Numbered from the stretch's first letter, positions 1-64,000 are shown. The stretch is DNA of 64,000 bases from Thermococcus siculi (GCF_002214505.1 NZ_CP015103.1:1612001-1676000); one strand, 5' to 3'. Numbers and translations are program-made. Notes: generated by a model not told the origin, from the letters alone.

Positions 1-26
1 GCCTTCCCAGGCTAGGCTACCCCGGC
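1..26 (-). tRNA. tRNA 5' part, probably tRNA-Ser (cut by window edge)
   Basis: Read on the minus strand, these bases start GCCGGGGTAGCCTAG and continue with CTGGGAAGGC. That is an acceptor 5' strand followed by the D arm of an archaeal class II tRNA; the rest lies outside the window. The anticodon is not visible. The Ser assignment rests on knowledge that a tRNA-Ser follows the S10 gene in Thermococcales and on the D-arm type, so tRNA-Leu remains possible. It begins about 16 bases after the rpsJ stop codon, so it is probably processed from the aEF1A-S10 transcript. Confidence 0.7.
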
Positions 27-42
27 GCATAAATGAGAGGAA

Positions 43-351
43 TCAGGAGATGAGCTCGATCTCGATGGTGACGTCTTCCGGAACGCGGATGCGCATAATC
101 TGGCGCATGGCCCTTTCGTCGGCCTCGATGTCGACGAGCCTCTTGTGAACGCGGAGCTCGAACTTGTCGAAGGTGGCAGTGCCCTCTCCGTCGGGGCTCT
201 TCCTGGTGGTGATCCTAATCCTCTTGGTCGGGAGCGGTATCGGGCCGCTCATTCTGACGCCGGTCCTCTCGGCGATCTGCTTGATCTGGTCGGTGACCTC
301 GTTGAGGGCCTTAATGTTGGTGCTCGCGAGCTTAATCCTTGCCTTCTGCAT
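43..351 (-). CDS. rpsJ: 30S ribosomal protein S10
   Basis: A 102-residue protein starting [10 protein letters not shown], the usual length for archaeal S10 (uS10). S10 sits in the head of the small subunit. Visible family features are the N-terminal [10 protein letters not shown] strand, the loop GPIPLPTKR, and the C-terminal [11 protein letters not shown] strand. The ATG has a GGAGGGA ribosome binding site just upstream. It lies 52 bases after the aEF1A stop and is followed at once by a tRNA, the conserved archaeal order EF1A - S10 - tRNA. No separate promoter is evident, so it is probably cotranscribed with aEF1A. Confidence 0.97.
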
Positions 352-403
352 TTCCGTCCCTCCTAAAAGTTCCAGGAAGTAAAGGAAAGGTCAGAGAAGG
401 CCT

Positions 404-1690
404 TCACTCGGCCTTCTGGATGGATATGACCATACCCGCAGCGACGGTCTGGCCCATGTCACGGATGGCGAACCTGCCCATCTGCGGGATCTCCTTGACC
501 GGCTCGATGACCATCGGCTTGGTCGGCCTGAGGACGACGATGGCCGAGTCACCGGTCTTGATGAACTGCGGGTTCTCCTCGACGATGTTTCCAGTCCTCG
601 GGTCGAGCTTGGCGAGGAGCTGCTCGAACCTGACGGCGACCTGGAGGGTGTGCGCGTGGAGGACCGGGGTGTAGCCGACGGTGATGGCGGTCGGGTGGTT
701 GAGGACGATGATCTGGGCCTTGAAGGTGTCCTTCGGCCTGACGACGGTCGGCGGGTTGGTGGTGTGTCCGGCAACGTCACCGCGCTTTATGTCGTTCTTA
801 CCAACGCCACGGACGTTGAATCCGATGTTGTCACCCGGAAGGGCCTCCTGCATGGCCTCGTGGTGCATCTCGATGCTCTTGACCTCACCCTGGATCGGCT
901 TGTGGAAGATGGTGCTGGCCGGCTCGAAGATGACGACGTCACCGACCTTGAGCCTACCGGTCTCAACACGGCCGACCGGGACGGTACCGACACCCTTGAT
1001 GGAGTAAACGTCCTGGATCGGGATGCGGAGCGGCTTGTCGACCGGCTTCGGCGGCTCCGGTATCTGATCGAGGGCCTCGAAGAGGGTCGGGCCGTTGTAC
1101 CAGGGCATCTTGTCGCTCTTGTGGACGATGTTATCGCCCTCCCAGGCGCTGGTCGGGATGATCGGGAAGTCCTTGTAGCCGAGCATCATGAGGAGCTTCT
1201 TGACCTGGTTGGCGACCTGCTCGAACTTCTTCTGGTCATAGTTGACCATGTCCATCTTGTTGACGCTGACGATGATGTGGTTGATACCGAGGGTCTTGGC
1301 GAGGAAGGCGTGCTCCTTGGTCTGCGGCATGATACCGTCGGTGACGGCGACGACGAGGACTGCAGCGTCGGCCTGGCTGGCACCGGTGATCATGTTCTTA
1401 ACGAAGTCCCTGTGGCCCGGAGCGTCGATGATGGTGATGTACCTGTGCGGGGTGTCGAACTTGGTGTGGGCGACGTCGATGGTGATACCCCTCTCGCGCT
1501 CCTCCTTGAGCCTGTCCATGACCCAGGCGAACTTGAAGGACTTACCCTTCTCACCCATCTGCTCGAACTTCTGGATAATGTTCTCCGGAATGTTCTGGCT
1601 GTCGAACAGGAGCCTTCCAACGGTGGTGCTCTTTCCGTGGTCGACGTGTCCGATAAAGACTATGTTAACGTGCGGCTTCTCCTTAGCCAT
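404..1690 (-). CDS. tuf: Translation elongation factor 1-alpha (aEF1A)
   Basis: A 428-residue GTPase that brings aminoacyl-tRNA to the ribosome. The order is a G domain (G1 GHVDHGKST, switch region [12 protein letters not shown]3 DAPGH, G4 NKMD) followed by two beta-barrel domains. The start is the ATG giving [14 protein letters not shown] two codons upstream is in frame, but the ATG matches the family length and is spaced about 10 bases from GGAGGTG. This is the first gene of aEF1A - S10 - tRNA, with its own TATA promoter just upstream. aEF2 lies upstream on the same strand across a 334-base gap. Confidence 0.98.
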
Positions 1691-1736
1691 TTTCAAACAC
1701 CTCCAAACTTTGGTCTAGTCCGATTGACTAGGATGG

Positions 1737-1752
1737 CTTTTTAAATCTTTCG
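1737..1752 (-). promoter_or_regulatory. BRE/TATA promoter of aEF1A
   Basis: On the minus strand the sequence reads GAAAGATTTAAAAAGCC, a purine-rich BRE followed by a TATA box. It lies about 47-60 bases upstream of the aEF1A ATG and would place transcription start near 1715. The assignment is by motif and spacing only. Confidence 0.6.
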
Positions 1753-2024
1753 AACCTCGGCCCCCTCGGGCGGGAAACCCGCCGTTTCTCGGGGAGGCCT
1801 CATGAGTTCCGTCCTTAACTTGCGGAGCGGGTTTAAAAACTTAACTGCACGGGTTTTCGGCAAAAACCTGTCAAAACTGGCGACAATTGACGGGATCGAA
1901 AAATCTGAAGGATTTAAGGAATCCGGCTGGATTTTGGAGCTGATTTCACGCACCAGTATCTCCAAACCCAGAAAAGTCGATAGAAGTGTAAAAACAGCAG
2001 AATGGAGGGAATAAATCAGCCCGC
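1753..2024. other. Intergenic region between aEF2 and aEF1A
   Basis: No gene is supported here. It holds a perfect inverted repeat at 1769-1783 (GGCGGG-aaa-CCCGCC) just upstream of the aEF1A promoter, a second TATA-like stretch near 1828-1842, and T-rich minus-strand sequence after the aEF2 stop near 1985-2000 that may end the aEF2 transcript. Short open frames lack ribosome binding sites and archaeal codon pattern. Confidence 0.5.
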
Positions 2025-4223
2025 TCACTGCTGCGGGCAGACGTCCTGCTCCTTCGGCGGGTTCGGGTCGAGGCCCTTCCTCTGCCTGGTCTGGCGGATG
2101 ATGTTGGCCGCCAGCTCTCCCGGAACGCGCTTGAAGCCGGCGTGCTCGGTGCTCCAGAGTGCCCTTCCGCTGGTGGCACCGCGGATCGCGCCGGCGAATC
2201 CGAACATCTCGGCAACCGGGGCCTCGGCTATGATGATCATGACCTCTCCTTCCTGCCTCATGTCGATGAGCTGGCCGCGCCTCTGGTTGATCTCCCTGCT
2301 GACGGCGCCCATGTACTCGTAGGGCACGTTGATGATGACCTTCTGATAGGGCTCGTAGAGGATCGGCTGGGCCTTCATCATGGCGCAGTGTATAGCGGTC
2401 CTGATGGCCGGGTATATCTGGGCCGGACCGCGGTGGACGTTGTCCTCGTGGATCTTGGCGTCGTGGAGCCTTACCATAACCTTCATGACCGGCTCCTTTG
2501 CGAGCGGCCCCTCGTCCATGGCCATGTGGAAACCGTCGACGAGTAGATCCATGACCTCGTTGAGGTACTGGATACCCTTGGTGTTGTCGAGGAAGAGGTT
2601 GCCCTGGTAGACGTCGACGATGCCCTTCGCGACCTCGTAGTCCATGCCAAGCTCGGCGAGCTTCTTGGCGACCTCCTTCGGGTTCTTGGGCCTGCCCTCG
2701 GGTATCTCGCCCTCGCGGATGGCCTGGTATATCTGGTCCGGAAGCGGCTCCACGGTGATGTAAAACCTGTTGTGCTTGTTGGGCGACTTGCCCTCGACTA
2801 TCGGGCTGATCTTGCTGACGCTCTCGCGGTAGACGACGATCGGCGGGGAAACTTCAACGTCGAGCTTCCAGTCCTCCTTAAGCTTGACGAGCTTGACCTC
2901 AAGGTGCAGTTCACCCATACCGCTGAGGAGGTGCTGGCCGGTCTCCTCGTCGATCTTGACGTGGAGCGTCGGGTCCTCCTTGGCGAGCTGGCGGAGAGCT
3001 TCAATGAGCTTCGGAAGGTCCTTAACGTTCTTGGCCTCGATGGCGACGGTAACGACCGGCTCGCTGGTGTAGTGGAGTGCCTCGAACGGCTCGATCTGCT
3101 CCTGGGCGACGGTCTCACCGGCCATGGCATCGCGGAGACCGGTGACGGCGACGATGTTTCCAGCGGGGACGGCCTCCATGTTGACCCTCTCCGGACCCAT
3201 GTAGATACCGACCTGCTGGATTCTGGACTTCCTCTTGGCGTTGATGAGGTAGACCTCCTGGCCGGTCTTGACGGTACCGCTCCAGACACGGCCGGTCGAG
3301 ACCTCACCGGCGTGCTTGTCGAGGATGATCTTGGTGACGACCATGACCATCTTGCCCTTCGGGTCGCACTTCATCATGGCCTGGCCGACCTCGCTCTCGA
3401 CGTCGCCCCTCCAGAGGTGCGGTATCCTGTACTTCTGGGCCTCGAGCGGGTTCGGGAGGTGCTTGACGACCATATCGAGAACCACAACGTGGAGCGGGGC
3501 CTTCTGCCTGAGGGTCTTGAGGTCGCCGCTGTTGGTTAGCTCGACGATGTCCTTGAAGGAAACGCCGGTCTTCTTCATGTACGGGACGCTGAGTGCCCAG
3601 TTGTAGTATGCTGAACCGAAGGCGACGCTTCCGTCCTCGACCTTAACCATCCACTGGCTCTTGAACTCGTCCGGGGCGTACTTCTTGATGAGCCTGTTGA
3701 CGTCGGTGATGATCTTGGCGAACCTCTGGAGGATGTCGTTCGGGCCGAGCTTGAGCTCCTTGATGAGCCTGTCAACCTTGTTGATGAAGAGAACAGGCTT
3801 AACGTACTCCCTGAGGGCCTGCCTCAGAACGGTCTCGGTCTGGGGCATGACACCCTCAACGGCGTCGACAACTATAATCGCACCGTCTATGGCTCTCATT
3901 GCCCTGGTAACGTCACCACCGAAGTCAACGTGACCCGGGGTGTCGATGAGGTTGATGAGGTAGTCGTTGCCCTCGTAGGTGTGAACCATCGAAACGTTGG
4001 CCGCGTTGATGGTGATACCCCTCGCCTGCTCCTGCTCGTCGAAGTCGAGGACGAGCTGCTTTCCGGCGAGCTCCTCGCTAATCATTCCAGCGCCGGCGAG
4101 CAGATTATCGCTCAGGGTGGTCTTACCGTGGTCAATATGAGCGGCAATACCCATGTTCCTAATCCTCTCGGGCTGGTTCATGAGCTCCTTAATCTTCGCA
4201 ACCATCTCTTCCCTTCTTCCCAT
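2025..4223 (-). CDS. fusA: Translation elongation factor 2 (aEF2)
   Basis: A 732-residue ribosomal translocase GTPase of full archaeal length. G domain motifs are AHIDHGKTT (P-loop, about residue 27), RGITINAA (switch), DTPGHVDFG (G3) and NKVDR (G4). Domains II-V follow, including the C-terminal RRGQLIDM and [10 protein letters not shown] elements. The diphthamide loop with its conserved His is in the stretch [13 protein letters not shown]. The start ATG gives [10 protein letters not shown], with a TATA box about 55-67 bases upstream. No internal defects are visible. Confidence 0.98.
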
Positions 4224-4277
4224 TTACATCACCTTCTAACCTGATGAGCTTGTTCACCACTCACTTAAAAGGTGCGG

Positions 4278-4290
4278 TTATAAAGCTTTT
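4278..4290 (-). promoter_or_regulatory. BRE/TATA promoter of aEF2
   Basis: The minus strand reads AAAAGCTTTATAACC, a clear TATA box with an A-rich BRE. It lies 55-67 bases upstream of the aEF2 ATG, so a short leader of about 30 bases is expected. Confidence 0.65.
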
Positions 4291-4331
4291 CCCGGTTGAG
4301 AACCGGGGCCAATGGAGTGCGTTCAAACTAC

Positions 4332-4682
4332 TTAAGGGTTTTGGATGCGGGACGAGATGGCTTTCAACACTTCCTCCAGTGTGATTTCAGAAGAGGGGAG
4401 CACGTTTTTGTCACTCCCAACGTGCTTGTGATGTGGAAAAGTGGGTAAATCTCGGTGGTGCGGTGCATTGTCCCATCGTATTATCAACTCGCCGTTCCTC
4501 TGCCACTGGAAGGAGTAGTTGTACTCCTCATCAGAAACAAACTCCCGGATGTGCAGAACGCTACCATCGATCAACTTGGCACGGATCTTTAGAAAATAAA
4601 AGTCCCGGCCTTCTTTGTAGTCGAGTATCTCGTAAGACTCGATGATTTCGCTCTTCTCAAGCAACTCTAACTCTCTGAGCAT
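4332..4682 (-). CDS. TumE-like toxin (DUF6516 type)
   Basis: A 116-residue protein starting MLRELELLEKSEIIES. The pattern of short beta strands (YEILDYKEGRDFYFLKIRAKLIDGS), then LHIREFV, YNYSFQWQRNGELIIRWDNAPHH and a late HHKHVG is the hallmark of the DUF6516/TumE toxin family. Its first 26 bases overlap the end of the upstream antitoxin-like gene in another frame, typical of a translationally coupled toxin-antitoxin pair with antitoxin first. The family assignment is from remembered sequence character. The biochemical target cannot be read from the sequence. Confidence 0.7.
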   Translation of the reverse strand: MLRELELLEKSEIIESYEILDYKEGRDFYFLKIRAKLIDGSVLHIREFVSDEEYNYSFQWQRNGELIIRWDNAPHHRDLPTFPHHKHVGSDKNVLPSSEITLEEVLKAISSRIQNP

Positions 4683-4929
4683 TCTCGATCTCCCTCAGCT
4701 TCTCCTGGAGTTCCCTGAGCTTTCTGATGTAGGCCTTCCACTCCATGTAGTCGTCCCACGCCTCAAAACTTTCTTCTTCCCCCTTCAGCCTTTCCTCGAA
4801 TTCTTCAAAACTCATACCATACTTCCTCTCGAACTCGGCTATTCTCTCGCGTATCGGTGCCAGCTCCGAGATCAGCTTGAGCTTCTCGTACATGATTATC
4901 TCGTCCTTGGTAACCACGACCTCACTCAC
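4657..4929 (-). CDS. TumA-like antitoxin partner
   Basis: About 90 residues, highly charged and helical (KLKLISELAPIRERIAEFER, then acidic FEEFEERLKGEEESFEAWDDY and a C-terminal coiled coil). The chosen start is the GTG at 4929 (MSEVVVTKDE), preceded by GGGGCGAG; an in-frame TTG lies ten codons upstream at 4959. It overlaps the TumE-like toxin by 26 bases. It begins 33 bases after the HD-domain gene, with which it may be cotranscribed. The antitoxin role is inferred from position and composition. Confidence 0.65.
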   Translation of the reverse strand: MSEVVVTKDEIIMYEKLKLISELAPIRERIAEFERKYGMSFEEFEERLKGEEESFEAWDDYMEWKAYIRKLRELQEKLREIENAQRVRVA

Positions 4930-4962
4930 GCTTCTCGCCCCAATAGTTGGTATGGGCAAGGT

Positions 4963-6042
4963 CTAAAAAAGCTTTTTCAGGAAAACCTCAACCATCTCCC
5001 TTACCTCCTCCCTCGCGTAGACACCCCAGCGCCAGTGAGTGTCCTTCAGCTCAACCAGCGCCCGGACGAGAGGCGAGACTTCACTCAACCGCTTAAGCTC
5101 CCCTCCAACCTCAACGAAGGCGTTCTTCTCCTCAAACTTTGGCTTGGGTGGGTAATCCACTATCGCCAGGTGGCCGAACTCCTCCTCAAGCTCCTTCTTC
5201 AGCTCTCTAACGACCTCCTCGCCGGGATCTTCATTCGTGTAAACAACGCGTTTGTAGAGCTTCCTGTCGTCTATGGCCTCCATAAGCCCCCGGACTTCAG
5301 GCTTCTCACTCCCTCTAAGTCTGGAGACCAGGTCAATTTCGTCCATCGTCCGAATTTCTTCGTATGAAATCCCCTCAAGCTCTACAGCCTTCACGAGCAT
5401 CGCACTCGCTATTTTGGATGTGTGGTGCTGGTAGACCGTCGGGTACATCATGCTTCTGGCCAGAAGGAGGTTCTGGGCAGCTATAACGCCCTTCTCGCTC
5501 ACGACGAGCCTTTCACCGTCCCATCGGAGGTTTCTGATGAGCCGGTCCATGTCGACCAGTCCGAAGGCGACGCCTGTATAGTATGCGTCCCTCACCAGAT
5601 AGTCCATCCTGTCGGCGTCTATGTCGCCGCTCACGAGCGGGTGCTTTAGAGATTTGAAAAACTCCTTGAGGGAATACCTTTCGCGGATGACGTCCCCAAT
5701 TTCGCCGTGTTTTATTACCCAGCGCGTGTTCTCCTCGTGTCTAGGATAAAGGGCCTCAAGGGTGTGGGAAAGGGGGTAGTGGCCGAGGTCGTGGAGCAGG
5801 GCCGCGTAGAGGGCTCCTTCTTCTATCTCAGGGTTATAGGTCCTCACCCTCTTTGCGAGATGAAACGTTCCCAGGGAATGCTCAAAGCGGGTGTGTCGTG
5901 CTGAGGGGTAGGCAAGATATGCCAGTCCTAGTTGAGTTATCCTCCGCAGGCGCTGGAACTCTGGAGTGTCAATGAGTCTCACCGCGAAGTCGTCCAGCTC
6001 TATGCCGCCGTGGAGGGGGTCGTGGATGAGCTTCACCTTCAT
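4963..6042 (-). CDS. HD-domain phosphohydrolase (SAMHD1/dGTPase-like)
   Basis: A 359-residue protein starting MKVKLIHDPLHGGIELDDFA. The opening IHDPLHG, the motif RHTRFEHSLG (metal-binding His), the HD pair in LLHDLGHYPLSHTLE, and a later D in SGDIDADRMDYLVRDAYYTG form the H..HD..D metal site of the family that includes SAMHD1 and bacterial dNTP triphosphohydrolases. The substrate is unknown; dNTPs or nucleic acid are likely by family. The ATG at 6042 was chosen because the domain starts there and codons upstream are not conserved in character. A TATA-like ATTTATTAAT lies near 6066. TumA/TumE-like genes follow 33 bases downstream. Confidence 0.85.
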   Translation of the reverse strand: MKVKLIHDPLHGGIELDDFAVRLIDTPEFQRLRRITQLGLAYLAYPSARHTRFEHSLGTFHLAKRVRTYNPEIEEGALYAALLHDLGHYPLSHTLEALYPRHEENTRWVIKHGEIGDVIRERYSLKEFFKSLKHPLVSGDIDADRMDYLVRDAYYTGVAFGLVDMDRLIRNLRWDGERLVVSEKGVIAAQNLLLARSMMYPTVYQHHTSKIASAMLVKAVELEGISYEEIRTMDEIDLVSRLRGSEKPEVRGLMEAIDDRKLYKRVVYTNEDPGEEVVRELKKELEEEFGHLAIVDYPPKPKFEEKNAFVEVGGELKRLSEVSPLVRALVELKDTHWRWGVYAREEVREMVEVFLKKLF

Positions 6043-6088
6043 CACGCCAAAGTGGGAGGAAAAATTAATAAATGTAGTCCTTGAAAAC

Positions 6089-6844
6089 TCAGTCGTTGGC
6101 AGGGGTCTGCCGACCCTCCTGCCCACGGGAGGGATCCTCCGGGGTCCCTCCCCTCTTCGAACGTCTTATGAGCGGTTTGAATAGCCTTTCGACTTCTTCC
6201 TGGACTTCTTCGGCCTTTCCACTCAGGACGAGCTTCCCGTTTCCTATGACCACCACCCAGTCCACCACCGGTATGAGGGGCTCCCAGATGTGGCTGATTA
6301 TCACAAAGTTCGTCTTTTCTTTCATCTCCTCGATTATCTCGATGACCCTCTCCATGCTGTCGAAGTCTATGTTCGCCAGAGGTTCGTCCAGGAATATCAG
6401 CTCGGGCTTTCCAACGAATGCCTGGGCGAGTGAAAGCCTCTTGAGCATTCCTGAGGAGTAACCGGTTATCCTCTTGTCCAGGAAAGATTTCGCGTCGAAG
6501 AGCTCCGCGGCCCTTTCGGCATCCTCCTCGCCAAAGCCCTTGCTCTCCGCGAACAGTGTGAGCCACTCCCTTCCCGTCACGAACTGGGGAAACGCCGGAG
6601 GGTCGTAGGCAACACCAAAGCGGGCCTTCAGCTTTCCGTTGTTCCAGGGCCTCTCCCCGAACACCCGTATCTCTCCGCTCGTGGGCCTGTAAACCCCTGT
6701 TGCCAGCTTGAGGAAGGTGCTCTTTCCGCCACCGTTGGGACCGAGGATGAGGGTTATTCCCTCTGGAATCTCAACCGTCACCCCGTCGAGCGCCCTTATG
6801 CTGCCGAAGATCTTCCTGAGTTCTTTAGCCTCTATCAGCGTCAT
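6089..6844 (-). CDS. ABC transporter ATP-binding protein (ABC-2 type)
   Basis: A 251-residue nucleotide-binding subunit. It has Walker A GPNGGGKST, a Q-loop region degenerate at YDPPAFPQFVT, signature YSSGMLKRLSLA (unusual; LSGGQ is normal), Walker B LIFLDEPLANID and switch His in IISHIWEP. The start ATG at 6844 overlaps the stop of the previous gene (ATGA) and follows GGAGGTG. It pairs with the ABC-2 permease two genes upstream. This is the last gene of a six-gene operon that starts with a 23-residue peptide. Export of a peptide or insertion of surface components is plausible but not shown. Confidence 0.88.
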   Translation of the reverse strand: MTLIEAKELRKIFGSIRALDGVTVEIPEGITLILGPNGGGKSTFLKLATGVYRPTSGEIRVFGERPWNNGKLKARFGVAYDPPAFPQFVTGREWLTLFAESKGFGEEDAERAAELFDAKSFLDKRITGYSSGMLKRLSLAQAFVGKPELIFLDEPLANIDFDSMERVIEIIEEMKEKTNFVIISHIWEPLIPVVDWVVVIGNGKLVLSGKAEEVQEEVERLFKPLIRRSKRGGTPEDPSRGQEGRQTPAND

Positions 6845-7302
6845 TTGGCCCACCTCCACACTACAAAAGCAAGCAGGAGTGCAAAAACGGAGCCGCTAAT
6901 ATAGAGAGCGTTCTGAACCTCCTTAGTCGGGTAGTTCTTGATGAAGCGGAAGGAGCAGGTTACCTTGTCCGTGCCGTTGTTGAGTATCAGGTAGTCCCCT
7001 TCCCTCGGGAGAACGAGCTGGTACTTTGCGTGGCCGTAGACGGCGTGTCTGTCCACCAGTTTCCCCGTGATGACGTCGTAGACCTCAACGATTCCGTTGC
7101 CGTTGCAGGAGGCCTCAACAAGCGAGCTAGTAGGGGTATGTGCCGTCACTGTGCTGAGGCTGGTTACGTTTTCCTGATGTTCTACTGGCGAGAGGAGGAC
7201 CGGTCCCACGGAACCGACCTCGCTCTCGTAACTGTGGTAGACCCAGAGTGAGCCGACGGTGAGCATCAGCATCGCCGCGAGCAGAGCCGCCCAGAACCTC
7301 AC
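6841..7302 (-). CDS. Membrane-anchored protein of the ABC operon
   Basis: A 153-residue protein from a GTG start at 7302 (MRFWAALLAAMLMLTVG); the GTG overlaps the permease stop (GTGA) and follows GGAGGAGG. It has one N-terminal membrane segment, an extracytoplasmic domain of about 100 residues (VEASCNGNGIVEVYDVITGKL... YQLVLPREGDYLILNNGTDKV, beta-rich), and a second membrane segment near the C-terminus (ALYISGSVFALLLAFVVW) ending WRWAK. Two Cys in the outer domain may pair. It has no recognised family. It may be a subunit or accessory of the ABC complex because it sits between permease and ATPase. Confidence 0.75.
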   Translation of the reverse strand: MRFWAALLAAMLMLTVGSLWVYHSYESEVGSVGPVLLSPVEHQENVTSLSTVTAHTPTSSLVEASCNGNGIVEVYDVITGKLVDRHAVYGHAKYQLVLPREGDYLILNNGTDKVTCSFRFIKNYPTKEVQNALYISGSVFALLLAFVVWRWAK

Positions 7303-8066
7303 ACCACATCCCTCCTCCTGATGAGAACCCACGAGAGTGCGAAGAGTGCCAGCGGAACCAGCAGGCCCCAGCCGAGGTACTGCGCCGTGAAGGGTGTGAA
7401 GTTCGAACTCCCGCTCCGTGAAATGGCGTCAATGAAGAGCTGTGGGGGTATGCTGGAGTTCCCCAGGATCCTGGGTGCGTATATGATGGCAAAGCCCACC
7501 ATGAAGGCAAGGAAGGCGTTGGGGGAGGCAAGAGAAACCAGCGTGGCTACCGATATCAGATAGAGCACTAAGAAGGTGACGAGGAGAAGTGCATCTCCAA
7601 GGAAGTTCGAGGTTATCTCCGGGAGGTAGCCGGCTATGCTGGCGTAGGTCGTCAGAGCGACGTAGACGAAGGGCAGCAGGATCATCAGAAACCCGTAGAT
7701 GAAGAAAGAAAGGAGCTTGACCCCGAAGATTTCGTCGTTCGAGTAGGGCAGGGAGTAGACCGAACGCGCCACGCCGCTGTCCCTGTCGTAGCGGAAGGTC
7801 AACGCTCCAAGGAGCAGGACAAGGAAGCTCAGCAGCGTCCAGACGTCGTCGAGTGAAAGGAGTCCCTGGATGGCGGTTGATACCCCTGTGGAACGCGAGG
7901 CCCCAAAGAGCTGTATATCCGTTCCCGAGGCGAAACCCATGGAATTGTTAACCCCCATGAGGGACTGCTTCATTGACATTCCAGCCAGCAGTATCCCGAA
8001 AAACAACAGGATTGCCTTTATCAGGTCGTTCATTTCCCAGCGAAAGAGGGTGTACAGCCTTCCCAT
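7299..8066 (-). CDS. ABC-2 type transporter permease
   Basis: A 255-residue integral membrane protein starting MGRLYTLFRWEMNDLIKAIL, the typical ABC-2 N-terminus (short cytoplasmic helix then membrane segment). About six membrane segments are visible, including LLFFGILLAGMSM, LLSFLVLLLGALTF, FIYGFLMILLPFVYVAL, ALLLVTFLVLYLISVATLV, FMVGFAIIYAP and a C-terminal WGLLVPLALFALSWVLI. A segment SVYSLPYSNDEIFGVKLL after the second helix is typical of the family coupling loop. The ATG at 8066 follows AAGGAGGTGATGAA. It is translationally coupled to the next gene. Confidence 0.85.
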   Translation of the reverse strand: MGRLYTLFRWEMNDLIKAILLFFGILLAGMSMKQSLMGVNNSMGFASGTDIQLFGASRSTGVSTAIQGLLSLDDVWTLLSFLVLLLGALTFRYDRDSGVARSVYSLPYSNDEIFGVKLLSFFIYGFLMILLPFVYVALTTYASIAGYLPEITSNFLGDALLLVTFLVLYLISVATLVSLASPNAFLAFMVGFAIIYAPRILGNSSIPPQLFIDAISRSGSSNFTPFTAQYLGWGLLVPLALFALSWVLIRRRDVV

Positions 8067-8070
8067 TTCA

Positions 8071-9150
8071 TCACCTCCTTCTTCTGGCAACGGCGATGAC
8101 GGACACCAGGACGAGGAGCCCAATGGAGGTGTAGTAAGCGTATTCGGACGGGACCTCCTGGCGGGGAAACGAAACCTCTTCAACAGCCTCAAAGTCAGCG
8201 TTGGTGTCGTAGAGCTGGAGAACTGGATATACAGAGTAGTCCGCATTTACCTCGTTGAAGTAACATCCCTTGAGGTCGCTGAAGAGCGCGTAGATTATGT
8301 CAGCGGTTCTAATGTCCGCGGGGGGTATCAGCATATCGCCTGCTAGGATTATTCCACTGGCTGGATCATATGTGAATCCGCCGATAATTTCACTGCCGCC
8401 CGTTCCAAAGGGGCATTCCCTCCGGTTGCCTGCGGAAAAGCACACCCGAATTGGGCCGGGATCCCTCTGGGCCAGTACCACCCTGCCGATTGGTGGGCCG
8501 AAGGCACCGTAGTACGTCACAAGCTTCTTGTCGATTCCGAGGGTTCCGTTGAGGTAGAGGGGCGGCGCAACAGGGGTTAGATTCACGTAAGGGGCATCAT
8601 CGATGTTTTCGGTGGGGTCGTACCAGAGGAACGTGTGTCCATAAGTCCTCCCATCCCGTCCGATGACCATGCCATCCCGCTTTCGTATATAGTAACTCCC
8701 ACGGATTTCCAGAGATTTCAGGATAATCTTGTACTCCACCCCTCCGAGCCACCAGGTTTTATTGGCTTTAAATGAAACCACCTCCGACTCATTCCAGAAT
8801 GCCGGCAGGCCGGTACCGTTCTCCATTATGACATCAACGGTAGCGTTGTAGGCCGTTAGCCGGAAGGCTATCCCTAAATGGGTTCCGTTGTCGTGCTCTA
8901 TTCGAAAGATAAGAAAAACGTCCCCCGTCGCGTGAATATTGAAAGGGATCCCACTGTAGTTGTAGAACAGTATCATTGTCATCGGCCGCTCCTTAACACC
9001 TAAGGATTCCTTGTACTGCACATACGGTTCATAGGAAAGGGCGGCGTACTTAACATAAACTCCCGGTTTGGCCCAGTACGGGTGTCCATATGCAGGGAAA
9101 ACAAGAAGGGATATCGTAAATAAAACTCCCAACCCCCAGGGGGCCTTCAT
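8071..9150 (-). CDS. Surface protein B, paralogue of the upstream gene
   Basis: A 359-residue protein from ATG 9150, overlapping the stop of its paralogue (ATGA). It has an N-terminal signal peptide (WGLGVLFTISLLVFPAYG), a large beta-rich outside domain and a C-terminal anchor (YTSIGLLVLVSVIAVA) followed by RRRR. It shares with the preceding gene the motifs KPGVYVKYAAL near the mature N-terminus, YYIRKRDGMV, YGHTFLWYDP, and YDTNADFEAVEEV before the anchor. It also has a CYFN Cys and CFSAGNRRECPFG. The pair arose by duplication. No known family is recognised. It faces the outside and is probably glycosylated (many N-x-S/T). Confidence 0.8.
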   Translation of the reverse strand: MKAPWGLGVLFTISLLVFPAYGHPYWAKPGVYVKYAALSYEPYVQYKESLGVKERPMTMILFYNYSGIPFNIHATGDVFLIFRIEHDNGTHLGIAFRLTAYNATVDVIMENGTGLPAFWNESEVVSFKANKTWWLGGVEYKIILKSLEIRGSYYIRKRDGMVIGRDGRTYGHTFLWYDPTENIDDAPYVNLTPVAPPLYLNGTLGIDKKLVTYYGAFGPPIGRVVLAQRDPGPIRVCFSAGNRRECPFGTGGSEIIGGFTYDPASGIILAGDMLIPPADIRTADIIYALFSDLKGCYFNEVNADYSVYPVLQLYDTNADFEAVEEVSFPRQEVPSEYAYYTSIGLLVLVSVIAVARRRR

Positions 9151-10175
9151 CGCCTCTTCCTCCACGCCACAAACAGTGCAAGCACCAGGAGAAGGACAAC
9201 GGCCGTATATAGATACCTAGTGTCCGTTTCAGATTTTGAAAACTGCACCGTCTCAGCGGCTCCGAACTCTGAATTGGTGTCGTAGAACCCTATTCCGTAG
9301 GTGTAGAGTTTCCCTTTCTCTTTGTGGTTCCTGCTCATGTACATGCCCCACTGGTCCATAAAGTATACCAGCTTAACACCACACGCCGCGAGATCTGGGG
9401 CCGTCGGGAAAAAGCCAGTAACGAACATGCCGGTGGATCCGTCGAAATACAGGACCGCATCGGTTCCCGAGAAAGAGACCTCCCCAACCGGGGTCTTTAT
9501 ACTGCCACCCCCTGCGGTTCTGACGTAGATTGCCGGCTTCGTGAAATTGGAAGTTTTAGTGATTACAGTCACGTCAAGAGGAGTAACGTTCACCACCCTT
9601 GAAACGGAATTGTCCGCGAAGCCAACAAGCTGAAACGGCTGATCCATCGTTATAGGGGCGTTGCCCAGATCGTCCCAGAGGATTGTGTGGCCGTAGTTCG
9701 TGCCCGCTGTATCGAAGACCATGCCGTCATCCTTTCTAATTTTGTAGGTGCATGAGTATCTTGCCTCTGTGACGTTGAATAACGTCTCGTTGTTAAGGTT
9801 CTTCTTTGAGATCAAAGCGGATTCCGGCCACAATATAACCGTCTTGTCGCCAAACTGTTTTATTGTTACGTTAAACATCTCCAAACTCAGCTTCATAAGC
9901 AAGTAGTCTCCCTTGTCGCCTACGATGGTGAACGTCAAATACGTGTCTCCCAGGGCAGACATCTGGATGTAGGTGCCGTTAACCTCAAGGACAACATCAC
10001 CCGTTGAGAGGGACGCGCCCCCTGATTCGTACTTCCGGGCAATTTCTTCGTGTCTTAATGCGGCGTACTTAACATAAACCCCCGGCTTGACCCAGTACGG
10101 CGCGGCTTTAACTGGATATGCACCAATCAGCACGATCAACAGGATTATAAGGAATTTCAGGTTTTTTCCCTTCAA
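9147..10175 (-). CDS. Surface protein A, paralogue of the downstream gene
   Basis: A 342-residue protein from a TTG start at 10175, chosen because GGAGGTGAT ends about five bases upstream and because the signal peptide (KFLIILLIVLIGAYPVKA) then sits at the N-terminus. An alternative ATG at 10211 overlaps the stop of the preceding micropeptide gene. The outside domain carries KPGVYVKYAAL, CTYKIRKDDGMV, YGHTILWDD and YDTNSEFGAAETV; the C-terminal anchor is LYTAVVLLLVLALFVAW followed by RKRR. It is a paralogue of the next gene. Function is unknown. As the first large gene of an ABC operon it could bind or display the transported substrate. Confidence 0.78.
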   Translation of the reverse strand: MKGKNLKFLIILLIVLIGAYPVKAAPYWVKPGVYVKYAALRHEEIARKYESGGASLSTGDVVLEVNGTYIQMSALGDTYLTFTIVGDKGDYLLMKLSLEMFNVTIKQFGDKTVILWPESALISKKNLNNETLFNVTEARYSCTYKIRKDDGMVFDTAGTNYGHTILWDDLGNAPITMDQPFQLVGFADNSVSRVVNVTPLDVTVITKTSNFTKPAIYVRTAGGGSIKTPVGEVSFSGTDAVLYFDGSTGMFVTGFFPTAPDLAACGVKLVYFMDQWGMYMSRNHKEKGKLYTYGIGFYDTNSEFGAAETVQFSKSETDTRYLYTAVVLLLVLALFVAWRKRR

Positions 10176-10207
10176 GACATCACCTCCAAATTGACAACGG
10201 TAGTGTT

Positions 10208-10279
10208 TCATATTGTCGCTGCCGCGAACCCTGTCGCCACTATTAACAGGCCGAACAGCACGGCAACCAACTTCTTCAT
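10208..10279 (-). CDS. 23-residue hydrophobic micropeptide
   Basis: A very short open frame (MKKLVAVLFGLLIVATGFAA then ATI) preceded by GGAGGG eight bases upstream of the ATG. It looks like a free signal peptide or single membrane helix: two Lys, then a hydrophobic stretch, then small residues. The stop TGA overlaps an ATG that is in frame with the next gene. It is the first coding unit after the operon promoter. It could be a secreted or membrane peptide handled by the ABC transporter downstream, or a coupling leader for the first surface protein. It is too short for homology to settle. Confidence 0.55.
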   Translation of the reverse strand: MKKLVAVLFGLLIVATGFAAATI

Positions 10280-10347
10280 GGTGCCGACCCTCCTGCCCGA
10301 GGGGCTGTTGATACGCCCATTCGGGCGATTATTTGTACTGTCGTTTT

Positions 10348-10363
10348 TGTATTTAATTTTTAC
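10348..10363 (-). promoter_or_regulatory. BRE/TATA promoter of the micropeptide-ABC operon
   Basis: The minus strand reads GTAAAAATTAAATACAAAA, a BRE plus TATA box about 70-80 bases before the micropeptide ATG. This predicts a leader near 50 bases. That leader contains an imperfect hairpin around 10290-10325 (CGCCCGAATGGGCG). Confidence 0.6.
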
Positions 10364-10595
10364 TTCGAAGTTGAATGTCAAATTCCAAAAAAAATCGAGA
10401 AGATTGGGGAAATGGTAGTATAATGTCACATATTTGGTCGACATTTCCCAAATTAATAACTCGATTATAACCACTTTGCCGGATTAACTTGACAAATAGT
10501 GCTGTATAGGTGAAAAATCACGGGGATCAAAGATGCCAGAAAAATATCGAATCTCGAACCCAACCTCTCCACCAAGATTGCCGTGGGGCAATGTC
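10364..10595. other. Intergenic region, no gene seen
   Basis: AT-rich sequence between the micropeptide-operon promoter and the end of the RelE-like gene. Short frames on both strands lack ribosome binding sites. The minus strand downstream of the RelE-like stop has no strong T run. Nothing further can be supported. Confidence 0.4.
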
Positions 10596-10859
10596 TCAGT
10601 ACACGTTCTCCCTTTTGCCAACCTTCAGAACTTTTACAAGGCGTTCCTTTTTGTCGTACTCAAAGATTACCCTGTATTCTCCAACCCGGAGGCGGTAGAC
10701 GTTCGTGTAGCCCTTGAGCTTCTGAACGTCCAGACGAGCGAGAGGGAAGAAGGCAAGCTTTGATATTCGATCCTTGAGAAGCTCCCTTTCAGCTTCGGGC
10801 ACCAAGGAAAGTTCTTTCAGTGCTTTTCTGCTTATCAGAACCTTGTTCTCAAAGCTCAT
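10596..10859 (-). CDS. RelE/ParE-family toxin
   Basis: An 87-residue protein with the compact RelE fold signature: N-terminal helix (SRKALKELSLVPEAERELLKDRI), then LDVQKLKGYTNVYRLRVGEYRVIFEYD and VLKVGKRENVY at the end. The core G-x-YRLRVG-x-YRV-x-F motif is typical. RelE toxins cleave mRNA on the ribosome; key basic residues (R in YRLRVGEYR, K and R in KVGKRENVY) are present. The start overlaps the upstream antitoxin-like gene by 11 bases. Confidence 0.85.
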   Translation of the reverse strand: MSFENKVLISRKALKELSLVPEAERELLKDRISKLAFFPLARLDVQKLKGYTNVYRLRVGEYRVIFEYDKKERLVKVLKVGKRENVY

Positions 10860-11034
10860 GCTTTACCACGTCCCACTCAACGAAGTCGTCCTCTCTGCGC
10901 TCTTTTATCGCTTCCTCCTCCCACTCCTCAGGCTCAACTTCCTCAATGAGCTGGAGGTTGACCTCTATGAGCTCCCGCAGGAATCGTTCTATCTCGTCTA
11001 TCCGATGAAGGACTTCGTTGATGGAGACGCCCAT
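10849..11034 (-). CDS. RelB-like antitoxin
   Basis: A 61-residue acidic helical protein (VLHRIDEIERFLRELIEV, then EEVEPEEWEEEAIKERREDD) ending WDVVKHEL. It lies directly before and overlaps the RelE-like toxin. No clear DNA-binding ribbon is visible, so it may be a minimal neutralising antitoxin. GGTGGGAGT precedes the ATG. A TATA-like GAAAAGCTTTTTACAA lies upstream near 11065-11082. Confidence 0.7.
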   Translation of the reverse strand: MGVSINEVLHRIDEIERFLRELIEVNLQLIEEVEPEEWEEEAIKERREDDFVEWDVVKHEL

Positions 11035-11080
11035 ACTCCCACCGTTTGGAGTTATGGAAAAATTGTAAAAAGCTTTTCCC

Positions 11081-11887
11081 TCAGCTCCAGGTTTCCGCTA
11101 TAACATCGTGCTTGTGGATGCTCTCGTTGCTGATGACCCTCACGTGAATCTTTCCGTTGAACCTCTCCTTCGCCTTGGCGAATATCTCCCTGGCAACATC
11201 CTCGACGAACTTGGGGTTGGCGTGCATCCCCTGAACGACGGCGTTCTCATCGACGGTCTTGAGGAGCGTGTACGTCGGGTGGCTGAAGGAACTCTCAACG
11301 ACGTCTATCATGTCCTCGAGGGGTATCTCCTCATCAAAGGGCGCCCTCACCTCAAGCTCCCCGATAGCGCGCTGTATGTGCGTCTTCCCGTTGTTGTTGG
11401 CCATCGCGTGGGGGCAGGCGGTGTTTCCGATGACCTTAACGCGGAGAACCTTCTCAAAGGAGCCGTCGTAGTTTTTAATTACGCCGACCTCGACGTCGTA
11501 GGGCTCGTAGCTCGTCCTCTTGCTTGCAGGAGTCTCGCGGGGGATTATGAGGTGCGTCCTGATCCAGACCTCCGCGCGCTTGTGCGGGTGTTTACCCTCC
11601 AGGCGCTTGATTATGCACTTTCCAAGCTCCTCCAGGGAGGTGTGGGTCTTGAGGACCTCCTCCTCAACCGCCTCGCTCATGGCCTCGGTTATGCTCTCCA
11701 CGAGCCTGCTCATGTGGATGCCCTTCTTCTCCTCGGGGACGTCTATGGTTATCTCGAACACGGGGAGGAAGGTGTAGGTCTTTCCCTTCCAGTTTATCTT
11801 CGCGACGGTCCTGAGGTTCGTGATACCGACACGGTGGAGGTGCTCTTTAATGGCGGGAACTTCCTCCTGGGTCTCGAATATCTGCAT
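11081..11887 (-). CDS. mptA: GTP cyclohydrolase MptA (FolE2 family)
   Basis: About 268 residues from [21 protein letters not shown]. This is the archaeal type IB GTP cyclohydrolase, an Fe(II)-dependent enzyme making a cyclic dihydroneopterin phosphate for pterin cofactors and feeding 7-deazaguanine (archaeosine) synthesis. Family markers are [25 protein letters not shown], the metal Cys in NTACPHAMA, and the His in [10 protein letters not shown]. The start was chosen for GGTGAT four bases upstream of ATG 11887; two upstream in-frame codons (ATG, TTG-like) are less well placed. Confidence 0.92.
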
Positions 11888-11942
11888 GAACATCACCACT
11901 CTCTGTCTCTCTGTGTGCATCTGATACGGGGGGCTTTTAAAG

Positions 11943-12719
11943 CTACCTCAGAAAAGACATCAGCCTCTCGTAGCTCTCGCGGGCGATGGCCACTTCCCCA
12001 TCCTCAAGCCTTCCCGCGTACTTCGCCTTCTCGAATATCCGCGTGAGAACATCGAGGTCATCCAGGTCCGGGAATATCTCCCTCAGCTTTGCCTCGTGCT
12101 CCCAGTGTGTCCAGCTCCTCTGGTATGGATAGCCCTTCCTCACGAGACCCGCGACGACGTTCTTGTACATCCTGATGACCCTCTCCGCCGGGGTTCCCCC
12201 TATGGTGTCGTAGGTCATTTCCGGTTCGAACCTGGTCTCAAAGGGAACCCCCTCCCGTTTTTCCCTCCGCCTCTTGGCCGTGATGATAAGCAGCAGGAAT
12301 GCCAAGAAGGGTATGATGTAGAAAATCGCCGGGAGTTCCTGGAGAACAACCTTGAACTGGCCGGAGGTGACGTAGTACCAGGCCCCCTCGAGGGACTCGC
12401 CGACCTTTCCTCCCTCCACAAGGTTCTCCGGCTTTTTCTCGAAGAGGAGTTTCAGGGCCACGAATATAGCCAGGAGCGTCAGCGCGCCGGCCAGCACGTT
12501 GCCCCTCTTCGATCTCCTTATCCCCCTCTCGAACTCGCCGCTGATCAGAATCCTGACAGTGTAGCCGACCATGATGAGGAGGATCAGGTTGGCGAAGAAG
12601 AAAATCCACTCGAAGTTAAAGACGGTGGTTCCTCCATGGATCGTGGAGGCCTGGAGGGCGGCGGCCACACCTACGAAGGTCGTCATTACTGCGAGTACAC
12701 TCATCCTGTTCGTTTTCAT
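11943..12719 (-). CDS. DUF4129-type membrane protein
   Basis: A 258-residue protein with four membrane segments ([64 protein letters not shown]). They are followed by a cytoplasmic C-terminal domain with [46 protein letters not shown] and [12 protein letters not shown], the usual DUF4129 signature often fused to or beside transglutaminase genes. No transglutaminase is seen here. Function is unknown; a role in cell-envelope processing is a family-level guess. It stands alone between MptA and McrC on the minus strand. Confidence 0.75.
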
Positions 12720-12755
12720 TTTGCCCACATTAATGTTTAAAACTATCCACTTAAA

Positions 12756-14150
12756 TCATTTGTTTCCTTTACAAAATTCCAGCAGGAACTCCCGCAGTTC
12801 TCTTTTCAGTTTCTCGTCCAGGACGACACCGTTTTTAGTTATGATGACATCGTATCCAATCCTAGAGAGTTCGTAGCCAAAGACACCAAATGGGGTTCCG
12901 TCAAAAAACTGGAAAACCTCCCTATCGTCTCCAAATATATCCTGAAGCCAGCTATTGTAAACTCCTTTGAGTCGGGGATACACTATTACAGCACCACCGC
13001 CAGAGAGTTTTGAGTACGTGTAAACCTGATAGAGTTCGTTGCTGTTTCTTACGAGCTTTCTCTGCCACCTGTCCCTGATCCTGACGCTCAAACTTCTGTA
13101 CTTTACCTCGATTATGCAGTTCCCACTATCCGTTCTGATGAGAATATCAGGAAGTGGCGCCCCGAAGGTGAATATTGCCCCTGCCTTTGACTCGATCTCC
13201 GCTGCGTCCTTCACAACGTGGGGCAGGCTGTACTGTTTGTAAACGACTCCATATCCGTCCAACACTGCCCTAACGGTATGGTACACGAGATCCTCAAACA
13301 GTCGATCCATTCCAATGAAGATTCCTGGATGAAAGTTCTTCTCCCATCCTCTCTCATTGAACCCGAAGATGATCAGCTTGGCCAGTTTATATGCAGGCAG
13401 GAACCTCTCGTTCAAAGGGTTTGGAACAACCCTCACAACATCATTGGGGCGGAGGTTGCTGACCTCATGGAAGTGTCCCAACAGGGTCTCTGCAGCTTTC
13501 CGCACTCCCTTCCACTCGGAGTTCCGGATCGTGGTCTCAAGGGCTGCCTTCAGAACCCTATTCATAGCACTGTCCGTACTAAGATACGTGTGCCTCACGG
13601 GTACCGACGCATACATTGGATTCCTCCTGACAAGCCGGGACAGCAAAACTCTACCCCTGATAGTCTTTGTATTGTCCTCAGTCTCCCTGTATTCCCGGTA
13701 CATACCCCGAAAAACTTCCCTACCGAGCAAAGAGACATAGAGATAGAAGAAGAGTTCATGGAGTGTTTTGCTGCCCTCCGTATAGGCGGAGGCTGCAGAT
13801 TCAATGTCCCGTGGCCCCATCCCAAGACCGCCGCTTAGGTTGAGGAGGTTTAGAAAGAACGTTATAGAGCGTTTTTCATCGGGATCGTTTCTGTATGGCC
13901 TGGGGAGCACCTGCATCATAAAAGGGGTTCTGCCGAAATAATAGGCAAACCCCACGCTTCCGTGGGCTTTTATGTAGTAGTCCCTCTTCTTTATGTCGTA
14001 GTTGAGGCTGAGCACATCGTGGTCTCCCCCGTAGGTCTCATTTATGAAGTCAAAGAACCTCTGGAGTTCCCCAGGGCTTACATCGATCCCCTCCGCCGAA
14101 AGGCTCTGAAGATATCTCCTCTGGAACTCGTAGAGGGTAATGACCTTCAT
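12756..14150 (-). CDS. mcrC: McrC-like restriction nuclease subunit
   Basis: A 464-residue protein of the McrC/LlaJI family. The N-terminal half carries the McrC signature (FYLYVSLLGREVFRGMYREY, TIRGRVLLSRLVRRNP, HTYLSTDSAMNRVLKAAL). The C-terminal half has a PD-(D/E)xK nuclease core: D in LPDILIRTDSG and ExK in CIIEVKYRSL. McrC binds the McrB hexamer and supplies DNA cleavage. Its ATG overlaps the McrB stop (ATGA), so the two are coupled. Base composition is lower in GC than the neighbouring genes, consistent with transfer as a defence cassette. Confidence 0.88.
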   Translation of the reverse strand: MKVITLYEFQRRYLQSLSAEGIDVSPGELQRFFDFINETYGGDHDVLSLNYDIKKRDYYIKAHGSVGFAYYFGRTPFMMQVLPRPYRNDPDEKRSITFFLNLLNLSGGLGMGPRDIESAASAYTEGSKTLHELFFYLYVSLLGREVFRGMYREYRETEDNTKTIRGRVLLSRLVRRNPMYASVPVRHTYLSTDSAMNRVLKAALETTIRNSEWKGVRKAAETLLGHFHEVSNLRPNDVVRVVPNPLNERFLPAYKLAKLIIFGFNERGWEKNFHPGIFIGMDRLFEDLVYHTVRAVLDGYGVVYKQYSLPHVVKDAAEIESKAGAIFTFGAPLPDILIRTDSGNCIIEVKYRSLSVRIRDRWQRKLVRNSNELYQVYTYSKLSGGGAVIVYPRLKGVYNSWLQDIFGDDREVFQFFDGTPFGVFGYELSRIGYDVIITKNGVVLDEKLKRELREFLLEFCKGNK

Positions 14151-16291
14151 TCCACACTCACCAGCCTCTTGAGGGTGCTAATGAACTCATCAATGTCCAT
14201 GCGGATTATCCTTCCCCTGTCGTCTATGAAATCGAAGCCCGGATAGAGGGAGCGGAGCCTTTCCCAGTCATTGTAGAAGTACTCCTGGAAGAGGGGCAGT
14301 ATCTTGTAGTAGAACACCATGTAAAGGGCTTCCTTTGGATTCTCGGACTGGAGAACCTCAAGGAAGTACCCGTGTCCTATGGTATAGTCCTTTCCCTTCT
14401 CAATCTCGATTATCGAGTTTATCCTTGTGAGCAGGTGTTCTAGGTTTATTCCCTCCACCTCAATGCCCCCGAGTTTTTCCGGTCTCGGCAGCACCTCGAC
14501 GAAGGCGAACCTCCTTCTGAGCGCCACGTCCACGAGGGCTATACTCCTGTCCGCGGAGTTCATGGTTCCAATTATGTAAAGGTTGGGGGGTACTGCGAAC
14601 GGCTCTCCCGAGTAGGGGAGGGTCACTATGGCCTCATTCGGACCATTGAGACGCTTGTCGGGATCCAGCAGGGTTATCAGCTCACCCAGTATTCTGCTGA
14701 TGTTGCCCCTGTTTATCTCGTCCACTATCAGATAGAACTCTTCCCTGGGCTGAAGTCTAACGTTCTTCCCGTTCAGTTTTTTCTCCAGAAAATCGATCAC
14801 TGCCTTTTTCATAGTTTCATAGGAAGGATTGCGTTCTCTGTGTCCGTCAGGGAGGGAACTGTAGATCGCCCTTATGGCGAGCTTTTTGAACACACCATCC
14901 ACCACATCGTAGACCATAGTGCCTCCCTTCTTTACCGGCCTAAATCCTTCAATGAAGTCCTCGTAGCTGTAGGACTGGTGGAAGGTCACGAACTCTGCAT
15001 TCTCTGCTATTCTCATTGCCATGTACGTTTTGCCGGTACCGGGGGGACCATAAAGGACGACCTGTCTGAACCTCCTGAGGAGTTGTTCTATGCCAGGCTC
15101 CATCGTTTCATCCAGGAGCCCCAGCTCTCTCGTATCGCGGTTCGATGGGAAGGGAGAAGATGTTTCAGCCTGAGGTGCTGCTCGGGGTGCTGTCTCAACA
15201 TTAAGGACGTAAAGATAGTCCACATCCCGGCGGAGGTAATAGTAGAACCCTCCCCTAGAAGTTCTTCCGGTGGTTCTGCCAAAATAGAGCACCCTTCCAT
15301 CCCGGGAAATTCCAGAGAACTTTGGATCAACAACTCCGGGAACGTATCTTCCAAGCACAATCCGGCCGGTGAGATTGCTTTCCTTTATCTCTTCTACGCT
15401 TTCCAGGACGTCGTAGGGCACTATTCCCGCGTTTAAGTTTCCCCTGTACACCCCAGTTATTATGAAGAGTCCGCTGTCTATAAGGGACACGTACACAAGC
15501 TCCCCAGGGAGCAGCAAAACCCAGTTCTTTGAGGGTGTGAGGAGATAAATCTCCCTGCCCCCCTTGGTTCCAAGAACCGCTACGAATTTGTCCTCTTGGA
15601 CTATCATGTCCCCAATTTGCTTGCCCCCACCTGGAGCCATTGAAAACTTTGAAAGCACCTCCACACCATCCCAGAACTCCATTGGCGAGTAATAGGGGAA
15701 TATCGGGATGGGTATTCTCCCAAAATGGATGCGCTGTTTGTTCCCCTCTCTCCAGGTATAGAGAATGTAGAGCGCATCGTCGGTATCCTTTACCGCATGG
15801 ATGAAAGCGTACCCATTTGGAGGCGTCGGTATCTTGACGATCTCAACTCCTTCAGGGGCCATGTACTCAACTTTGTAATCCGAAAAAACAACCAGCCTCT
15901 CGTTTCTTGTGAAATTAACATAGAGGGGCAGTTTCGAGAAAATTACCTGCAGGGCATCCTTTTCAACGTCCTGCGACTTAACAGGATATATCGTTACGGT
16001 TCCGGAGCCGCATTTCGTGAACACGGCTAGCCTCTCTTCCCCGGGAAAAAGAATCGTTTCGTCCGCACAGGGTATCGGCACTCCGTTTTCCCATCCCTGC
16101 GCCACCTGCCCGGTGACCTCAAAGACATGGAGGAACCTGGAATCGTCCTCCAGCCTGACCATGGCACCAAGGTACTTCCCGTTGGGGAATAGCCTCATCT
16201 CCTCTATAACAAACCCAAAATCTCCGTACTCTCCCTGGAGGAAACTGTTTATAGAATAAACCGAGTTTCTTAGTGGCTCAAAGGCGGTCAT
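14147..16291 (-). CDS. mcrB: McrB-like AAA+ GTPase with N-terminal beta-propeller-like domain
   Basis: A 714-residue protein. The C-terminal third is an McrB AAA+ motor: Walker A YGPPGTGKTYMA (about residue 413), FHQSYSYEDFIEGFRP, Walker B LIVDEINRGNISR, and the McrB-specific IIGTMNSADRSIALVD with RRRFAF. The first 365 residues are repeats of beta strands with hydrophobic cores (RLFPNGKYLGAMVR, ILFPGEERLAVFTK, FTRNERLVVFSD, VQEDKFVAVLG, SRDGRVLYFGR), resembling a six- or seven-bladed propeller, joined by a Pro/Ser-rich linker. Known McrB proteins carry DUF3578, EVE/YTH or PUA-like recognition domains there. The start ATG follows GGTGAT. Confidence 0.85.
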   Translation of the reverse strand: MTAFEPLRNSVYSINSFLQGEYGDFGFVIEEMRLFPNGKYLGAMVRLEDDSRFLHVFEVTGQVAQGWENGVPIPCADETILFPGEERLAVFTKCGSGTVTIYPVKSQDVEKDALQVIFSKLPLYVNFTRNERLVVFSDYKVEYMAPEGVEIVKIPTPPNGYAFIHAVKDTDDALYILYTWREGNKQRIHFGRIPIPIFPYYSPMEFWDGVEVLSKFSMAPGGGKQIGDMIVQEDKFVAVLGTKGGREIYLLTPSKNWVLLLPGELVYVSLIDSGLFIITGVYRGNLNAGIVPYDVLESVEEIKESNLTGRIVLGRYVPGVVDPKFSGISRDGRVLYFGRTTGRTSRGGFYYYLRRDVDYLYVLNVETAPRAAPQAETSSPFPSNRDTRELGLLDETMEPGIEQLLRRFRQVVLYGPPGTGKTYMAMRIAENAEFVTFHQSYSYEDFIEGFRPVKKGGTMVYDVVDGVFKKLAIRAIYSSLPDGHRERNPSYETMKKAVIDFLEKKLNGKNVRLQPREEFYLIVDEINRGNISRILGELITLLDPDKRLNGPNEAIVTLPYSGEPFAVPPNLYIIGTMNSADRSIALVDVALRRRFAFVEVLPRPEKLGGIEVEGINLEHLLTRINSIIEIEKGKDYTIGHGYFLEVLQSENPKEALYMVFYYKILPLFQEYFYNDWERLRSLYPGFDFIDDRGRIIRMDIDEFISTLKRLVSVE

Positions 16292-16322
16292 TACAATCAC
16301 CAAAAGAAATATTGGCCTCCAG

Positions 16323-16337
16323 ATTTATTATATTTTC
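16323..16337 (-). promoter_or_regulatory. BRE/TATA promoter of mcrBC
   Basis: The minus strand reads CGAAAATATAATAAATC, a strong TATA box about 33-46 bases upstream of the McrB ATG. This gives a very short leader of roughly 10-15 bases. Confidence 0.65.
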
Positions 16338-16391
16338 GGACTCAATACTATGAAAGAACTTTCGTTTGTAGGTTTTGGAACCCAAACGGGA

Positions 16392-16808
16392 TTAGCTCCT
16401 GCCATTTTCTTGGAATTTCCCATTCCTCTCCATCATGTAGTAGACCGTCCTGAGGGGAATCCCCATCCTGGTGCTTATCTCCTTCGCCGGAACGCCCCTC
16501 ATGAGAAGCTCCCTCACCTGTCTGACGGTCTTCTCGTCGTACTTCCGGGGCCTTCCCCTCGGATAGCCCTCCGGAACGAGGTCAATGCCCATCTGGGCGA
16601 GCGCTGCTATAACCTTCTTCGAGACCTTGGGGTAGAGGCTGGGTGGGCAGGATATCTTCCTCACGTTGGGGGCGCGCTCGAGTATCCTAACCAGTATCTC
16701 CTTCGTGGGGCGGAGATTGACGTAGACCTCGGTGACATCGTCGCTGAGGACCCTCTCGAGTTTCCTTATCAGCTCCTCGTTGTTGCGCGCCTTCACCTCC
16801 ACCCTCAT
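16392..16808 (-). CDS. DUF1699 family protein with C-terminal helix-turn-helix
   Basis: A 138-residue protein. The N-terminal 75 residues are alternating strand/helix (MRVEVKARNNEELIRKLERV, VTEVYVNLRPTKEILVRIL, VRKISCPPSLYPKVSKKV). The C-terminal part is a resolvase-like HTH: GYPRGRPRKYDEKTVRQVRE, LLMRGVPAKEISTRMGIPLRTVYYMM. The family is known only from archaea and probably binds DNA. It is the last gene of the aIF1A-RIO1-KH-topoisomerase VI-DUF530 run, four bases after the DUF530 stop, so a link with topoisomerase VI or its regulation is possible but unproven. Confidence 0.8.
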   Translation of the reverse strand: MRVEVKARNNEELIRKLERVLSDDVTEVYVNLRPTKEILVRILERAPNVRKISCPPSLYPKVSKKVIAALAQMGIDLVPEGYPRGRPRKYDEKTVRQVRELLMRGVPAKEISTRMGIPLRTVYYMMERNGKFQENGRS

Positions 16809-16812
16809 ACCC

Positions 16813-18060
16813 TCACCCCTGGAGAAGCGAGAGGAACTGCTTCGCCCTGTCGCTCTTGGGCATGAACTTCTCGAACTTCTTCGTATCCGCGAAGAGGGTC
16901 TTGTGCAGGCCCGAGATGACGAACTTCTTTATCGCCTCGACCAGCTCATCCTCGGGGATTCCGAGGAGCTCCGCGACCTTCCCCTCGCTGTACTCACTCA
17001 TCCCGTAGAGGAGCACCCCGCCGAGCAGGTGGTTCGGGATGTTGGCTATGTCCTTCCTCCTCCCCACCAGGGCCTTCTCCATCTCGCACTTCCTCATGAG
17101 GAGCATGCTGCCGTGGCCCGTCCTGAATCCTGGCTCATCTTGGAACGGCAGGTCGAATATCGAGTAGTGGCAGTCGATGCAGAGCCTTATGTCCGGGTAG
17201 AGGCCGAGGCTTTCCCTGTCGTTCTCTGATGTCAGGAAGTAGTAGCGGAAGAGGTCGAGGCCGAGCTTTTTGGCGCCGTCTTCCGGGTCAAGAATCGAGT
17301 ATGCCAGTGCCAGGTTGTCGACGGTGTAGTGGTTGTTTATGAGGACTCCCTTTGTCTTGACGAAGCTGAGAACGCGCCAGCGGAACCTCTTCCCGTAGCG
17401 CTTTTTCAGTTCCCCCTCTATGTCAGCATCCGCAGGGAGGTCGAGCCTCGCCTTCTTCAGCCTGTTCCCGTCCCAGTACTCGACCTCTATTCGAAGACCG
17501 CGCGTCCTCACCGTTCCCTTCTCGCGGAGCTTGCCCTTTATGAACTTGAAGGACTCCCTGACGGGTATCCTCTCCCGGGAGAGAAGCCTGAGAACGTCGC
17601 CGGAGTAGGCCAGGTAGGGCAGGACCTCAACCCTGCCGAGCTGGATGGGATTGGGAACGGCCCTGACGTTCTCCACGTTCTCCCTCGTCAGCTCCTTGAC
17701 GGTTATCGGCCTCTTTCCGAGGAAGAAGGTGTAATTGGCGGAAATTGAAGCGAGGGCCATCTTGTGGGCAGTTATGGCAGAGCGAAGCCTCTCCAAGGCG
17801 AGAACCCTGTTGCGCTTCTTCTTGTATATCCACTGGATGTGCGGGTCCTTGTTCTTCCTGTCGGAGAAACCCGCCGAGGGGGTGGTCTCGCCAACGCGCC
17901 TGGAGAGGTCGTCCTCAAGCTCCTGGAGGAGCGAGAGGTTTTCCTTCAAACGGTAGGAGATGGACGGGACGTCGAATGTCTCAAATAACCCGTCCATATC
18001 TATCCCTATATCGTCCAGTATCTTGTTGACCTGTGCGACGAGCTCCTCGGTCGTCGTCAT
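16813..18060 (-). CDS. DUF530 family protein
   Basis: A 415-residue archaeal protein of unknown function starting [20 protein letters not shown]. It has a coiled-coil N-terminus ([19 protein letters not shown]), a basic central part ([19 protein letters not shown]), a Cys/His cluster ([16 protein letters not shown]) that may bind metal, [27 protein letters not shown], and a C-terminal HTH-like [24 protein letters not shown]. The ATG overlaps the Top6A stop (ATGA), so it is translated together with topoisomerase VI. Confidence 0.8.
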
Positions 18061-19217
18061 GGCAGCAGCTCACCGTTGTTTATCTTTTCCGGAAGGTACC
18101 TCTTCGCGACGAACTCGAGGCTCTTGTTGGCGAGGGCCTGCTGCTCAATCCTGACGCCCATCTTGAGGGCCATCTTGAGCTGCCTCTGCCACTCCTTGTT
18201 CTGGAACCACGGGTAGTTCATCTCCTCGATGATCCTCTTGTAGTCCCCGGTTGGGCCTCCCTTCTTGTTGGGTGGGATTCCCTTGAGCTTTTCAGTGACG
18301 TTCTTGAGTCCATACCTCTCTATGTCGTCCATGGTCATTCCAACGAACTTCGCCTCAGGAGTGGCGAGCTTCTCGCTGAGGTAGGCGAGGTTTATCGAAC
18401 CCTGCTTTATTGTTGAGTAGATGTACCAACCGTAGGGGTCTCCATCGGTGAAGACTATTATTGGCAGTCCTTCCTCGTAGTGGAGCCTGTGGATGAGCCT
18501 TCTGACGCCACGCGAGGCCTGTCCCTGGGTTGCTATAATGAGGGCGTTTTCCTTCTTCGGGAACTTTTCCTCTATCAGACGGTCGGCCATAGCCGCCGTC
18601 TCGACGACGAGGGCATAGTCAACGTTGATCTCGGGGAACTGGAGGTGCTCAACCGTTCCGGGGACGGCCCAGCCACCCATACCGAGCTTGCTGGTGTTGA
18701 ACTCGTCCTCCCCATCGCGGATGACTATGTCGCCGTAGATGTAACCGCGCCTGTCGGCGGTGAGGTGCATCTCCTCACGGAGGACTCCCATCATCCTCTC
18801 GAGGTCCTCTATGATCGGGTCGCTCTCGCGCTGGTCCTCGAAGGTGTTCTCCTTCGTTCCCGGAATCGTGTGCTTGTTGGCGTAGTAGGCTTCACGAAGG
18901 CTGGCGTGCTTGTTCTCGCTCACCAGACGCTTGACGTAGGCCATGAGCAAAAGCGTTTGCATGAACTTCCTCGTGTGGGCCACGTTGAGGAAGTAGCGCC
19001 TTGAGAGCTTGTCGCCCATCCTGATGACGCGCCTCTTCTCGTCGAAGTAGACGTTGTTCAGCCCGCGCATGGGTATGTCGAAGTAGGGATTCTTCCCTTC
19101 CTTTATGTCCTCGAGGATCCTCCTTCCATACTCTTCTAGCTTTGTGAGCACCTTGGTCGGGTCGTAGGAGAACTTCTCCCTGGGCCTCTCGCGGTGGATT
19201 GCCTTGCGTTTAGGCAT
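18057..19217 (-). CDS. top6A: DNA topoisomerase VI subunit A
   Basis: A 386-residue Spo11-related DNA cleavage subunit. The catalytic Tyr lies in [13 protein letters not shown] (winged-helix CAP domain), and the Toprim acidic residues in [11 protein letters not shown]-adjacent [13 protein letters not shown] and in the stretch [15 protein letters not shown]. It makes the transient double-strand break, while subunit B binds ATP. It overlaps the top6B end by 8 bases and the DUF530 start by 4. Length and motifs are normal. Confidence 0.96.
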
Positions 19218-20910
19218 TCTCGCTCACCTCCACTGGGGCGGCCTCCTTCTCCTTGGCCGCGAAGTGGCTCTCTATGTATGATATGAAATAGGTCTTGATG
19301 GCGTCCTCCGGCTCACCGGTCAGCACGCTCAGTGCCCTCGCTATCTCGGGCACGTACTTCTCAAAGGTCTTCCTCCTCTTCACCTGGGCCAGCTTCCTGT
19401 GCTTGCCGCTGAGGTAGGTCTGGAGCTTCCTGGCCGCGTCCATTATAGCCAGCCTTATCTCGTTCTGTATCTCGTCAACGTTGGCTATGCTCTGCTTTCC
19501 GGTTCCGGTGTAGGGCACGTGGACGCTGATGACGTTTATCATGAGCACTACCGGAGCGCGCTCGAGGTCGTCGACCTTATAGCGCTTCCAGTCGACGGAG
19601 CGGGCGGCAAGAGTTGTCACACAGGAACCCGCATCGAAGAGCAGCGGAACCCTGTTGGCGTACCTGAGAAGCTCAAAGCCGGCCGGAATCTCCCCGCCGT
19701 AGGCCAGGCCGACCTCGACCTGGAAGGGGATTCCACCGGAGTAGACCTTCGGCGGCCTGGTAACCGCGGTAACGAACTCCGGCTTGAGAATTCCCCTCAA
19801 GCCCTTCTCGATGTTCTCCTCTCCTATCGGCCTCAGGCCGTGGGTCGGAGGGGCGAGGAACTTCATGTACTTGAAGGCCTCGACTATCTCCTCAGCCTCG
19901 TGCCAGGTGAGCTTCTCGGGCGGCTTCTCCATAATCTTGGCGACCTGCTTGACCACCTTGGTGTAGCCCCTGAAGGAGCGCAGAACGGCCTTAACTTCCC
20001 CCTTCGCGAGCCTCTCGTAGAGCTGATCCTGGACGTTCTTGTCCTTCTCGGTCTTTATGAGCCTCAGCGCGGCTATGTACTCGATCAGCTCGTCGACCTT
20101 CTTGTCGCTTATCCTTGAGAACTCTCCTATGAGGAAGCGCTTTACCGTGTTTCTCCTCGTCTTCTTGGCCATCCTGTAGACATCGTCCGTGAGAACCCCC
20201 CTCGGGTGGGGCTTCATCTCGACCGGCGGCTCAGGAACATCCTCGCTCGAGCGCGGGAAGACTATGAGCTTGCCGTCCGGCTCTATAAGCTCGATGTGGG
20301 CGTGCGGGTTGGCTATCGCGGTGAGCTTGAGGTACCAGTAGACGCCCTGCTTCGAGCGGACGTAGCGGACGTTCTTCACTTCAAGCTCCACCCTCGTCCC
20401 ACGCCAGCCCTTCGGATTCGGGTGCTTCTCCTTCCTGACGATTTTACCCTCGTTCTTGTCAACGTCGATTTTAACCCACGCCTCGATTATCTTGTCGTCT
20501 CCCGTGGAGGTGATTACTCGCGTCGCCTTTCCGCTCGTTATCTGGGCGAACATTACCGCACCGCTTATACCTATACCCTGCTGTCCCCTGCTCTGTATGT
20601 TCCTGTGGGCCTTCGTTCCGGCCAGCATCTTTCCGAAGACGTGGGTTATGTACTTCTCCGGGATTCCCGGGCCGTTGTCCTCGACTATGACCTTGTAGTG
20701 CTCCCTTCCAAGCTCTTCTATCTCAACGCGGACGTAGGGCAGTATTCCGGCTTCCTCACAGGCATCGAGCGAGTTGGTAACGGCCTCGTGAATGACCGTT
20801 GTAAGCGAGCGTATCTTGCCAGTGTAGCCGAGCATTGCCGCGTTTCTTCTGAAGAATTCGCTAACGCTCTGTATCTTAAACTCCTTAAACAGCTGCTTCG
20901 CCTCGGCCAT
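19210..20910 (-). CDS. top6B: DNA topoisomerase VI subunit B
   Basis: A 566-residue GHKL ATPase subunit. The Bergerat fold motifs are [14 protein letters not shown] (N box), [13 protein letters not shown] (G1), and [18 protein letters not shown] (G2/ATP lid), with the transducer Lys region in [15 protein letters not shown] helical H2TH segment and a C-terminal tail rich in K/R follow. The chosen start is ATG 20910 ([15 protein letters not shown]), two bases after the KH gene stop and preceded by GGAGG. It belongs to the same operon as RIO1 and aIF1A. Confidence 0.96.
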
Positions 20911-20912
20911 CT

Positions 20913-21647
20913 TCAGTCCTCCCAAAAGTCGTCGTCTTCGAGGTCTTCCTCAGGGTACTCTTCGGGACCGGGCCCACCCTCGAGGGTCTCGTAGTAGGTG
21001 GTGCTCTCCAGCTCGAGGTCCTTCTTGCGCCTTTCGAGGTACTTGTAGACGACCCCGTGCGGTGAGCCCTTCGCGAGCTTTTCAATGGCAGTCTTGGCAA
21101 CCTCCACCTGTATCGGGTTGCCGATTATCGCGACGGTCTTTCCGTAGACGCTAACATCTGCGCCGCTCATCTCCTCTATTATCTCCCTCGTGCGGCCCTT
21201 CCTGCCGATTATCCTCCCCCTAACCCTTGGAAGGGCGTTCTTGTCGTTCCCGATGATTATGTCCGTGAGGTTCACCACTTCGAGGGTCTCCCCCTCGTTG
21301 AAGAGCCTGAAGGCCCTCTCCGGTGAGAAACCCCTCCCTATGGCCATGACAACATCGCGCGCCTTCCACACCGCCAGCGGGTCCTCCGTTTCCCTGGTGG
21401 AGGTGATGAAAACCTCCCCCGTCTCGCTGTCTATCTCTATCTTGGTCTTCGTTCTCCTCTCGATTTCCCTCTTCGTCTGGCCCTTTTTGCCTATGACCAC
21501 CGCAACGCGCTCCTTGGGTATCCTGAGGAACTCCTCCTGCTCGCCCTCGGCAGCGTAGTCTATCTCCACCTCGGGTTCCTCTTTTATGGGCCGTCCATCC
21601 TTGTCGATGCGCTCGTACTTCTTCAGCAGTCTCTCAAACTCGTCCAT
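20913..21647 (-). CDS. KH-domain RNA-binding protein (Dim2/Pno1-like)
   Basis: A 244-residue protein with two KH domains. KH1 has IPKERVAVVIGKKGQTKREIERRT. KH2 has VRGRIIGRKGRTREIIEEMSGADVSVYG, with the GxxG loops IGKKG and IGRKG. It ends in a long acidic tail (EEYPEEDLEDDDFWED). Archaeal Dim2-like proteins act in 16S rRNA 3' end maturation and partner with aIF2-alpha and Nob1. The neighbours RIO1 and aIF1A fit a small-subunit assembly role. The start is MDEFERLLKKYERID at 21647. Confidence 0.9.
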   Translation of the reverse strand: MDEFERLLKKYERIDKDGRPIKEEPEVEIDYAAEGEQEEFLRIPKERVAVVIGKKGQTKREIERRTKTKIEIDSETGEVFITSTRETEDPLAVWKARDVVMAIGRGFSPERAFRLFNEGETLEVVNLTDIIIGNDKNALPRVRGRIIGRKGRTREIIEEMSGADVSVYGKTVAIIGNPIQVEVAKTAIEKLAKGSPHGVVYKYLERRKKDLELESTTYYETLEGGPGPEEYPEEDLEDDDFWED

Positions 21648-21657
21648 AATCTCACCC

Positions 21658-22431
21658 TCATCCAATCAGCTCGCGGAACTTATCGTCGAAATCATCAACA
21701 TCAACGCCTTTCCTACCGAAGTAATTGATGACGTTCCTCAAATCCCTCTTCAGCAGCTCTACGCTCATCCGGTTCCTCTTCACAGTCGCCTGCGACCAGT
21801 CTATAACCACAGGGGCATCGTGGAGCAGTATGTTGTACTCGCTCAGATCACCGTGAACCATGTCTCCCCTCTTCCAGAGGCGCTCTATCACGGACATCGT
21901 GAAATCGTACAGCTCCTCGAAGTCCTCCCGCGTTAACTCGCGCTCCACATCTTTGAGCCTCGGCGCCGGAAGCTCGTCACCAACGAACTCCATCACGAGG
22001 ACGTTGTTGCGGAAGATTATAGGTTCGGGAACGCGGACGGCATATTTAATCGCCCTCTGGAGGTTCTTGAACTCCCTCCGGGTCCAGACGAAGACGAGCT
22101 TGCGCATGTCCTTCGGGAGGTATCCAACGCGCGGGTCAGCGGCCAGATATTCCCATATCCTGCGGAACTCGGTGGTGTAAGTCCTGTAAATCTTGACGGC
22201 TATCCTGTTTCCGTCCCCATCTACGCCGGCGAAGACGTTGGCCTCTTTGCCCGTGCTGATGACGCCGTAGAGGGCCTCTATCTTTCCCCTCCTGTGCAGA
22301 TAGGCCAGGGTCTCTCTGGTGGTCCTGTCGAAGACCTCGTTGGCTATTTTATAGAGTTCACTATCCTTCTCCCGCCTATCCCTGAGGCCCAGCATCGCCT
22401 CGATTTCGCGCTCTATGACCTCTTCGTGCAT
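21658..22431 (-). CDS. rio1: RIO1-type serine kinase
   Basis: A 257-residue atypical kinase/ATPase of small-subunit maturation. RIO1 markers are STGKEANVFAG (P-loop equivalent), IAVKIYRTYTTEF (catalytic Lys), VLVMEFVG (hinge), MVHGDLSEYNILLHD (catalytic Asp/Asn) and VIDWSQA (metal Asp). The N-terminal RIO1 helices (REKDSELYKIANEVFDRTT) distinguish it from RIO2, which has a winged helix. GAGGGACG precedes the ATG. It follows aIF1A by 34 bases. Confidence 0.95.
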   Translation of the reverse strand: MHEEVIEREIEAMLGLRDRREKDSELYKIANEVFDRTTRETLAYLHRRGKIEALYGVISTGKEANVFAGVDGDGNRIAVKIYRTYTTEFRRIWEYLAADPRVGYLPKDMRKLVFVWTRREFKNLQRAIKYAVRVPEPIIFRNNVLVMEFVGDELPAPRLKDVERELTREDFEELYDFTMSVIERLWKRGDMVHGDLSEYNILLHDAPVVIDWSQATVKRNRMSVELLKRDLRNVINYFGRKGVDVDDFDDKFRELIG

Positions 22432-22465
22432 CGTCCCTCACTGAAAGTCGCTGAAAGTTAAGGAC

Positions 22466-22831
22466 TCAGAAGAGCAGCTCGCCGCCGCTTATGAAGTCCT
22501 GGCTTATCTTGCCCCTCCTGAGGAGCCAGTCAACCTGGGTTCTGGTGTAGCGGTAGACTATGTCGCCCCTCTCGTCGCTCTGGACTTCCCAGGGCTGGAC
22601 TATGACGACGTCGCCGACGCGCATCCACATCCTTCTCTTGAGCTTGCCGGGAATCCTGCATCTCCTTATCTTGCCGTCCGAGCATCTGACGTCCATCCAG
22701 CCCGAACCGAGTGCCTGCTCAATTATTCCAAAGACCTGTCCTTCCTTCGGCAGCGGAACGCGGATGACCTCGTCACCCTGAACCTGCCTGCTCTTCTTTT
22801 TCTTATTGCCTCCACGTCTGTGGTACGCCAT
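22466..22831 (-). CDS. eif1A: Translation initiation factor aIF1A
   Basis: A 121-residue OB-fold factor starting [14 protein letters not shown]. It has the basic N-tail, the OB-fold core ([34 protein letters not shown] split over strands) and [18 protein letters not shown]. It promotes mRNA scanning or start selection on the small subunit. The start ATG follows GGAGGTGATGATC. As first gene of the run leading to RIO1, KH protein and topoisomerase VI, it carries the operon promoter. Confidence 0.96.
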
Positions 22832-22859
22832 GATCATCACCTCCTCCCATTCAACCCCT

Positions 22860-22872
22860 GACTTTATAAACC
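22860..22872 (-). promoter_or_regulatory. BRE/TATA promoter of the aIF1A-RIO1-top6 operon
   Basis: The minus strand reads AGGTTTATAAAGTC, a TATA box about 30-40 bases before the aIF1A ATG. The leader is therefore very short and includes the GGAGGTGA site. Confidence 0.6.
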
Positions 22873-22992
22873 TGAGCCTTGCAAAAATTTTCTAATGGGA
22901 GTACAGGCCTGTGCTTTTAAAATTTTTGCACACATCGCAGAGAAGTGCCCCGAGCATCGACTCACTACTCACTTATGTCCCCTACAACCGCA

Positions 22993-23006
22993 TGAAAGTT
23001 TAAAAA
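22993..23006 (+). promoter_or_regulatory. BRE/TATA promoter of the metal ABC operon
   Basis: TGAAAGTTTAAAAATG on the plus strand, about 30-44 bases before the ABC ATPase ATG. It is divergent from the aIF1A promoter. No clear operator palindrome (for example a DtxR or Zur-type site) was recognised around it. Confidence 0.5.
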
Positions 23007-23036
23007 TGAACCGTTCTACATGGAGCGGAGATAAAG

Positions 23037-23831
23037 ATGAATGCGGTAAAGGCCGAGAACCTCACCATCACCTACGAAGGAAAGCCCGCACTCGAGGGGG
23101 TAGACTTCACCCTCGACGAGGGAGAAACCCTCCTCCTTCTCGGTCCAAACGGCGCCGGAAAGACCACCCTGCTCAAGACGATAGCCTGCTTCCACGGGGA
23201 GTACACGGGTAAGCTGGAGGTCTTTGGAAGGGAGCCGTGCGAGGCAAGGGATTTAATAGGCTACGTCCCCCAGAGCCACAGCCTGAACGAGCGCGTTCCG
23301 CTGACGGCCCTGGAAGTAGTTGCGATGGGGGGAATATACCGGAAGGGCTTCTTCCACTTCAAGATTCCAGGGGCGACCATCGAGAAAGCCTCCGAGGTTC
23401 TCGGCTTCGTGGGTCTCGATCACGTAGCGGACAGACTCTTCAGCGAGCTGAGCGGCGGCCAGAAGCAGAGGGTTCTGCTCGCGAGGGCATTGATGAGCGA
23501 CCCCAGACTGCTCCTCCTCGACGAACCGCTCTCCGCCCTTGACCCCAGCGCCAGGGGAGAAGTCGCCGGGGTGCTCAACAAGATCAAACGAGAGAGAGGA
23601 ATAACGATGATAATCACAACCCACGACATCAACCCCCTCCTGGAGATTGGGGACAAGGTCATGCTCATCAACAGGCGCCTCATAGCGTTCGGAAAGCCCG
23701 GAGAGGTGCTCCAGGACAGCGTCATCAAGTCCGTCTACGGGCCGCTGGCGAGGGTGATACCGGTTGAGGACAGGCTCTTCTGCATAACCGGCGACGTCCA
23801 CATCCACAGACACGGGGGTGGCGGGCGGTGA
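23037..23831 (+). CDS. znuC: Metal (Zn/Mn) ABC transporter ATP-binding protein
   Basis: A 264-residue ATPase: Walker A LGPNGAGKTT, Q-loop YVPQSHSLNERVPLTALEVVAMG (characteristic of the metal importer family), signature ELSGGQKQRVLLARAL, Walker B LLLLDEPLSALDP, switch His in IITTHDINPLL. The C-terminus has FCITGDVHIHRHGGGGR, a His-rich tail that might sense metal. The ending sequence overlaps the permease GTG start (GTGA). Confidence 0.87.
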   Translation: MNAVKAENLTITYEGKPALEGVDFTLDEGETLLLLGPNGAGKTTLLKTIACFHGEYTGKLEVFGREPCEARDLIGYVPQSHSLNERVPLTALEVVAMGGIYRKGFFHFKIPGATIEKASEVLGFVGLDHVADRLFSELSGGQKQRVLLARALMSDPRLLLLDEPLSALDPSARGEVAGVLNKIKRERGITMIITTHDINPLLEIGDKVMLINRRLIAFGKPGEVLQDSVIKSVYGPLARVIPVEDRLFCITGDVHIHRHGGGGR

Positions 23832-24649
23832 TTCCCGAATATCTTCTCCGTGCGCTCCTGGCCAGCATAATGGTCAGCGTCCTCCTCGGCATGCTCAGCC
23901 CCCTCATCAACGCGAAGGGACTGGCCTTTCTAACGCATGCACTCTTCCACGCCCTCCTCTTCGGAGCTGTGCTCGGCATGATCTTTGGCCTGCTCTTCGA
24001 GAACCTCTCGCTGGTCATGCTCATCGCCCTCCTCGTAACCGTCACCATAGTCCTCCTCATAGCCCACCTGGAGAAGCTCGGCTTTTCACCGGATTCCGCC
24101 GTGGGGATAGTGGCGAGCTTCGTGGCGGGCTTAACGGTGCTCGGCTTCGGCGTCCTCTACAAGGTCATGGCCACGAGGCCCTACTTCCCCCTCGGTGAGA
24201 GCATCGTCTCCTACCTCACCGGCGACATATTCCTCATAAGCCTGGACAACCTCACTGTACTCGTCCTCGGAGGGACGGTCCTGTTCTTTGTCATGCTGTT
24301 CCTCTACCGCGACTTCCTCTACCTTAGCTTTGATCCGGATGGAATGGAGAGCTACGGCGGCAACGTTCGGGCCTACCTCATGATCCTCTACGTTCTGGTC
24401 GGCGCAATCGGGGCGCTGATAGTCCAGACGGTCGGGCTGATAACCCTTCAGGTTGTCGCGGTCCTCCCAGGGGCGATAGCGCTGATGGTGAGCAGCGATA
24501 TGAGAAAGGTTCTCGGCGTGAGTCTGCTTCTAACCCTGGGGATCCAGCTCTCCTCGGTGATCCTGGCATACGTCACCGACATTCCCCCGAGCGGTCTGGC
24601 GACGATAATGCTGGGCGTGATCTACGGCGTCCTTCTCTTCAGGAGGTGA
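23828..24649 (+). CDS. znuB: Metal ABC transporter permease (ZnuB/ABC-3 family)
   Basis: A 273-residue membrane protein with about eight to nine helices, starting at a GTG overlapping the ATPase stop. Family features include LLASIMVSVLLGMLSPLINAKGLAFLTHALFHALLFGAVLG, FVAGLTVLGFGVLYK, YLTGDIFLISLDNL, and LPGAIALMVSSDMRKVL near the C-terminus. No substrate-binding protein (ZnuA type) lies nearby, so it must be encoded elsewhere or absent. The metal is not certain: Zn and Mn importers look alike. Confidence 0.87.
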   Translation: MIPEYLLRALLASIMVSVLLGMLSPLINAKGLAFLTHALFHALLFGAVLGMIFGLLFENLSLVMLIALLVTVTIVLLIAHLEKLGFSPDSAVGIVASFVAGLTVLGFGVLYKVMATRPYFPLGESIVSYLTGDIFLISLDNLTVLVLGGTVLFFVMLFLYRDFLYLSFDPDGMESYGGNVRAYLMILYVLVGAIGALIVQTVGLITLQVVAVLPGAIALMVSSDMRKVLGVSLLLTLGIQLSSVILAYVTDIPPSGLATIMLGVIYGVLLFRR

Positions 24650-24653
24650 AAAC

Positions 24654-25349
24654 TTGGGAAAGAAGCTGGCTGGAATAGACGAGGCCGGAAGGGGGCCGGT
24701 CATTGGCCCGATGGTGATAGCGGCGGTTGTGGTCGACGAGAAGAATGTCCCAAAGCTGGAGGAACTTGGAGTCAAGGACTCGAAGAGGCTCACCCCGAGG
24801 AGGAGGGAAAGGCTCTTTGATGAAATAATTCGACTTTTAGACGATTATGCAATTCTTGAATTGTGGCCCGATGAGATAGACTCAAGGGAGGGAACCCTCA
24901 ACGAGTTCGAGGTCGAGAACTTCGTCAAGGCCCTCAACTCGCTGAAGGTCAAGCCCGACGTGGTCTATATCGATGCCGCGGACGTGAAGGAGGAGCGCTT
25001 TGGTGAGGACATAAGGAAGGGGCTGGACTTCGGGGCGGAGATCGTGGCGGAGCACAAGGCCGACGACAAGTTCGTTCCCGTTTCCGCGGCATCCATAATC
25101 GCCAAGGTGACGCGCGACAGGGCGATAGAGGCGCTGAAGGAGGAATACGGAGAGATAGGGAGCGGCTATCCCAGCGACCCGAGGACGAGGGCCTTCCTGG
25201 AGAACTACTTCAGGGAGCACGGCGACTTTCCGCCGATAGTTCGAAGGAGCTGGAAGACGCTTAAGAAAATCGAGGAGAAGCTGAAGGCCGAGGTGAAGCC
25301 AGAGAGAAAAAAGAAGGGTCAAACGAGTCTGGACGCTTTTCTAAAGTGA
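24654..25349 (+). CDS. rnhB: Ribonuclease HII
   Basis: A 231-residue RNase HII removing ribonucleotides from DNA. The catalytic tetrad is visible: D and E in AGIDEAGRGP, D in VVYIDAAD, and D in the SIIAKVTRDRA segment. The C-terminal tail KKKGQTSLDAFLK is a PCNA-interacting PIP box (Q-x-x-L-x-x-F-L). The start is a TTG three bases after AGGAGGTGAAAAC, immediately after the permease gene, so it is probably in the same operon. The stop abuts the convergent glycosyltransferase stop. Confidence 0.96.
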   Translation: MGKKLAGIDEAGRGPVIGPMVIAAVVVDEKNVPKLEELGVKDSKRLTPRRRERLFDEIIRLLDDYAILELWPDEIDSREGTLNEFEVENFVKALNSLKVKPDVVYIDAADVKEERFGEDIRKGLDFGAEIVAEHKADDKFVPVSAASIIAKVTRDRAIEALKEEYGEIGSGYPSDPRTRAFLENYFREHGDFPPIVRRSWKTLKKIEEKLKAEVKPERKKKGQTSLDAFLK

Positions 25350-26735
25350 TCACCTCCCTAGCCTCAGCCTTATCCTGTCCTTCACCTCGAGCAGCCACTC
25401 CAGATAGAGCCAGAGGGAGTTCGTGAACGCCTCCCAGCGGAGAAGCTCGTTCAGGGCAACTCCCATAACGACGGCAGCCGGAGGAACCAGGGCCGTCGCG
25501 TAGAAGCTGAACTGCGTCGTCCCCCCGAGGAGGTACTGGAGAAGGAACAGAAGCGTCGTGCTCCAGAACACACCAAACTGAGCCAGGACTCCGCGCCTTC
25601 TCCTGTAGAGCCAGGGAAGTGCCAGAATGAACAGCACCATGGCCATGAGCAGGAACGGGTCGGTCTGTGCGAAGACGTTGGGGTTGTAGTGGAGCGCGAA
25701 GGCCTTCTTGTTCACGAACCACTCCCAGACCGGGGAAGCGGCTGGGTGGCCGCCCTTGTTGGAGAGGTGCCACTTGAAGCTTCCAAGGAAGTCGTCGAAC
25801 CACTTCTTTGGACCGACCGCTATCATGGCCGGGACGTTTGGAAGGAGGAAGCCAATGGCCGGGAGAATGAGTATCGTGGTTATGAAGCCCACTATGTTCC
25901 TCTCGCGCCTGAACGCCCTGAACAGAACGACCGGCCAGCCAAAGCCACCGCTGAGCTTGGCCGCTCCAGCGAGACCCACCGCAAAGGCCGCGGAGCGATC
26001 CCTCTCCAGAGCCAGAAAGAAAACGAAGAGGGCAACGAAGAGGCTGACGTAGATGTCGAGCATAGCAACGGTTGACATGGCCTGGAGCGTCGGATCCGCC
26101 ACGGCGAAAACGAGGGCTATTAGCCCGGCAAGGTAGCTTCCGCTTATTTTGTAGGCGGCGAGGGCAACGAGAATGATTGTAAGAACGAAGGCGATTATGC
26201 CCGGAACGCGCCAGTTTATCGGCTTATCATCGAGCAGCATCCCCAGCATTATGAAGTCCTTCCCGAGGAAGGGGTGCTCCGTGTTCAGGTAGTTCTGGAT
26301 GTTTTCCTTGTCGGGATACCAGAAGCCCGGAACCGTGTAGTAGGCCCCCTCCGGGACGGTCTTCGAGAGGTCTTCCAGAAACGAATCGAACTGCTCCGGC
26401 GGAATCTCGAAGTAAACCCCCGGAAACTTGAGGTACTCCTTTTCGTAGGTGGCGTTGTGTCTCAGGGCGAGCTTCTCAACATCGTACTGGTACTTTATCC
26501 GGACGCTCTGGTTGGAGAAGATTACGTTTACCCCCAGCGAACCGGTGCTCTCGTTCACGTGGGTTAGGGAAACCCCGAGCCTGTGGAGGATGTTCCTGCT
26601 GGCCGGGACGTACCAGACCTCATCGCTCACGTAGTCATGAAAAACGGGCTGGGAGGCAAAGTCGTAGACGTACCAGAAGGCAGCGAGAGACGTGATGAAG
26701 ATTATCAGGATGAAGGCGATTCTTCTCCAGTCCAT
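25350..26735 (-). CDS. GT39/PMT-like membrane glycosyltransferase
   Basis: A 461-residue integral membrane protein of the protein-O-mannosyltransferase superfamily. The first outside loop carries an acidic pair in HDYVSDEVWYVPASRNIL (catalytic DE). A large loop follows, then about ten membrane helices (GIIAFVLTIILVALAAYK, GLIALVFAVADPTLQ, FVALFVFFLAL, and more). NTEHPFLGKDFIML and DPTLQAMSTVAMLDIY match conserved PMT loops. The donor is probably a dolichyl-phosphate sugar. GGAGGTG precedes the ATG. The acceptor is unknown. Confidence 0.82.
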   Translation of the reverse strand: MDWRRIAFILIIFITSLAAFWYVYDFASQPVFHDYVSDEVWYVPASRNILHRLGVSLTHVNESTGSLGVNVIFSNQSVRIKYQYDVEKLALRHNATYEKEYLKFPGVYFEIPPEQFDSFLEDLSKTVPEGAYYTVPGFWYPDKENIQNYLNTEHPFLGKDFIMLGMLLDDKPINWRVPGIIAFVLTIILVALAAYKISGSYLAGLIALVFAVADPTLQAMSTVAMLDIYVSLFVALFVFFLALERDRSAAFAVGLAGAAKLSGGFGWPVVLFRAFRRERNIVGFITTILILPAIGFLLPNVPAMIAVGPKKWFDDFLGSFKWHLSNKGGHPAASPVWEWFVNKKAFALHYNPNVFAQTDPFLLMAMVLFILALPWLYRRRRGVLAQFGVFWSTTLLFLLQYLLGGTTQFSFYATALVPPAAVVMGVALNELLRWEAFTNSLWLYLEWLLEVKDRIRLRLGR

Positions 26736-26795
26736 TGGACCACCTCCCGAAATATCGCGGGCAACGTTTTTAAGCCTCTCCCCTTAGGCGGGAAC

Positions 26796-27947
26796 ATGCT
26801 GGAGGGAATCACAGAGGAGAGGGTCAGTGAAGCGGTCGAACTCATAAGGCGAGGCTACGATGAGAGGAAGATTAGGGCGAGGTTGGGCGAGGACTGGGAA
26901 CTCATAGCCGAGATAGCCCGCGCGAGGATAAGGGCGAAGGACAAGTTCTCGCGCGACGACCTGTGGATGGACCTTCAGGGACTGCGCTACTCGACCCACG
27001 AGGTGGTTGCCAGATACCGGGCCGAGAGGCTGAAGGAGTTTGGCATCAAGAGCATCGCCGACGTTTCCTGTGGGATAGGGATACAGCTCATCTTCTACGC
27101 CATGAAGGTGGAGAAAGCTTACGGCATCGACATCGACCCGCTGAAGGTAGAGTTCGCCAGGAGGAACGCGGAAAAGTACGGGGTTTCCAACATCGAGTTC
27201 ATCAACGCGGACTCGCTCTCCCCGGAGACCGTTGGGAGGGTCAATGCCGAGGTGGTCTTCTCCGACCCCGCGAGGCCTCCGGAGATGCCGGAGAGAAGGC
27301 TCGAAGACCTCCTGCCCAGCCCTCTGGAGGTTTACAACGCCTACAGCTCGAAGACGGACTCTTTCATCTTCGACCTTCCTCCCCAGATCAGGCGCGAGAG
27401 GGTTCCCTGGAGGGGCGAATTCGAGTACATAGACCTCTTTGGGGCGTTGAACAGACTCACCTTCTACACGGAGCCGCTGGCGAAGGCGGAGAGGAGCGCG
27501 GTTATACTTCCCGCGGGTGTTAGGGTGGAGAGCGACCCGAACCTCGAAAACATCGTCGAGTGGACTAAGGAGCCGGGAGAATACATCTACGAGATTCCCC
27601 AAGCCGTCGATTACGCCGATCTGATAAACGAGCTGTTTCACGTTCTCCCTGCTGAAGCGAAGATGCTCCTCCGCGAGAAGAGGCGCGTTCTGGCCACTGG
27701 AGATGAGCCGCTGAAAAGCCCCTACCTCAAGAGGGCCTACCGCGTCGTCGGAACCGTGCCGTTCCATCCGGTTAGAATAAACGACTTCCTAAGGAAGGAG
27801 AGCTTTGGAAGGGCGACGCTGAGGGTAAGCGTGCCGGACAGGGAATACTGGAGGTTCAGGAAGAGGGTCGAGGCAAACCTGAAAGGCGAGAGGAGGGCCT
27901 TCGTCTTCCAACTGGGGGGGAGGGCGATAATAGCGGAGGCCCTTTGA
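26796..27947 (+). CDS. SAM-dependent methyltransferase (class I, archaeal)
   Basis: A 383-residue protein. It has an N-terminal helical part (ITEERVSEAVELIRRGYDER), an FSRDDLWMDLQGLRYST motif, then a Rossmann fold: IADVSCGIGIQLIFYAMK (SAM site), AYGIDIDPLKVEFARRNAEKYG, INADSLSP, and VVFSDPARPPEMPERR (a DPPR-like catalytic loop). The C-terminal half resembles the methyltransferases with an extra VVGTVPFHPVRINDFLR domain. Likely substrates are tRNA or rRNA, not determined. The ATG at 26796 has a TATA-like GTTTTTAAGCC about 30 bases upstream; no good ribosome binding site is seen, so it may be leaderless. Confidence 0.8.
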   Translation: MLEGITEERVSEAVELIRRGYDERKIRARLGEDWELIAEIARARIRAKDKFSRDDLWMDLQGLRYSTHEVVARYRAERLKEFGIKSIADVSCGIGIQLIFYAMKVEKAYGIDIDPLKVEFARRNAEKYGVSNIEFINADSLSPETVGRVNAEVVFSDPARPPEMPERRLEDLLPSPLEVYNAYSSKTDSFIFDLPPQIRRERVPWRGEFEYIDLFGALNRLTFYTEPLAKAERSAVILPAGVRVESDPNLENIVEWTKEPGEYIYEIPQAVDYADLINELFHVLPAEAKMLLREKRRVLATGDEPLKSPYLKRAYRVVGTVPFHPVRINDFLRKESFGRATLRVSVPDREYWRFRKRVEANLKGERRAFVFQLGGRAIIAEAL

Positions 27948-27980
27948 ATCGATTTCCCGCTGGTGGCTTTCCGTTCATGT

Positions 27981-28150
27981 TTAAGGTATTATCTCGATGA
28001 GGTCAACATTTTTGAAGTCATCATCAAGTGTCGCGAGCCTATCGCAGTTATATTCTAGTGCCGTTGCCAGGATCCTTGCATCGTGGGGGAGGAGGCCGTA
28101 CGCACTCACTAGCTCCCCAACGGTGTCCCATCGGGCGTCGCTGACCTCCT
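27981..28150 (-). pseudogene. PIN-domain toxin, C-terminal remnant
   Basis: The minus-strand frame EVSDARWDTVGELVSAYG then LLPHDARILATALEYNCDR and LATLDDDFKNVDLIEIIP is the C-terminal third of a VapC-like PIN nuclease, with conserved Asp residues in PHDA and TLDDDF. Its start is missing because a TnpB element occupies the upstream side. The N-terminal part of the gene survives at 29568-29723. The two ends do not make up a whole PIN domain: roughly 30-45 central residues seem absent, so some sequence was lost. Confidence 0.75.
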
Positions 28151-28250
28151 TCCCGCCCTGAAGGGCGAGGTTCCAACGGTTTAACCCCTCGCCACGGACG
28201 GGAAGGTTTGAGGGGTCTTCATTAGAACCCAATCCAAGTTGGGTTCTTCG
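28140..28250 (-). ncRNA. Predicted right-end guide RNA (reRNA/omegaRNA) of TnpB
   Basis: By analogy with characterised TnpB systems, the RNA scaffold comes from the tnpB 3' end plus the right-end hairpin, with a guide taken from flanking DNA. Here the minus strand from the tnpB end runs through the hairpin with GCCCTTCAGGGC, then into the PIN remnant (AGGTCAGCGACGCCC). The location is inferred, not seen as a defined transcript. Confidence 0.4.
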
Positions 28251-29482
28251 AACCCCTCTGGGAGGGTCTTCCCCCAGTTACCCCTCCTCTGAGCGTAAAA
28301 CCCGCTCAGATTTGGGGTTATGGTTTTCACGACCTTTTTCAAAATGTTGAAGGCTCCAACTAAGTCAGAGTTAAACACAAGCCCCGTCTCGGGACACTTA
28401 AACAAACCCCGAACAAACCTCGCCCCCTCATGAGGCCTCCCGCAAACGGGACAAGTTTTGGAAGTAAAAGCCTCACTAACAACAAAAACCTGAATACCAT
28501 ACTCTTCAGAGACTTCCTTCAGGCGTTTAATGAGATAGTTAAACCTCCAAACGTGGGAGAGGAGATAGTTCTGCTTTTTGCTCTTATCGGAGTTCCTGCT
28601 AATGCCCTTTGGATAGCCCACCACGATTCTCGAAACGCCGAGATGATAAAGCCTTTCAACAGTTCTTCTTACTGCCGTGTTAATGTAGTGCTTGGCTTGA
28701 AGCTTGGCCTTCTGGTGCATTCTTGCGAGTTTCCTACTCTTTTTAACTCCAGACTTGTTGAGTTTTGACTGGTAATCAGCTATCCTCTTCCGCCAGTAAA
28801 AATCAATGCTTTTCAACGGTCTGCCGTTCACCAAGAAACTCTGCCCGTTCTCAAGGTAGACGGCCATTAGATTATTCACTCCCAAGTCAATTCCCGCCGA
28901 GAGGTTGCCTAGGGGTTCTCTTGGAACTTCAACCCATTCCTCACCCTGAAGTTTCTCCTTTACCGTGATGCTAATGTGAGCATACCATTTCCGCCTTACG
29001 GGGTCGTATTTGATTTCTAACCGCCCTTGCTTGCCCTTCAAGTGAATTCTGCCTTTGAATTGAATTTCTAAGCGTTTGAATTTTCCAAGGCCTTTGAGGA
29101 TTAGTTTGTTACCCTCAATCTTGTATTGGTCGTTTCTTAGAACGATTAAGCCCTCTCCCTTGACGTAATTCGGCGGTTTTGGTTTAAGCCACTTGGGGAG
29201 TTCTCCGCTCCTTTTATTCCTGATGAGTGAGAAGAAGGAACGCCAGGCTTCCGCATTCTTCCTGCAAATTTGCTGAACCGTTGCCGAGCCTATTTGAGAT
29301 TTAAACTCTTCATAAACCGTTTTCTCAGTTTTGTTGAAGTCTACTGGCTTCCCCTCAAAGAATTCTTGTCTTCTCAGGTAGTTCACCTTGTTCCAGATTT
29401 TCGAGCTGATTAGGGCTAACTCGAAAAGGATTTTCTCTTGGGCCTTTGAGGGCTGGAGTTTTACTGTTATTGTTCGCTTCAT
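28181..29482 (-). CDS. tnpB: TnpB, RNA-guided nuclease of IS605-type element
   Basis: A 433-residue TnpB starting MKRTITVKLQPSKAQEKIL. RuvC-I is AGIDLGVNNLMAVY; RuvC-III is FNSDLVGAFNILKK. The RuvC-II position reads RIVVGYPKGISRN, lacking the usual Glu, but a Glu occurs shortly after in VSEAFTSKTCPVCG. The zinc region has CPVCG, then KCPETG, so the fourth Cys of the ribbon is missing, as in other Thermococcales members of this subgroup. It uses a guide RNA (omega/reRNA) encoded at the element right end, downstream of and overlapping the gene 3' end. Confidence 0.92.
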   Translation of the reverse strand: MKRTITVKLQPSKAQEKILFELALISSKIWNKVNYLRRQEFFEGKPVDFNKTEKTVYEEFKSQIGSATVQQICRKNAEAWRSFFSLIRNKRSGELPKWLKPKPPNYVKGEGLIVLRNDQYKIEGNKLILKGLGKFKRLEIQFKGRIHLKGKQGRLEIKYDPVRRKWYAHISITVKEKLQGEEWVEVPREPLGNLSAGIDLGVNNLMAVYLENGQSFLVNGRPLKSIDFYWRKRIADYQSKLNKSGVKKSRKLARMHQKAKLQAKHYINTAVRRTVERLYHLGVSRIVVGYPKGISRNSDKSKKQNYLLSHVWRFNYLIKRLKEVSEEYGIQVFVVSEAFTSKTCPVCGRPHEGARFVRGLFKCPETGLVFNSDLVGAFNILKKVVKTITPNLSGFYAQRRGNWGKTLPEGFEEPNLDWVLMKTPQTFPSVARG

Positions 29483-29567
29483 TTCAAAGTATGGTATGAT
29501 TTTTAGGCTTTAAAATAGTTTTGCTTTCCTGCTCTCAGGCTGGTTTTTTGATTACTGCATCCCCGCC

Positions 29568-29723
29568 CTAAAGGACAAGGCTTTCAGGAAAAAGGTAAGT
29601 CTCGTCCACGACAGTATCACTGGTTATCTTCGGCTCGTCTAACTCAAGGACTGTCTCTGCAAGCCCTGTAAGCTGGGTCTCAAAAATCAGGTTGAGGACG
29701 ACGCTTGAGTCCACAAAAATCAC
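29568..29723 (-). pseudogene. PIN-domain toxin, N-terminal remnant
   Basis: From a GTG at 29723 overlapping the antitoxin stop, the minus strand encodes MIFVDSSVVLNLIFETQL, then VLELDEPKITSDTVVDETYL. This is a VapC-type PIN N-terminus with first-site Asp (VDSS) and Glu (VVDE). The frame runs into the left end of the TnpB element and stops at a TAG at 29568-29570. The C-terminal part lies across the element at 27981-28150. The toxin is therefore inactive unless repaired. Confidence 0.8.
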
Positions 29724-29875
29724 AGATCGTACACCTCTTCCCGGAGTTTCATAAGTTCCTTTGCATCGGCCCTTCCCAGGAAGCCGACTTTAAACTCGCG
29801 GGAATATTTTTTTATAAGCTCTCGGAACTTCTCGGGGGAAGAAGGGTTCGCCTCTATCTCCGCTTTTATGGTCAT
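29720..29875 (-). CDS. VapB-like antitoxin of the broken PIN toxin
   Basis: A 51-residue protein, MTIKAEIEANPSSPEKFREL then IKKYSREFKVGFLGRADAKE and LMKLREEVYDL. Acidic and helical, with a stop overlapping the toxin start (GTGA), the standard antitoxin-first arrangement. The start at 29875 was chosen for length and composition; upstream codons in frame seem non-coding. Its gene is intact although its toxin is disrupted, so it is now an orphan antitoxin. Confidence 0.7.
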   Translation of the reverse strand: MTIKAEIEANPSSPEKFRELIKKYSREFKVGFLGRADAKELMKLREEVYDL

Positions 29876-29957
29876 CGTCCCACCATCCCTGATTCTGGTG
29901 GTTCTTGTTAAATACGTTTTGGTATCGGCCGTCCGTTCAGTTGGCATCAAAACACCA

Positions 29958-30152
29958 TTAGAACTCCTCTATCCTCGCATTCCTTATCCTCTTTGAACCG
30001 ATGCGGAGCTGTTTGAAGTACTCGACGTGCTCCTGGGGCAGAAAAGACTCCAGACTGGTAGATTTTAGGCGTTTTTTTCTTTTACGAGGTTCTTCCTCGG
30101 ATTTGACCTTCCTGGCGGCGTTCGTTATGAACTCGTCGAGGGTTCTGTCCAT
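29958..30152 (-). CDS. TIP-like inhibitor of PCNA (small PCNA-binding protein)
   Basis: A 64-residue basic protein, [20 protein letters not shown] then [18 protein letters not shown] and a C-terminal [19 protein letters not shown]. Length, composition, and place between RNase HII/methyltransferase and glmS match the T. kodakarensis protein TK0808 (TIP, Thermococcales inhibitor of PCNA). STSLESFLP resembles a PIP box without the first Gln. TIP binds the sliding clamp and blocks its partners. The identification rests on remembered length and gene order plus the motif. Confidence 0.7.
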
Positions 30153-30251
30153 CTGCCCACCCACAGTAGGTATCCCCGGGACTATAAAGGCTTTTTCCCG
30201 TTGAGGGCTGAACCAAAGGGTATAAGAAGCTCGGGGGAAAGCTCTCTGAGA

Positions 30252-30264
30252 AAGACTTTTAACT
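30252..30264 (+). promoter_or_regulatory. BRE/TATA promoter of glmS
   Basis: AAGACTTTTAACTTC about 46-58 bases before the glmS start, at archaeal promoter spacing for a leader near 25-30 bases. It probably also drives aglB, which follows by ten bases. Confidence 0.55.
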
Positions 30265-30309
30265 TCCGACGGTTTATCAGGGAAGAGAGTAATCCAGCGG
30301 GTGGTTGCC

Positions 30310-32118
30310 GTGTGTGGAATAATAGGCTACATCGGGGACAGAGCCGCATGTGAAGTGATAGTCAAAGGCCTAAAGAGGCTCGAATACAGGGGCTACGATT
30401 CTGCGGGGATAGTGACCGAGGATGGTGGAAAACTTCACATCAAAAAGGGGGCCGGGAAGATAGACGAACTCACCGGGAAGCTTGGCCTCCTGGAGATGCC
30501 CGGGAAGCGGGGTATAGGGCACACGCGCTGGGCCACTCACGGCGTCCCCAACGACATCAACGCTCACCCCCATAGCGACTGCACCGGAAAGATCGCGCTC
30601 GTTCACAACGGCATAATCGAGAACTTTGCCGAACTCAGGGAGGAACTCCTAAAAAGGGGGCACACCTTCAGGAGCGACACCGACACGGAGGTCATAGCCC
30701 ATCTCATTGAGGAAGAACTCAAGAGTGAGCCGGATTTTGAAAAGGCTATGAGAAAGGCCCTTCTCCGGCTTAAGGGATCTTTTGCCCTTGGGATAATCTA
30801 CACCGGAGAGCCGGATAAGCTCTACTTCGTCAGGAACGAGAGTCCCCTCGTGCTTGGAATAGGTGAGGGAGAGAACTTCGCCGCGAGCGACGTTCCCGCT
30901 TTCCTCGAGTACACGAACAGGGTCGTCTTCCTCGACGACAGGGAGTATGCGATCATCACCAAGGATTCCTGGGTTGTAAAGAACCTCGATACCGGAGAAG
31001 TCGTTGAGAAGCCCGTGAAGGAGATAGGATGGACCCTTGAGATGGCCGAGAAGGCCGGCTTTCCGCATTTCATGCTCAAGGAGATATACGAGCAGCCGAG
31101 GGCGATAAGGGATGCAATCCACGGAAACGCTGACGCAATAAGAACCGTCGCCGAAGAGATAGCGCGCCACGACAAAATCTTCATAGTCGCGATGGGGACC
31201 TCCTACCATGCAGGCCTCGTCGGCAGGTACCTCTTCCAGCGCCTCGCCAAGAAAGTGCCGATAGTTGAGGATGCCAGCGAGTTCCGCTACGAGTTCGAAG
31301 ATCTGATCGATGAGAAGGCCCTCGTCATAGCAATAACCCAGAGCGGTGAAACCGCAGATACACTCGCGGCCATGAAGCTCGCCAAGAAGAGGGGGGCAAA
31401 GGTTCTTGCCATAGTCAACGTCGTCGGCAGCATGGCGACGAGGATAGCCGATTTAACCCTCTACACCCACGCCGGTCCGGAGATAGGGGTGGCCGCGACC
31501 AAGACCTACACGACCCAGCTCACGGTTCTCACGATGCTCGCCATCGAGCTGGCGAGGGTTCTCGGGACGGCGAGCGAAGAATACCTGAACGAATTAGAAG
31601 AGGGCCTGAAGGCCGTTCCTGATCTCGTCGAGGCCGTCCTCCAGCACGATGAGGGCCTTAAAGAACTCGCTGAGGGCCTCAGGGACAGGAAGGACTTCTT
31701 CTACATCGGCAGGGGGATAAGCGTTCCAACCGCCCTGGAGGGCGCCCTCAAGCTCAAGGAGATAAGCTACATCCACGCCGAAGGCCTAAGCGCCGGCGAG
31801 CTGAAGCACGGGCCACTTGCCTTACTTGAGGACGGCGTCCCGGTCGTTGCGATAGCCCCGAGCGGGAAGACCTTCGACAAGATGATCGGAAACATCGAGG
31901 AGTCAAGGGCGAGGGGGGCGTTCATAATAACCCTCGGCGACAGCGAAGAGCTGAGGCGCGTCTCCGATGCCTTCATAGAGATGCCCCCTGTTGACGAACT
32001 CCTCAGCCCGATAGTCTACGTGGTTCCCCTCCAGCTCATTGCATATCACCTGGCGGTTTTGAGGGGCAACGACCCCGACAAGCCGAGAAACCTTGCGAAA
32101 TCCGTTACGGTTGAATGA
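30310..32118 (+). CDS. glmS: Glucosamine-6-phosphate synthase (isomerizing)
   Basis: A 602-residue enzyme making glucosamine 6-phosphate from fructose 6-phosphate and glutamine. The start is the GTG at 30310 because Cys2 ([18 protein letters not shown]) must become the N-terminal nucleophile after Met removal; an in-frame GTG three codons upstream would block this. The glutaminase domain has [21 protein letters not shown] and HNGIIENF. Two SIS isomerase domains follow ([45 protein letters not shown] split) with C-terminal [12 protein letters not shown]. It is followed directly by the oligosaccharyltransferase gene. Confidence 0.97.
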
Positions 32119-32128
32119 GGTGATTTCA

Positions 32129-35002
32129 ATGGTGAAAACAGACGTTAAGGAAAAGCGGAAGAAGAAAACGGCCGAAGGGGGAAGTTCCCTGGCAAGGTAC
32201 TACTCCCTCTTCAAGCTCTACGGCCTTCCGCTGATAGCCCTCCTGCTGGCCTACTGGGGCTTCAAGCTGAGGAACATAACTTCCAACTACAAGACCTTCC
32301 TCGACCCCGATACCTTCTTCCACTACGAGATGTACAAACAGGCCATAGAACAGTGGATACCCAAGTATTTCGCCTACGCGGACCCCCCGGCCGGAATAAA
32401 GGCCACCGGCTACCTCGGCCTTTACACGGTTCAGGCCGCGTTCTACAAGATAACCCACGCGCTCTTCGGAACCGACGTCATGGGGGCCTTCAAGCTCTGG
32501 CCGCCGTTCGTTGGAGCGATGACCGTCATAGCGGTCTACCTTCTCGGGAAGAAGCTCCACTCGGACTGGGCAGGCATCTGGGGAGCGGCCTTCATGATGT
32601 TCTCCTACGCAAGCTTTACCAAGACCATGTCCGGCAACAACCGTGGTGAAGGGCCGTTCATGATGTTCTTCCTCTTCGCGGTGTTCTTCCTGCTGATCTA
32701 CCTCGACGAGAAGGACTGGAACTGGAAGAAGATAACCGGGGGAATCCTATTCCTTCTCTCGAGCGTCCTCTACATGGGCGTCTGGACCGGAAGCAACTTC
32801 GGTGTCGGAATACTCCTCCTAGTGGCGGGAATAACCGTCGTCGTGTTCTTCACGTTCGGAATGCTCGACGCCCTCAGGGACTTCGTGAGGGACTTCTTCA
32901 CGATCTACGGTCTATCCCTCCTGCTTGGTCTGGCAGTGTCCTACACCGGCTTCGTGGGAATAAAGAACTTCCTCGTCTTTGCCCTTGAGGCATTCGTAGC
33001 CCTCTCCATACTGGCGGCGGTCATGCTCTACGGTGAGAAATTCGGTCTGAACTACTCGGATAAAAAGCACAGGTTTGGAACGGTACTCGCCATAGCGATC
33101 GTTGGCTTCCTAGCCTTCTACGGCTACTTCGGAAGGGACCTCCTCAAGTTCATGGGCGCCGCCTACCAGTCCAACCCGCTCTTCCAAACGGTAGCGGAGC
33201 TTGCCAGGACAGACTGGAAGACGATAGCGGGCTACTACAGCATCAAGTCCAGGGACGGTCTCATCTTCCTCCTGTCACTCGTTGGATTCGTGATGATCCT
33301 TGTCCGCTTCATATCGAAGCTCACCAAGAACGACCTCACAGGATATAAGGAGATCTTCATAGTCTCCTACTACTTCGGTTCCCTCTACCTGCTCCTCAGC
33401 GCTGTCCGTTTCGTCTTCCAGGCCTCCGGTGCCGTGATCCTCCTAGCGGGAATAGCCATTGGTGAAATATTCCTCTACGTCGAGAACATGAAGGAGAACA
33501 TTGGAACCAAGGCGCTCTACGCAGTCTTGCTGGTGCTCCTGTTCCTGCCCCTGCCAATAATAGGAGCGCAGTACATGGGGGCACAGGCAACCAACTACTC
33601 AAAGGCACAGGGTTCCGTTCCTCCGAGCTGGACGAACACCCTCAACTGGCTCAAGGAGAACTCCGATCCGCTCGACAGCGCCACCAGCTGGTGGGACTAC
33701 GGCTACTGGATCGAGTCCAGCCTGCTGAGCCACAGGAGGAGTGCAACTGACGGTGGTCACGCCTACGACAGGCGTTACATAGTTGCGGACTTCTTCTCCC
33801 ACTACGGTAACGACGCAGAGCAGGACTTCGAGGCCTGGGAGCTTAACTACATGATAGTCTGGCAGCAGGACATCTACAAGTTCAACGCCATAAGCTACCT
33901 CGGCGGCGCGATAGACTACTACGAGTACGGTCACGTCCCGATGTTCCAGCTCATACCCAAGCAGTACATCCAGTACGTCAACGAGAGCGGGAAGATAGTC
34001 GTCTACGTGGGCACATCCCAGGGCAAGTACCAGCCAGTCATGACCATCGACCTCTCGCGGGGCCAGACCATACAGGGAAGGGGCGACATTCCCTACGTGC
34101 TCTACGTCTTCGGAAACTACGGCATGCTGGCATACGAAAAGATAGCCTTCAGCAACTTTGTAAGGCTCGCCTTCCACCTGCCCTACTCCTACGAGCCGTG
34201 GGATGCGCAGAAGCTGTTCGCCAACTTCAAGCCGGTCTACGACAACGGCGGTGTTGCGACCTACGAGTTCAGGCCCTTCGCGGTTTACAGAATCGACCAG
34301 TACAGGAACGAAACGTGGGTGCCCTTCTACAGCAGCACCGCCGGAGGGAAGCTCCCGCTTGGAGAACAGAAGCTCCGCCTGTGGATTTCCGCCTTTGGAA
34401 GGGATGTCAAGGACGCGACGCTGATCTTCGAGGCCTACAACGGCACGAACCTCATAAAGAAGGAAGTCCTCGCCGAGAACCTCAACATCGACCACCTCAA
34501 CGAGACGCCGGTTGAGGTCAGCCTCGTCGTTCCGAACGCCACCAGCTACCGCTTCGTCCTCGTCCAGGACGGTCCCGTTGGAGTGCTCAGCGGTGAGCCG
34601 AAGGTTAACGGAAAGGTTGCCAACCCCACTCACATACTTGGTGAGGGTCAGAGCGGGAACCTAGAGCTTAAAGCCGCCTTCAGGAAGGACTACGACGACG
34701 TCCAGCTCACCCTCAGGGCGAGCATCGTCTACTACGTGGCCCCCAACGGCAAGGACATCTACAGCGACAAATTCTACCTAGAGCCTCACCAGGACATAAT
34801 AACCTACGTGCCCGTAAAGACGCTCAGCGTTAAAGCGGGGAACAACACGATAACGGCACAGGCCTCGATGCCGGGGAACGTCTTCGAGAGTTATATCCAG
34901 GAACTCTACAAGAAGTACGGCGAGGACAAGGTCGTTGTCGTCAAGAAGCGCGTGGAGCCGATATTCATCGCCAGGAAGGAGTACGTCATCTGGGAGGGCT
35001 GA
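32129..35002 (+). CDS. aglB: Oligosaccharyltransferase AglB (STT3)
   Basis: A 957-residue membrane enzyme that transfers a lipid-linked glycan to Asn in N-x-S/T sequons. A basic cytoplasmic start (MVKTDVKEKRKKK) is followed by about 13 membrane helices. Catalytic acidic residues lie in FLDPDTFFHYEMYKQ, in the second loop YADPPAG, and in the SGNNRGEGPFMMF loop. The acceptor motif WWDYGYWIES is the invariant WWDYG. A large beta-rich outside domain follows. The ATG at 32129 follows GAGGTGATTTCA; an in-frame upstream start inside glmS is unlikely. Pairing with glmS suggests coupled sugar supply. Confidence 0.96.
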   Translation: MVKTDVKEKRKKKTAEGGSSLARYYSLFKLYGLPLIALLLAYWGFKLRNITSNYKTFLDPDTFFHYEMYKQAIEQWIPKYFAYADPPAGIKATGYLGLYTVQAAFYKITHALFGTDVMGAFKLWPPFVGAMTVIAVYLLGKKLHSDWAGIWGAAFMMFSYASFTKTMSGNNRGEGPFMMFFLFAVFFLLIYLDEKDWNWKKITGGILFLLSSVLYMGVWTGSNFGVGILLLVAGITVVVFFTFGMLDALRDFVRDFFTIYGLSLLLGLAVSYTGFVGIKNFLVFALEAFVALSILAAVMLYGEKFGLNYSDKKHRFGTVLAIAIVGFLAFYGYFGRDLLKFMGAAYQSNPLFQTVAELARTDWKTIAGYYSIKSRDGLIFLLSLVGFVMILVRFISKLTKNDLTGYKEIFIVSYYFGSLYLLLSAVRFVFQASGAVILLAGIAIGEIFLYVENMKENIGTKALYAVLLVLLFLPLPIIGAQYMGAQATNYSKAQGSVPPSWTNTLNWLKENSDPLDSATSWWDYGYWIESSLLSHRRSATDGGHAYDRRYIVADFFSHYGNDAEQDFEAWELNYMIVWQQDIYKFNAISYLGGAIDYYEYGHVPMFQLIPKQYIQYVNESGKIVVYVGTSQGKYQPVMTIDLSRGQTIQGRGDIPYVLYVFGNYGMLAYEKIAFSNFVRLAFHLPYSYEPWDAQKLFANFKPVYDNGGVATYEFRPFAVYRIDQYRNETWVPFYSSTAGGKLPLGEQKLRLWISAFGRDVKDATLIFEAYNGTNLIKKEVLAENLNIDHLNETPVEVSLVVPNATSYRFVLVQDGPVGVLSGEPKVNGKVANPTHILGEGQSGNLELKAAFRKDYDDVQLTLRASIVYYVAPNGKDIYSDKFYLEPHQDIITYVPVKTLSVKAGNNTITAQASMPGNVFESYIQELYKKYGEDKVVVVKKRVEPIFIARKEYVIWEG

Positions 35003-35008
35003 GCCCTC

Positions 35009-35413
35009 CTAATCCCTGACTATTTTTATGTCGGCCAGGCTTCTCAGCCCGCTCCTCTCGGCCGTTCTCACGACGCCCGGCAGGAAGCGCGACTTGGGCC
35101 TCAGTACAAGCGCCTCGATCTGGCTGAGTCCGAGCTTCCAGAGGGCAAAGGCCCGGTGATGGCCGTCTATTACGTAGTACCTTCCCCCGTACGGGATGAC
35201 CGTTATGGGGGCGTCGTAGCCGTGCTTTATCTCCTGAAGAACCACCAGGAGCTTGGCCTCGCTCAGCTCAGCCTGGGTAGGCACGAGAAGTGCAACGGGG
35301 AGAAAGGTATGCTCCATCTCGAAGTCTATGCCGTAGAGAGCACGGTACTCGTCCATTATGTGTTGGGCGCGCTTAAAGGCCTCCTCCCGGGTTATGAGAC
35401 GGATTTTCTTCAA
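35009..35413 (-). CDS. Minimal ParB/SerK-fold protein
   Basis: A 134-residue protein with the ParB-Srx core: PITVIPYGGRYYVIDGHHRAFALWKLG. The GGRYYVIDGHHR box is the nucleotide-binding motif of ParB CTPases and of the ADP-dependent serine kinase SerK of T. kodakarensis. It lacks the long C-terminal part of either. It could be a small-molecule kinase, nuclease, or CTP-binding switch. The ATG overlaps the stop of the methyltransferase gene (ATGA). Confidence 0.72.
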   Translation of the reverse strand: MKKIRLITREEAFKRAQHIMDEYRALYGIDFEMEHTFLPVALLVPTQAELSEAKLLVVLQEIKHGYDAPITVIPYGGRYYVIDGHHRAFALWKLGLSQIEALVLRPKSRFLPGVVRTAERSGLRSLADIKIVRD

Positions 35414-36081
35414 GCCTTTCTCCCCCTAACGGCAACGAAGGCGGCTAAGCTCTTACACTTCCGGAAGCACTTTGCATCGACCTTCTCCGCCATGTCAATG
35501 AAGGGCCAGAAGGAGGGAAAGAAGATGACGCCGGCGCTTTCCACCCCGGTGAACCCAGCCCGCTCGAGAAGTTCCTCAAGCTCCCCGGGAGTATAGAAGC
35601 GCGCGTAGCGGTAGGCGGTCTCGGTAAAGATGCTCTTGAGGCGCTTGAAGAGGAACCAGAGGCTTCTCCCGTTCATGGTTCCGATCAGAACCTCCCCGCC
35701 CGGCTTCAGGACGCGGTGAATCTCCCGGACGACTTTCTCAGGCTCGTGGATGAACTCGAACATGGTGACGCTGAGAACGAGGTCGAAGCTGTTATCCGGA
35801 AATGGAAGGTTGTAGGCATCGCCCCTGACGCAGTTCAGCCCCTTCGAGCGCGCTATCTCAAGCATCCCCTCGCTCGCGTCTAGGCCTATGACGTCAAAGC
35901 CGCGTCTCTTCAGTTCGAGGGTGTAGTTCCCGGTGCCACAGCCCAGGTCGAGTGCCCTTCCCGACTTTGAGCGGAGCATGGAGAAGACGAGCCGCTTCTC
36001 GGTTCTGTCCACGTAGCTCCCCGTCTTCGTCCGATACCAGTCGTCGTAGCGGTGGGCTATCCTGTCGAAGTACTCCGCCAT
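35410..36081 (-). CDS. Class I SAM-dependent methyltransferase
   Basis: A 223-residue enzyme with standard motifs: MAEYFDRIAHRYDDWYRTKTG at the start, motif I ALDLGCGTGNYTLEL, VIGLDASEGMLEIA, RGDAYNLPFPDNSFDLVLSV, EVLIGTMNG. This is typical of the UbiE/small-molecule Methyltransf_11 group. The C-terminal half is basic and aromatic. The substrate is unknown. It is the upstream partner of the ParB/SerK-like gene in a two-gene unit. Confidence 0.85.
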   Translation of the reverse strand: MAEYFDRIAHRYDDWYRTKTGSYVDRTEKRLVFSMLRSKSGRALDLGCGTGNYTLELKRRGFDVIGLDASEGMLEIARSKGLNCVRGDAYNLPFPDNSFDLVLSVTMFEFIHEPEKVVREIHRVLKPGGEVLIGTMNGRSLWFLFKRLKSIFTETAYRYARFYTPGELEELLERAGFTGVESAGVIFFPSFWPFIDMAEKVDAKCFRKCKSLAAFVAVRGRKA

Positions 36082-36082
36082 C

Positions 36083-36364
36083 TCACACCCTCATCTTGCC
36101 CTCTATCGTTAGGGGCTTGTCGGTTCTGTCGTCTATCCTCAGGCTTATGACGACGCGCTCTGCGCCGGCATTAAAAATCGCCTCGTGGCACCTCTTAACA
36201 AGCTCGAGTATCTCATCCACGGAACCCTCAACGACAGTCCCCATTGGACAGAGCCTGTACTTCAGACCGCTCTCCTCGATGACCCTGATGACCGGTTTGA
36301 GGTACTCCCCAACGCTGGGACTCCCAGTCCCGAGGGGAAAGAGGCACAGCTCGGCCACGGCCAT
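36083..36364 (-). CDS. MTH1187-family thiamine-binding protein
   Basis: A 93-residue ferredoxin-like protein: MAVAELCLFPLGTGSPSVGE, VIEESGLKYRLCPMGTVVEGSVDEILE, RVVISLRIDDRTDKPLT. This matches the MTH1187/YkoF-like family, whose members bind thiamine or related compounds. Its ATG directly follows the MoaD-like stop, so the two are translated together. Confidence 0.87.
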   Translation of the reverse strand: MAVAELCLFPLGTGSPSVGEYLKPVIRVIEESGLKYRLCPMGTVVEGSVDEILELVKRCHEAIFNAGAERVVISLRIDDRTDKPLTIEGKMRV

Positions 36365-36646
36365 TCAACCACCCCCTGCCGGCGGGAATATGTGGGCGAC
36401 GTCATCCTCCTTCAGCTCGGTGTCGAGACCATCCAGATGGAGCACGTTGTGGCCGTTAACGAGTATCATGCCATCGACGGGCTTGTCAGGGCCAACGCGC
36501 GGGGTTTCGAGCAGTTCCTCCCGGATTTTTGGGTTGTAGTGCTCGGCAAGATAATCGATAAGCTCGCGAACGGTCCTAACACCGTGAACCTCGACCTCCT
36601 TCCTCCCAATTATCTCCCGGAAAGTGGCGTAAAACCTCACCTTCAT
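36365..36646 (-). CDS. Ubiquitin-like small modifier / MoaD-family sulfur carrier
   Basis: A 93-residue beta-grasp protein (MKVRFYATFREIIGRKEVEV, LIDYLAEHYNPKIREELL, VDGMILVNGHNVLHLDGL, LKEDDVAHIFPPAGGG) with the C-terminal Gly-Gly needed for adenylation. By sequence it could act as an archaeal SAMP-type protein modifier or as MoaD for molybdopterin/tungstopterin. No partner E1/MoaE lies in the window. Start MKVRFYA at 36646 has AGGTGTGCC upstream. Confidence 0.87.
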   Translation of the reverse strand: MKVRFYATFREIIGRKEVEVHGVRTVRELIDYLAEHYNPKIREELLETPRVGPDKPVDGMILVNGHNVLHLDGLDTELKEDDVAHIFPPAGGG

Positions 36647-36708
36647 TAGGCACACCTAAGACATCTTCGATGGAAACCCTTAAAGTGATTTCGCCGTAGT
36701 GAAGACGG

Positions 36709-37464
36709 ATGACGAGTCTCTCCGTTGAACCCCCCGAGTACTACCCAGTAATTGAGAAGCTCTTCGCGGGCGGGATCAAGAACGCCCTCGAGACGTTAGG
36801 TGTGGAACTCGTGTCCATAAAAGCCGGCGTGGTGGCCGAGGAGAGGGAGATCAAGCTCGCCTTCGTATTCGAGATGCACAGACCGGAGACTTTTCTGCCC
36901 GGGGAGCTGGACTCCATAATCTCCAGCGTTCTCGAGAGACTCGCGGAGGACGCCAACAGGAAGTTTGGGAGGCTCTACAACGTCAGGTTCCACATCGTGG
37001 GCTTCAGAACCGTGGAGGCTTCCTCTCAGATGGGAACAAGGGGGGAAGAGGCGAACCTGGTGATAAACTGCCCCGACGACCTGCGGAGAACCCTCGAGCG
37101 GATGGGCAAGGGGCTGATGATATACCTGAAGGACAGGAAGGTGGAATTCTCGACGCTCGTCCTGACGATGCCCCAGGACGGGAGGCCCAAGCTGACCGTC
37201 ACCCTTCTCCTCCCAGAGGAGCGGCCCACCTACGAAAAGGAGCGCCTGGCTGAGGAACTGGAGTACAAGGCTGCATCGTACCTTCGGACCCTCAACGCCG
37301 ACTACATCTCCGTGAAGGCCCGCGTCATCGACCCCGGGGACAAGACGGTGGGCATGATAATGAGCAGGCTGGACGAGATAGAAAAAGAGGCCAAAGACAT
37401 CGCCGAAAGGGATGACATACGTGACATCATGAGCGCTCTTGGAAAGAACGCTCCCGAGAGCTGA
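36709..37464 (+). CDS. Conserved hypothetical protein (unknown)
   Basis: A 251-residue protein not recognised. It starts MTSLSVEPPEYYPVIEKLFA; the body alternates helix and strand (ETLGVELVSIKAGVVAEERE, IKLAFVFEMHRPETFLPGEL, RLYNVRFHIVGFRTVEA, LVINCPDDLRRTLERMGKGL, TLVLTMPQDGRPKLTVTLLL), with a C-terminal coiled coil (IMSRLDEIEKEAKDIAERDD). There is no signal or membrane segment. The ATG has TATA-like CCCTTAAAG about 30 bases upstream, so the message is probably leaderless. Its 3' end overlaps the convergent adk gene by 38 bases. Confidence 0.7.
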   Translation: MTSLSVEPPEYYPVIEKLFAGGIKNALETLGVELVSIKAGVVAEEREIKLAFVFEMHRPETFLPGELDSIISSVLERLAEDANRKFGRLYNVRFHIVGFRTVEASSQMGTRGEEANLVINCPDDLRRTLERMGKGLMIYLKDRKVEFSTLVLTMPQDGRPKLTVTLLLPEERPTYEKERLAEELEYKAASYLRTLNADYISVKARVIDPGDKTVGMIMSRLDEIEKEAKDIAERDDIRDIMSALGKNAPES

Positions 37465-38101
37465 TGTAGTCAAGCAGGGGCCTTATACGCTCCCAGACCT
37501 GTTCTATCCCATCGTGCCCGTCCACCCTCACGTAGATCCCCTGCTTCTTGTAGAACTTTATTATCGGCTCCATGTTCTTTATGTACAGGTCGTAGCGCCT
37601 GGCGACTATCTCCGGCCTGTCGTCCTCCCTCTGAACCAGCTCGGCGCCGCATACGTCGCACTTCCCGGGAACCTTCGGGGGCCGGTACTTGACGTGGTAA
37701 ACCGCCCCGCACCTGGGGCATATTCTCCTGCCCGAGATCCTCTCTATGCTCTCCTCCTTGGAGATGAATATCTCCAGCGCAACGTCCACACTCATGCCAT
37801 GATCGTAGAGGTAGTTCTCGAGGGTGAGAACCTGCTCCGCCGTTCTGGGGTAGCCGTCTATTATGAAGTTCTGCCTGTTCCTCCGCAGTCTGGAGATTAT
37901 CAGGGTGTTTACGACGGTATCGGGTATAAGCTCACCCCTCTGAAGATACTTCTCCATCTCCTTCCCGAGTTCAGTGCCCCTCTCTATCTCCGCCCTTATC
38001 ATGTCGCCCGAGGAGATGTAGACGAGGCCGTAGCGCTCCACTATCGTCCGCGAGTGCGTGGACTTTCCGCTCCCGGGAGGGCCAAAAATGAGGATGTTCA
38101 T
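37427..38101 (-). CDS. adk: Adenylate kinase (archaeal, zinc-LID type)
   Basis: A 224-residue enzyme: P-loop FGPPGSGKSTHSR, YISSGDMIRAEI (AMP site), QNFIIDGYPRTAEQV (Arg for AMP), and a LID with four-Cys zinc cluster CPRCG...CDVCG, then REDDRPEIVARR. It transfers phosphate between ATP and AMP. It is divergent from DUF2258 (55 bases apart) and convergent and overlapping with the unknown gene 36709-37464. Confidence 0.96.
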   Translation of the reverse strand: MNILIFGPPGSGKSTHSRTIVERYGLVYISSGDMIRAEIERGTELGKEMEKYLQRGELIPDTVVNTLIISRLRRNRQNFIIDGYPRTAEQVLTLENYLYDHGMSVDVALEIFISKEESIERISGRRICPRCGAVYHVKYRPPKVPGKCDVCGAELVQREDDRPEIVARRYDLYIKNMEPIIKFYKKQGIYVRVDGHDGIEQVWERIRPLLDYISSRERSFQERS

Positions 38102-38156
38102 TCTCCCACCGCCAATTATTTATCTTTCGACGACTAAAAGGGTTATGGTGATGGCC

Positions 38157-38603
38157 ATGAGGCTGAGCACCGGCTTCGTCCGGGCCTCGGGCTACGCCCA
38201 CAAGGTGAGACGGGTTCTTTTCGCTGTTACGAGGGGAAAGGTCGAGCCGAAGGAGGTCGTCCGCGCCGCTGGAGAACTCAACCAGCGCATCTTCGAGAAA
38301 CTCCGGGAGCTTGGCGTTGAAAAGAGCGACGTGGTAAGGATAACCGTTCCCTTCAGCATAAAGGAGGGCACCATAGAGTGGGACTACGATGGACTGGAGA
38401 TAGAGGTCTACCGGAAGAGCGAGGAGGAGAACCTGGCGAGGGCGATGGAGGAAGTCGAGGAGCGCGAAAGGGAGCTTGAGGAGAGGATAAAGGAGCTTGA
38501 AGAACTAGTCCTGAACCTGAGGGAGACCAGCGAGCAGATGCTCGAGAAGCTGGAAGAGCTGAAGCAGGAGCACACCTCTCTCCGGCTCAGGGCGGAGGAG
38601 TGA
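38157..38603 (+). CDS. DUF2258 family protein
   Basis: A 148-residue archaeal protein starting [20 protein letters not shown]. The N-terminal half has [28 protein letters not shown] and [21 protein letters not shown], characteristic of the family; the C-terminal half is a continuous coiled coil ([20 protein letters not shown]). The start at 38157 was chosen because GGTGAT precedes it; two further ATGs lie upstream in frame at 38145 and 38151. Function is unknown. The 3' end overlaps trmY by 17 bases. Confidence 0.8.
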
Positions 38604-39198
38604 GGGAATCGAGGAATATGTTAACATGTGCTACCACGTGGGAGGCTAGATAGCTCTTTCTGCCCACGCTTATTTTTTGTGCTATTCCCTTCAAGAAAGC
38701 CTCGTCCTCTCCACTAAGCCCCTCATGATCGCCGAGAACGAAGGCAACGTTGCTAGGAAACTGAACCTCCTCTATCGGCTCCCCCTCCTCGTGGAGGTAG
38801 TAGAGGGTCGCCCCCCGCAGGGTTCTCCTGATGATGTCTTCGAAGGAGAGGTTGCTGACGTATATCCCCGGGAGAACCTCCAGCTCCCTGCTCGGGTCAC
38901 GCAGGCCCTCTCCGGCTTTAAGGGCCTTCACTATGAGCTTCGCCGTGCTGAGTTCGTCCGGGTTCAGCGTTTTGGGCCTCATCCTCTGGCCCTCGAAGCG
39001 TATCGCCTTCGGTGGATTAGGTGGGCCGTAGAGGCTGAGCCAGACGCGGACGTTCTTCCTGAAGCCGTGGGAGAGAAGGAAGGCCGAATTTAGAAATCTG
39101 CACAGGACGTCAATCCGCCCGCTAGTGCCCGGGAGATCCTTGAGGCTGAAATCGTACGCGGTGTGTGCTTTGTTGGCTTTGATTATGAAGACCCTCAT
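38587..39198 (-). CDS. trmY: tRNA (pseudouridine-54-N1)-methyltransferase
   Basis: A 203-residue SPOUT enzyme making m1-pseudouridine at tRNA position 54 in archaea. Markers are [60 protein letters not shown], and the SAM-binding knot [17 protein letters not shown] followed by [15 protein letters not shown]. Length is normal. The promoter is shared with or lies near the CRISPR leader start on the other strand. Confidence 0.93.
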
Positions 39199-39710
39199 GG
39201 AGGAGGATGAGAATGGAACCTTATAATCCTTGCCCGGGGCCGTATCACGTTCGAAGGCCTTTGCAGGAAGGGAACTTTATTCCGGCTCCCATAAACGCCA
39301 GAAGAAGCCCCGGGAACAAACGGGAAGTCTAAAATAACCTTTTGTTACTGTGGAACACTAAGTTATGGCTCTGCATTAATCGTGTAACGAAATTTTTTCG
39401 AAAACCTGAACAAAGCCCGGAGAAGCGGAGAAGATGCCCTGTCCCGATGTAAACTGTTTCTTTTCGGGTTTTCTCCGATCTAAGCGAAGCTGGAGGTGTT
39501 CAGTCCCCTCCACCGGGCCGGGAAGTCCCATGAACATAGGTATACACCACGAACGACGGGGACTCTGAAAGCGATTCGGTTTAAATCCCGCCCCGTGGAG
39601 CCTCCGAATCGAGACCCCTCCGGGAGGAAAAACGGGGGCTTTGAAGAAAAGCTTATAAAATTGGAGCGCCCTTATTCCTCTATGGGGCAGACGGGGAAGA
39701 AAACCTCCCT
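39199..39710 (+). promoter_or_regulatory. CRISPR leader with promoter
   Basis: 512 bases without a gene between trmY and the first repeat. The leader-proximal part holds GAAAAGCTTATAAAATTGG at 39646-39664, a strong TATA box pointing into the array; transcription would begin near 39685-39690, about 20-25 bases before the first repeat. The first half is AT-rich (39300-39420); the middle holds GC-rich imperfect repeats. The leader is on the side with intact repeats, opposite the degenerate terminal repeat. Confidence 0.75.
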
Positions 39711-42557
39711 GTTGCAATAAGACTCTAGGAGAATTGAAAGCTCAGAGACCTCATTATCTTAATTGACGAAGCCGTTGGTTGCAATAAGACTCTAGGAGAA
39801 TTGAAAGAGCAACGCAAAGATGTTCCAAGCCGTGTGGACGCCCATGTTGCAATAAGACTCTAGGAGAATTGAAAGCTTCTACCCTGAGCTGGTTAATCTG
39901 CTGCCGTACTCTCGTTGCAATAAGACTCTAGGAGAATTGAAAGTAGAACGATGAGAAAATCGATGCCCACGACGACACTTGTTGCAATAAGACTCTGGGA
40001 GAATTGAAAGCCGGCCACGGGATACCCTGCGCTACCACCTTGCAGGGGTTGCAATAAGACTCTGGGAGAATTGAAAGACGCTGATGGAGCGCCTGCGCGA
40101 GCTGGGCTACGAGAAGTTGCAATAAGACTCTGGGAGAATTGAAAGTACATTAAAGATTTAGTTAGCGTTACGGTATCCTCTAGTTGCAATAAGACTCTGG
40201 GAGAATTGAAAGTCTGTTGCATGATGTTCATCATCATGGGCATCATCATGGTTGCAATAAGACTCTGGGAGAATTGAAAGTTCTTATAAACTTCAACCGG
40301 CTTAGCCGGTGCATCAAGTTGCAATAAGACTCTGGGAGAATTGAAAGCAACATGGCCGACATCATCAGAGAGGCCCTCCTGTGGGTTGCAATAAGACTCT
40401 GGGAGAATTGAAAGTTGGATGGGAGTGATCGATGGAGAGAGTGATGAGGAGGTTGCAATAAGACTCTGGGAGAATTGAAAGGATTTCAGAAACGACTTTG
40501 TGTTTCCGCTGGACAAAGTTGCAATAAGACTCTGGGAGAATTGAAAGGGTACTGGTTAGCAGGCACTGCAACAGTGTAGGTATAGTTGCAATAAGACTCT
40601 GGGAGAATTGAAAGTAGGGAATTCTCAGAAATCTATGAGTACTATGAGCAGCGTTGCAATAAGACTCTGGGAGAATTGAAAGGCATAGGGGTTGTCTGGC
40701 TGTGCGGTTTCCTGTTCAGGTTGCAATAAGACTCTGGGAGAATTGAAAGGAGCTCAGATAGGGGGACAGGCGGGGGTACGGATACGTTGCAATAAGACTC
40801 TGGGAGAATTGAAAGCCTCATAGCTATAACCGGCTTATCCGGCGCCTCCTTGTTGCAATAAGACTCTGGGAGAATTGAAAGTCGGTGGACAGACGAACAG
40901 CGGAAAAAGCTATTTTGTGTTGCAATAAGACTCTGGGAGAATTGAAAGAAAGGTGATATTCGGAGAAACGGAATGGAAACGTGAGTGTTGCAATAAGACT
41001 CTGGGAGAATTGAAAGTAAGTTCTGGGAGCTGAGTTAGGGTCTTCTTGCCGTCGTTGCAATAAGACTCTGGGAGAATTGAAAGGGAGGGGGAGCGATGAG
41101 GAGGTTAGGCATTTTAGTCCTGTTGCAATAAGACTCTGGGAGAATTGAAAGGTGTTGAGGAACTTGACTGGCAGGGAAGCGTAGAATGTTGCAATAAGAC
41201 TCTGGGAGAATTGAAAGAGCGGTAGTTACTTAAGTTACATTCAGAGCTGGGTTGCAATAAGACTCTGGGAGAATTGAAAGACGAGCAGATGCAGCAACTC
41301 GTCCAGTTCACTGACGACGAGTTGCAATAAGACTCTGGGAGAATTGAAAGAAGCTGCTAGGTATCTCAGCACTGTAGGTAGTGCTGTTGTTGCAATAAGA
41401 CTCTGGGAGAATTGAAAGTCAAGCTGCTCCGCTACCTCGCCAGGATGATCATCATCCGGTTGCAATAAGACTCTGGGAGAATTGAAAGTTTGTTCTTGGC
41501 TCTGATAAAGCGCTTTAATTTCGGGTTGCAATAAGACTCTGGGAGAATTGAAAGCCTCGGGGACAGGGTAAGCATAATATAGACGGGCAAGTTGCAATAA
41601 GACTCTGGGAGAATTGAAAGTTGTAGTACTCATCATAGCCGGCGTAGGGGTTGTTGAAGTGTTGCAATAAGACTCTGGGAGAATTGAAAGACCTTATACG
41701 AGTGGACAGTCGCGATAAACACTTTCAGGTGCAATAAGACTCTGGGAGAATTGAAAGACCTTTAGGGTCTTCGTGAATGTGTCGTCTTGGAGACCGTTGC
41801 AATAAGACTCTAGGAGAATTGAAAGAGGGCGTTATTTACCTCATCTATCCCGTGCCCGTTTATGTTGCAATAAGACTCTAGGAGAATTGAAAGAAAACCG
41901 CAGTAGCGAGGTAAGTACGGGAAGGTGAGGTTGCAATAAGACTCTAGGAGAATTGAAAGCTCTCGGAATCCCACGCAAGTCGAGAACCTGATTAATGTTG
42001 CAATAAGACTCTAGGAGAATTGAAAGGCTGATTTAAACGGGAAAATATTTGCGTTTTTGCTATGTTGCAATAAGACTCTAGGAGAATTGAAAGATGAGTG
42101 AAGCAGTATCTAACGACCTGGGGGCTGTGGTTGCAATAAGACTCTAGGAGAATTGAAAGAGGCCTGAGGGCTGTCAGTGAGGGCGTAGGCGATGAAGTTG
42201 CAATAAGACTCTAGGAGAATTGAAAGGAAATACAGGGCAAACGCCATTTTGTCATCTGTCAGCGTTGCAATAAGACTCTAGGAGAATTGAAAGGTGAATG
42301 TTGGGGTCGAGCCTGACTGAGTATCATACGTTGCAATAAGACTCTAGGAGAATTGAAAGATTATCTTTAAGGTCTGGGGGCAGCCCTGGGCTGATAAGTT
42401 GCAATAAGACTCTAGGAGAATTGAAAGTGACAAGGCATTCCCTTAGCAACCGGGGATCCAAGGTTGCAATAAGACTCCAGGAGAATTAAAGCGATGGCGC
42501 TCGAAGTAGACGTAGTGCCCCTTCTTGAGTTGCAATAAACTCAAAAAACTGAAAATC
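39711..42557 (+). CRISPR. CRISPR array, 43 repeats and 42 spacers
   Basis: Repeats are 30 bases, beginning GTTGCAATAAGACTC and ending GAGAATTGAAAG; spacers are 35-40 bases. Direction is plus: leader at left, last repeats degenerate at right (42463-42491 has two changes; 42529-42557 keeps only the first ten bases). The 5' handle would be ATTGAAAG, as in Pyrococcus/Thermococcus. Repeats 1-4 and 32-41 carry TAGG at bases 16-19; repeats 5-31 carry TGGG. Repeat 31 (41728-41757) also has T2 changed to G. No cas gene is within the window, so Cas proteins act in trans. Confidence 0.98.
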
Positions 42558-42575
42558 AAAGCAAAAGAAGCGCTT

Positions 42576-44822
42576 TCACTCCACCCTTCTCCCGACCAGC
42601 CGGTTTATCCTTGCCCTTATGCCCCTGTTTATCTTGAGAAGGAGAACCGTTCTCCTGCACCTGCCCGCGACCTTCTCCGGGACTTCACCGAAGACCAGCC
42701 TCCTGAAGAGGGGTTCTCCCGTTGCCCCCACCACAACGAGGTCGTGCTTTTTGCACTCCTCGAGGATGGCACTCACGGGTTCCCCGGGCACTATCTTCAG
42801 CTCCGCGCCGGGTATCTTCTCCAGGACGGGTTTCAACCTCTCCCGGAGCTTCTTCTCCGATTCCCCGGAGGAGTTCACGGTGAGAACCGTGATCTTTGCC
42901 CCAAAGGCCCCCGCGAGTATCTCCACAAGCTCCGCGCTCCTGACCGAGTGCCGCCCGTCCCTCGTCGGGAAGAGGATGCTTCCGATGGGTTTTCCCTCGG
43001 TGTCGCCGGGCTTAACGACGAGGACGTTGCACGGTGCGTTCTCCACTATTCTATCGAGGTTGCTCCCGAGGACGTATTTGCTCCACCGGGAACGCCCCTC
43101 CCAGCCGAGGACGAGAAGATCGACCTTCTTGTCGCGGACTGCGCTCATTATGCCCCTGTACACGCTGTGGGAGTAGTAGACTATCCCCTCGACCCCAACT
43201 TTTCCGCTCGTGTGGGCCTTGGCTTCCCTGATGACCTCAACCGCCTCCCCGGCGAACCGTCTGGCCTCCTCCAGCGGCGTCTGCTCCGGGACGGTTACGA
43301 CGCTGACTATGAGGAGTTCACCCCCGATCCTCTCCGCCATGGCCTCCGCGTATCTGGTGAGGACGGCCGCGTTTTTCCTGTTGGCGACCGCCACCATCAC
43401 CCTGTACCTTCCGGTTTCCCCTTCCTCAAAGACCGTCTCGCGCTCGAACTTGAAGGCCTCCACCCTGGCGCCCTCGTAGTTCCTGTATATCACCAGACCG
43501 AGGAGAACCCAGACGATAGTTATCGCCCAGGCCGTCGGGCTGACGTTGAAGACCCAGAGCGAGAGTATCCCCTGGAAAAATATCGCGAGGAGCGGGATGT
43601 AAGGGAAGTAGGGCATGAGGAAGCCGTAGTCGAGTTCATCCCCGCGTTCGTTCCTTATCTTTATGACCGCCGCATTGACGAGGAGGAATATGAGGAGGAA
43701 GACTATGTCCGCGCTGGCGGCGACGTCCTCTATCGGGAAGGCGAGGGCCACCGTGAGGACTATGAGGGAGGAGGCGAAGAGCGCGTAGTGGGGAACCCTC
43801 CTGACGGCGTGGATGCGTGAGAATATCCCCGGAAGCCTTCCGTCCCTGCTGATTGCGAAGAGAACCCTGGTGGAGGAGTATATCGTGGCGTTTAATGCCG
43901 ATGTGGAGGAGAATATCGCGGCCAGGGTTATCAGAAGCCCGCCGTAGGGCATCAGGTCCTTTATCGCCTCGCCCATTCCGATCGGGCCTAGCTCCGCGAA
44001 CCACTCGTGGACTGGTACGTCGCCGGGTTCGGCCCCAACTATCGCCGCGAAGGCGAAGAGCAGGTAGGTTGCCGTAACGGCCGCGACCGAGTAGAGTATG
44101 GCCTTTGGTATGGTCTCCTTCGGGTTAATCGCCTCCTCGCCGGCGTGGGCTATGACCTCGTAGCCCTCGAAGCCGACGTAGGTGAAGCCCATCGCCACCA
44201 GCACTTTATCCCAGCCGTTGGGGACGAAGTCGCTGAAGTGGGCCAGCTTCTCCGGGTGGACGATGACGTAGTAGATCGAGAACAGCCCGATAAAGGCGAG
44301 CGTTCCCATCTGGCCGAGGGTTATGAGGTTCTCTATGCTCCCCGTCTCGGAGACGCCGATGTAGTTGATGGCAATGAAGACGAGGGCTATTCCAAGGGCG
44401 AGGAGCTTTATCAGGAGTTCCGAATCCAGGCCGAGGCCGGCGAACCAGTCCGTTCCCTCGAGGAGAAAGACGGTGTAAGTGGCGAAGGTTATTGCGTAGA
44501 GGCTCCCGGCGACGGTGAGGGCGAACCAGTTCACCCAGCCAGAGAGGAAGCCCACCAGACCCTTGAAGGCTTCGTCGATGTAGGTGTAGGCCCCTCCTGC
44601 GGTTGGGAGTGCGGAGGCAAGCTCCGCGAAGGACATGGCCGAGAAGAAGGCTATAAGCCCGTTGAGGGCGAAGGCGACGAGAATGCCGCCGGGACCGGCG
44701 AAACCGATGGATATACCGGTGGCAACGAAGACACCGGCGCCTATCATCATTCCCATGCCCATCATCATCAGATGGACGAGCGAGAGGCCCCTCGACAGCT
44801 CGACCCTTTCAACCTCCTCCAT
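42576..44822 (-). CDS. APC-family permease fused to two universal stress domains
   Basis: A 748-residue protein. Residues 1-450 form a 12-helix amino acid/polyamine/cation (APC) permease (SLVHLMMMGMGMMIGAGVFV, the conserved GxG of helix 1; AELASALPTAGGAYTYIDEA). Residues about 470-610 and 620-735 are two UspA domains with ATP-binding loops LGWEGRSRWSKYVLGSNLD and VVGATGEPLFRRLVFGE. Such fusions are thought to gate transport by nucleotide or stress. The gene ends 19 bases after the CRISPR terminal repeat. A 65-residue membrane protein precedes it by one base. Confidence 0.88.
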   Translation of the reverse strand: MEEVERVELSRGLSLVHLMMMGMGMMIGAGVFVATGISIGFAGPGGILVAFALNGLIAFFSAMSFAELASALPTAGGAYTYIDEAFKGLVGFLSGWVNWFALTVAGSLYAITFATYTVFLLEGTDWFAGLGLDSELLIKLLALGIALVFIAINYIGVSETGSIENLITLGQMGTLAFIGLFSIYYVIVHPEKLAHFSDFVPNGWDKVLVAMGFTYVGFEGYEVIAHAGEEAINPKETIPKAILYSVAAVTATYLLFAFAAIVGAEPGDVPVHEWFAELGPIGMGEAIKDLMPYGGLLITLAAIFSSTSALNATIYSSTRVLFAISRDGRLPGIFSRIHAVRRVPHYALFASSLIVLTVALAFPIEDVAASADIVFLLIFLLVNAAVIKIRNERGDELDYGFLMPYFPYIPLLAIFFQGILSLWVFNVSPTAWAITIVWVLLGLVIYRNYEGARVEAFKFERETVFEEGETGRYRVMVAVANRKNAAVLTRYAEAMAERIGGELLIVSVVTVPEQTPLEEARRFAGEAVEVIREAKAHTSGKVGVEGIVYYSHSVYRGIMSAVRDKKVDLLVLGWEGRSRWSKYVLGSNLDRIVENAPCNVLVVKPGDTEGKPIGSILFPTRDGRHSVRSAELVEILAGAFGAKITVLTVNSSGESEKKLRERLKPVLEKIPGAELKIVPGEPVSAILEECKKHDLVVVGATGEPLFRRLVFGEVPEKVAGRCRRTVLLLKINRGIRARINRLVGRRVE

Positions 44823-44823
44823 T

Positions 44824-45018
44824 TTACCTCCTCCTGTGCCTCGTGGTTCTCTGAACTTCGAGAACGTGGCCGATCCTCTTCTTTGCGTACCTCCTCCTCT
44901 TTCCGATCCTCTTCCGCTTCATCTCCTCTATCGTGCGGTTGGAAACGTGGAGAAGGTACAGCATGAAGCCGTAGGCACCGAAAATAATCGCTGCACCAAG
45001 GATTTGATCGGTGTTCAT
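44824..45018 (-). CDS. Small single-helix membrane protein
   Basis: A 64-residue protein: MNTDQILGAAIIFGAYGFML then YLLHVSNRTIEEMKRKRIGK and a strongly basic C-terminus. There is one N-terminal membrane helix with a basic cytoplasmic tail. GGGGTGAGTCT precedes the ATG. It lies one base before the APC-Usp permease gene and is almost certainly cotranslated; it may be an accessory subunit. No family is recognised. Confidence 0.65.
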   Translation of the reverse strand: MNTDQILGAAIIFGAYGFMLYLLHVSNRTIEEMKRKRIGKRRRYAKKRIGHVLEVQRTTRHRRR

Positions 45019-45052
45019 AGACTCACCCCAACGGACAAAATATTGCACCCGA

Positions 45053-45072
45053 GCACTAAAAAAATTTGGGGG
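45053..45072 (-). terminator. T-rich terminator after pyk
   Basis: Immediately after the pyk stop the minus strand reads CCCCCAAATTTTTTTAGTGC. A T run of seven is a typical archaeal intrinsic terminator. Confidence 0.5.
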
Positions 45073-46509
45073 TCAGACGGTGAATATCCTTATCGTGTTG
45101 GTGCCGACGGTCTTGCCTATGGGCGTCCCCTTGGTTAGGAGGACGGTGTCGTTCTCCTTAACCAGGCCAAGCCCCCTGATGGTCCTCAGTATCTCCTCCT
45201 CGCTCGTCTCCTCGATGACGAAGGGATAGACCCCGTAGGAGAACATCAGGGTGTTGCCGACCCATTCGTCAGTTACGAAGGCCAGAACCCACTGCTTGGG
45301 CTTGAAACGGGAGATGAGCCTCGCGGTTTCACCGGTTCTCGTGGGGGTGAGGATGTACCTGATGTCGAGAGAGTTCAGGGCCTCGATTATGCTCCTGGCC
45401 ACGGCGTCCTTTATTGTGCCCTTCCTCTGCACCCTGCCCTTCCACTCGCTCATCTTCAGCTCGACTATTCTGGCGGACCACCGGGAGTCGCGGTAGGACT
45501 CCGTCGTTCTGGCTATGCGGGCCATCATTCTCACGGCCTCAACGGGGTGTTTGCCGACGGCGGTCTCCTCCGAGAGCATCACGGCATCAGTCCCGTCGAG
45601 GATGGCGTTGGCCACGTCGGTGACCTCAGCCCTGGTCGGCAGCTTCTCCTCAGTCATGCTCTCCAGCATCTGGGTGGCGGTTATGACGGGCTTCCCAACG
45701 CAGTTGGCCTTGTGGATGAGCTTTTTCTGGAGGATCGGGAGCTTTTCTATCGGCATCTCAACGCCGAGGTCGCCGCGGGCTATCATTATTCCGTCGGCCG
45801 CGTGGAGTATCTCGTCGAAGTTCTTAACCGCATCGGGGCGCTCTATCTTGGCCACTATGAAAATTCTGGCGTCCCTATCCTCCACGAAGCGCCTGACCTT
45901 AAGCACGTCGTAGGCCGAGCCGACGAAGCTTATTCCAACCGCGTCTATGCCGTGCTCAATGGCGAACTCTATGAACCTCAGATCCCTGTCAGTGACGGCG
46001 TCTATGGCAACACGCGCCTTCGGGACGTTTATTCCCTTGTGGGAGAAGAGCGTTCCACCGGCGAGAACCTTGCAGACCACGTCGGTATCCCTGACCTCCT
46101 CAACCCTGAGCGCTATGAACCCATCGCTGAGGTATATGACATCGCCCTTGGAGACCATCCTGGGAAAGTCCTTGAACTGAACCGGTATGACTCCCTCGTT
46201 GCCCACAACGTCCCTCGTCGTCAGCGTCACCGTCTGCCAGCGGCGGAGCGTCACGGAGCCATTGGCTATCTCACCGACGCGGATTTTAACGCCGGGGAGG
46301 TCCCCCAGGATTGCCACCGGCCGGTTCAGCCTCTCGGAGACTCTCCTGACAAGCTCGACGGTTCTGGCGTGCTGTTCGAGGTCTCCGTGGGCGAAGTTTA
46401 TGCGCGCGACGCTCATTCCCGCCTTTACCATGGCCTCTATGGTCTTCCTCTTGAGGGATGAGGGGCCTATCGTGGCTATGATCTTGGTTCTGTGAGATGG
46501 AAGCCGCAT
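45073..46509 (-). CDS. pyk: Pyruvate kinase
   Basis: A 478-residue enzyme of normal length making pyruvate and ATP from phosphoenolpyruvate and ADP. Motifs: TKIIATIGPSSLK, AGMSVARINFAHG, ILGDLPGVKIRVG, substrate site IVAKIERPDAVKNF, metal Glu/Asp in IMIARGDLGVEMP, and NANCVGKP-type IHKANCVGKPVITATQML, then PTRAEVTDVANAILDGTDAVMLSEETA. The B domain is short. It is divergent from peroxiredoxin. A TATA-like AAAGGTTATTAGG lies about 35 bases before the ATG. Confidence 0.96.
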   Translation of the reverse strand: MRLPSHRTKIIATIGPSSLKRKTIEAMVKAGMSVARINFAHGDLEQHARTVELVRRVSERLNRPVAILGDLPGVKIRVGEIANGSVTLRRWQTVTLTTRDVVGNEGVIPVQFKDFPRMVSKGDVIYLSDGFIALRVEEVRDTDVVCKVLAGGTLFSHKGINVPKARVAIDAVTDRDLRFIEFAIEHGIDAVGISFVGSAYDVLKVRRFVEDRDARIFIVAKIERPDAVKNFDEILHAADGIMIARGDLGVEMPIEKLPILQKKLIHKANCVGKPVITATQMLESMTEEKLPTRAEVTDVANAILDGTDAVMLSEETAVGKHPVEAVRMMARIARTTESYRDSRWSARIVELKMSEWKGRVQRKGTIKDAVARSIIEALNSLDIRYILTPTRTGETARLISRFKPKQWVLAFVTDEWVGNTLMFSYGVYPFVIEETSEEEILRTIRGLGLVKENDTVLLTKGTPIGKTVGTNTIRIFTV

Positions 46510-46569
46510 AACCTTTCACCTTGTCCCCATTCGGGACGGTTCCTAATAACCTTTGCCAAAAGGCTTAAG

Positions 46570-46587
46570 AATTAGGACGCCCTAATT
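46570..46587 (+). promoter_or_regulatory. Inverted repeat, possible operator of peroxiredoxin
   Basis: AATTAGG-ACGC-CCTAATT, a perfect 7-base inverted repeat with a four-base spacer, lying just after the TATA-like AAAAGGCTTAAGAAT and about 15 bases before the peroxiredoxin ATG. Such placement overlaps the predicted transcription start, fitting repressor binding. No matching regulator is known from the window. Confidence 0.5.
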
Positions 46588-46602
46588 AACTTCGGTGGTC
46601 TC

Positions 46603-47067
46603 ATGGGCGTGCTGGACGTTAAGGTGTTCGATGAGGAAGGGAAGGAGACCGTTTTGAAGGACATCCTGGAAGGAAAATGGACGGTTCTCTACGTCTATCC
46701 CAAGGACAACACCCCCGGCTGCACGACCGAGGCGAAGGAATTCACCGAACTTCTCCCGGAGTTCGAGAAGCTCGGCTTTCAGGTGATAGGCGTCTCCAAG
46801 GACTCGGTGAAGAGCCATCAGAGGTTCAAGGAGAAGCACGGGCTTAAAGTCAAGCTCCTCAGCGACCCGAACGCCGAACTCATAAAGGCCCTCGGCGCGT
46901 GGGGCAAGAAGAAGAGGTATGGAAAGGAGTACGAGGGGGTCATAAGGAGCACCTTCATCTTCAACCCCGAAGGGGGGATCGTCTGGAAGAAGCTCAACGT
47001 CCGGGCGAAGGGCCACGCGGCGAAGGTTCTCGAGGAGGCCAGAAAGCTCGTGGGAGCGGGAGAATGA
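46603..47067 (+). CDS. Peroxiredoxin (Bcp/PrxQ type, 1-Cys)
   Basis: A 154-residue thioredoxin-fold enzyme reducing peroxides. The peroxidatic Cys is in KDNTPGCTTEAKEFTELL. Typical Bcp has a resolving Cys five residues on; here it is Ala (CTTEA), so another thiol is needed. Other markers are VIGVSKDSVKSHQRF, LLSDPNAELIKALGAWG and STFIFNPEGGIVWK. The ATG follows GGTGGTCTC. A small gene overlaps its stop (ATGA). The upstream inverted repeat suggests regulation, possibly redox. Confidence 0.9.
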   Translation: MGVLDVKVFDEEGKETVLKDILEGKWTVLYVYPKDNTPGCTTEAKEFTELLPEFEKLGFQVIGVSKDSVKSHQRFKEKHGLKVKLLSDPNAELIKALGAWGKKKRYGKEYEGVIRSTFIFNPEGGIVWKKLNVRAKGHAAKVLEEARKLVGAGE

Positions 47068-47264
47068 GGAGGGAGCTTCTAACAGCAGTACCCCCCGAGG
47101 AGATACGGGAGATAGCCGGGAAGGCCAAGGCTGAAGTCAGCCTGAACTTTGAAGACGCCGAGCCGTTCCACGGCATGCCCCGTTACAGGGTGACCATCGA
47201 GGGACCGGATGACGAGGTCGAGAGGTTCATGGAGAGGCTCAGGCTCGCCAGGGCCGGCGGTTAG
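47064..47264 (+). CDS. Small conserved hypothetical protein
   Basis: A 66-residue protein starting MRRELLTAVPPEEIREIAGK. The ATG overlaps the peroxiredoxin stop. There is an alpha/beta pattern (AEVSLNFEDAEPFHGMPRYR, VTIEGPDDEVERFMERLRLA) compatible with a small ferredoxin-like fold. No catalytic residues or metal ligands are obvious. It could serve the peroxiredoxin. It is convergent with the radical SAM gene, overlapping by four bases. Confidence 0.6.
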   Translation: MRRELLTAVPPEEIREIAGKAKAEVSLNFEDAEPFHGMPRYRVTIEGPDDEVERFMERLRLARAGG

Positions 47265-48304
47265 CCGACGAGGGCGTTTCTAAACCCCAGTTCCTCCACC
47301 ATCTCCAGTGCCCTCTCCATTTCCTCCTTGCTAGGCCTCCTGTCGATTTCGGGGTATTCATCTGCCCTGTACTCCGGCCGGTACTGGAACATGACGTTCA
47401 CCCTTACGTCCTTTCCGAGGTTCTTGGCTATCCACCCAAGGACCGGCCGCGTGCAGCAGTCGAGGTGGCCCGGCACTACCAGGTGTCTTATGAGAAAATC
47501 CGCCCTGAAGTGCTCTTTGGCCAGCAGGAAGTTCCTCGTCACGACCTCCCAGTAACGGGGGGCCTTGGAGTACCTTCCGGCACACTCATCGTTGCCCCAC
47601 TTGAAGTCGCCGAGGTAGACGTCGACGACCCCGTCGAGCAACCTCATGGCATCTTCGCTCATGTACATGTTGGAGTTCCAGACGACCGGGATTGGGGCCT
47701 TTACATGCCTCAGCGTTTCGAGAACGAACGGAAGGTTGGGCGTCGGCTCCCCTCCGACGAAGTTCACGTTCCTGGCTCCCCTCTTGAACGCCTCCTCTAT
47801 TTTCATGGCCATGAACTCGGGGACGTGCTCAATCCCGACGCGGTACTGGCTGATGTCGCAGTTCTGGCAGAAGACGCACCTGAAGTTGCAGCTGGAGAAG
47901 AAGACCGTATAGGAGGGCACCAGCTCTGGTTCCTCCCCGTAGTGGAGGAAGTCACTCGCAACGAGGCTTTCCTTCACGCGACAGTAGCCGATGGTTTCCT
48001 TCCTGTTCACGCGACACTTCACCTCGCACAGGGTGCAGGACTCGAGTATTCTGTCCGCTATAACCGCTTTGAGGTCGAGGAGGCTCCTTTCGGGCTTTTC
48101 CTCCAGGTCGTTCTCCCTCAGCCTCTCCATGCCCTCCCCGTGAAGCTCCCAGAGTTCGTCGAGGGTCTCGTTTCCGCGGAAGCTCATTCCCACCCTCCGG
48201 GCGAGAAAGAAGTTGGGTTCTCCCTCTCCCCTCAGAACCGAGAAGTAGTGGGGCATCGCCCTCGAGGCGCCATCATCAGAGCCGCGGGCCGGTCCGAACC
48301 ACAT
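47261..48304 (-). CDS. Radical SAM protein (PflA/AmmeMemoRadiSam-like)
   Basis: A 347-residue protein. The N-terminal Cys-rich part (LESCTLCEVKCRVNRKETIG, YCRVKES) precedes the radical SAM cluster CNFRCVFCQNC (CxxxCxxC). Further markers are VNFVGGEPTPNLPFVLETL (GGEP), NSNMYMSEDAM, and VVDVYLGDFKWGND. It is related to pyruvate formate-lyase activases; the target is unknown. The start is not certain: ATG 48304 or the internal ATG giving MPHYFSVLRGEGEPN at 48256, which looks like the family N-terminus. Confidence 0.85.
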   Translation of the reverse strand: MWFGPARGSDDGASRAMPHYFSVLRGEGEPNFFLARRVGMSFRGNETLDELWELHGEGMERLRENDLEEKPERSLLDLKAVIADRILESCTLCEVKCRVNRKETIGYCRVKESLVASDFLHYGEEPELVPSYTVFFSSCNFRCVFCQNCDISQYRVGIEHVPEFMAMKIEEAFKRGARNVNFVGGEPTPNLPFVLETLRHVKAPIPVVWNSNMYMSEDAMRLLDGVVDVYLGDFKWGNDECAGRYSKAPRYWEVVTRNFLLAKEHFRADFLIRHLVVPGHLDCCTRPVLGWIAKNLGKDVRVNVMFQYRPEYRADEYPEIDRRPSKEEMERALEMVEELGFRNALVG

Positions 48305-48327
48305 CGAAGCTGGTAGACCTCAGAACC

Positions 48328-49038
48328 CTAAAACTTTTTCCCGCCCTCACCGTGACCGAGGCTGAGTTCCGACCACTCGACGGCCCGCTTGAGGTTTATG
48401 AAGCAGGAGTCGCAGTAGCCGGGGAAGCGGGAGTCCCAGTCCTCCATGCTCGAGGGGGAGTTCATGACGCAGTCGTTCCGGCAGTGCTCGAGGCCGAAGC
48501 CGTGACCTATCTCGTGGAGGACGCCCTTGAGAACCCTGTCCTTGAAGAGCGTAAGCCTCTCCCTCACGAGCCTCTTCGTATCTTCGTCCGGAGTCCTCTT
48601 CAGGAGTTCACCGAGGCCCTCAGGCTCGAAGGGCTTCATCGAGAGCACCATTATCCTCAGGCCGAGCCTCGTCTCGTGGATGCCCAGAAACCTCTCGTAG
48701 AAGTCGAAGTAAGGATTCCTCGAAACGAGCGGGAATGTGGTGAGGGCGAATATCTTGTTCATCTTCAGTTCGGGGTTTTTCTCTATCTCGCGCAGGAGTC
48801 TGGCGTGGAGAACATCCACCAGGGCCTCGAGGGGATAAACGCGGATCTTTCCCTCGGGCGTTGTGAGGTTTATCAAATACCCCGGCTCCAGCTTGAGCTT
48901 GCCGATGTAGAGGAACCTCAGGGGTATGTCGCTCTCGTGGAAGAAGCGGTTGGCCTCGTCGAAGACCGTGAAAACGACCTCGTCTATTACCTCCCTCTCC
49001 ATGAAGTTGCCGACGTAGGTGAAGGCTATGAACTCCAT
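48328..49038 (-). CDS. amzA: Archaemetzincin (M54 zinc protease)
   Basis: A 236-residue zinc peptidase. The active site is VLHEIGHGFGLEHCRNDCVM: HExxHxxGxxH with the archaemetzincin Cys, followed by Met, and then PSSMEDWDSRFPGYCDSCFIN, which supplies the second zinc site. The start at 49038 (MEFIAFTYVGNFMER) was chosen because the residues upstream are unlike the family. The gene stands alone, with its promoter divergent from the riboswitch operon. Confidence 0.92.
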   Translation of the reverse strand: MEFIAFTYVGNFMEREVIDEVVFTVFDEANRFFHESDIPLRFLYIGKLKLEPGYLINLTTPEGKIRVYPLEALVDVLHARLLREIEKNPELKMNKIFALTTFPLVSRNPYFDFYERFLGIHETRLGLRIMVLSMKPFEPEGLGELLKRTPDEDTKRLVRERLTLFKDRVLKGVLHEIGHGFGLEHCRNDCVMNSPSSMEDWDSRFPGYCDSCFINLKRAVEWSELSLGHGEGGKKF

Positions 49039-49123
49039 GATTACACCACAGTTGAAGGGCCGCTTCAAACTTATTAAGTTTTTAGGTGATTCCGTAATGT
49101 CCCTTAGAGACTTGAACCGCAAA

Positions 49124-49134
49124 CGTTTTTAAGT
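49124..49134 (+). promoter_or_regulatory. TATA box of the riboswitch operon
   Basis: AAACGTTTTTAAGTG on the plus strand. At the usual spacing of about 25 bases, transcription starts near 49152-49155, which coincides with the first bases of the riboswitch aptamer. Confidence 0.6.
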
Positions 49135-49152
49135 GCCGTTCGGAGGTTTTTC

Positions 49153-49210
49153 GGGCGATGGCGTCCGCCCGGGCTTCGAGCCGAACCGCCCTCACGGGCT
49201 GATGACGCCT
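49153..49210 (+). ncRNA. Fluoride riboswitch (crcB motif) with extra hairpin
   Basis: The order GGGCGATG - GCGTC - CGCCC - inserted hairpin GGGCTTCGAGCC - GAACCGCCC - TCAC - GGGCTGATG - ACGCC matches the fluoride aptamer. GGGCG pairs with CGCCC, GCC with GGC in ACCGCCC..GGGCTGATG, and GCGTC with GACGC. It resembles the Thermotoga petrophila aptamer in the ATG, CGCC/CTGCC and GGGCTGATG elements. It begins at the predicted transcription start. It is followed at 49214-49234 by CTACTCC-aaa-GGAGG..GTAG, which can hide the ribosome binding site of the gene at 49236. Confidence 0.8.
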
Positions 49211-49213
49211 GTT

Positions 49214-49234
49214 CTACTCCAAAGGAGGCGGTAG
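49214..49234 (+). promoter_or_regulatory. Ribosome-binding-site hairpin downstream of the aptamer
   Basis: CTACTCC pairs with GGAG..GTAG across AAA, sequestering the GGAGG ribosome binding site of the next gene. This suggests translational control. The pairing is visible; the switching mechanism is inferred. Confidence 0.5.
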
Positions 49235-49235
49235 A

Positions 49236-50102
49236 ATGGGCTCGAAGCTTGCTGAGCTTGGACGTTATGTTAACGTGAACGGGGTTATGGACTACATAGA
49301 GAAGAGGCGCCACGATGACGGCGGCTACTGCTTCGTGAGCGTTCTGAACGACACCAACGTGAACGACACATACTACGCGGTTAAAATCCACGACCTTCTG
49401 GGCATGGAAGTTCCGGAAAAGGAGAAGACGGTAGAGTTCCTGGAGAAGGCAATACAGCCCCAGACGGCCGTTGTGGCGATAGCGATGGCCCTCGAAGGGC
49501 TGGCGATTCTGGGGGCTAAAGACGTCGCCATGGAGCATCTAGATATAGTTTTCACCAAGTACAACCCGCTCGAAGGAAAGTTCGCCGTCGGCCTCGGCGG
49601 CAGCGAGGAGTTCGGAACGGCCACGCCCCTGGAGGCAACCTACTGGGTTGTCAAGGCGTTTAAGGCGATTGGATACAAGTTCTCCGAAGAGGAAAAGGAC
49701 GCAATAAGAGGGTTCGTGATGAAGTTCAGGAATGGCAATGGCTACGGGGTAAAGCAGCCGACCAGCACGATGACGTACCAGGCGCTCTTCACGCTCCGCG
49801 CCCTCGGTTACAAACCGCCCAAGAGCCCCCACTTCAGGAACTGCGAGCTTTGCGGTGACTGGGGCGGCTTTACGGAGGTTCCCTATAGCCTTCCGCCCTA
49901 TCTGGAGCCTACCTTCTACGCCACGAGGGGGCTTGAACTCCAGGGAGAAACTCCAACCTGCCCGAGGAGGCACGTCTGGTTCATCCGCCAGCTCCAGAAC
50001 TCCAACGGCGGCTTCAGGCGCTCTTTGGAGCTCGGCATCTCCAACTTCCAGAACACCTATAGGGCGCTGGCGGTAGTGGACTCGATGATTAAGTACCTCT
50101 AG
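49236..50102 (+). CDS. Alpha/alpha-toroid protein (prenyltransferase/terpene cyclase-like), unknown role
   Basis: A 288-residue protein of repeated helical units (MDYIEKRRHDDGGYCFVS, ATYWVVKAFKAIGYKFSEEE, TYQALFTLRALGYKPPKS, RQLQNSNGGFRRSLELGISNFQNTYRA over strands). The pattern resembles prenyltransferase beta subunits and terpene cyclases, with DDGGYCF and NSNGGF as the repeat GG motifs, plus a CELCGDWGGF and CPRRH that may hold zinc. There is no DCTAE or DxDD, so cyclase activity is not supported. It is the first gene of a four-gene operon under a fluoride riboswitch. Confidence 0.7.
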   Translation: MGSKLAELGRYVNVNGVMDYIEKRRHDDGGYCFVSVLNDTNVNDTYYAVKIHDLLGMEVPEKEKTVEFLEKAIQPQTAVVAIAMALEGLAILGAKDVAMEHLDIVFTKYNPLEGKFAVGLGGSEEFGTATPLEATYWVVKAFKAIGYKFSEEEKDAIRGFVMKFRNGNGYGVKQPTSTMTYQALFTLRALGYKPPKSPHFRNCELCGDWGGFTEVPYSLPPYLEPTFYATRGLELQGETPTCPRRHVWFIRQLQNSNGGFRRSLELGISNFQNTYRALAVVDSMIKYL

Positions 50103-50812
50103 TGGTCCCTATGGATCTGGTGGGCATATACATCAGGGAGGCCTTCGAGGGGGAGGGCTGTCCAGTCTGCAGAACCCTTCAGAGGTTCGAGGAGGAAGAG
50201 ATAGGGACGATACTCTACGAGCACGTCAACGATCCGGCCGTCAGGGAGCAATTCAAGGCCAGCCTCGGCCTCTGCCCCTACCACGCCTGGAGGCTCTTTG
50301 AAGTAGCCTCCTCCAATCCCCTCTACGGCGGTCTGGGGGTTGCGATAATCTACGAGCACATGCTGAGGGCCTACCTGGAGTCCTTCGATGGAGGCATAGT
50401 CGAGGGAAAATGCCACCTCTGCTTCCTCGTTGAGGAGAAGGAAAGGCTGACCGTTACAGCGATCGCGGAGAGGATGGATGAACTCTTACCGGTCTACAGG
50501 GATTCCAAGGCAGTTTTATGCAAGAGGCACTACGAACTCCTGCTCGGGGAGCTGGAGAAAAGGAATCCCGCGTTCGTTGAACAGTTGAAGGAAATCCAGA
50601 GGGAAAAGCTGGAAAACCTGAGGAAGCTCCTGGAGGGGTTCATCGAGAACTCGGACTACCGCTCCGAGAGGGGACCCAGCGTGGAGGAAAGCAGGGCAAT
50701 AAGGCGCTCGATAGAGGCACTTAAAGGTCTACCCCTGGGGATTAACATCACGAACTTCGGCGCAGAGGCAAAGGGAAGAAGGAAGGGGATAAGGTTTGGC
50801 TGGAAAGTTTGA
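50102..50812 (+). CDS. Cys/His zinc-binding protein (DUF6062-like)
   Basis: About 234-237 residues. Two zinc-type repeats are visible: EGCPVCRTLQRFEEEEIG..LGLCPYHAWRL and GKCHLCFLVEEKERL..AVLCKRHYELL (CxxC then CxxxH twice). The rest is helical and ends in a basic tail (GAEAKGRRKGIRFGWKV). The start is ambiguous: GTG 50102, overlapping the previous TAG stop, or ATG 50111 (MDLVGIYIREAFEGEG). Function is unknown. It is translated within the same operon. Confidence 0.7.
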   Translation: MVPMDLVGIYIREAFEGEGCPVCRTLQRFEEEEIGTILYEHVNDPAVREQFKASLGLCPYHAWRLFEVASSNPLYGGLGVAIIYEHMLRAYLESFDGGIVEGKCHLCFLVEEKERLTVTAIAERMDELLPVYRDSKAVLCKRHYELLLGELEKRNPAFVEQLKEIQREKLENLRKLLEGFIENSDYRSERGPSVEESRAIRRSIEALKGLPLGINITNFGAEAKGRRKGIRFGWKV

Positions 50813-51116
50813 ACTCAGGGTTTCTCCGGAGGAGCTTGGAAGGCTCAGGCGGGAACGGGGAAAGCTTGGGGAGAGGATTGAGAAGCTCGAGCTGCTCGAA
50901 GAAACGCTCAGGGTTCTCAGGTACCGCTACCTCACCGAGAGGGTGGAGGAGCTTGAGCACAGGCTGAGGGAGATGGAGGAGCACTACCGCTCCCTGGTGG
51001 AGTTCGAGAAGACCGCCGAGGAGGACAAGAGGTGGCTGATGAAGGTGAGGGAGGAGATAAACAGGGAGAACCACGAACTCGAGGGGAAGGTGAGGGAGCT
51101 TGAAGGTAATCGTTAG
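50796..51116 (+). CDS. Coiled-coil protein
   Basis: A 106-residue protein almost wholly heptad coiled coil (RRERGKLGERIEKLELLEET, RVEELEHRLREMEEHYRSLV), starting at TTG 50796 inside the end of the preceding gene (17-base overlap). There is no enzymatic motif. It may be a structural partner for the operon proteins. Confidence 0.6.
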   Translation: MAGKFELRVSPEELGRLRRERGKLGERIEKLELLEETLRVLRYRYLTERVEELEHRLREMEEHYRSLVEFEKTAEEDKRWLMKVREEINRENHELEGKVRELEGNR

Positions 51117-51552
51117 CTCCGGGAAGAGGTTGGAGCGGAAGGTAACCCTCGATATTCCCGACGAACTGTTTTCGAGGATTGAGGAACTGGCGGAGAAGTA
51201 CGGCTTCAGAACGGAGGAGGCCCTCAAGATACTCCTCACGGGCGATTTTTTAGAGGACACTGAGGGGATAAGCGACGAGAAGCTGGAAGAGCTGGAAAAA
51301 GAGATGGAAAGGCTGGAAGGGAGGCTCTACGAGCTGGAGGGGAAGTGGTCTCCCCTCAAGTTCAGAACCTACTACCTGGCAATGGACAACCAGAACCTCT
51401 CCATACAGCTCTCGGCCATGATTGCCCAGAACAAGCGGCTAAGGGAGAGGCTGGGGCTTCCGGAAAGAGACTACGAAAGGGTTATCAAAAAGATCCACTA
51501 CTACCTCAACTTCTCAAAGCCCGGTGACTCATCCGAGGAGCCTTCTCCTTAG
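51100..51552 (+). CDS. Ribbon-helix-helix-like protein with coiled-coil domain
   Basis: A 150-residue protein from TTG 51100, overlapping the coiled-coil gene by 17 bases. The N-terminal VTLDIPDELFSRIEELAEKY, GFRTEEALKILLTG has the strand-helix-helix pattern of RHH DNA-binding domains. A long coiled coil follows (EEMERLEGRLYELEGK) and then FRTYYLAMDNQNLSIQLSAMIAQN. It may act as the operon's transcription factor or scaffold. Its 3' end overlaps the convergent antiporter by 24 bases. Confidence 0.6.
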   Translation: MKVIVSSGKRLERKVTLDIPDELFSRIEELAEKYGFRTEEALKILLTGDFLEDTEGISDEKLEELEKEMERLEGRLYELEGKWSPLKFRTYYLAMDNQNLSIQLSAMIAQNKRLRERLGLPERDYERVIKKIHYYLNFSKPGDSSEEPSP

Positions 51553-52806
51553 AACCGAGACCCACGCGGATTCAAGGAGCATCGAGAGGAGAACCGTCAT
51601 CAGCCCGGCGTTCAGTATCAGCTCGCCCCATACGATAAGCTCGGGTATCTCGTAAACCCTGCCGAGGACGACGGGAAGTATCGCCATGCTCGCGGCGACC
51701 GCCCCCTTTGGCCCCTCCAGCGATATGAAGAGAAACCTCCTGAATCCCGTGAAGGGAAGGATGACAATGGATGAGAGCGGTCTGGCCACGAATATCACGA
51801 ACAGGGCAACCAGGATCGATGTGAGAAGGGTTTCCCACTTGAGGCCCGCCAGTTCAAGTGATGCCCCGAGGAGGACGAATATAAAGATGATGGAGAAAGT
51901 CGAGAGGACGTCGTTGAACTCCACGTTTCTTCTAACCGCCTCGTCGACCTTGCCGCTCCCCCTCTTGAAGAAATCCCTGTGGTTCCCCAGAACCAGCCCT
52001 ATTATCGTGACTGCGAGGAACCCCGAGGCCCCGACGAACTCTCCAGCTACGTAGCCGCCGAACGCCATCGCCAGGCCCAGTATCTGGGTGTAGGGACTCC
52101 TGTAGAGTCCCAGCCTCTCTATCGCGTGATATGCCAGCAGGGCAATCGCGGCACCAATCGCCGCTGAGACAAGTATCTGGTAGAGGAAGTACAAAATCGC
52201 GGCAGCGTAGAGGCGGGTGCCTTCAAGAACGGGTTCAATCGGGGACGATCCCACGATTTCAGGGATTACCAGGAAAAAGGCGACCATCGTGAGGATTATC
52301 GCGAGTGGGCCGTTGAATATCGCTTCCGTGATGATTATCGTCTCAACGTCCTTGGGAACCCTGTGCTCCTGAAAGAGGGGTATGAGCGTCGCGGGGTCAG
52401 TGCCCGAAACGACCGCCCCGAACAGAAAACCGATAGGCCAGGGCACTTTGAAGACCCACGAGAAAAACCATCCGGCGATTAGCGCCGTTCCCAGAAGTCC
52501 GATGGTGTCGAGGAGGGTTATCACAAGCTTGTGCCTCCTGAGAACGTCCAGCTTGAGGCTGAAGCCAGCGGCAAACAGAACTATGAAAAGCCCAAAGGCG
52601 CGGACGTAGTAGAACAGCAGCCTCGCGGTCTGGGGAAGGATCCAGCTCAGGACCGGACCAACGAGGATGCCCACTATGACCAGAAGGGGCGTGAAGGGAA
52701 ACTTCGTCTTTCTGCTGATAAGCATCGAGAGTATGCCGGAGAGGAGAACTATCAGCGAAGCAAGGGCAATCGTATCTATTCCGAACTCGAAGGTGGGCGG
52801 TGACAT
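51529..52806 (-). CDS. Cation/proton antiporter (CPA1, NhaP/KefB-like)
   Basis: A 425-residue membrane protein with about 12 helices starting MSPPTFEFGIDTIALASLIV. CPA markers are GSPTLLVIVGILVGPVLSW-like TPLLVIVGILVGP, and SGTDPATLIPLFQEHRVP (the TDPA/TDPxT ion motif), and FNGPLAIILTMVAFFLV. The helix with FVGASGFLAVTIIGLVLGNH matches the C-terminal set. There are no C-terminal RCK domains. The start at 52806 has no upstream ribosome binding site, suggesting a leaderless message. It lies between the riboswitch operon and crcB; antiporters are among known members of fluoride riboswitch regulons. Confidence 0.85.
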   Translation of the reverse strand: MSPPTFEFGIDTIALASLIVLLSGILSMLISRKTKFPFTPLLVIVGILVGPVLSWILPQTARLLFYYVRAFGLFIVLFAAGFSLKLDVLRRHKLVITLLDTIGLLGTALIAGWFFSWVFKVPWPIGFLFGAVVSGTDPATLIPLFQEHRVPKDVETIIITEAIFNGPLAIILTMVAFFLVIPEIVGSSPIEPVLEGTRLYAAAILYFLYQILVSAAIGAAIALLAYHAIERLGLYRSPYTQILGLAMAFGGYVAGEFVGASGFLAVTIIGLVLGNHRDFFKRGSGKVDEAVRRNVEFNDVLSTFSIIFIFVLLGASLELAGLKWETLLTSILVALFVIFVARPLSSIVILPFTGFRRFLFISLEGPKGAVAASMAILPVVLGRVYEIPELIVWGELILNAGLMTVLLSMLLESAWVSVLRRRLLG

Positions 52807-52836
52807 CGACGTCACATAGTCCCTGGGGCACGAAAT

Positions 52837-52848
52837 TATATAAGGGTT
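52837..52848. promoter_or_regulatory. Palindromic TATA shared by antiporter and crcB sides
   Basis: ATTATATAAGG contains TTATATAA, readable on both strands. On the minus strand it would start the leaderless antiporter message. On the plus strand it would start near 52866 and give crcB a leader of about 85 bases with GC-rich hairpins. A second plus-strand TATA (AAATCTTAAGTAGG, 52899-52911) would give crcB a short leader instead. Confidence 0.5.
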
Positions 52849-52953
52849 ACCCGAACCTCGGGGATTGATGCCCCAGAGGCCAGCTGGAAGGCCTCCCAAA
52901 ATCTTAAGTAGGGTTCGCTGAAGGGGGTGTTGGACTGGTAGAGAGGTGGGACG

Positions 52954-53710
<757 letters not shown>

Positions 53711-53719
53711 GCTTCCCAA

Positions 53720-53734
53720 CTATTATATATGATT
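53720..53734 (+). promoter_or_regulatory. BRE/TATA promoter of coaBC
   Basis: AACTATTATATATGAT, a strong TATA box 30-43 bases before the coaBC ATG; the leader is only a few bases beyond the GGAGGTG site. Confidence 0.65.
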
Positions 53735-53762
53735 TAGCCCCACTCTTCTTGGAGGTGTCGTC

Positions 53763-54977
53763 ATGCTTCACCACGTCAAGCTGATCCACGCGACCAAGAG
53801 CAGGAAGCTCGTTGGAAAGAAAATCGTCCTCGCCATTCCCGGGAGCATAGCCGCGGTCGAGTGCGTCAAGCTCGCGAGGGAGTTAATAAGGCACGGGGCG
53901 GAAGTCCACGCGGTGATGAGCGAGAACGCCCAGAAAATAATCCACCCCTACGCCATGGAGTTCGCAACCGGGAACCCGGTCGTAACGGAAATAACCGGCT
54001 TCATCGAGCACGTTGAACTCGCTGGAGAGCACGAGAACAAGGCCGACCTGATTCTCGTTTGTCCCGCCACTGCAAACACCATCTCAAAAATCGCCTGCGG
54101 TATCGACGATACTCCGGTCACAACGGTTGTAACGACCGCCTTCGCCCACACACCCATAATGATAGCCCCCGCGATGCACTCAACGATGTACGACCACCCC
54201 ATCGTGAAGGAGAACATCGAGAAGCTCAAGAAGCTCGGTGTGGAGTTCATCGGACCCCGCTTTGAGGAGGGCAAGGCGAAGGTTGCTTCGATAGACGAGA
54301 TAGTCTATCACGTCATCAGGAAGCTTCACAGGAAGGACCTCGCCGGGAAGCGCGTTCTTGTCACCGCCGGAGCCACGAGGGAGTACATAGACCCCATCCG
54401 CTACATAACCAACGCGAGCAGCGGGAAGATGGGCGTTGCCATTGCTGAGGAGGCCGAGTTCAGGGGGGCTGAGGTAACGCTAATAAGGACGAAGGGGAGC
54501 GTGCCGAGTCTCGTTGAGAACCAGATAGAGGTTGAGACGGTAGAGGAGATGCTGGGAGCGATTGAGGGGGAACTAAAGAGCAGGAAGTACGACGTCGCCG
54601 TTCTTGCCGCTGCCGTCAGCGATTTCCGGGTGAAGGAGAAGGCCGGAGTCAAGATAAAGAGCGGAAAATCCCTCACCCTCGAACTCGAACCCACGCCGAA
54701 GATAATTGACAGGGTAAAGGAACTGCAGCCTGAGATTTTCCTGGTGGGCTTCAAGGCCGAGACGGGCCTTAGCGAGGAGGAGATGATAAACGCCGCCAGA
54801 AAGCAGATCGAAAGGGCCGGGAGCGACCTTGTGGTTGCCAACACGCTCAAGGCCTTTGGAAGCGAGGAGAACGAGGTTCTGCTCGTCAGCAGGGACTCCA
54901 TCAAAAAGCTTCCCAAAATGGGCAAGCGCGAACTCGCGGAGAAAATATGGGACGAAGTACATTCAATTCTCACCTGA
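53763..54977 (+). CDS. coaBC: Bifunctional phosphopantothenoylcysteine synthetase/decarboxylase
   Basis: A 404-residue coenzyme A biosynthesis enzyme. The N-terminal half is the FMN-binding decarboxylase (IVLAIPGSIAAVECVKLARE, DLILVCPATANTISKIACGI, IMIAPAMHSTMYDHPIV with the catalytic His/Met region). The C-terminal half is the synthetase (RVLVTAGATREYIDPIRYIT, NASSGKMGVAIAEEAEFRGA, VLAAAVSDFRVK, KIIDRVKELQPEIFLVGFKAE). GGAGGTGTCGTC precedes the ATG. Length and motifs are normal. Confidence 0.96.
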   Translation: MLHHVKLIHATKSRKLVGKKIVLAIPGSIAAVECVKLARELIRHGAEVHAVMSENAQKIIHPYAMEFATGNPVVTEITGFIEHVELAGEHENKADLILVCPATANTISKIACGIDDTPVTTVVTTAFAHTPIMIAPAMHSTMYDHPIVKENIEKLKKLGVEFIGPRFEEGKAKVASIDEIVYHVIRKLHRKDLAGKRVLVTAGATREYIDPIRYITNASSGKMGVAIAEEAEFRGAEVTLIRTKGSVPSLVENQIEVETVEEMLGAIEGELKSRKYDVAVLAAAVSDFRVKEKAGVKIKSGKSLTLELEPTPKIIDRVKELQPEIFLVGFKAETGLSEEEMINAARKQIERAGSDLVVANTLKAFGSEENEVLLVSRDSIKKLPKMGKRELAEKIWDEVHSILT

Positions 54978-55016
54978 AAAAGGAAAAGTTTTTTTGCTCT
55001 TTTTCCAATTTTCTTT
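54978..55016 (+). terminator. T-rich terminator after coaBC
   Basis: After the stop the sequence has AAAAGTTTTTTTGCTCTTTTTCC and further T runs, a probable intrinsic archaeal terminator separating coaBC from mscS. Confidence 0.5.
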
Positions 55017-55038
55017 GAAAACCATTCGAGGTGATAGC

Positions 55039-55848
55039 ATGGTAGCCTGGGACGAGCCATTGCCTTATATCGGGGTGACACCGTTCCAGCTGGTATCGGC
55101 GTTGATCATCCTGATCGTAGGTTACATCGTTGCAAAGATAATAGTCTCCATCTTCAAGAAGAGCATGAAGAAGAGCAAACTCTCGCCGATCGTCGTGGAG
55201 TTTCTGGCGAGGTTCCTGGCAATACTGCTCTACATAATAGTCATTATAGTCGCCTTGGGCGCCGTGGGAGTCTCGGTATCACCGCTCATACTCGGTCTCT
55301 CTGCAGTGATAGGCCTGATACTGGGCTTCGGTCTTCAGGACACGATCACAAACCTGGCCGCGGGTGTCTGGATAGCCTCCCTGAGGCCAATAGACATCGG
55401 GGAGGTCGTCGAGGTCTCGGGCCAGGTGGGGAGCGTTACCGGAATCGGGTTGATGAGCACCGTGCTCCACACCGTGGACAACAGGATGATAACCATTCCC
55501 AACAGGCTCGTCTGGGGAAGCATAATAGTCAACTATACCAGATTGCCAATCAGGAGAGTGGACGTCGACATCGGCGTCGCCTACGGAACCGACCTCGACC
55601 GGGCGATCAAGATAGCAATGGATGTCATGAAGAGCCATCCATTAGTCCTCGACGATCCAGCCCCCAGCGTTGCCATAACGGCCCTTGCGGATTCCTCCAT
55701 TAACCTCCAGCTCAGACCGTGGGCAAAGACCGAAGACTACTGGACTGTAAAGGGCGACATCACGAAGGCCATCTATGAGGCGTACGGCAGGGAAGGCATC
55801 GAGATACCCTTCCCGCAGCTGGACGTCCACATAAAGGGGACCGAGTAG
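55039..55848 (+). CDS. MscS-type mechanosensitive channel
   Basis: A 269-residue protein with three membrane segments (TPFQLVSALIILIVGYIVAK, LARFLAILLYIIVIIVALGAV) and the MscS pore helix LILGLSAVIGLILGFGLQDT followed by NLAAGVWI. The beta domain has RPIDIGEVVEVSGQVGSVTG, MITIPNRLVWGSIIVNYT. The C-terminal alpha/beta domain is complete (IEIPFPQLDVHIKG). It opens under membrane tension. GAGGTGATAGC precedes the ATG at 55039. It has its own unit after the coaBC terminator; a T-rich stretch follows its stop. Confidence 0.93.
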   Translation: MVAWDEPLPYIGVTPFQLVSALIILIVGYIVAKIIVSIFKKSMKKSKLSPIVVEFLARFLAILLYIIVIIVALGAVGVSVSPLILGLSAVIGLILGFGLQDTITNLAAGVWIASLRPIDIGEVVEVSGQVGSVTGIGLMSTVLHTVDNRMITIPNRLVWGSIIVNYTRLPIRRVDVDIGVAYGTDLDRAIKIAMDVMKSHPLVLDDPAPSVAITALADSSINLQLRPWAKTEDYWTVKGDITKAIYEAYGREGIEIPFPQLDVHIKGTE

Positions 55849-55934
55849 CCCGTTTTCTTTTTCACTTTTTAGCGGTCAAAACGTTTTTGAAGTTTGGGTT
55901 CTTAATTGAATGATGGCTTCAACGTTAATCAGAA

Positions 55935-55949
55935 TATCACAGCGTGATA
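55935..55949 (+). promoter_or_regulatory. Inverted repeat TATCAC-AGC-GTGATA
   Basis: A perfect 6-base inverted repeat with a three-base spacer immediately before the ATG (55953) of the ParA-like gene, also covering a possible GTG start at 55944. It resembles the Thermococcales glycolytic motif TATCAC-N5-GTGATA but with N3 spacing. It is probably an operator, by position and symmetry. Confidence 0.5.
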
Positions 55950-55952
55950 CGT

Positions 55953-56675
55953 ATGCCTGTAGTGGGTGTGACTGGGCCAGGAGGGTCTGGAAAGACCACC
56001 GTTGCAATTAACCTCGGCGCTTACCTAGCCGTGGACGGGATTAGAACCCTCCTTGTGGATATGGATCTGTATTTTCCGGACATGAGCTTTTACATGGACA
56101 CGATGCCAAAGTACCCCATCCACATGTACCTCGAAAACCACGAAATGGACATAGAGTGGCTGATTGCTCCCCATGAGAGGATCAAGGATCTGCACATGAT
56201 TCTGGGTGACCCGATGAGGCCGATACGCAAGAGGTATTCCTTCGCGCTCATGACGACCCTCATGGCATACCTCCGTGACCACTACGGCATGATAATAGTG
56301 GATTTTCCCTCGGGATTGCCCGTGGATTCCTTTCCGGTCATTCCCGAGATAGACCATCAGCTCCTTGTAATAGACCCGAGCACCGTGCCCCTTCGGAACC
56401 TCAAGATGTGGGTCGGGTCCGTGGTGATGAAGTTCTCCCGCATAGGCGCCGAGAAGCTGTGGATAATCATAAACAAACCCCAGATCCCGGAGAAGAAGCT
56501 TATAGAGCTTGAGGATTTCATAATCGACGAACTGGGGATTCCTGTGATAGGGACGATTCCCCATGATCCCGAAATACATGAATCGACCCTCACCGGCACC
56601 CTGCTGGTGGAGTTCTGGGAGACCGGGAACCCCCTTTCCGAGCTGGCATACTCAGTTGAAGAACTTTTCCTGTGA
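55953..56675 (+). CDS. ParA/MinD-superfamily ATPase with non-canonical Walker A
   Basis: A 240-residue SIMIBI ATPase: GVTGPGGSGKTTVAINLGAY (P-loop lacking the signature Lys of MinD/ParA, KGGxGKT), LLVDMDLYFPDMSFYMDT (switch I), MIIVDFPSGLPVD (Walker B), VIDPSTVPLRNLKMW and IINKPQIPEKK. It may position or move a cargo or have lost filament-forming dimer chemistry. The start is ATG 55953; GTG 55944 is possible. No partner ParB or MinE is nearby. It stands downstream of mscS and upstream of an Asp/Glu racemase homologue. Confidence 0.82.
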   Translation: MPVVGVTGPGGSGKTTVAINLGAYLAVDGIRTLLVDMDLYFPDMSFYMDTMPKYPIHMYLENHEMDIEWLIAPHERIKDLHMILGDPMRPIRKRYSFALMTTLMAYLRDHYGMIIVDFPSGLPVDSFPVIPEIDHQLLVIDPSTVPLRNLKMWVGSVVMKFSRIGAEKLWIIINKPQIPEKKLIELEDFIIDELGIPVIGTIPHDPEIHESTLTGTLLVEFWETGNPLSELAYSVEELFL

Positions 56676-56725
56676 TGTCCGAAATCCTCATAAACTCCCC
56701 CTGCATTGTCCAAACGGTGGTTCTC

Positions 56726-57406
56726 ATGAAAAAGATCGGAATAATAGGCGGAACCAGCCCCGAGGCAACGTGTTATTACTACAAAAAATACCTCGAGATA
56801 AGCCGGGAGAAGTTCGAGCCATACGTCTTCCCGGAGCTGATAATCTACTCGATAAACTTCAAGGAGTTCATTCACAACCCGAACGGCTGGGAGGGACGGA
56901 AGGAGGTACTCATAAAGGCCGCGAAGGCCCTTGAAAAGGCCGGGGCGGAGATAATATCGCTCTCCGCAAACACTCCACACATAGTCTTCCCGGAGGTTCA
57001 GGCGGCCGTGAACGTTCCGATGGTGAGCATAATCGACGCCCTTATCGAGGACATGAAGAGAAGGGGCGTTAAGAGGGTTCTCCTCCTCGGAACAAAGACC
57101 ACGATGACTGCAGATTTCTACAAAAACGCCCTCCGTGAGGCGGGCTTTGATGTCATCACGCCGAGCGAGGGGGAGATGGACGAGATCCACAGGATAATCA
57201 CGGAGGAGCTGATGTTCGAGAACTTCGCCAGCAGAGACTGGGTGATTGAACTAATAAACCGCTATGTAGAGGAAAGAAACGTTGAGGGAGTCATCCTCGG
57301 CTGCACCGAGCTACCGCTGATAGTCAAGCCCGGCGACGTTCCGGCGGAGGTCTTCGACACCGTTGAGATACACATGAGGAAGCTCATCGAAGTGGCGAGC
57401 GAGTGA
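56726..57406 (+). CDS. Asp/Glu racemase family protein lacking one catalytic Cys
   Basis: A 226-residue protein from MKKIGIIGGTSPEATCYYYK. The family normally has two catalytic Cys, in ACNTxH and GCTE. Here the second is intact (VILGCTELPLIV), but the first reads LSANTPHIVFP, with Ala for Cys. Other features fit (VPMVSIIDALIED, GVKRVLLLGTKTTM). It may be an isomerase working one way, or a decarboxylase/lyase of the same fold. The gene follows the ParA-like gene by 50 bases. Confidence 0.8.
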   Translation: MKKIGIIGGTSPEATCYYYKKYLEISREKFEPYVFPELIIYSINFKEFIHNPNGWEGRKEVLIKAAKALEKAGAEIISLSANTPHIVFPEVQAAVNVPMVSIIDALIEDMKRRGVKRVLLLGTKTTMTADFYKNALREAGFDVITPSEGEMDEIHRIITEELMFENFASRDWVIELINRYVEERNVEGVILGCTELPLIVKPGDVPAEVFDTVEIHMRKLIEVASE

Positions 57407-57446
57407 TTTTTAAGCCCTTTTCTTCCCCTCCCTCCAGGTGAGAGAG

Positions 57447-57740
57447 ATGGAGATCAGAGAGTTTCAGGAGATGATTAAGGAGATATACTTCCACAAGGAC
57501 TCGAAGCGCGGCGTTGAGAGGACGTTCCTCTGGTTTGTCGAGGAAGTGGGAGAGCTGAGCGAGGCGATAAGGAAGGGAGACAGAGAGTCGATGGAGGAGG
57601 AGTTCGCCGACGTCCTCGCCTGGCTCGCGAGCCTTGCTAACCTCCTTGATATCGACATAGAAGAGGCGGCTAGGAAGAAGTACCCCGGGGTCTGTCCCTA
57701 CTGCGGGAAGAAGCCCTGTGAGTGCGAGGAGAAGTTTTAA
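57447..57740 (+). CDS. MazG-like nucleotide pyrophosphohydrolase with zinc finger tail
   Basis: A 97-residue MazG-fold protein (MEIREFQEMIKEIYFHKDSK, FLWFVEEVGELSEAIRKGDR, EEEFADVLAWLASLANLLDI). The metal-binding acidic residues are in EEVGE and EEFADV. The C-terminus has CPYCGKKPCECEEKF, a four-Cys cluster that may bind zinc. MazG enzymes remove non-canonical NTPs or alarmones. AGGTGAGAGAG precedes the ATG. A separate TATA-like TGATTTTTAAGCC lies upstream. Confidence 0.85.
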   Translation: MEIREFQEMIKEIYFHKDSKRGVERTFLWFVEEVGELSEAIRKGDRESMEEEFADVLAWLASLANLLDIDIEEAARKKYPGVCPYCGKKPCECEEKF

Positions 57741-57773
57741 ATCCACCACCGAAATGTTTGGGGAGGGGCCGAT

Positions 57774-58358
57774 GTGAGCGAGGAGGATGGGCCAATAAAC
57801 CTTGGAGATGTAAAACTTCTAGTGAGAGAGCTTTTTGGGTATGAACTGACTGACCGCGAGCTCAAAAGAGACCTCATAGAATGGCTCACATCTAGAGGCA
57901 TGGAACTCGATGATGTGCGGGTTAAAAAGGGTAGAAACTTCAGATACAGCCTCCCGCCAGAGTTCGTTGAATATGAGCTGAACCTCTGCAAGAAAAGAGC
58001 TGAAAGGGCATCTCTGGAAAAAGAACTCTATGGAGAATTCCCATTTTCGGCTCTCCATACAGGGCAGATCAAAGAACTCATCGATAAGTTCAACTTAAAT
58101 CCCGACCACAAACTTTATCCTCTCGTAAAAGCCGCTCTGGAAAAGGCGCTTGAGCTTAGGGGGCCGCTTGCGGAAGCTCAACTTAGTATAGATTACGTCT
58201 GCTGGGGACTCTCTCACTCAACTCGCCGATCAATAAAGTTCAGACCCACTGTTATTGTCACACTCAAGACTGGAGTTTTTATACTGGCGCGATACTCCAG
58301 AGGGAGCATTGAGATTAAAACTGTTGAGAACCCTTTTGCAAGATTAAGTATAGAATAG
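57774..58358 (+). CDS. Hypothetical protein, lower GC, likely transferred
   Basis: A 194-residue protein from GTG 57774 with GGAGGGG upstream. It is not recognised. The N-terminal half is helical (LGDVKLLVRELFGYELTDRE, IEWLTSRGMELDDVRVKKGR); the centre has YELNLCKKRAERASLEKELY; the C-terminal half is strand-rich (KFRPTVIVTLKTGVFILARY). Codon use is richer in A/T (for example CTAGTG, ACTTTATCC) than the flanking genes, suggesting transfer. It faces a convergent antitoxin-like gene 14 bases away. Confidence 0.6.
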   Translation: MSEEDGPINLGDVKLLVRELFGYELTDRELKRDLIEWLTSRGMELDDVRVKKGRNFRYSLPPEFVEYELNLCKKRAERASLEKELYGEFPFSALHTGQIKELIDKFNLNPDHKLYPLVKAALEKALELRGPLAEAQLSIDYVCWGLSHSTRRSIKFRPTVIVTLKTGVFILARYSRGSIEIKTVENPFARLSIE

Positions 58359-58372
58359 CTTTGCAAACTATT

Positions 58373-58594
58373 TTATAGGAATCCAACAACTTTCTTCGCT
58401 TCCTCCCATGGAATTCCGTTTTCCCTGGCCTCTTTTGACAGTCTCTCCAGCTCCTCAAGCTCCTCATTGGTAACCTCTTCCTCCTCAAGCTCCCGGATTT
58501 TCAGCTTGAGAAGCTCCTCCTCTATCTCGTCCAGTTTTTTTCTCATAAGCTGAATGTCCCGAAGGATCATGTCGATGTTTACGCTCTCACTCAT
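58373..58594 (-). CDS. Small acidic coiled-coil protein, antitoxin-like orphan
   Basis: A 73-residue protein, MSESVNIDMILRDIQLMRKK then EEELLKLKIRELEEEEVTNE, RLSKEARENGIPWEEAKKVV. The mostly helical acidic composition and IPWEEAKKVVGFL end resemble antitoxins of archaeal toxin-antitoxin pairs, but no toxin gene follows it. GGTGAGAGT precedes the ATG and a TATA-like AGCTTTAAGTTTTC lies upstream (58626-58640). The partner may be lost or encoded elsewhere. Confidence 0.6.
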   Translation of the reverse strand: MSESVNIDMILRDIQLMRKKLDEIEEELLKLKIRELEEEEVTNEELEELERLSKEARENGIPWEEAKKVVGFL

Positions 58595-58661
58595 ACTCTC
58601 ACCGGGCTTTATTTTGCTTCAGAAAACTTAAAGCTTGCGAGCCTTTTCGACCACCATCTAA

Positions 58662-58680
58662 GCGAAAAGATTTTTATACT
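58662..58680 (+). promoter_or_regulatory. BRE/TATA promoter of tldDE
   Basis: GCGAAAAGATTTTTATACT, a BRE/TATA box about 42-60 bases before the tldD ATG. Confidence 0.6.
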
Positions 58681-58721
58681 CCAGGGAGCACTATTCTATG
58701 CAGTAAACCGAGGTGATGTGC

Positions 58722-60143
58722 ATGCATGAACTTGTGGAGTTCGCCGTTGAGCAGGCCCTCGAACTGGGGGCCGACTACGCGGAGGCGCGCTTCGAGGAGA
58801 AGAACGGCACTTCTCTGGCAATGAAGAACGGAAACCCCGAGGGGCTGGAGATTCTGGCCGAGAGGGGCATGGGAATTCGCGTTCTCGTGGATGGAGGAAT
58901 GGGCTTCGCAAGCACCAACGTCCTTACGAAGGAGAGTGTGAGTGAAGCCGTCAAGAAGGCCGTCAAGCTGGCAAAGGCCGCATCAAAGGTGAGAAACGAG
59001 CCGATACGCTTTAGCGAAGAAGACTTCCACGAAGTTTATTATGAGGTCAGGATGAGGAAGGACTTCCGCGATGTTTCTCCCGAGGAGAAGCTCGAACTCC
59101 TGCGGAAAATTGAGGAGGAGGTAAAGGCAACCGGCGTCAACGTCCCGATGCGCTACCTGGGCTACTCCGACCAGGTGTGGCATAAGATTATCGTCAACAG
59201 CGACGGGGCCTTCATAGAGAGCGTCATCCCGCGCGTCTCGACCATGTACAATCTCGTCGTCTTCGAGAACGGCCAGATGGAGCAGGCTCCCTTCGTCCAG
59301 AGGGCATTCGCCGGTGGCATGGAGCTGATTGAGAAGGACGAGCCATGGGAGTGGGCGGTCAGGGACGTCCAGGCGCTTAAGAGGCTCATTTACGAGGGCA
59401 AAAAGCCGCCCGAGGGAAAGGTCGACCTCGTGATAAGCCCGGAGGTGGCAGGCATAGCCGTACACGAGAGCGTCGGGCATCCCTACGAGGCCGACAGGAT
59501 TTTCGGAAGGGAGGCGGCCCAGGCAGGAGAGAGCTTCGTAAAGCCGGACATGCTCGGGGAGAGGATTGGAAGCGACGTCGTTACCGTCATTGAAGACCCG
59601 ACGATACCGAACAGCTGGGGCTTCTACCTCTACGACGACGAGGGCGTAAAAGCAAGACCGAGGTACCTCATAAGAAACGGAATCATCACCGAGTTCCTCA
59701 CCAACAGGGAGTACGCCTACAAGCTCGGCCAGAGGTCGAATGCCGCGGCCAGAGCCATCAACTACAACCGCGAGCCGATAGTTAGGATGGCGAACACATA
59801 CCTCGCTCCGGGTGACCACTCCTTCGAGGAGCTGATTGAGGACGTCAAGCTCGGCGTTTACATGGTGTCCTTCAACGAGTGGAACATCGACGATAGAAGA
59901 TACCAGCAGAGGTACATAGGCAGAGAAGCATACCTCATCGAGAACGGCGAGATAAAGCACCCTGTCAGGAGGCCCATCCTCGAGATAACGACGAGGGCAC
60001 TCTGGAGCAGCGTCGATGCCGTCGGGAAGGAGGTCGCATTCTACCCCGGAACCTGCGGCAAGGGCGAACCGGGACAGGGTGTCCCCGTCTGGATGGGCGG
60101 TGCCCACGCGAGACTACGCGATATTCCGCTTAGGAGGCCGTGA
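58722..60143 (+). CDS. tldD: Metalloprotease TldD
   Basis: A 473-residue subunit of the TldD/TldE protease. The zinc site is in AGIAVHESVGHPYEADRIFG (HExxxH). Another marker is TNREYAYKLGQRSNAAARA. The start is ATG 58722 (MHELVEFAVEQALELGADYA) with GAGGTG spaced seven bases; three codons upstream are also possible. TldD/TldE form a heterodimer that cleaves unfolded peptides. tldE follows in the same operon, 10 bases downstream. Confidence 0.95.
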   Translation: MHELVEFAVEQALELGADYAEARFEEKNGTSLAMKNGNPEGLEILAERGMGIRVLVDGGMGFASTNVLTKESVSEAVKKAVKLAKAASKVRNEPIRFSEEDFHEVYYEVRMRKDFRDVSPEEKLELLRKIEEEVKATGVNVPMRYLGYSDQVWHKIIVNSDGAFIESVIPRVSTMYNLVVFENGQMEQAPFVQRAFAGGMELIEKDEPWEWAVRDVQALKRLIYEGKKPPEGKVDLVISPEVAGIAVHESVGHPYEADRIFGREAAQAGESFVKPDMLGERIGSDVVTVIEDPTIPNSWGFYLYDDEGVKARPRYLIRNGIITEFLTNREYAYKLGQRSNAAARAINYNREPIVRMANTYLAPGDHSFEELIEDVKLGVYMVSFNEWNIDDRRYQQRYIGREAYLIENGEIKHPVRRPILEITTRALWSSVDAVGKEVAFYPGTCGKGEPGQGVPVWMGGAHARLRDIPLRRP

Positions 60144-60153
60144 GGTGGTGGAG

Positions 60154-61476
60154 ATGTTCGACGTTAACGGACTCATCCTTAAGAAGACCAAAGAGCTGGG
60201 CTTTGGAGATGTGGTCGTCCTCGGCTACGAGAGTAACAGGAGGCAGGTCCGCTTCGCCAACAACGAGATAACGGTAGCGAAGAACTGGCACGAGAGGAAG
60301 GTGGAACTCTTCGTTGAGCTTGAGAAGCGCGTTGCAGGAACGACGATAACCGAGCTGAGTGAGGAGAACATCGAGCGGACACTCAAAACGCTCCTCTCCA
60401 ACATGAAGGGCATGGCCCCGAAGGAGGACTACTACGGAATAGCCGAGGGGCCGTTCGAGTACAGGGACATCCCGGAGACATTTGATAAAGCCATCGTCGA
60501 GCTTGACGAGCCGAACGAGTACGTGGAGAGGGCCATCAACGCGGCCATTGAGGAGGGGGCGAAGAGGGTAGCCGGAGTGCTCTACACCGACCACAATAAG
60601 ATATACCTCACGACGAGCAACGGCGTTGAGGCCTTCGACGAGGGGACGGGGATAGAGATAAGTGTTCGCGCCTTCATCGGCGATCTTGAGAGCGGCCACG
60701 GGACGAACTCGGTTCGCGTTCTCAAGAAGTTCGACCCCGAGAGCGCGGGCAGAAAGGCCGGCGAGATAGCAAGGCTAGCCCAGAACCCGGAGCAGGGACC
60801 GGAGGGGAAGTTCGACGTCATCTTCGACCCATTGGCCTTCGCCAACCTGCTGAGCTACATGAGCTTCATGACGTCTGCTTATGCGGCTGAGGCGGGCTTT
60901 TCCTTCCTTGTCAACAAGCTCGGCCAGAAGGTCGCGAACGAGATAGTGACGATAAAGGACGTTGGCAACATGCCCAACGGCTACGGAAGCAGGAAGTTTG
61001 ACGACGAGGGCGTCCCGACCAGGGAGACCACCATAATCGAGGACGGAACCTTCAAGACCTTCCTCCTCAACACGAGCATGGCGAGGAAGTACGGGGCAGA
61101 GACAACGGCCAATGCAGGGCTGATAATGCCGCACGCCTGGAACATAGTCCTTGAGCCGGGCGACCACTCAAGGGAGGAGCTGTTCGGGGAGGTTAAGCGC
61201 GGCATCTACATAACCAACGTCTGGTACACGCGCTTCCAGAACTATGTGACGGGGGATTTCTCGACCATCCCGAGAGACGGCATTTTCCTGGTTGAGAACG
61301 GCGAGCTGAGGCCGATAAGGAACATCCGCGTCAGCGACAACTTCCAGCACATACTGGAGAGTATAGCTGCACTTGGAAAGGACCTCCACCACATCCACTG
61401 GTGGGAAGTGAACACGCCGGTTTCAACGCCCTACGTTCTTGTGAAGGACGTCGGGATAACGAGGGCGACGAAGTGA
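60154..61476 (+). CDS. tldE: Metalloprotease partner TldE (PmbA family)
   Basis: A 440-residue partner of TldD lacking the HExxxH site. Features are RQVRFANNEITVAKNW, ELFVELEKRVAGTTITEL, RVAGVLYTDHNKIYLTTSNG, FDVIFDPLAFANLLSYMSFM and DFSTIPRDGIFLVENGELRP, the typical TldE C-domain. ATG 60154 follows GAGGTGGTGGAG. The pair is needed in bacteria for microcin maturation and gyrase-inhibitor processing; here it is probably a general peptidase. Confidence 0.95.
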   Translation: MFDVNGLILKKTKELGFGDVVVLGYESNRRQVRFANNEITVAKNWHERKVELFVELEKRVAGTTITELSEENIERTLKTLLSNMKGMAPKEDYYGIAEGPFEYRDIPETFDKAIVELDEPNEYVERAINAAIEEGAKRVAGVLYTDHNKIYLTTSNGVEAFDEGTGIEISVRAFIGDLESGHGTNSVRVLKKFDPESAGRKAGEIARLAQNPEQGPEGKFDVIFDPLAFANLLSYMSFMTSAYAAEAGFSFLVNKLGQKVANEIVTIKDVGNMPNGYGSRKFDDEGVPTRETTIIEDGTFKTFLLNTSMARKYGAETTANAGLIMPHAWNIVLEPGDHSREELFGEVKRGIYITNVWYTRFQNYVTGDFSTIPRDGIFLVENGELRPIRNIRVSDNFQHILESIAALGKDLHHIHWWEVNTPVSTPYVLVKDVGITRATK

Positions 61477-61487
61477 GGCCTTTCTTT

Positions 61488-62690
61488 TTATCCTTTCTCC
61501 GCCTCTTCCATCGCCAGGTATTCTCCCAGCGGGCCGAGTTGCGCCAGCTTGAATGAAGCCCCAAAGGCCAGGAAAAAGAGGGCGAACAGGAGGCGCGCCC
61601 TTGCCAGCCCGAGGTGCTGGACGACGAAGCCGTAGACCCCATAGAAGACCGCCGAAACAATGGCCAGCACCATGTTCCTGAGGGACAGTATCGTCGCCCT
61701 CTTCTCGCTCGGAATCCTGCGCTGGAACTCGACCGAGAAGTTGAAGGTGAATGCCGACGCACAGAGGGTCGCCATGATTCCAAGGGCGACTATGAAGACC
61801 GCGTTCGGGTAGATGACCGAAAGGAGGGTGAAGAGGGGTATCGCAACGGGAGCTACCTCGTGGAGCATCCTTCCAATCCTGCCCCTCAAGGCTATGCCAG
61901 CGTAGCGGGGAGCCGTTCTCGTGAGAACCTCCACGATGCCGAGGATTCCGAGGGTGCCCATTATCGTGGTTCCGAGGCTTTTAGCGAGGACGTCGCCGAG
62001 GTATGGCTCGAAGAACTTGCGGAACTGGCTGAGGGAGAGGGTAACGGTCATCAGGTAGGCGAGCAGCCAGAAAACCTCGGGTTTAAGAAGCTCACGGAAG
62101 GAATGGAGGACGTGGCGCGTGTAGGAGGTTTCGAGCTTTGAGAAGCCCACCTCGGGAATGCTCCAGGCAAGGGGTATCATTGCCAGGTGGAGGAGGAGCG
62201 TCAGCAGTATAGGTATTTCAAAGCCCCAGAGCTGGGCCATGAAAGCGCCCGCGATAGTGGTGGAGGAACCCGCGAGAACCGTCGCCTTCTGAATCGAGCG
62301 CCACATCTCCTTAAACTCGCCCTCTCTCCCCTCGGCCTTGAGGTTGTCGAAGAACCAGGCCTGAATGCTCCCACTAACGAAAGAAGCCCCAAGGACGCTT
62401 ATTAACTCCGATGCCAGCAGCATCCAGAAGTTTCGAAGGAACAGGAGGAGCAGAATGCCGATGGGATAGATCGAGAGGCCTATCAAAACGCTGGTCTTTC
62501 TGCTTGCCCTGTCGCCGACGACGCCCGTGGGAACCTCGAAGAGGAAGAACCCGAGGGCGGAAAAGGCGGTAGCGAGGCCTATCTCCGAGTAGGTTAAGCC
62601 CCTCGACAGGTAGTAGATCACCGCAATGTTGCCCAGAAAGCCGGTATAAGTAAGAACGAAGAGCGCCTTAAACCGCGTCAGCCACTCCAT
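61488..62690 (-). CDS. MFS transporter
   Basis: A 400-residue major facilitator with 12 helices starting MEWLTRFKALFVLTYTGFLG. The cytoplasmic signature is present as GVVGDRASRKTSVLIGLS (G-x-x-x-D-R-x-S-R-K). The acidic/basic loop and C-terminal helices are intact (LLFALFFLAFGASFKLAQLG). The substrate is unknown; drug export is typical of this branch. It is convergent with tldE, with T-rich sequence between (61480-61487). Confidence 0.87.
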   Translation of the reverse strand: MEWLTRFKALFVLTYTGFLGNIAVIYYLSRGLTYSEIGLATAFSALGFFLFEVPTGVVGDRASRKTSVLIGLSIYPIGILLLLFLRNFWMLLASELISVLGASFVSGSIQAWFFDNLKAEGREGEFKEMWRSIQKATVLAGSSTTIAGAFMAQLWGFEIPILLTLLLHLAMIPLAWSIPEVGFSKLETSYTRHVLHSFRELLKPEVFWLLAYLMTVTLSLSQFRKFFEPYLGDVLAKSLGTTIMGTLGILGIVEVLTRTAPRYAGIALRGRIGRMLHEVAPVAIPLFTLLSVIYPNAVFIVALGIMATLCASAFTFNFSVEFQRRIPSEKRATILSLRNMVLAIVSAVFYGVYGFVVQHLGLARARLLFALFFLAFGASFKLAQLGPLGEYLAMEEAEKG

Positions 62691-62773
62691 CGGACCACCG
62701 GCGGGGAGATACCTCTCTCCGAAGGAATTTAAACGTTTTGGTGGGGCGGAACCGCTTCCTGCGTATAAAGGTA

Positions 62774-62791
62774 CGAAAAACGCTTAAAACT
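62774..62791 (+). promoter_or_regulatory. BRE/TATA promoter of the final MFS gene
   Basis: CGAAAAACGCTTAAAACTT on the plus strand, about 33-50 bases before the ATG at 62824, with GGGGGTGGGAAA as ribosome binding site. Confidence 0.55.
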
Positions 62792-62823
62792 TCCTTCACA
62801 TTTACAAAGAAGGGGGTGGGAAA

Positions 62824-64000
62824 ATGGAGGCCATAGAAAACTCCCGCTTGAATAAGTTCCACTACAGGCTCCTTGCCGTCCTTGGAACTGTGTGGGCGTT
62901 CATAGCGGTCAACACGATAGCGGCGAGCTTCGTCATAGCACTCCTCAAGAAAGAACCCGACTTCCAGGGAAGCCTGGCAAAGCTCGGTTCCCTCGGTTCA
63001 GCGGCGCTGTTTGGCATGCTCTTCGGGGCGTGGCTCTTCGGCTACCTCGCCGACAGGATCGGGAGAAAGAGGACGCTAATTCTGGCGGTTTCGACCTTCT
63101 CGCTCGGTTCAATAGTCAGCGCTTTTGCGGGCAACCTCGACCAGCTCATAGTCCTCCGCTTCATCGTTGGCCTCGGTCTGGGCGGCTCCCTGCCCGTTGC
63201 TAGCTCCTACTTCGCCGAGTTCATGCCCCGCTCGGTGAGGGGGGCGATGATTTCAATCCTCGAGAGCTTCTGGGCGATAGGTACGATAATAATCGGCGTC
63301 GTGGCCCTTCTGGTGAAAGCCGACTGGAGGAGCATACTGCTCTTCGGCGGGGCGATAATCCTGATTCTTCCCATACTGCTAACGCTGCCCGAATCGCCGC
63401 GCTTCCTCCTGGCCAAGGGGCGCGTTAAAGAGGCGGAGGAGACCATCAAGAGAATCTTCGGCATCAAAGTGAAGCTTGAGAAGGTCAAAGAGGATAGAAA
63501 AGCTTCCGTGGGAGACCTCTGGAGGAAGTACGGAAGGATGACCCTCATGCTGACCATCGCCTGGTTCAGCATAGCCTTCGCCTACTACGGGTTCTTCATA
63601 TGGCTCCCAAAGTTTCTTTCGGCTACCCTTGGAATAACCGTCTTCAGGAGCTTCCAGTACTTCATAGTAACGGCCATAGCCCAGCTGCCCGGCTACTGGA
63701 GCGCAGCCTACCTGCTTGAAAGGGTCGGCAGGAAGAAGACGCTCTCCTACTACCTCCTGCTTTCCGGCCTCGCGGGACTCGGCTTCTACTTTGCCGCCAG
63801 CTCCGGAAACGAGGGGGCGATAATAGCGAGCGCGATAGCCTTCAGCTTCTTCAACCTTGGAGCCTGGGGAGCGATATACGCCTACACACCGGAGCTGTAC
63901 CCCACCGCCGTCAGGGGGACCGGCACGGGCTGGGCCGGGGCGATGGCGAGGATAGGCGGCGGCATAGCCCCGATACTGGCGGGGAGGATAATGGAGGTGG
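62824..64000 (+). CDS. MFS transporter (sugar-porter-like), truncated by window end
   Basis: Starts MEAIENSRLNKFHYRLLAVL and runs off the window after about 392 codons. Signature motifs are GYLADRIGRKRTLI (D-R-x-G-R-K-R), LPESPRFLLAKGRVKEAEET (PESPR, sugar porter type), and PELYPTAVRGTGTGWAGAMA. About 10 helices are visible (FGMLFGAWLFGYLA, AIILILPILLTLP, IVTAIAQLPGYW, and others). The substrate is likely an organic solute. Its C-terminus is outside the window. Confidence 0.9.
   Translation, partial: MEAIENSRLNKFHYRLLAVLGTVWAFIAVNTIAASFVIALLKKEPDFQGSLAKLGSLGSAALFGMLFGAWLFGYLADRIGRKRTLILAVSTFSLGSIVSAFAGNLDQLIVLRFIVGLGLGGSLPVASSYFAEFMPRSVRGAMISILESFWAIGTIIIGVVALLVKADWRSILLFGGAIILILPILLTLPESPRFLLAKGRVKEAEETIKRIFGIKVKLEKVKEDRKASVGDLWRKYGRMTLMLTIAWFSIAFAYYGFFIWLPKFLSATLGITVFRSFQYFIVTAIAQLPGYWSAAYLLERVGRKKTLSYYLLLSGLAGLGFYFAASSGNEGAIIASAIAFSFFNLGAWGAIYAYTPELYPTAVRGTGTGWAGAMARIGGGIAPILAGRIMEV

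Follow-up and report, generated by a model that had tools for sequence, protein, structure and literature searches.

What selects the target of an McrBC restriction system whose McrB carries none of the usual readers? The McrB recognition domains described in the work cited here are small nucleic-acid readers, with DUF3578 reading 5mC, YTH reading 6mA and B3 reading an unmodified site (PMC7680126). We analyzed a locus in a 64,000-nucleotide stretch of Thermococcus siculi DNA (GCF_002214505.1, NZ_CP015103.1:1612001-1676000; hereafter "the window"), where an earlier note had described an McrB with a beta-propeller-like N-terminal part of about 365 residues and had proposed this part as a new means of target recognition.

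The mcrB reading frame holds as the earlier note had drawn it, opening with an ATG at 16291, closing with a stop at 14147 after 714 codons, and sharing the nucleotides ATGA (14150-14147) with the start of mcrC (Table 1). The TATA-like stretch lies ~35 bases upstream of mcrB. Residues 401-680 align with the GTPase of T. gammatolerans McrB (PDB 6ut3) at E 3.9e-75, the GTPase part also matches Pfam AAA_5 (E 4.6e-15), and the Walker A (GPPGTGKT), Walker B (DEINRGN) and MNxxDRS (MNSxDRS) motifs are invariant in 21/21 McrB copies. Judged by these motifs, this part is a canonical McrB GTPase. In every carrier mcrB is followed by mcrC (in L125, the contig ends within mcrC, which continues on another contig), and the PD...ExK nuclease residues of McrC are retained in every copy read. 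With GTPase motifs and an McrC PD-(D/E)xK nuclease in one operon, the locus is by sequence an McrBC locus, and the modification-dependent, GTP-dependent DNA cleavage expected of that class is a putative activity here. The genome, a single contig of 2.03 Mb, encodes one McrB of this kind.

Table 1. Features of the mcrBC locus, in window coordinates; residue numbers are those of McrB.
Feature	Position	Strand	Basis
mcrC, 464 aa	12756..14150	(-)	Pfam McrBC PF10117, E 1.2e-46
mcrB variant, 714 aa	14147..16291	(-)	ORF; TgMcrB 6ut3, E 3.9e-75; 20 full-length relatives
McrB AAA+ GTPase, residues 401-714	14150..15091	(-)	Sequence matches; GPPGTGKT, DEINRGN, MNSADRS
Variable linker, residues 367-400, with recombination step between N-domain and GTPase close by	15092..15193	(-)	Alignment; L122 vs L124/L123 identity step
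N-domain, residues 1-366: helix 5-22, then predicted seven-bladed beta-propeller	15194..16291	(-)	AlphaFold2, Foldseek
Predicted blade 7, low confidence, residues 323-364	15200..15325	(-)	pLDDT below 50 from residue 318
Predicted blade 6, residues 264-316	15344..15502	(-)	Strands 264-271, 274-280, 284-292, 308-316
Predicted blade 5, residues 226-260	15512..15616	(-)	Strands 226-232, 235-243, 247-251, 256-260
Predicted blade 4, residues 162-217, helix insertion 203-209	15641..15808	(-)	Strands 162-169, 173-182, 185-194, 211-217
Predicted blade 3, residues 124-155	15827..15922	(-)	Strands 124-127, 132-137, 150-155
Predicted blade 2, residues 79-118	15938..16057	(-)	Strands 79-83, 87-92, 98-103, 114-118
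Predicted blade 1, residues 27-73	16073..16213	(-)	Strands 27-34, 40-47, 52-58, 71-73
Likely Shine-Dalgarno of mcrB, GGTGAT	16296..16301	(-)	Sequence
AAAATATAATAAAT, TATA-like, AT-rich stretch, possible own promoter of mcrB	16323..16336	(-)	By eye only

Elsewhere in the window, all on the (-) strand, we observed an IS605-type OrfB/TnpB protein with a Cas12f1-like TNB domain (28181-29482), a ParE-like toxin (10596-10859; PF05016, E 2.2e-7) and a 461-aa ORF with no Pfam match at E<=0.001 (25350-26735). Two adjacent, overlapping proteins at 8071-10211, also on the (-) strand, resemble paralogues and have no Pfam match; in both, a signal-like segment precedes a sequence resembling PYWxKPGVYVKYAAL, and the C-terminus has a hydrophobic segment with a basic tail.

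As the earlier note had read from repeated strand motifs, the N-terminal part of McrB (residues 1-366, hereafter the N-domain) is beta-rich. It has no match in Pfam, NCBIfam, PHROGs or PDB sequences. The earlier note's contention that the usual small reader is missing also held: Pfam and PDB searches at E values up to 1-10 found no DUF3578, EVE, YTH/PUA or B3 domain at the McrB N-terminus. Because N-domains vary within the McrBC family, this marks a variant rather than an exclusion from it. The N-domain is not a chance reading frame: copies in 20 further Thermococcus genomes are 45-62% identical to it with zero internal stops, and dN/dS is 0.04-0.17 in the pairs permitting an estimate. Membership in the WD40, kelch or S9 (DPP-IV, POP) families was rejected, the sole Pfam hit being Beta-prop_Aladin at E 0.37 in 2/20 members; at profile level the domain joins none of WD40, DPP-IV and kelch.

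Two AlphaFold2 models, each based on a two-sequence alignment of the window's N-domain with its relative L001, reached pLDDT 69.4 and pTM 0.71 with the window's domain as query, and pLDDT 67.0 and pTM 0.66 with L001 as query. Both place an N-terminal helix before strands in about seven groups of four. For both models, the named top Foldseek matches in the PDB (best E 3.1e-7, model 1) are propeller-containing proteins of many families, including prolyl oligopeptidase, acylaminoacyl peptidase, WD40, lactonase, eIF2A, plexin and DDB1, and the BFVD matches include viral proteins that resemble propellers, for instance kelch-like proteins and proteins with WD40 repeats. TM-scores are modest (maximum 0.52) and rmsd is often near 10 Å. 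The repeated strand motifs singled out in the earlier note, NGKYLGAMVR, ERLAVFTK, RLVVFSD, KFVAVLG and RVLYFGR (residues 37-46, 86-93, 132-138, 235-241 and 333-339), all prove to be second strands, of predicted blades 1, 2, 3, 5 and 7 respectively. Its propeller reading is thus backed by two AlphaFold2 models and three Foldseek searches, but ring closure is not demonstrated, because the last blade has a pLDDT below 50 in both models. Overall, these predictions suggest that the N-domain is probably a seven-bladed beta-propeller.

A survey for McrB proteins with the same N-domain, an idea raised with the propeller reading, recovered it in 21/94 Thermococcales genomes, all Thermococcus (21 of the 60 genomes sampled in the genus, leaving 39/60 without), and always in an open frame of ~700 aa together with the GTPase. 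No relative was found at E<=0.001 outside the genus in 396 genomes of 216 genera, a weak 79-residue match in G109 (E 0.0025) being taken as chance, and none was found in viral contigs, phages or plasmids. Since there is also no sign of an integration element, we rejected a mobile origin and consider exchange by homologous recombination more likely.

Carriers share the gene order Topo VI-B, Topo VI-A, DUF530, HTH, mcrB, mcrC, usually followed by GTP cyclohydrolase; the exceptions are L117, where the contig ends, and L116, where the upstream genes differ, and the HTH strand is not always called alike, ORF calling being crude. At the same site, 20/20 non-carriers read have the HTH gene, with or without a DUF4129 gene, and then GTP cyclohydrolase, with no McrBC traces. 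Because all 20 empty sites also carry the HTH gene (16392-16808), we rejected it as a component of the system. On a DUF530 tree, carriers are interleaved with empty sites; the best tree requires no fewer than 10 changes of state, and well-supported branches force 6. The genome that we take to be T. gammatolerans (G019, locus L204) has an empty site here and another McrB elsewhere, and this variant may therefore have escaped structural study.

Among carriers, Topo VI is the most alike (mean pairwise identity 0.89-0.91), ahead of the GTPase (0.70), McrC (0.58) and the N-domain (0.54). In 209/210 carrier pairs the N-domain shows lower identity than the GTPase, and in 15/20 genomes its nearest relative is not that of TopVI-B. 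Against L124 and L123, L122 keeps ~90-97% DNA identity through most of the flanking DNA, the GTPase and McrC, but identity falls to mostly 65-78% within the N-domain; the steps lie close to the start of mcrB and immediately ahead of the P-loop. At fourfold sites, identity in one of these comparisons is 0.32 for the N-domain vs 0.84 for the GTPase (p=3e-18); in the other, the values are 0.34 and 0.77 (p=3.5e-12). Because synonymous sites are saturated too, we rejected positive selection behind the divergence of the L122 pair; the N-domain was replaced rather than evolving faster as a protein. The two comparisons view one lineage, so the count of swaps is at least one. In the pair L129/L132, the GTPase is likewise more alike than the N-domain (p=2e-10). 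These sequence comparisons indicate that the N-domain is swapped independently of the GTPase in one lineage, as specificity modules of restriction systems behave. HsdS and other type I specificity domains are likewise exchanged independently of their enzyme core; the proteins are unrelated, and the likeness is one of evolutionary behavior only. Separately, L113 and L114 have McrBC fourfold identity of 0.74-0.82 vs 0.44-0.67 in the flanks, a sign of recent whole-system transfer between species at the same site, and whole systems therefore move too.

In the genome that we take to be T. kodakarensis KOD1 (G024), mcrB sits four genes away from Top6B, the same spacing as between TK0795 and TK0799. 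Read from a GTG start, the mcrB product has a calculated mass of 79.68 kDa, and the listed mass of TK0795 is 79.7 kDa. The mcrBC pair spans ~3.53 kb, which fits the change from 4.8 to 1.3 kb in the PCR for TK0794-TK0795 given in the deletion study (PMC13385129). TK0794-TK0795 (McrBC1) is thus the T. kodakarensis orthologue of this system. It has been published only as a putative 5mC restriction GTPase, with the N-domain undescribed in the T. kodakarensis papers cited here.

The same study reports that strain TS902, deleted for TK0794-TK0795, has the highest transformation efficiency, and that the McrBC effect concerns autonomous plasmids and not integrative ones; these data refer to deletion of the whole mcrBC rather than of the N-domain (PMC13385129). 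McrBC deletions, including TS902, also grow worse (PMC13385129), so an indirect effect on transformation is possible. Its authors favor methylcytosine sensing, which we doubt is the whole story because strain trends are similar for dam+/dcm+ and dam-/dcm- E. coli plasmid (PMC13385129). The published deletion data show that McrBC1 acts against plasmids that replicate, apparently irrespective of dam/dcm methylation.

Taking this evidence together, we consider it reasonably probable that the locus is an McrBC-type system in which the small modified-base reader is replaced by a probable propeller of ~366 residues acting as the target-recognition module. For the recognition role advanced by the earlier note, the cassette-like exchange of the N-domain gives independent support. 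Six McrB subunits would assemble a GTPase ring displaying six propellers, the propellers would bind a feature of foreign DNA and thereby recruit the ring, and McrC would dock in the ring, stimulate GTP hydrolysis and cut the DNA via its PD-ExK nuclease. All 21 N-domain copies are acidic, with a net charge between -13 and -1 and an average pI of 5.5, and McrC is basic on average, which makes direct reading of DNA less likely and recognition of a protein or nucleoprotein more likely. We prefer, as a near-even call, that the feature recognized is an invader protein or nucleoprotein state, for instance plasmid replication complexes, and not a methylated base. A fuller version, which we put forward as possible but speculative, is that the propellers sense a protein or nucleoprotein complex that is variable and sits on foreign DNA as it replicates, such as the complex that replicates rolling-circle plasmids like the pTN1 derivatives, aiming the GTP-driven nuclease independently of base modification, with swaps giving strains different targets.

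Alternatively, the propeller may read DNA directly, modified or in a sequence-specific manner, in which case only the reader would be unusual and the system would otherwise be an ordinary type IV enzyme that depends on modification. Some propellers do bind DNA, among them DDB2 and the GyrA C-terminal domain. All well-studied McrB N-domains read DNA (PMC7680126), and in the T. kodakarensis study every strain is transformed better by dam-/dcm- plasmid (PMC13385129). However, the same study records that methylation still mattered in a strain without both McrBCs (PMC13385129), and both the similar trend of the McrBC1 effect with dam-/dcm- plasmid and the acidity of every N-domain copy weigh against direct reading, which we regard as unlikely though worth keeping in view.

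We think it improbable that the N-domain has another all-beta fold, such as tandem beta-sandwiches, with its propeller matches an artefact of shallow alignments. Such a fold would accord with models of two sequences each that leave the C-terminal 50 residues unmodeled, and with the weak internal repeat, a 20-sequence N-domain profile matching itself off the diagonal only at E 0.08-0.24, although these matches join blades 1-2, 3-6 and 3-7 and to that extent speak for the propeller. It would also accord with the rejected kinship to Thermococcus S9 propellers, for which hhalign gave a probability of 1.8%, near controls; because of this comparison, the propeller is a fold-level claim and not one of membership in a known family. 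S9 peptidase and WD40 propellers (6can, 4yhc, 3wj9) accordingly share the predicted fold with no detectable sequence homology. Against another fold, two different queries gave the same strand pattern, and the named top PDB matches are overwhelmingly propeller-containing proteins of unrelated families; the two models have 82 and 96 matches, respectively, at E<=0.001.

Least probable of all is a housekeeping role in which the propeller serves for interaction or tethering, as part of a chromosome-bound GTPase/nuclease near Topo VI for which restriction is secondary: mass spectrometry of chromosomes isolated from T. kodakarensis identified both TK0795 and Top6B TK0799 (PMC7325993, table 3), the locus is fixed beside Topo VI, and McrBC deletion lowers growth (PMC13385129), but 39/60 Thermococcus genomes do without the system, the site is cleanly empty in 20/20 non-carriers read, McrBC diverges far faster than its neighbors and is exchanged, and co-sedimentation of TK0795 is possible because large complexes, CDC48 and acylaminoacyl peptidase, share its list (PMC7325993).

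Returning to an McrBC with a propeller as its recognition module, a close, well-described counterpart is the T. gammatolerans McrBC (6ut3-6ut8, 6p0f), from the same genus, which has the GTPase ring and McrC nuclease in common; TgMcrB is 613 residues long and reads 6mA through a YTH domain of ~185 aa, whereas here the domain is ~366 aa and beta-propeller-like. E. coli K-12 McrBC shares the MNxxDRS GTPase and PD-(D/E)xK McrC but carries DUF3578/ADAM; the Thermococcus system lacks DUF3578, and any link to 5mC is putative. CoCoNuT systems differ in having an NxD motif and long coiled-coils, in contrast to the NxxD motif (MNSADRS) and coiled-coil-free, strand-based models here. A census of 34,000 McrBC members does not mention a propeller (PMC11090510). 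Overall, we describe a variant of McrBC in which the recognition role is supported by evolution and genetics, and the propeller by prediction. If this is right, restriction would gain, in the propeller, a fold known chiefly for binding proteins, and there would be a simple explanation of why the deletion of TK0794-TK0795 admits replicating plasmids whatever their dam/dcm state.
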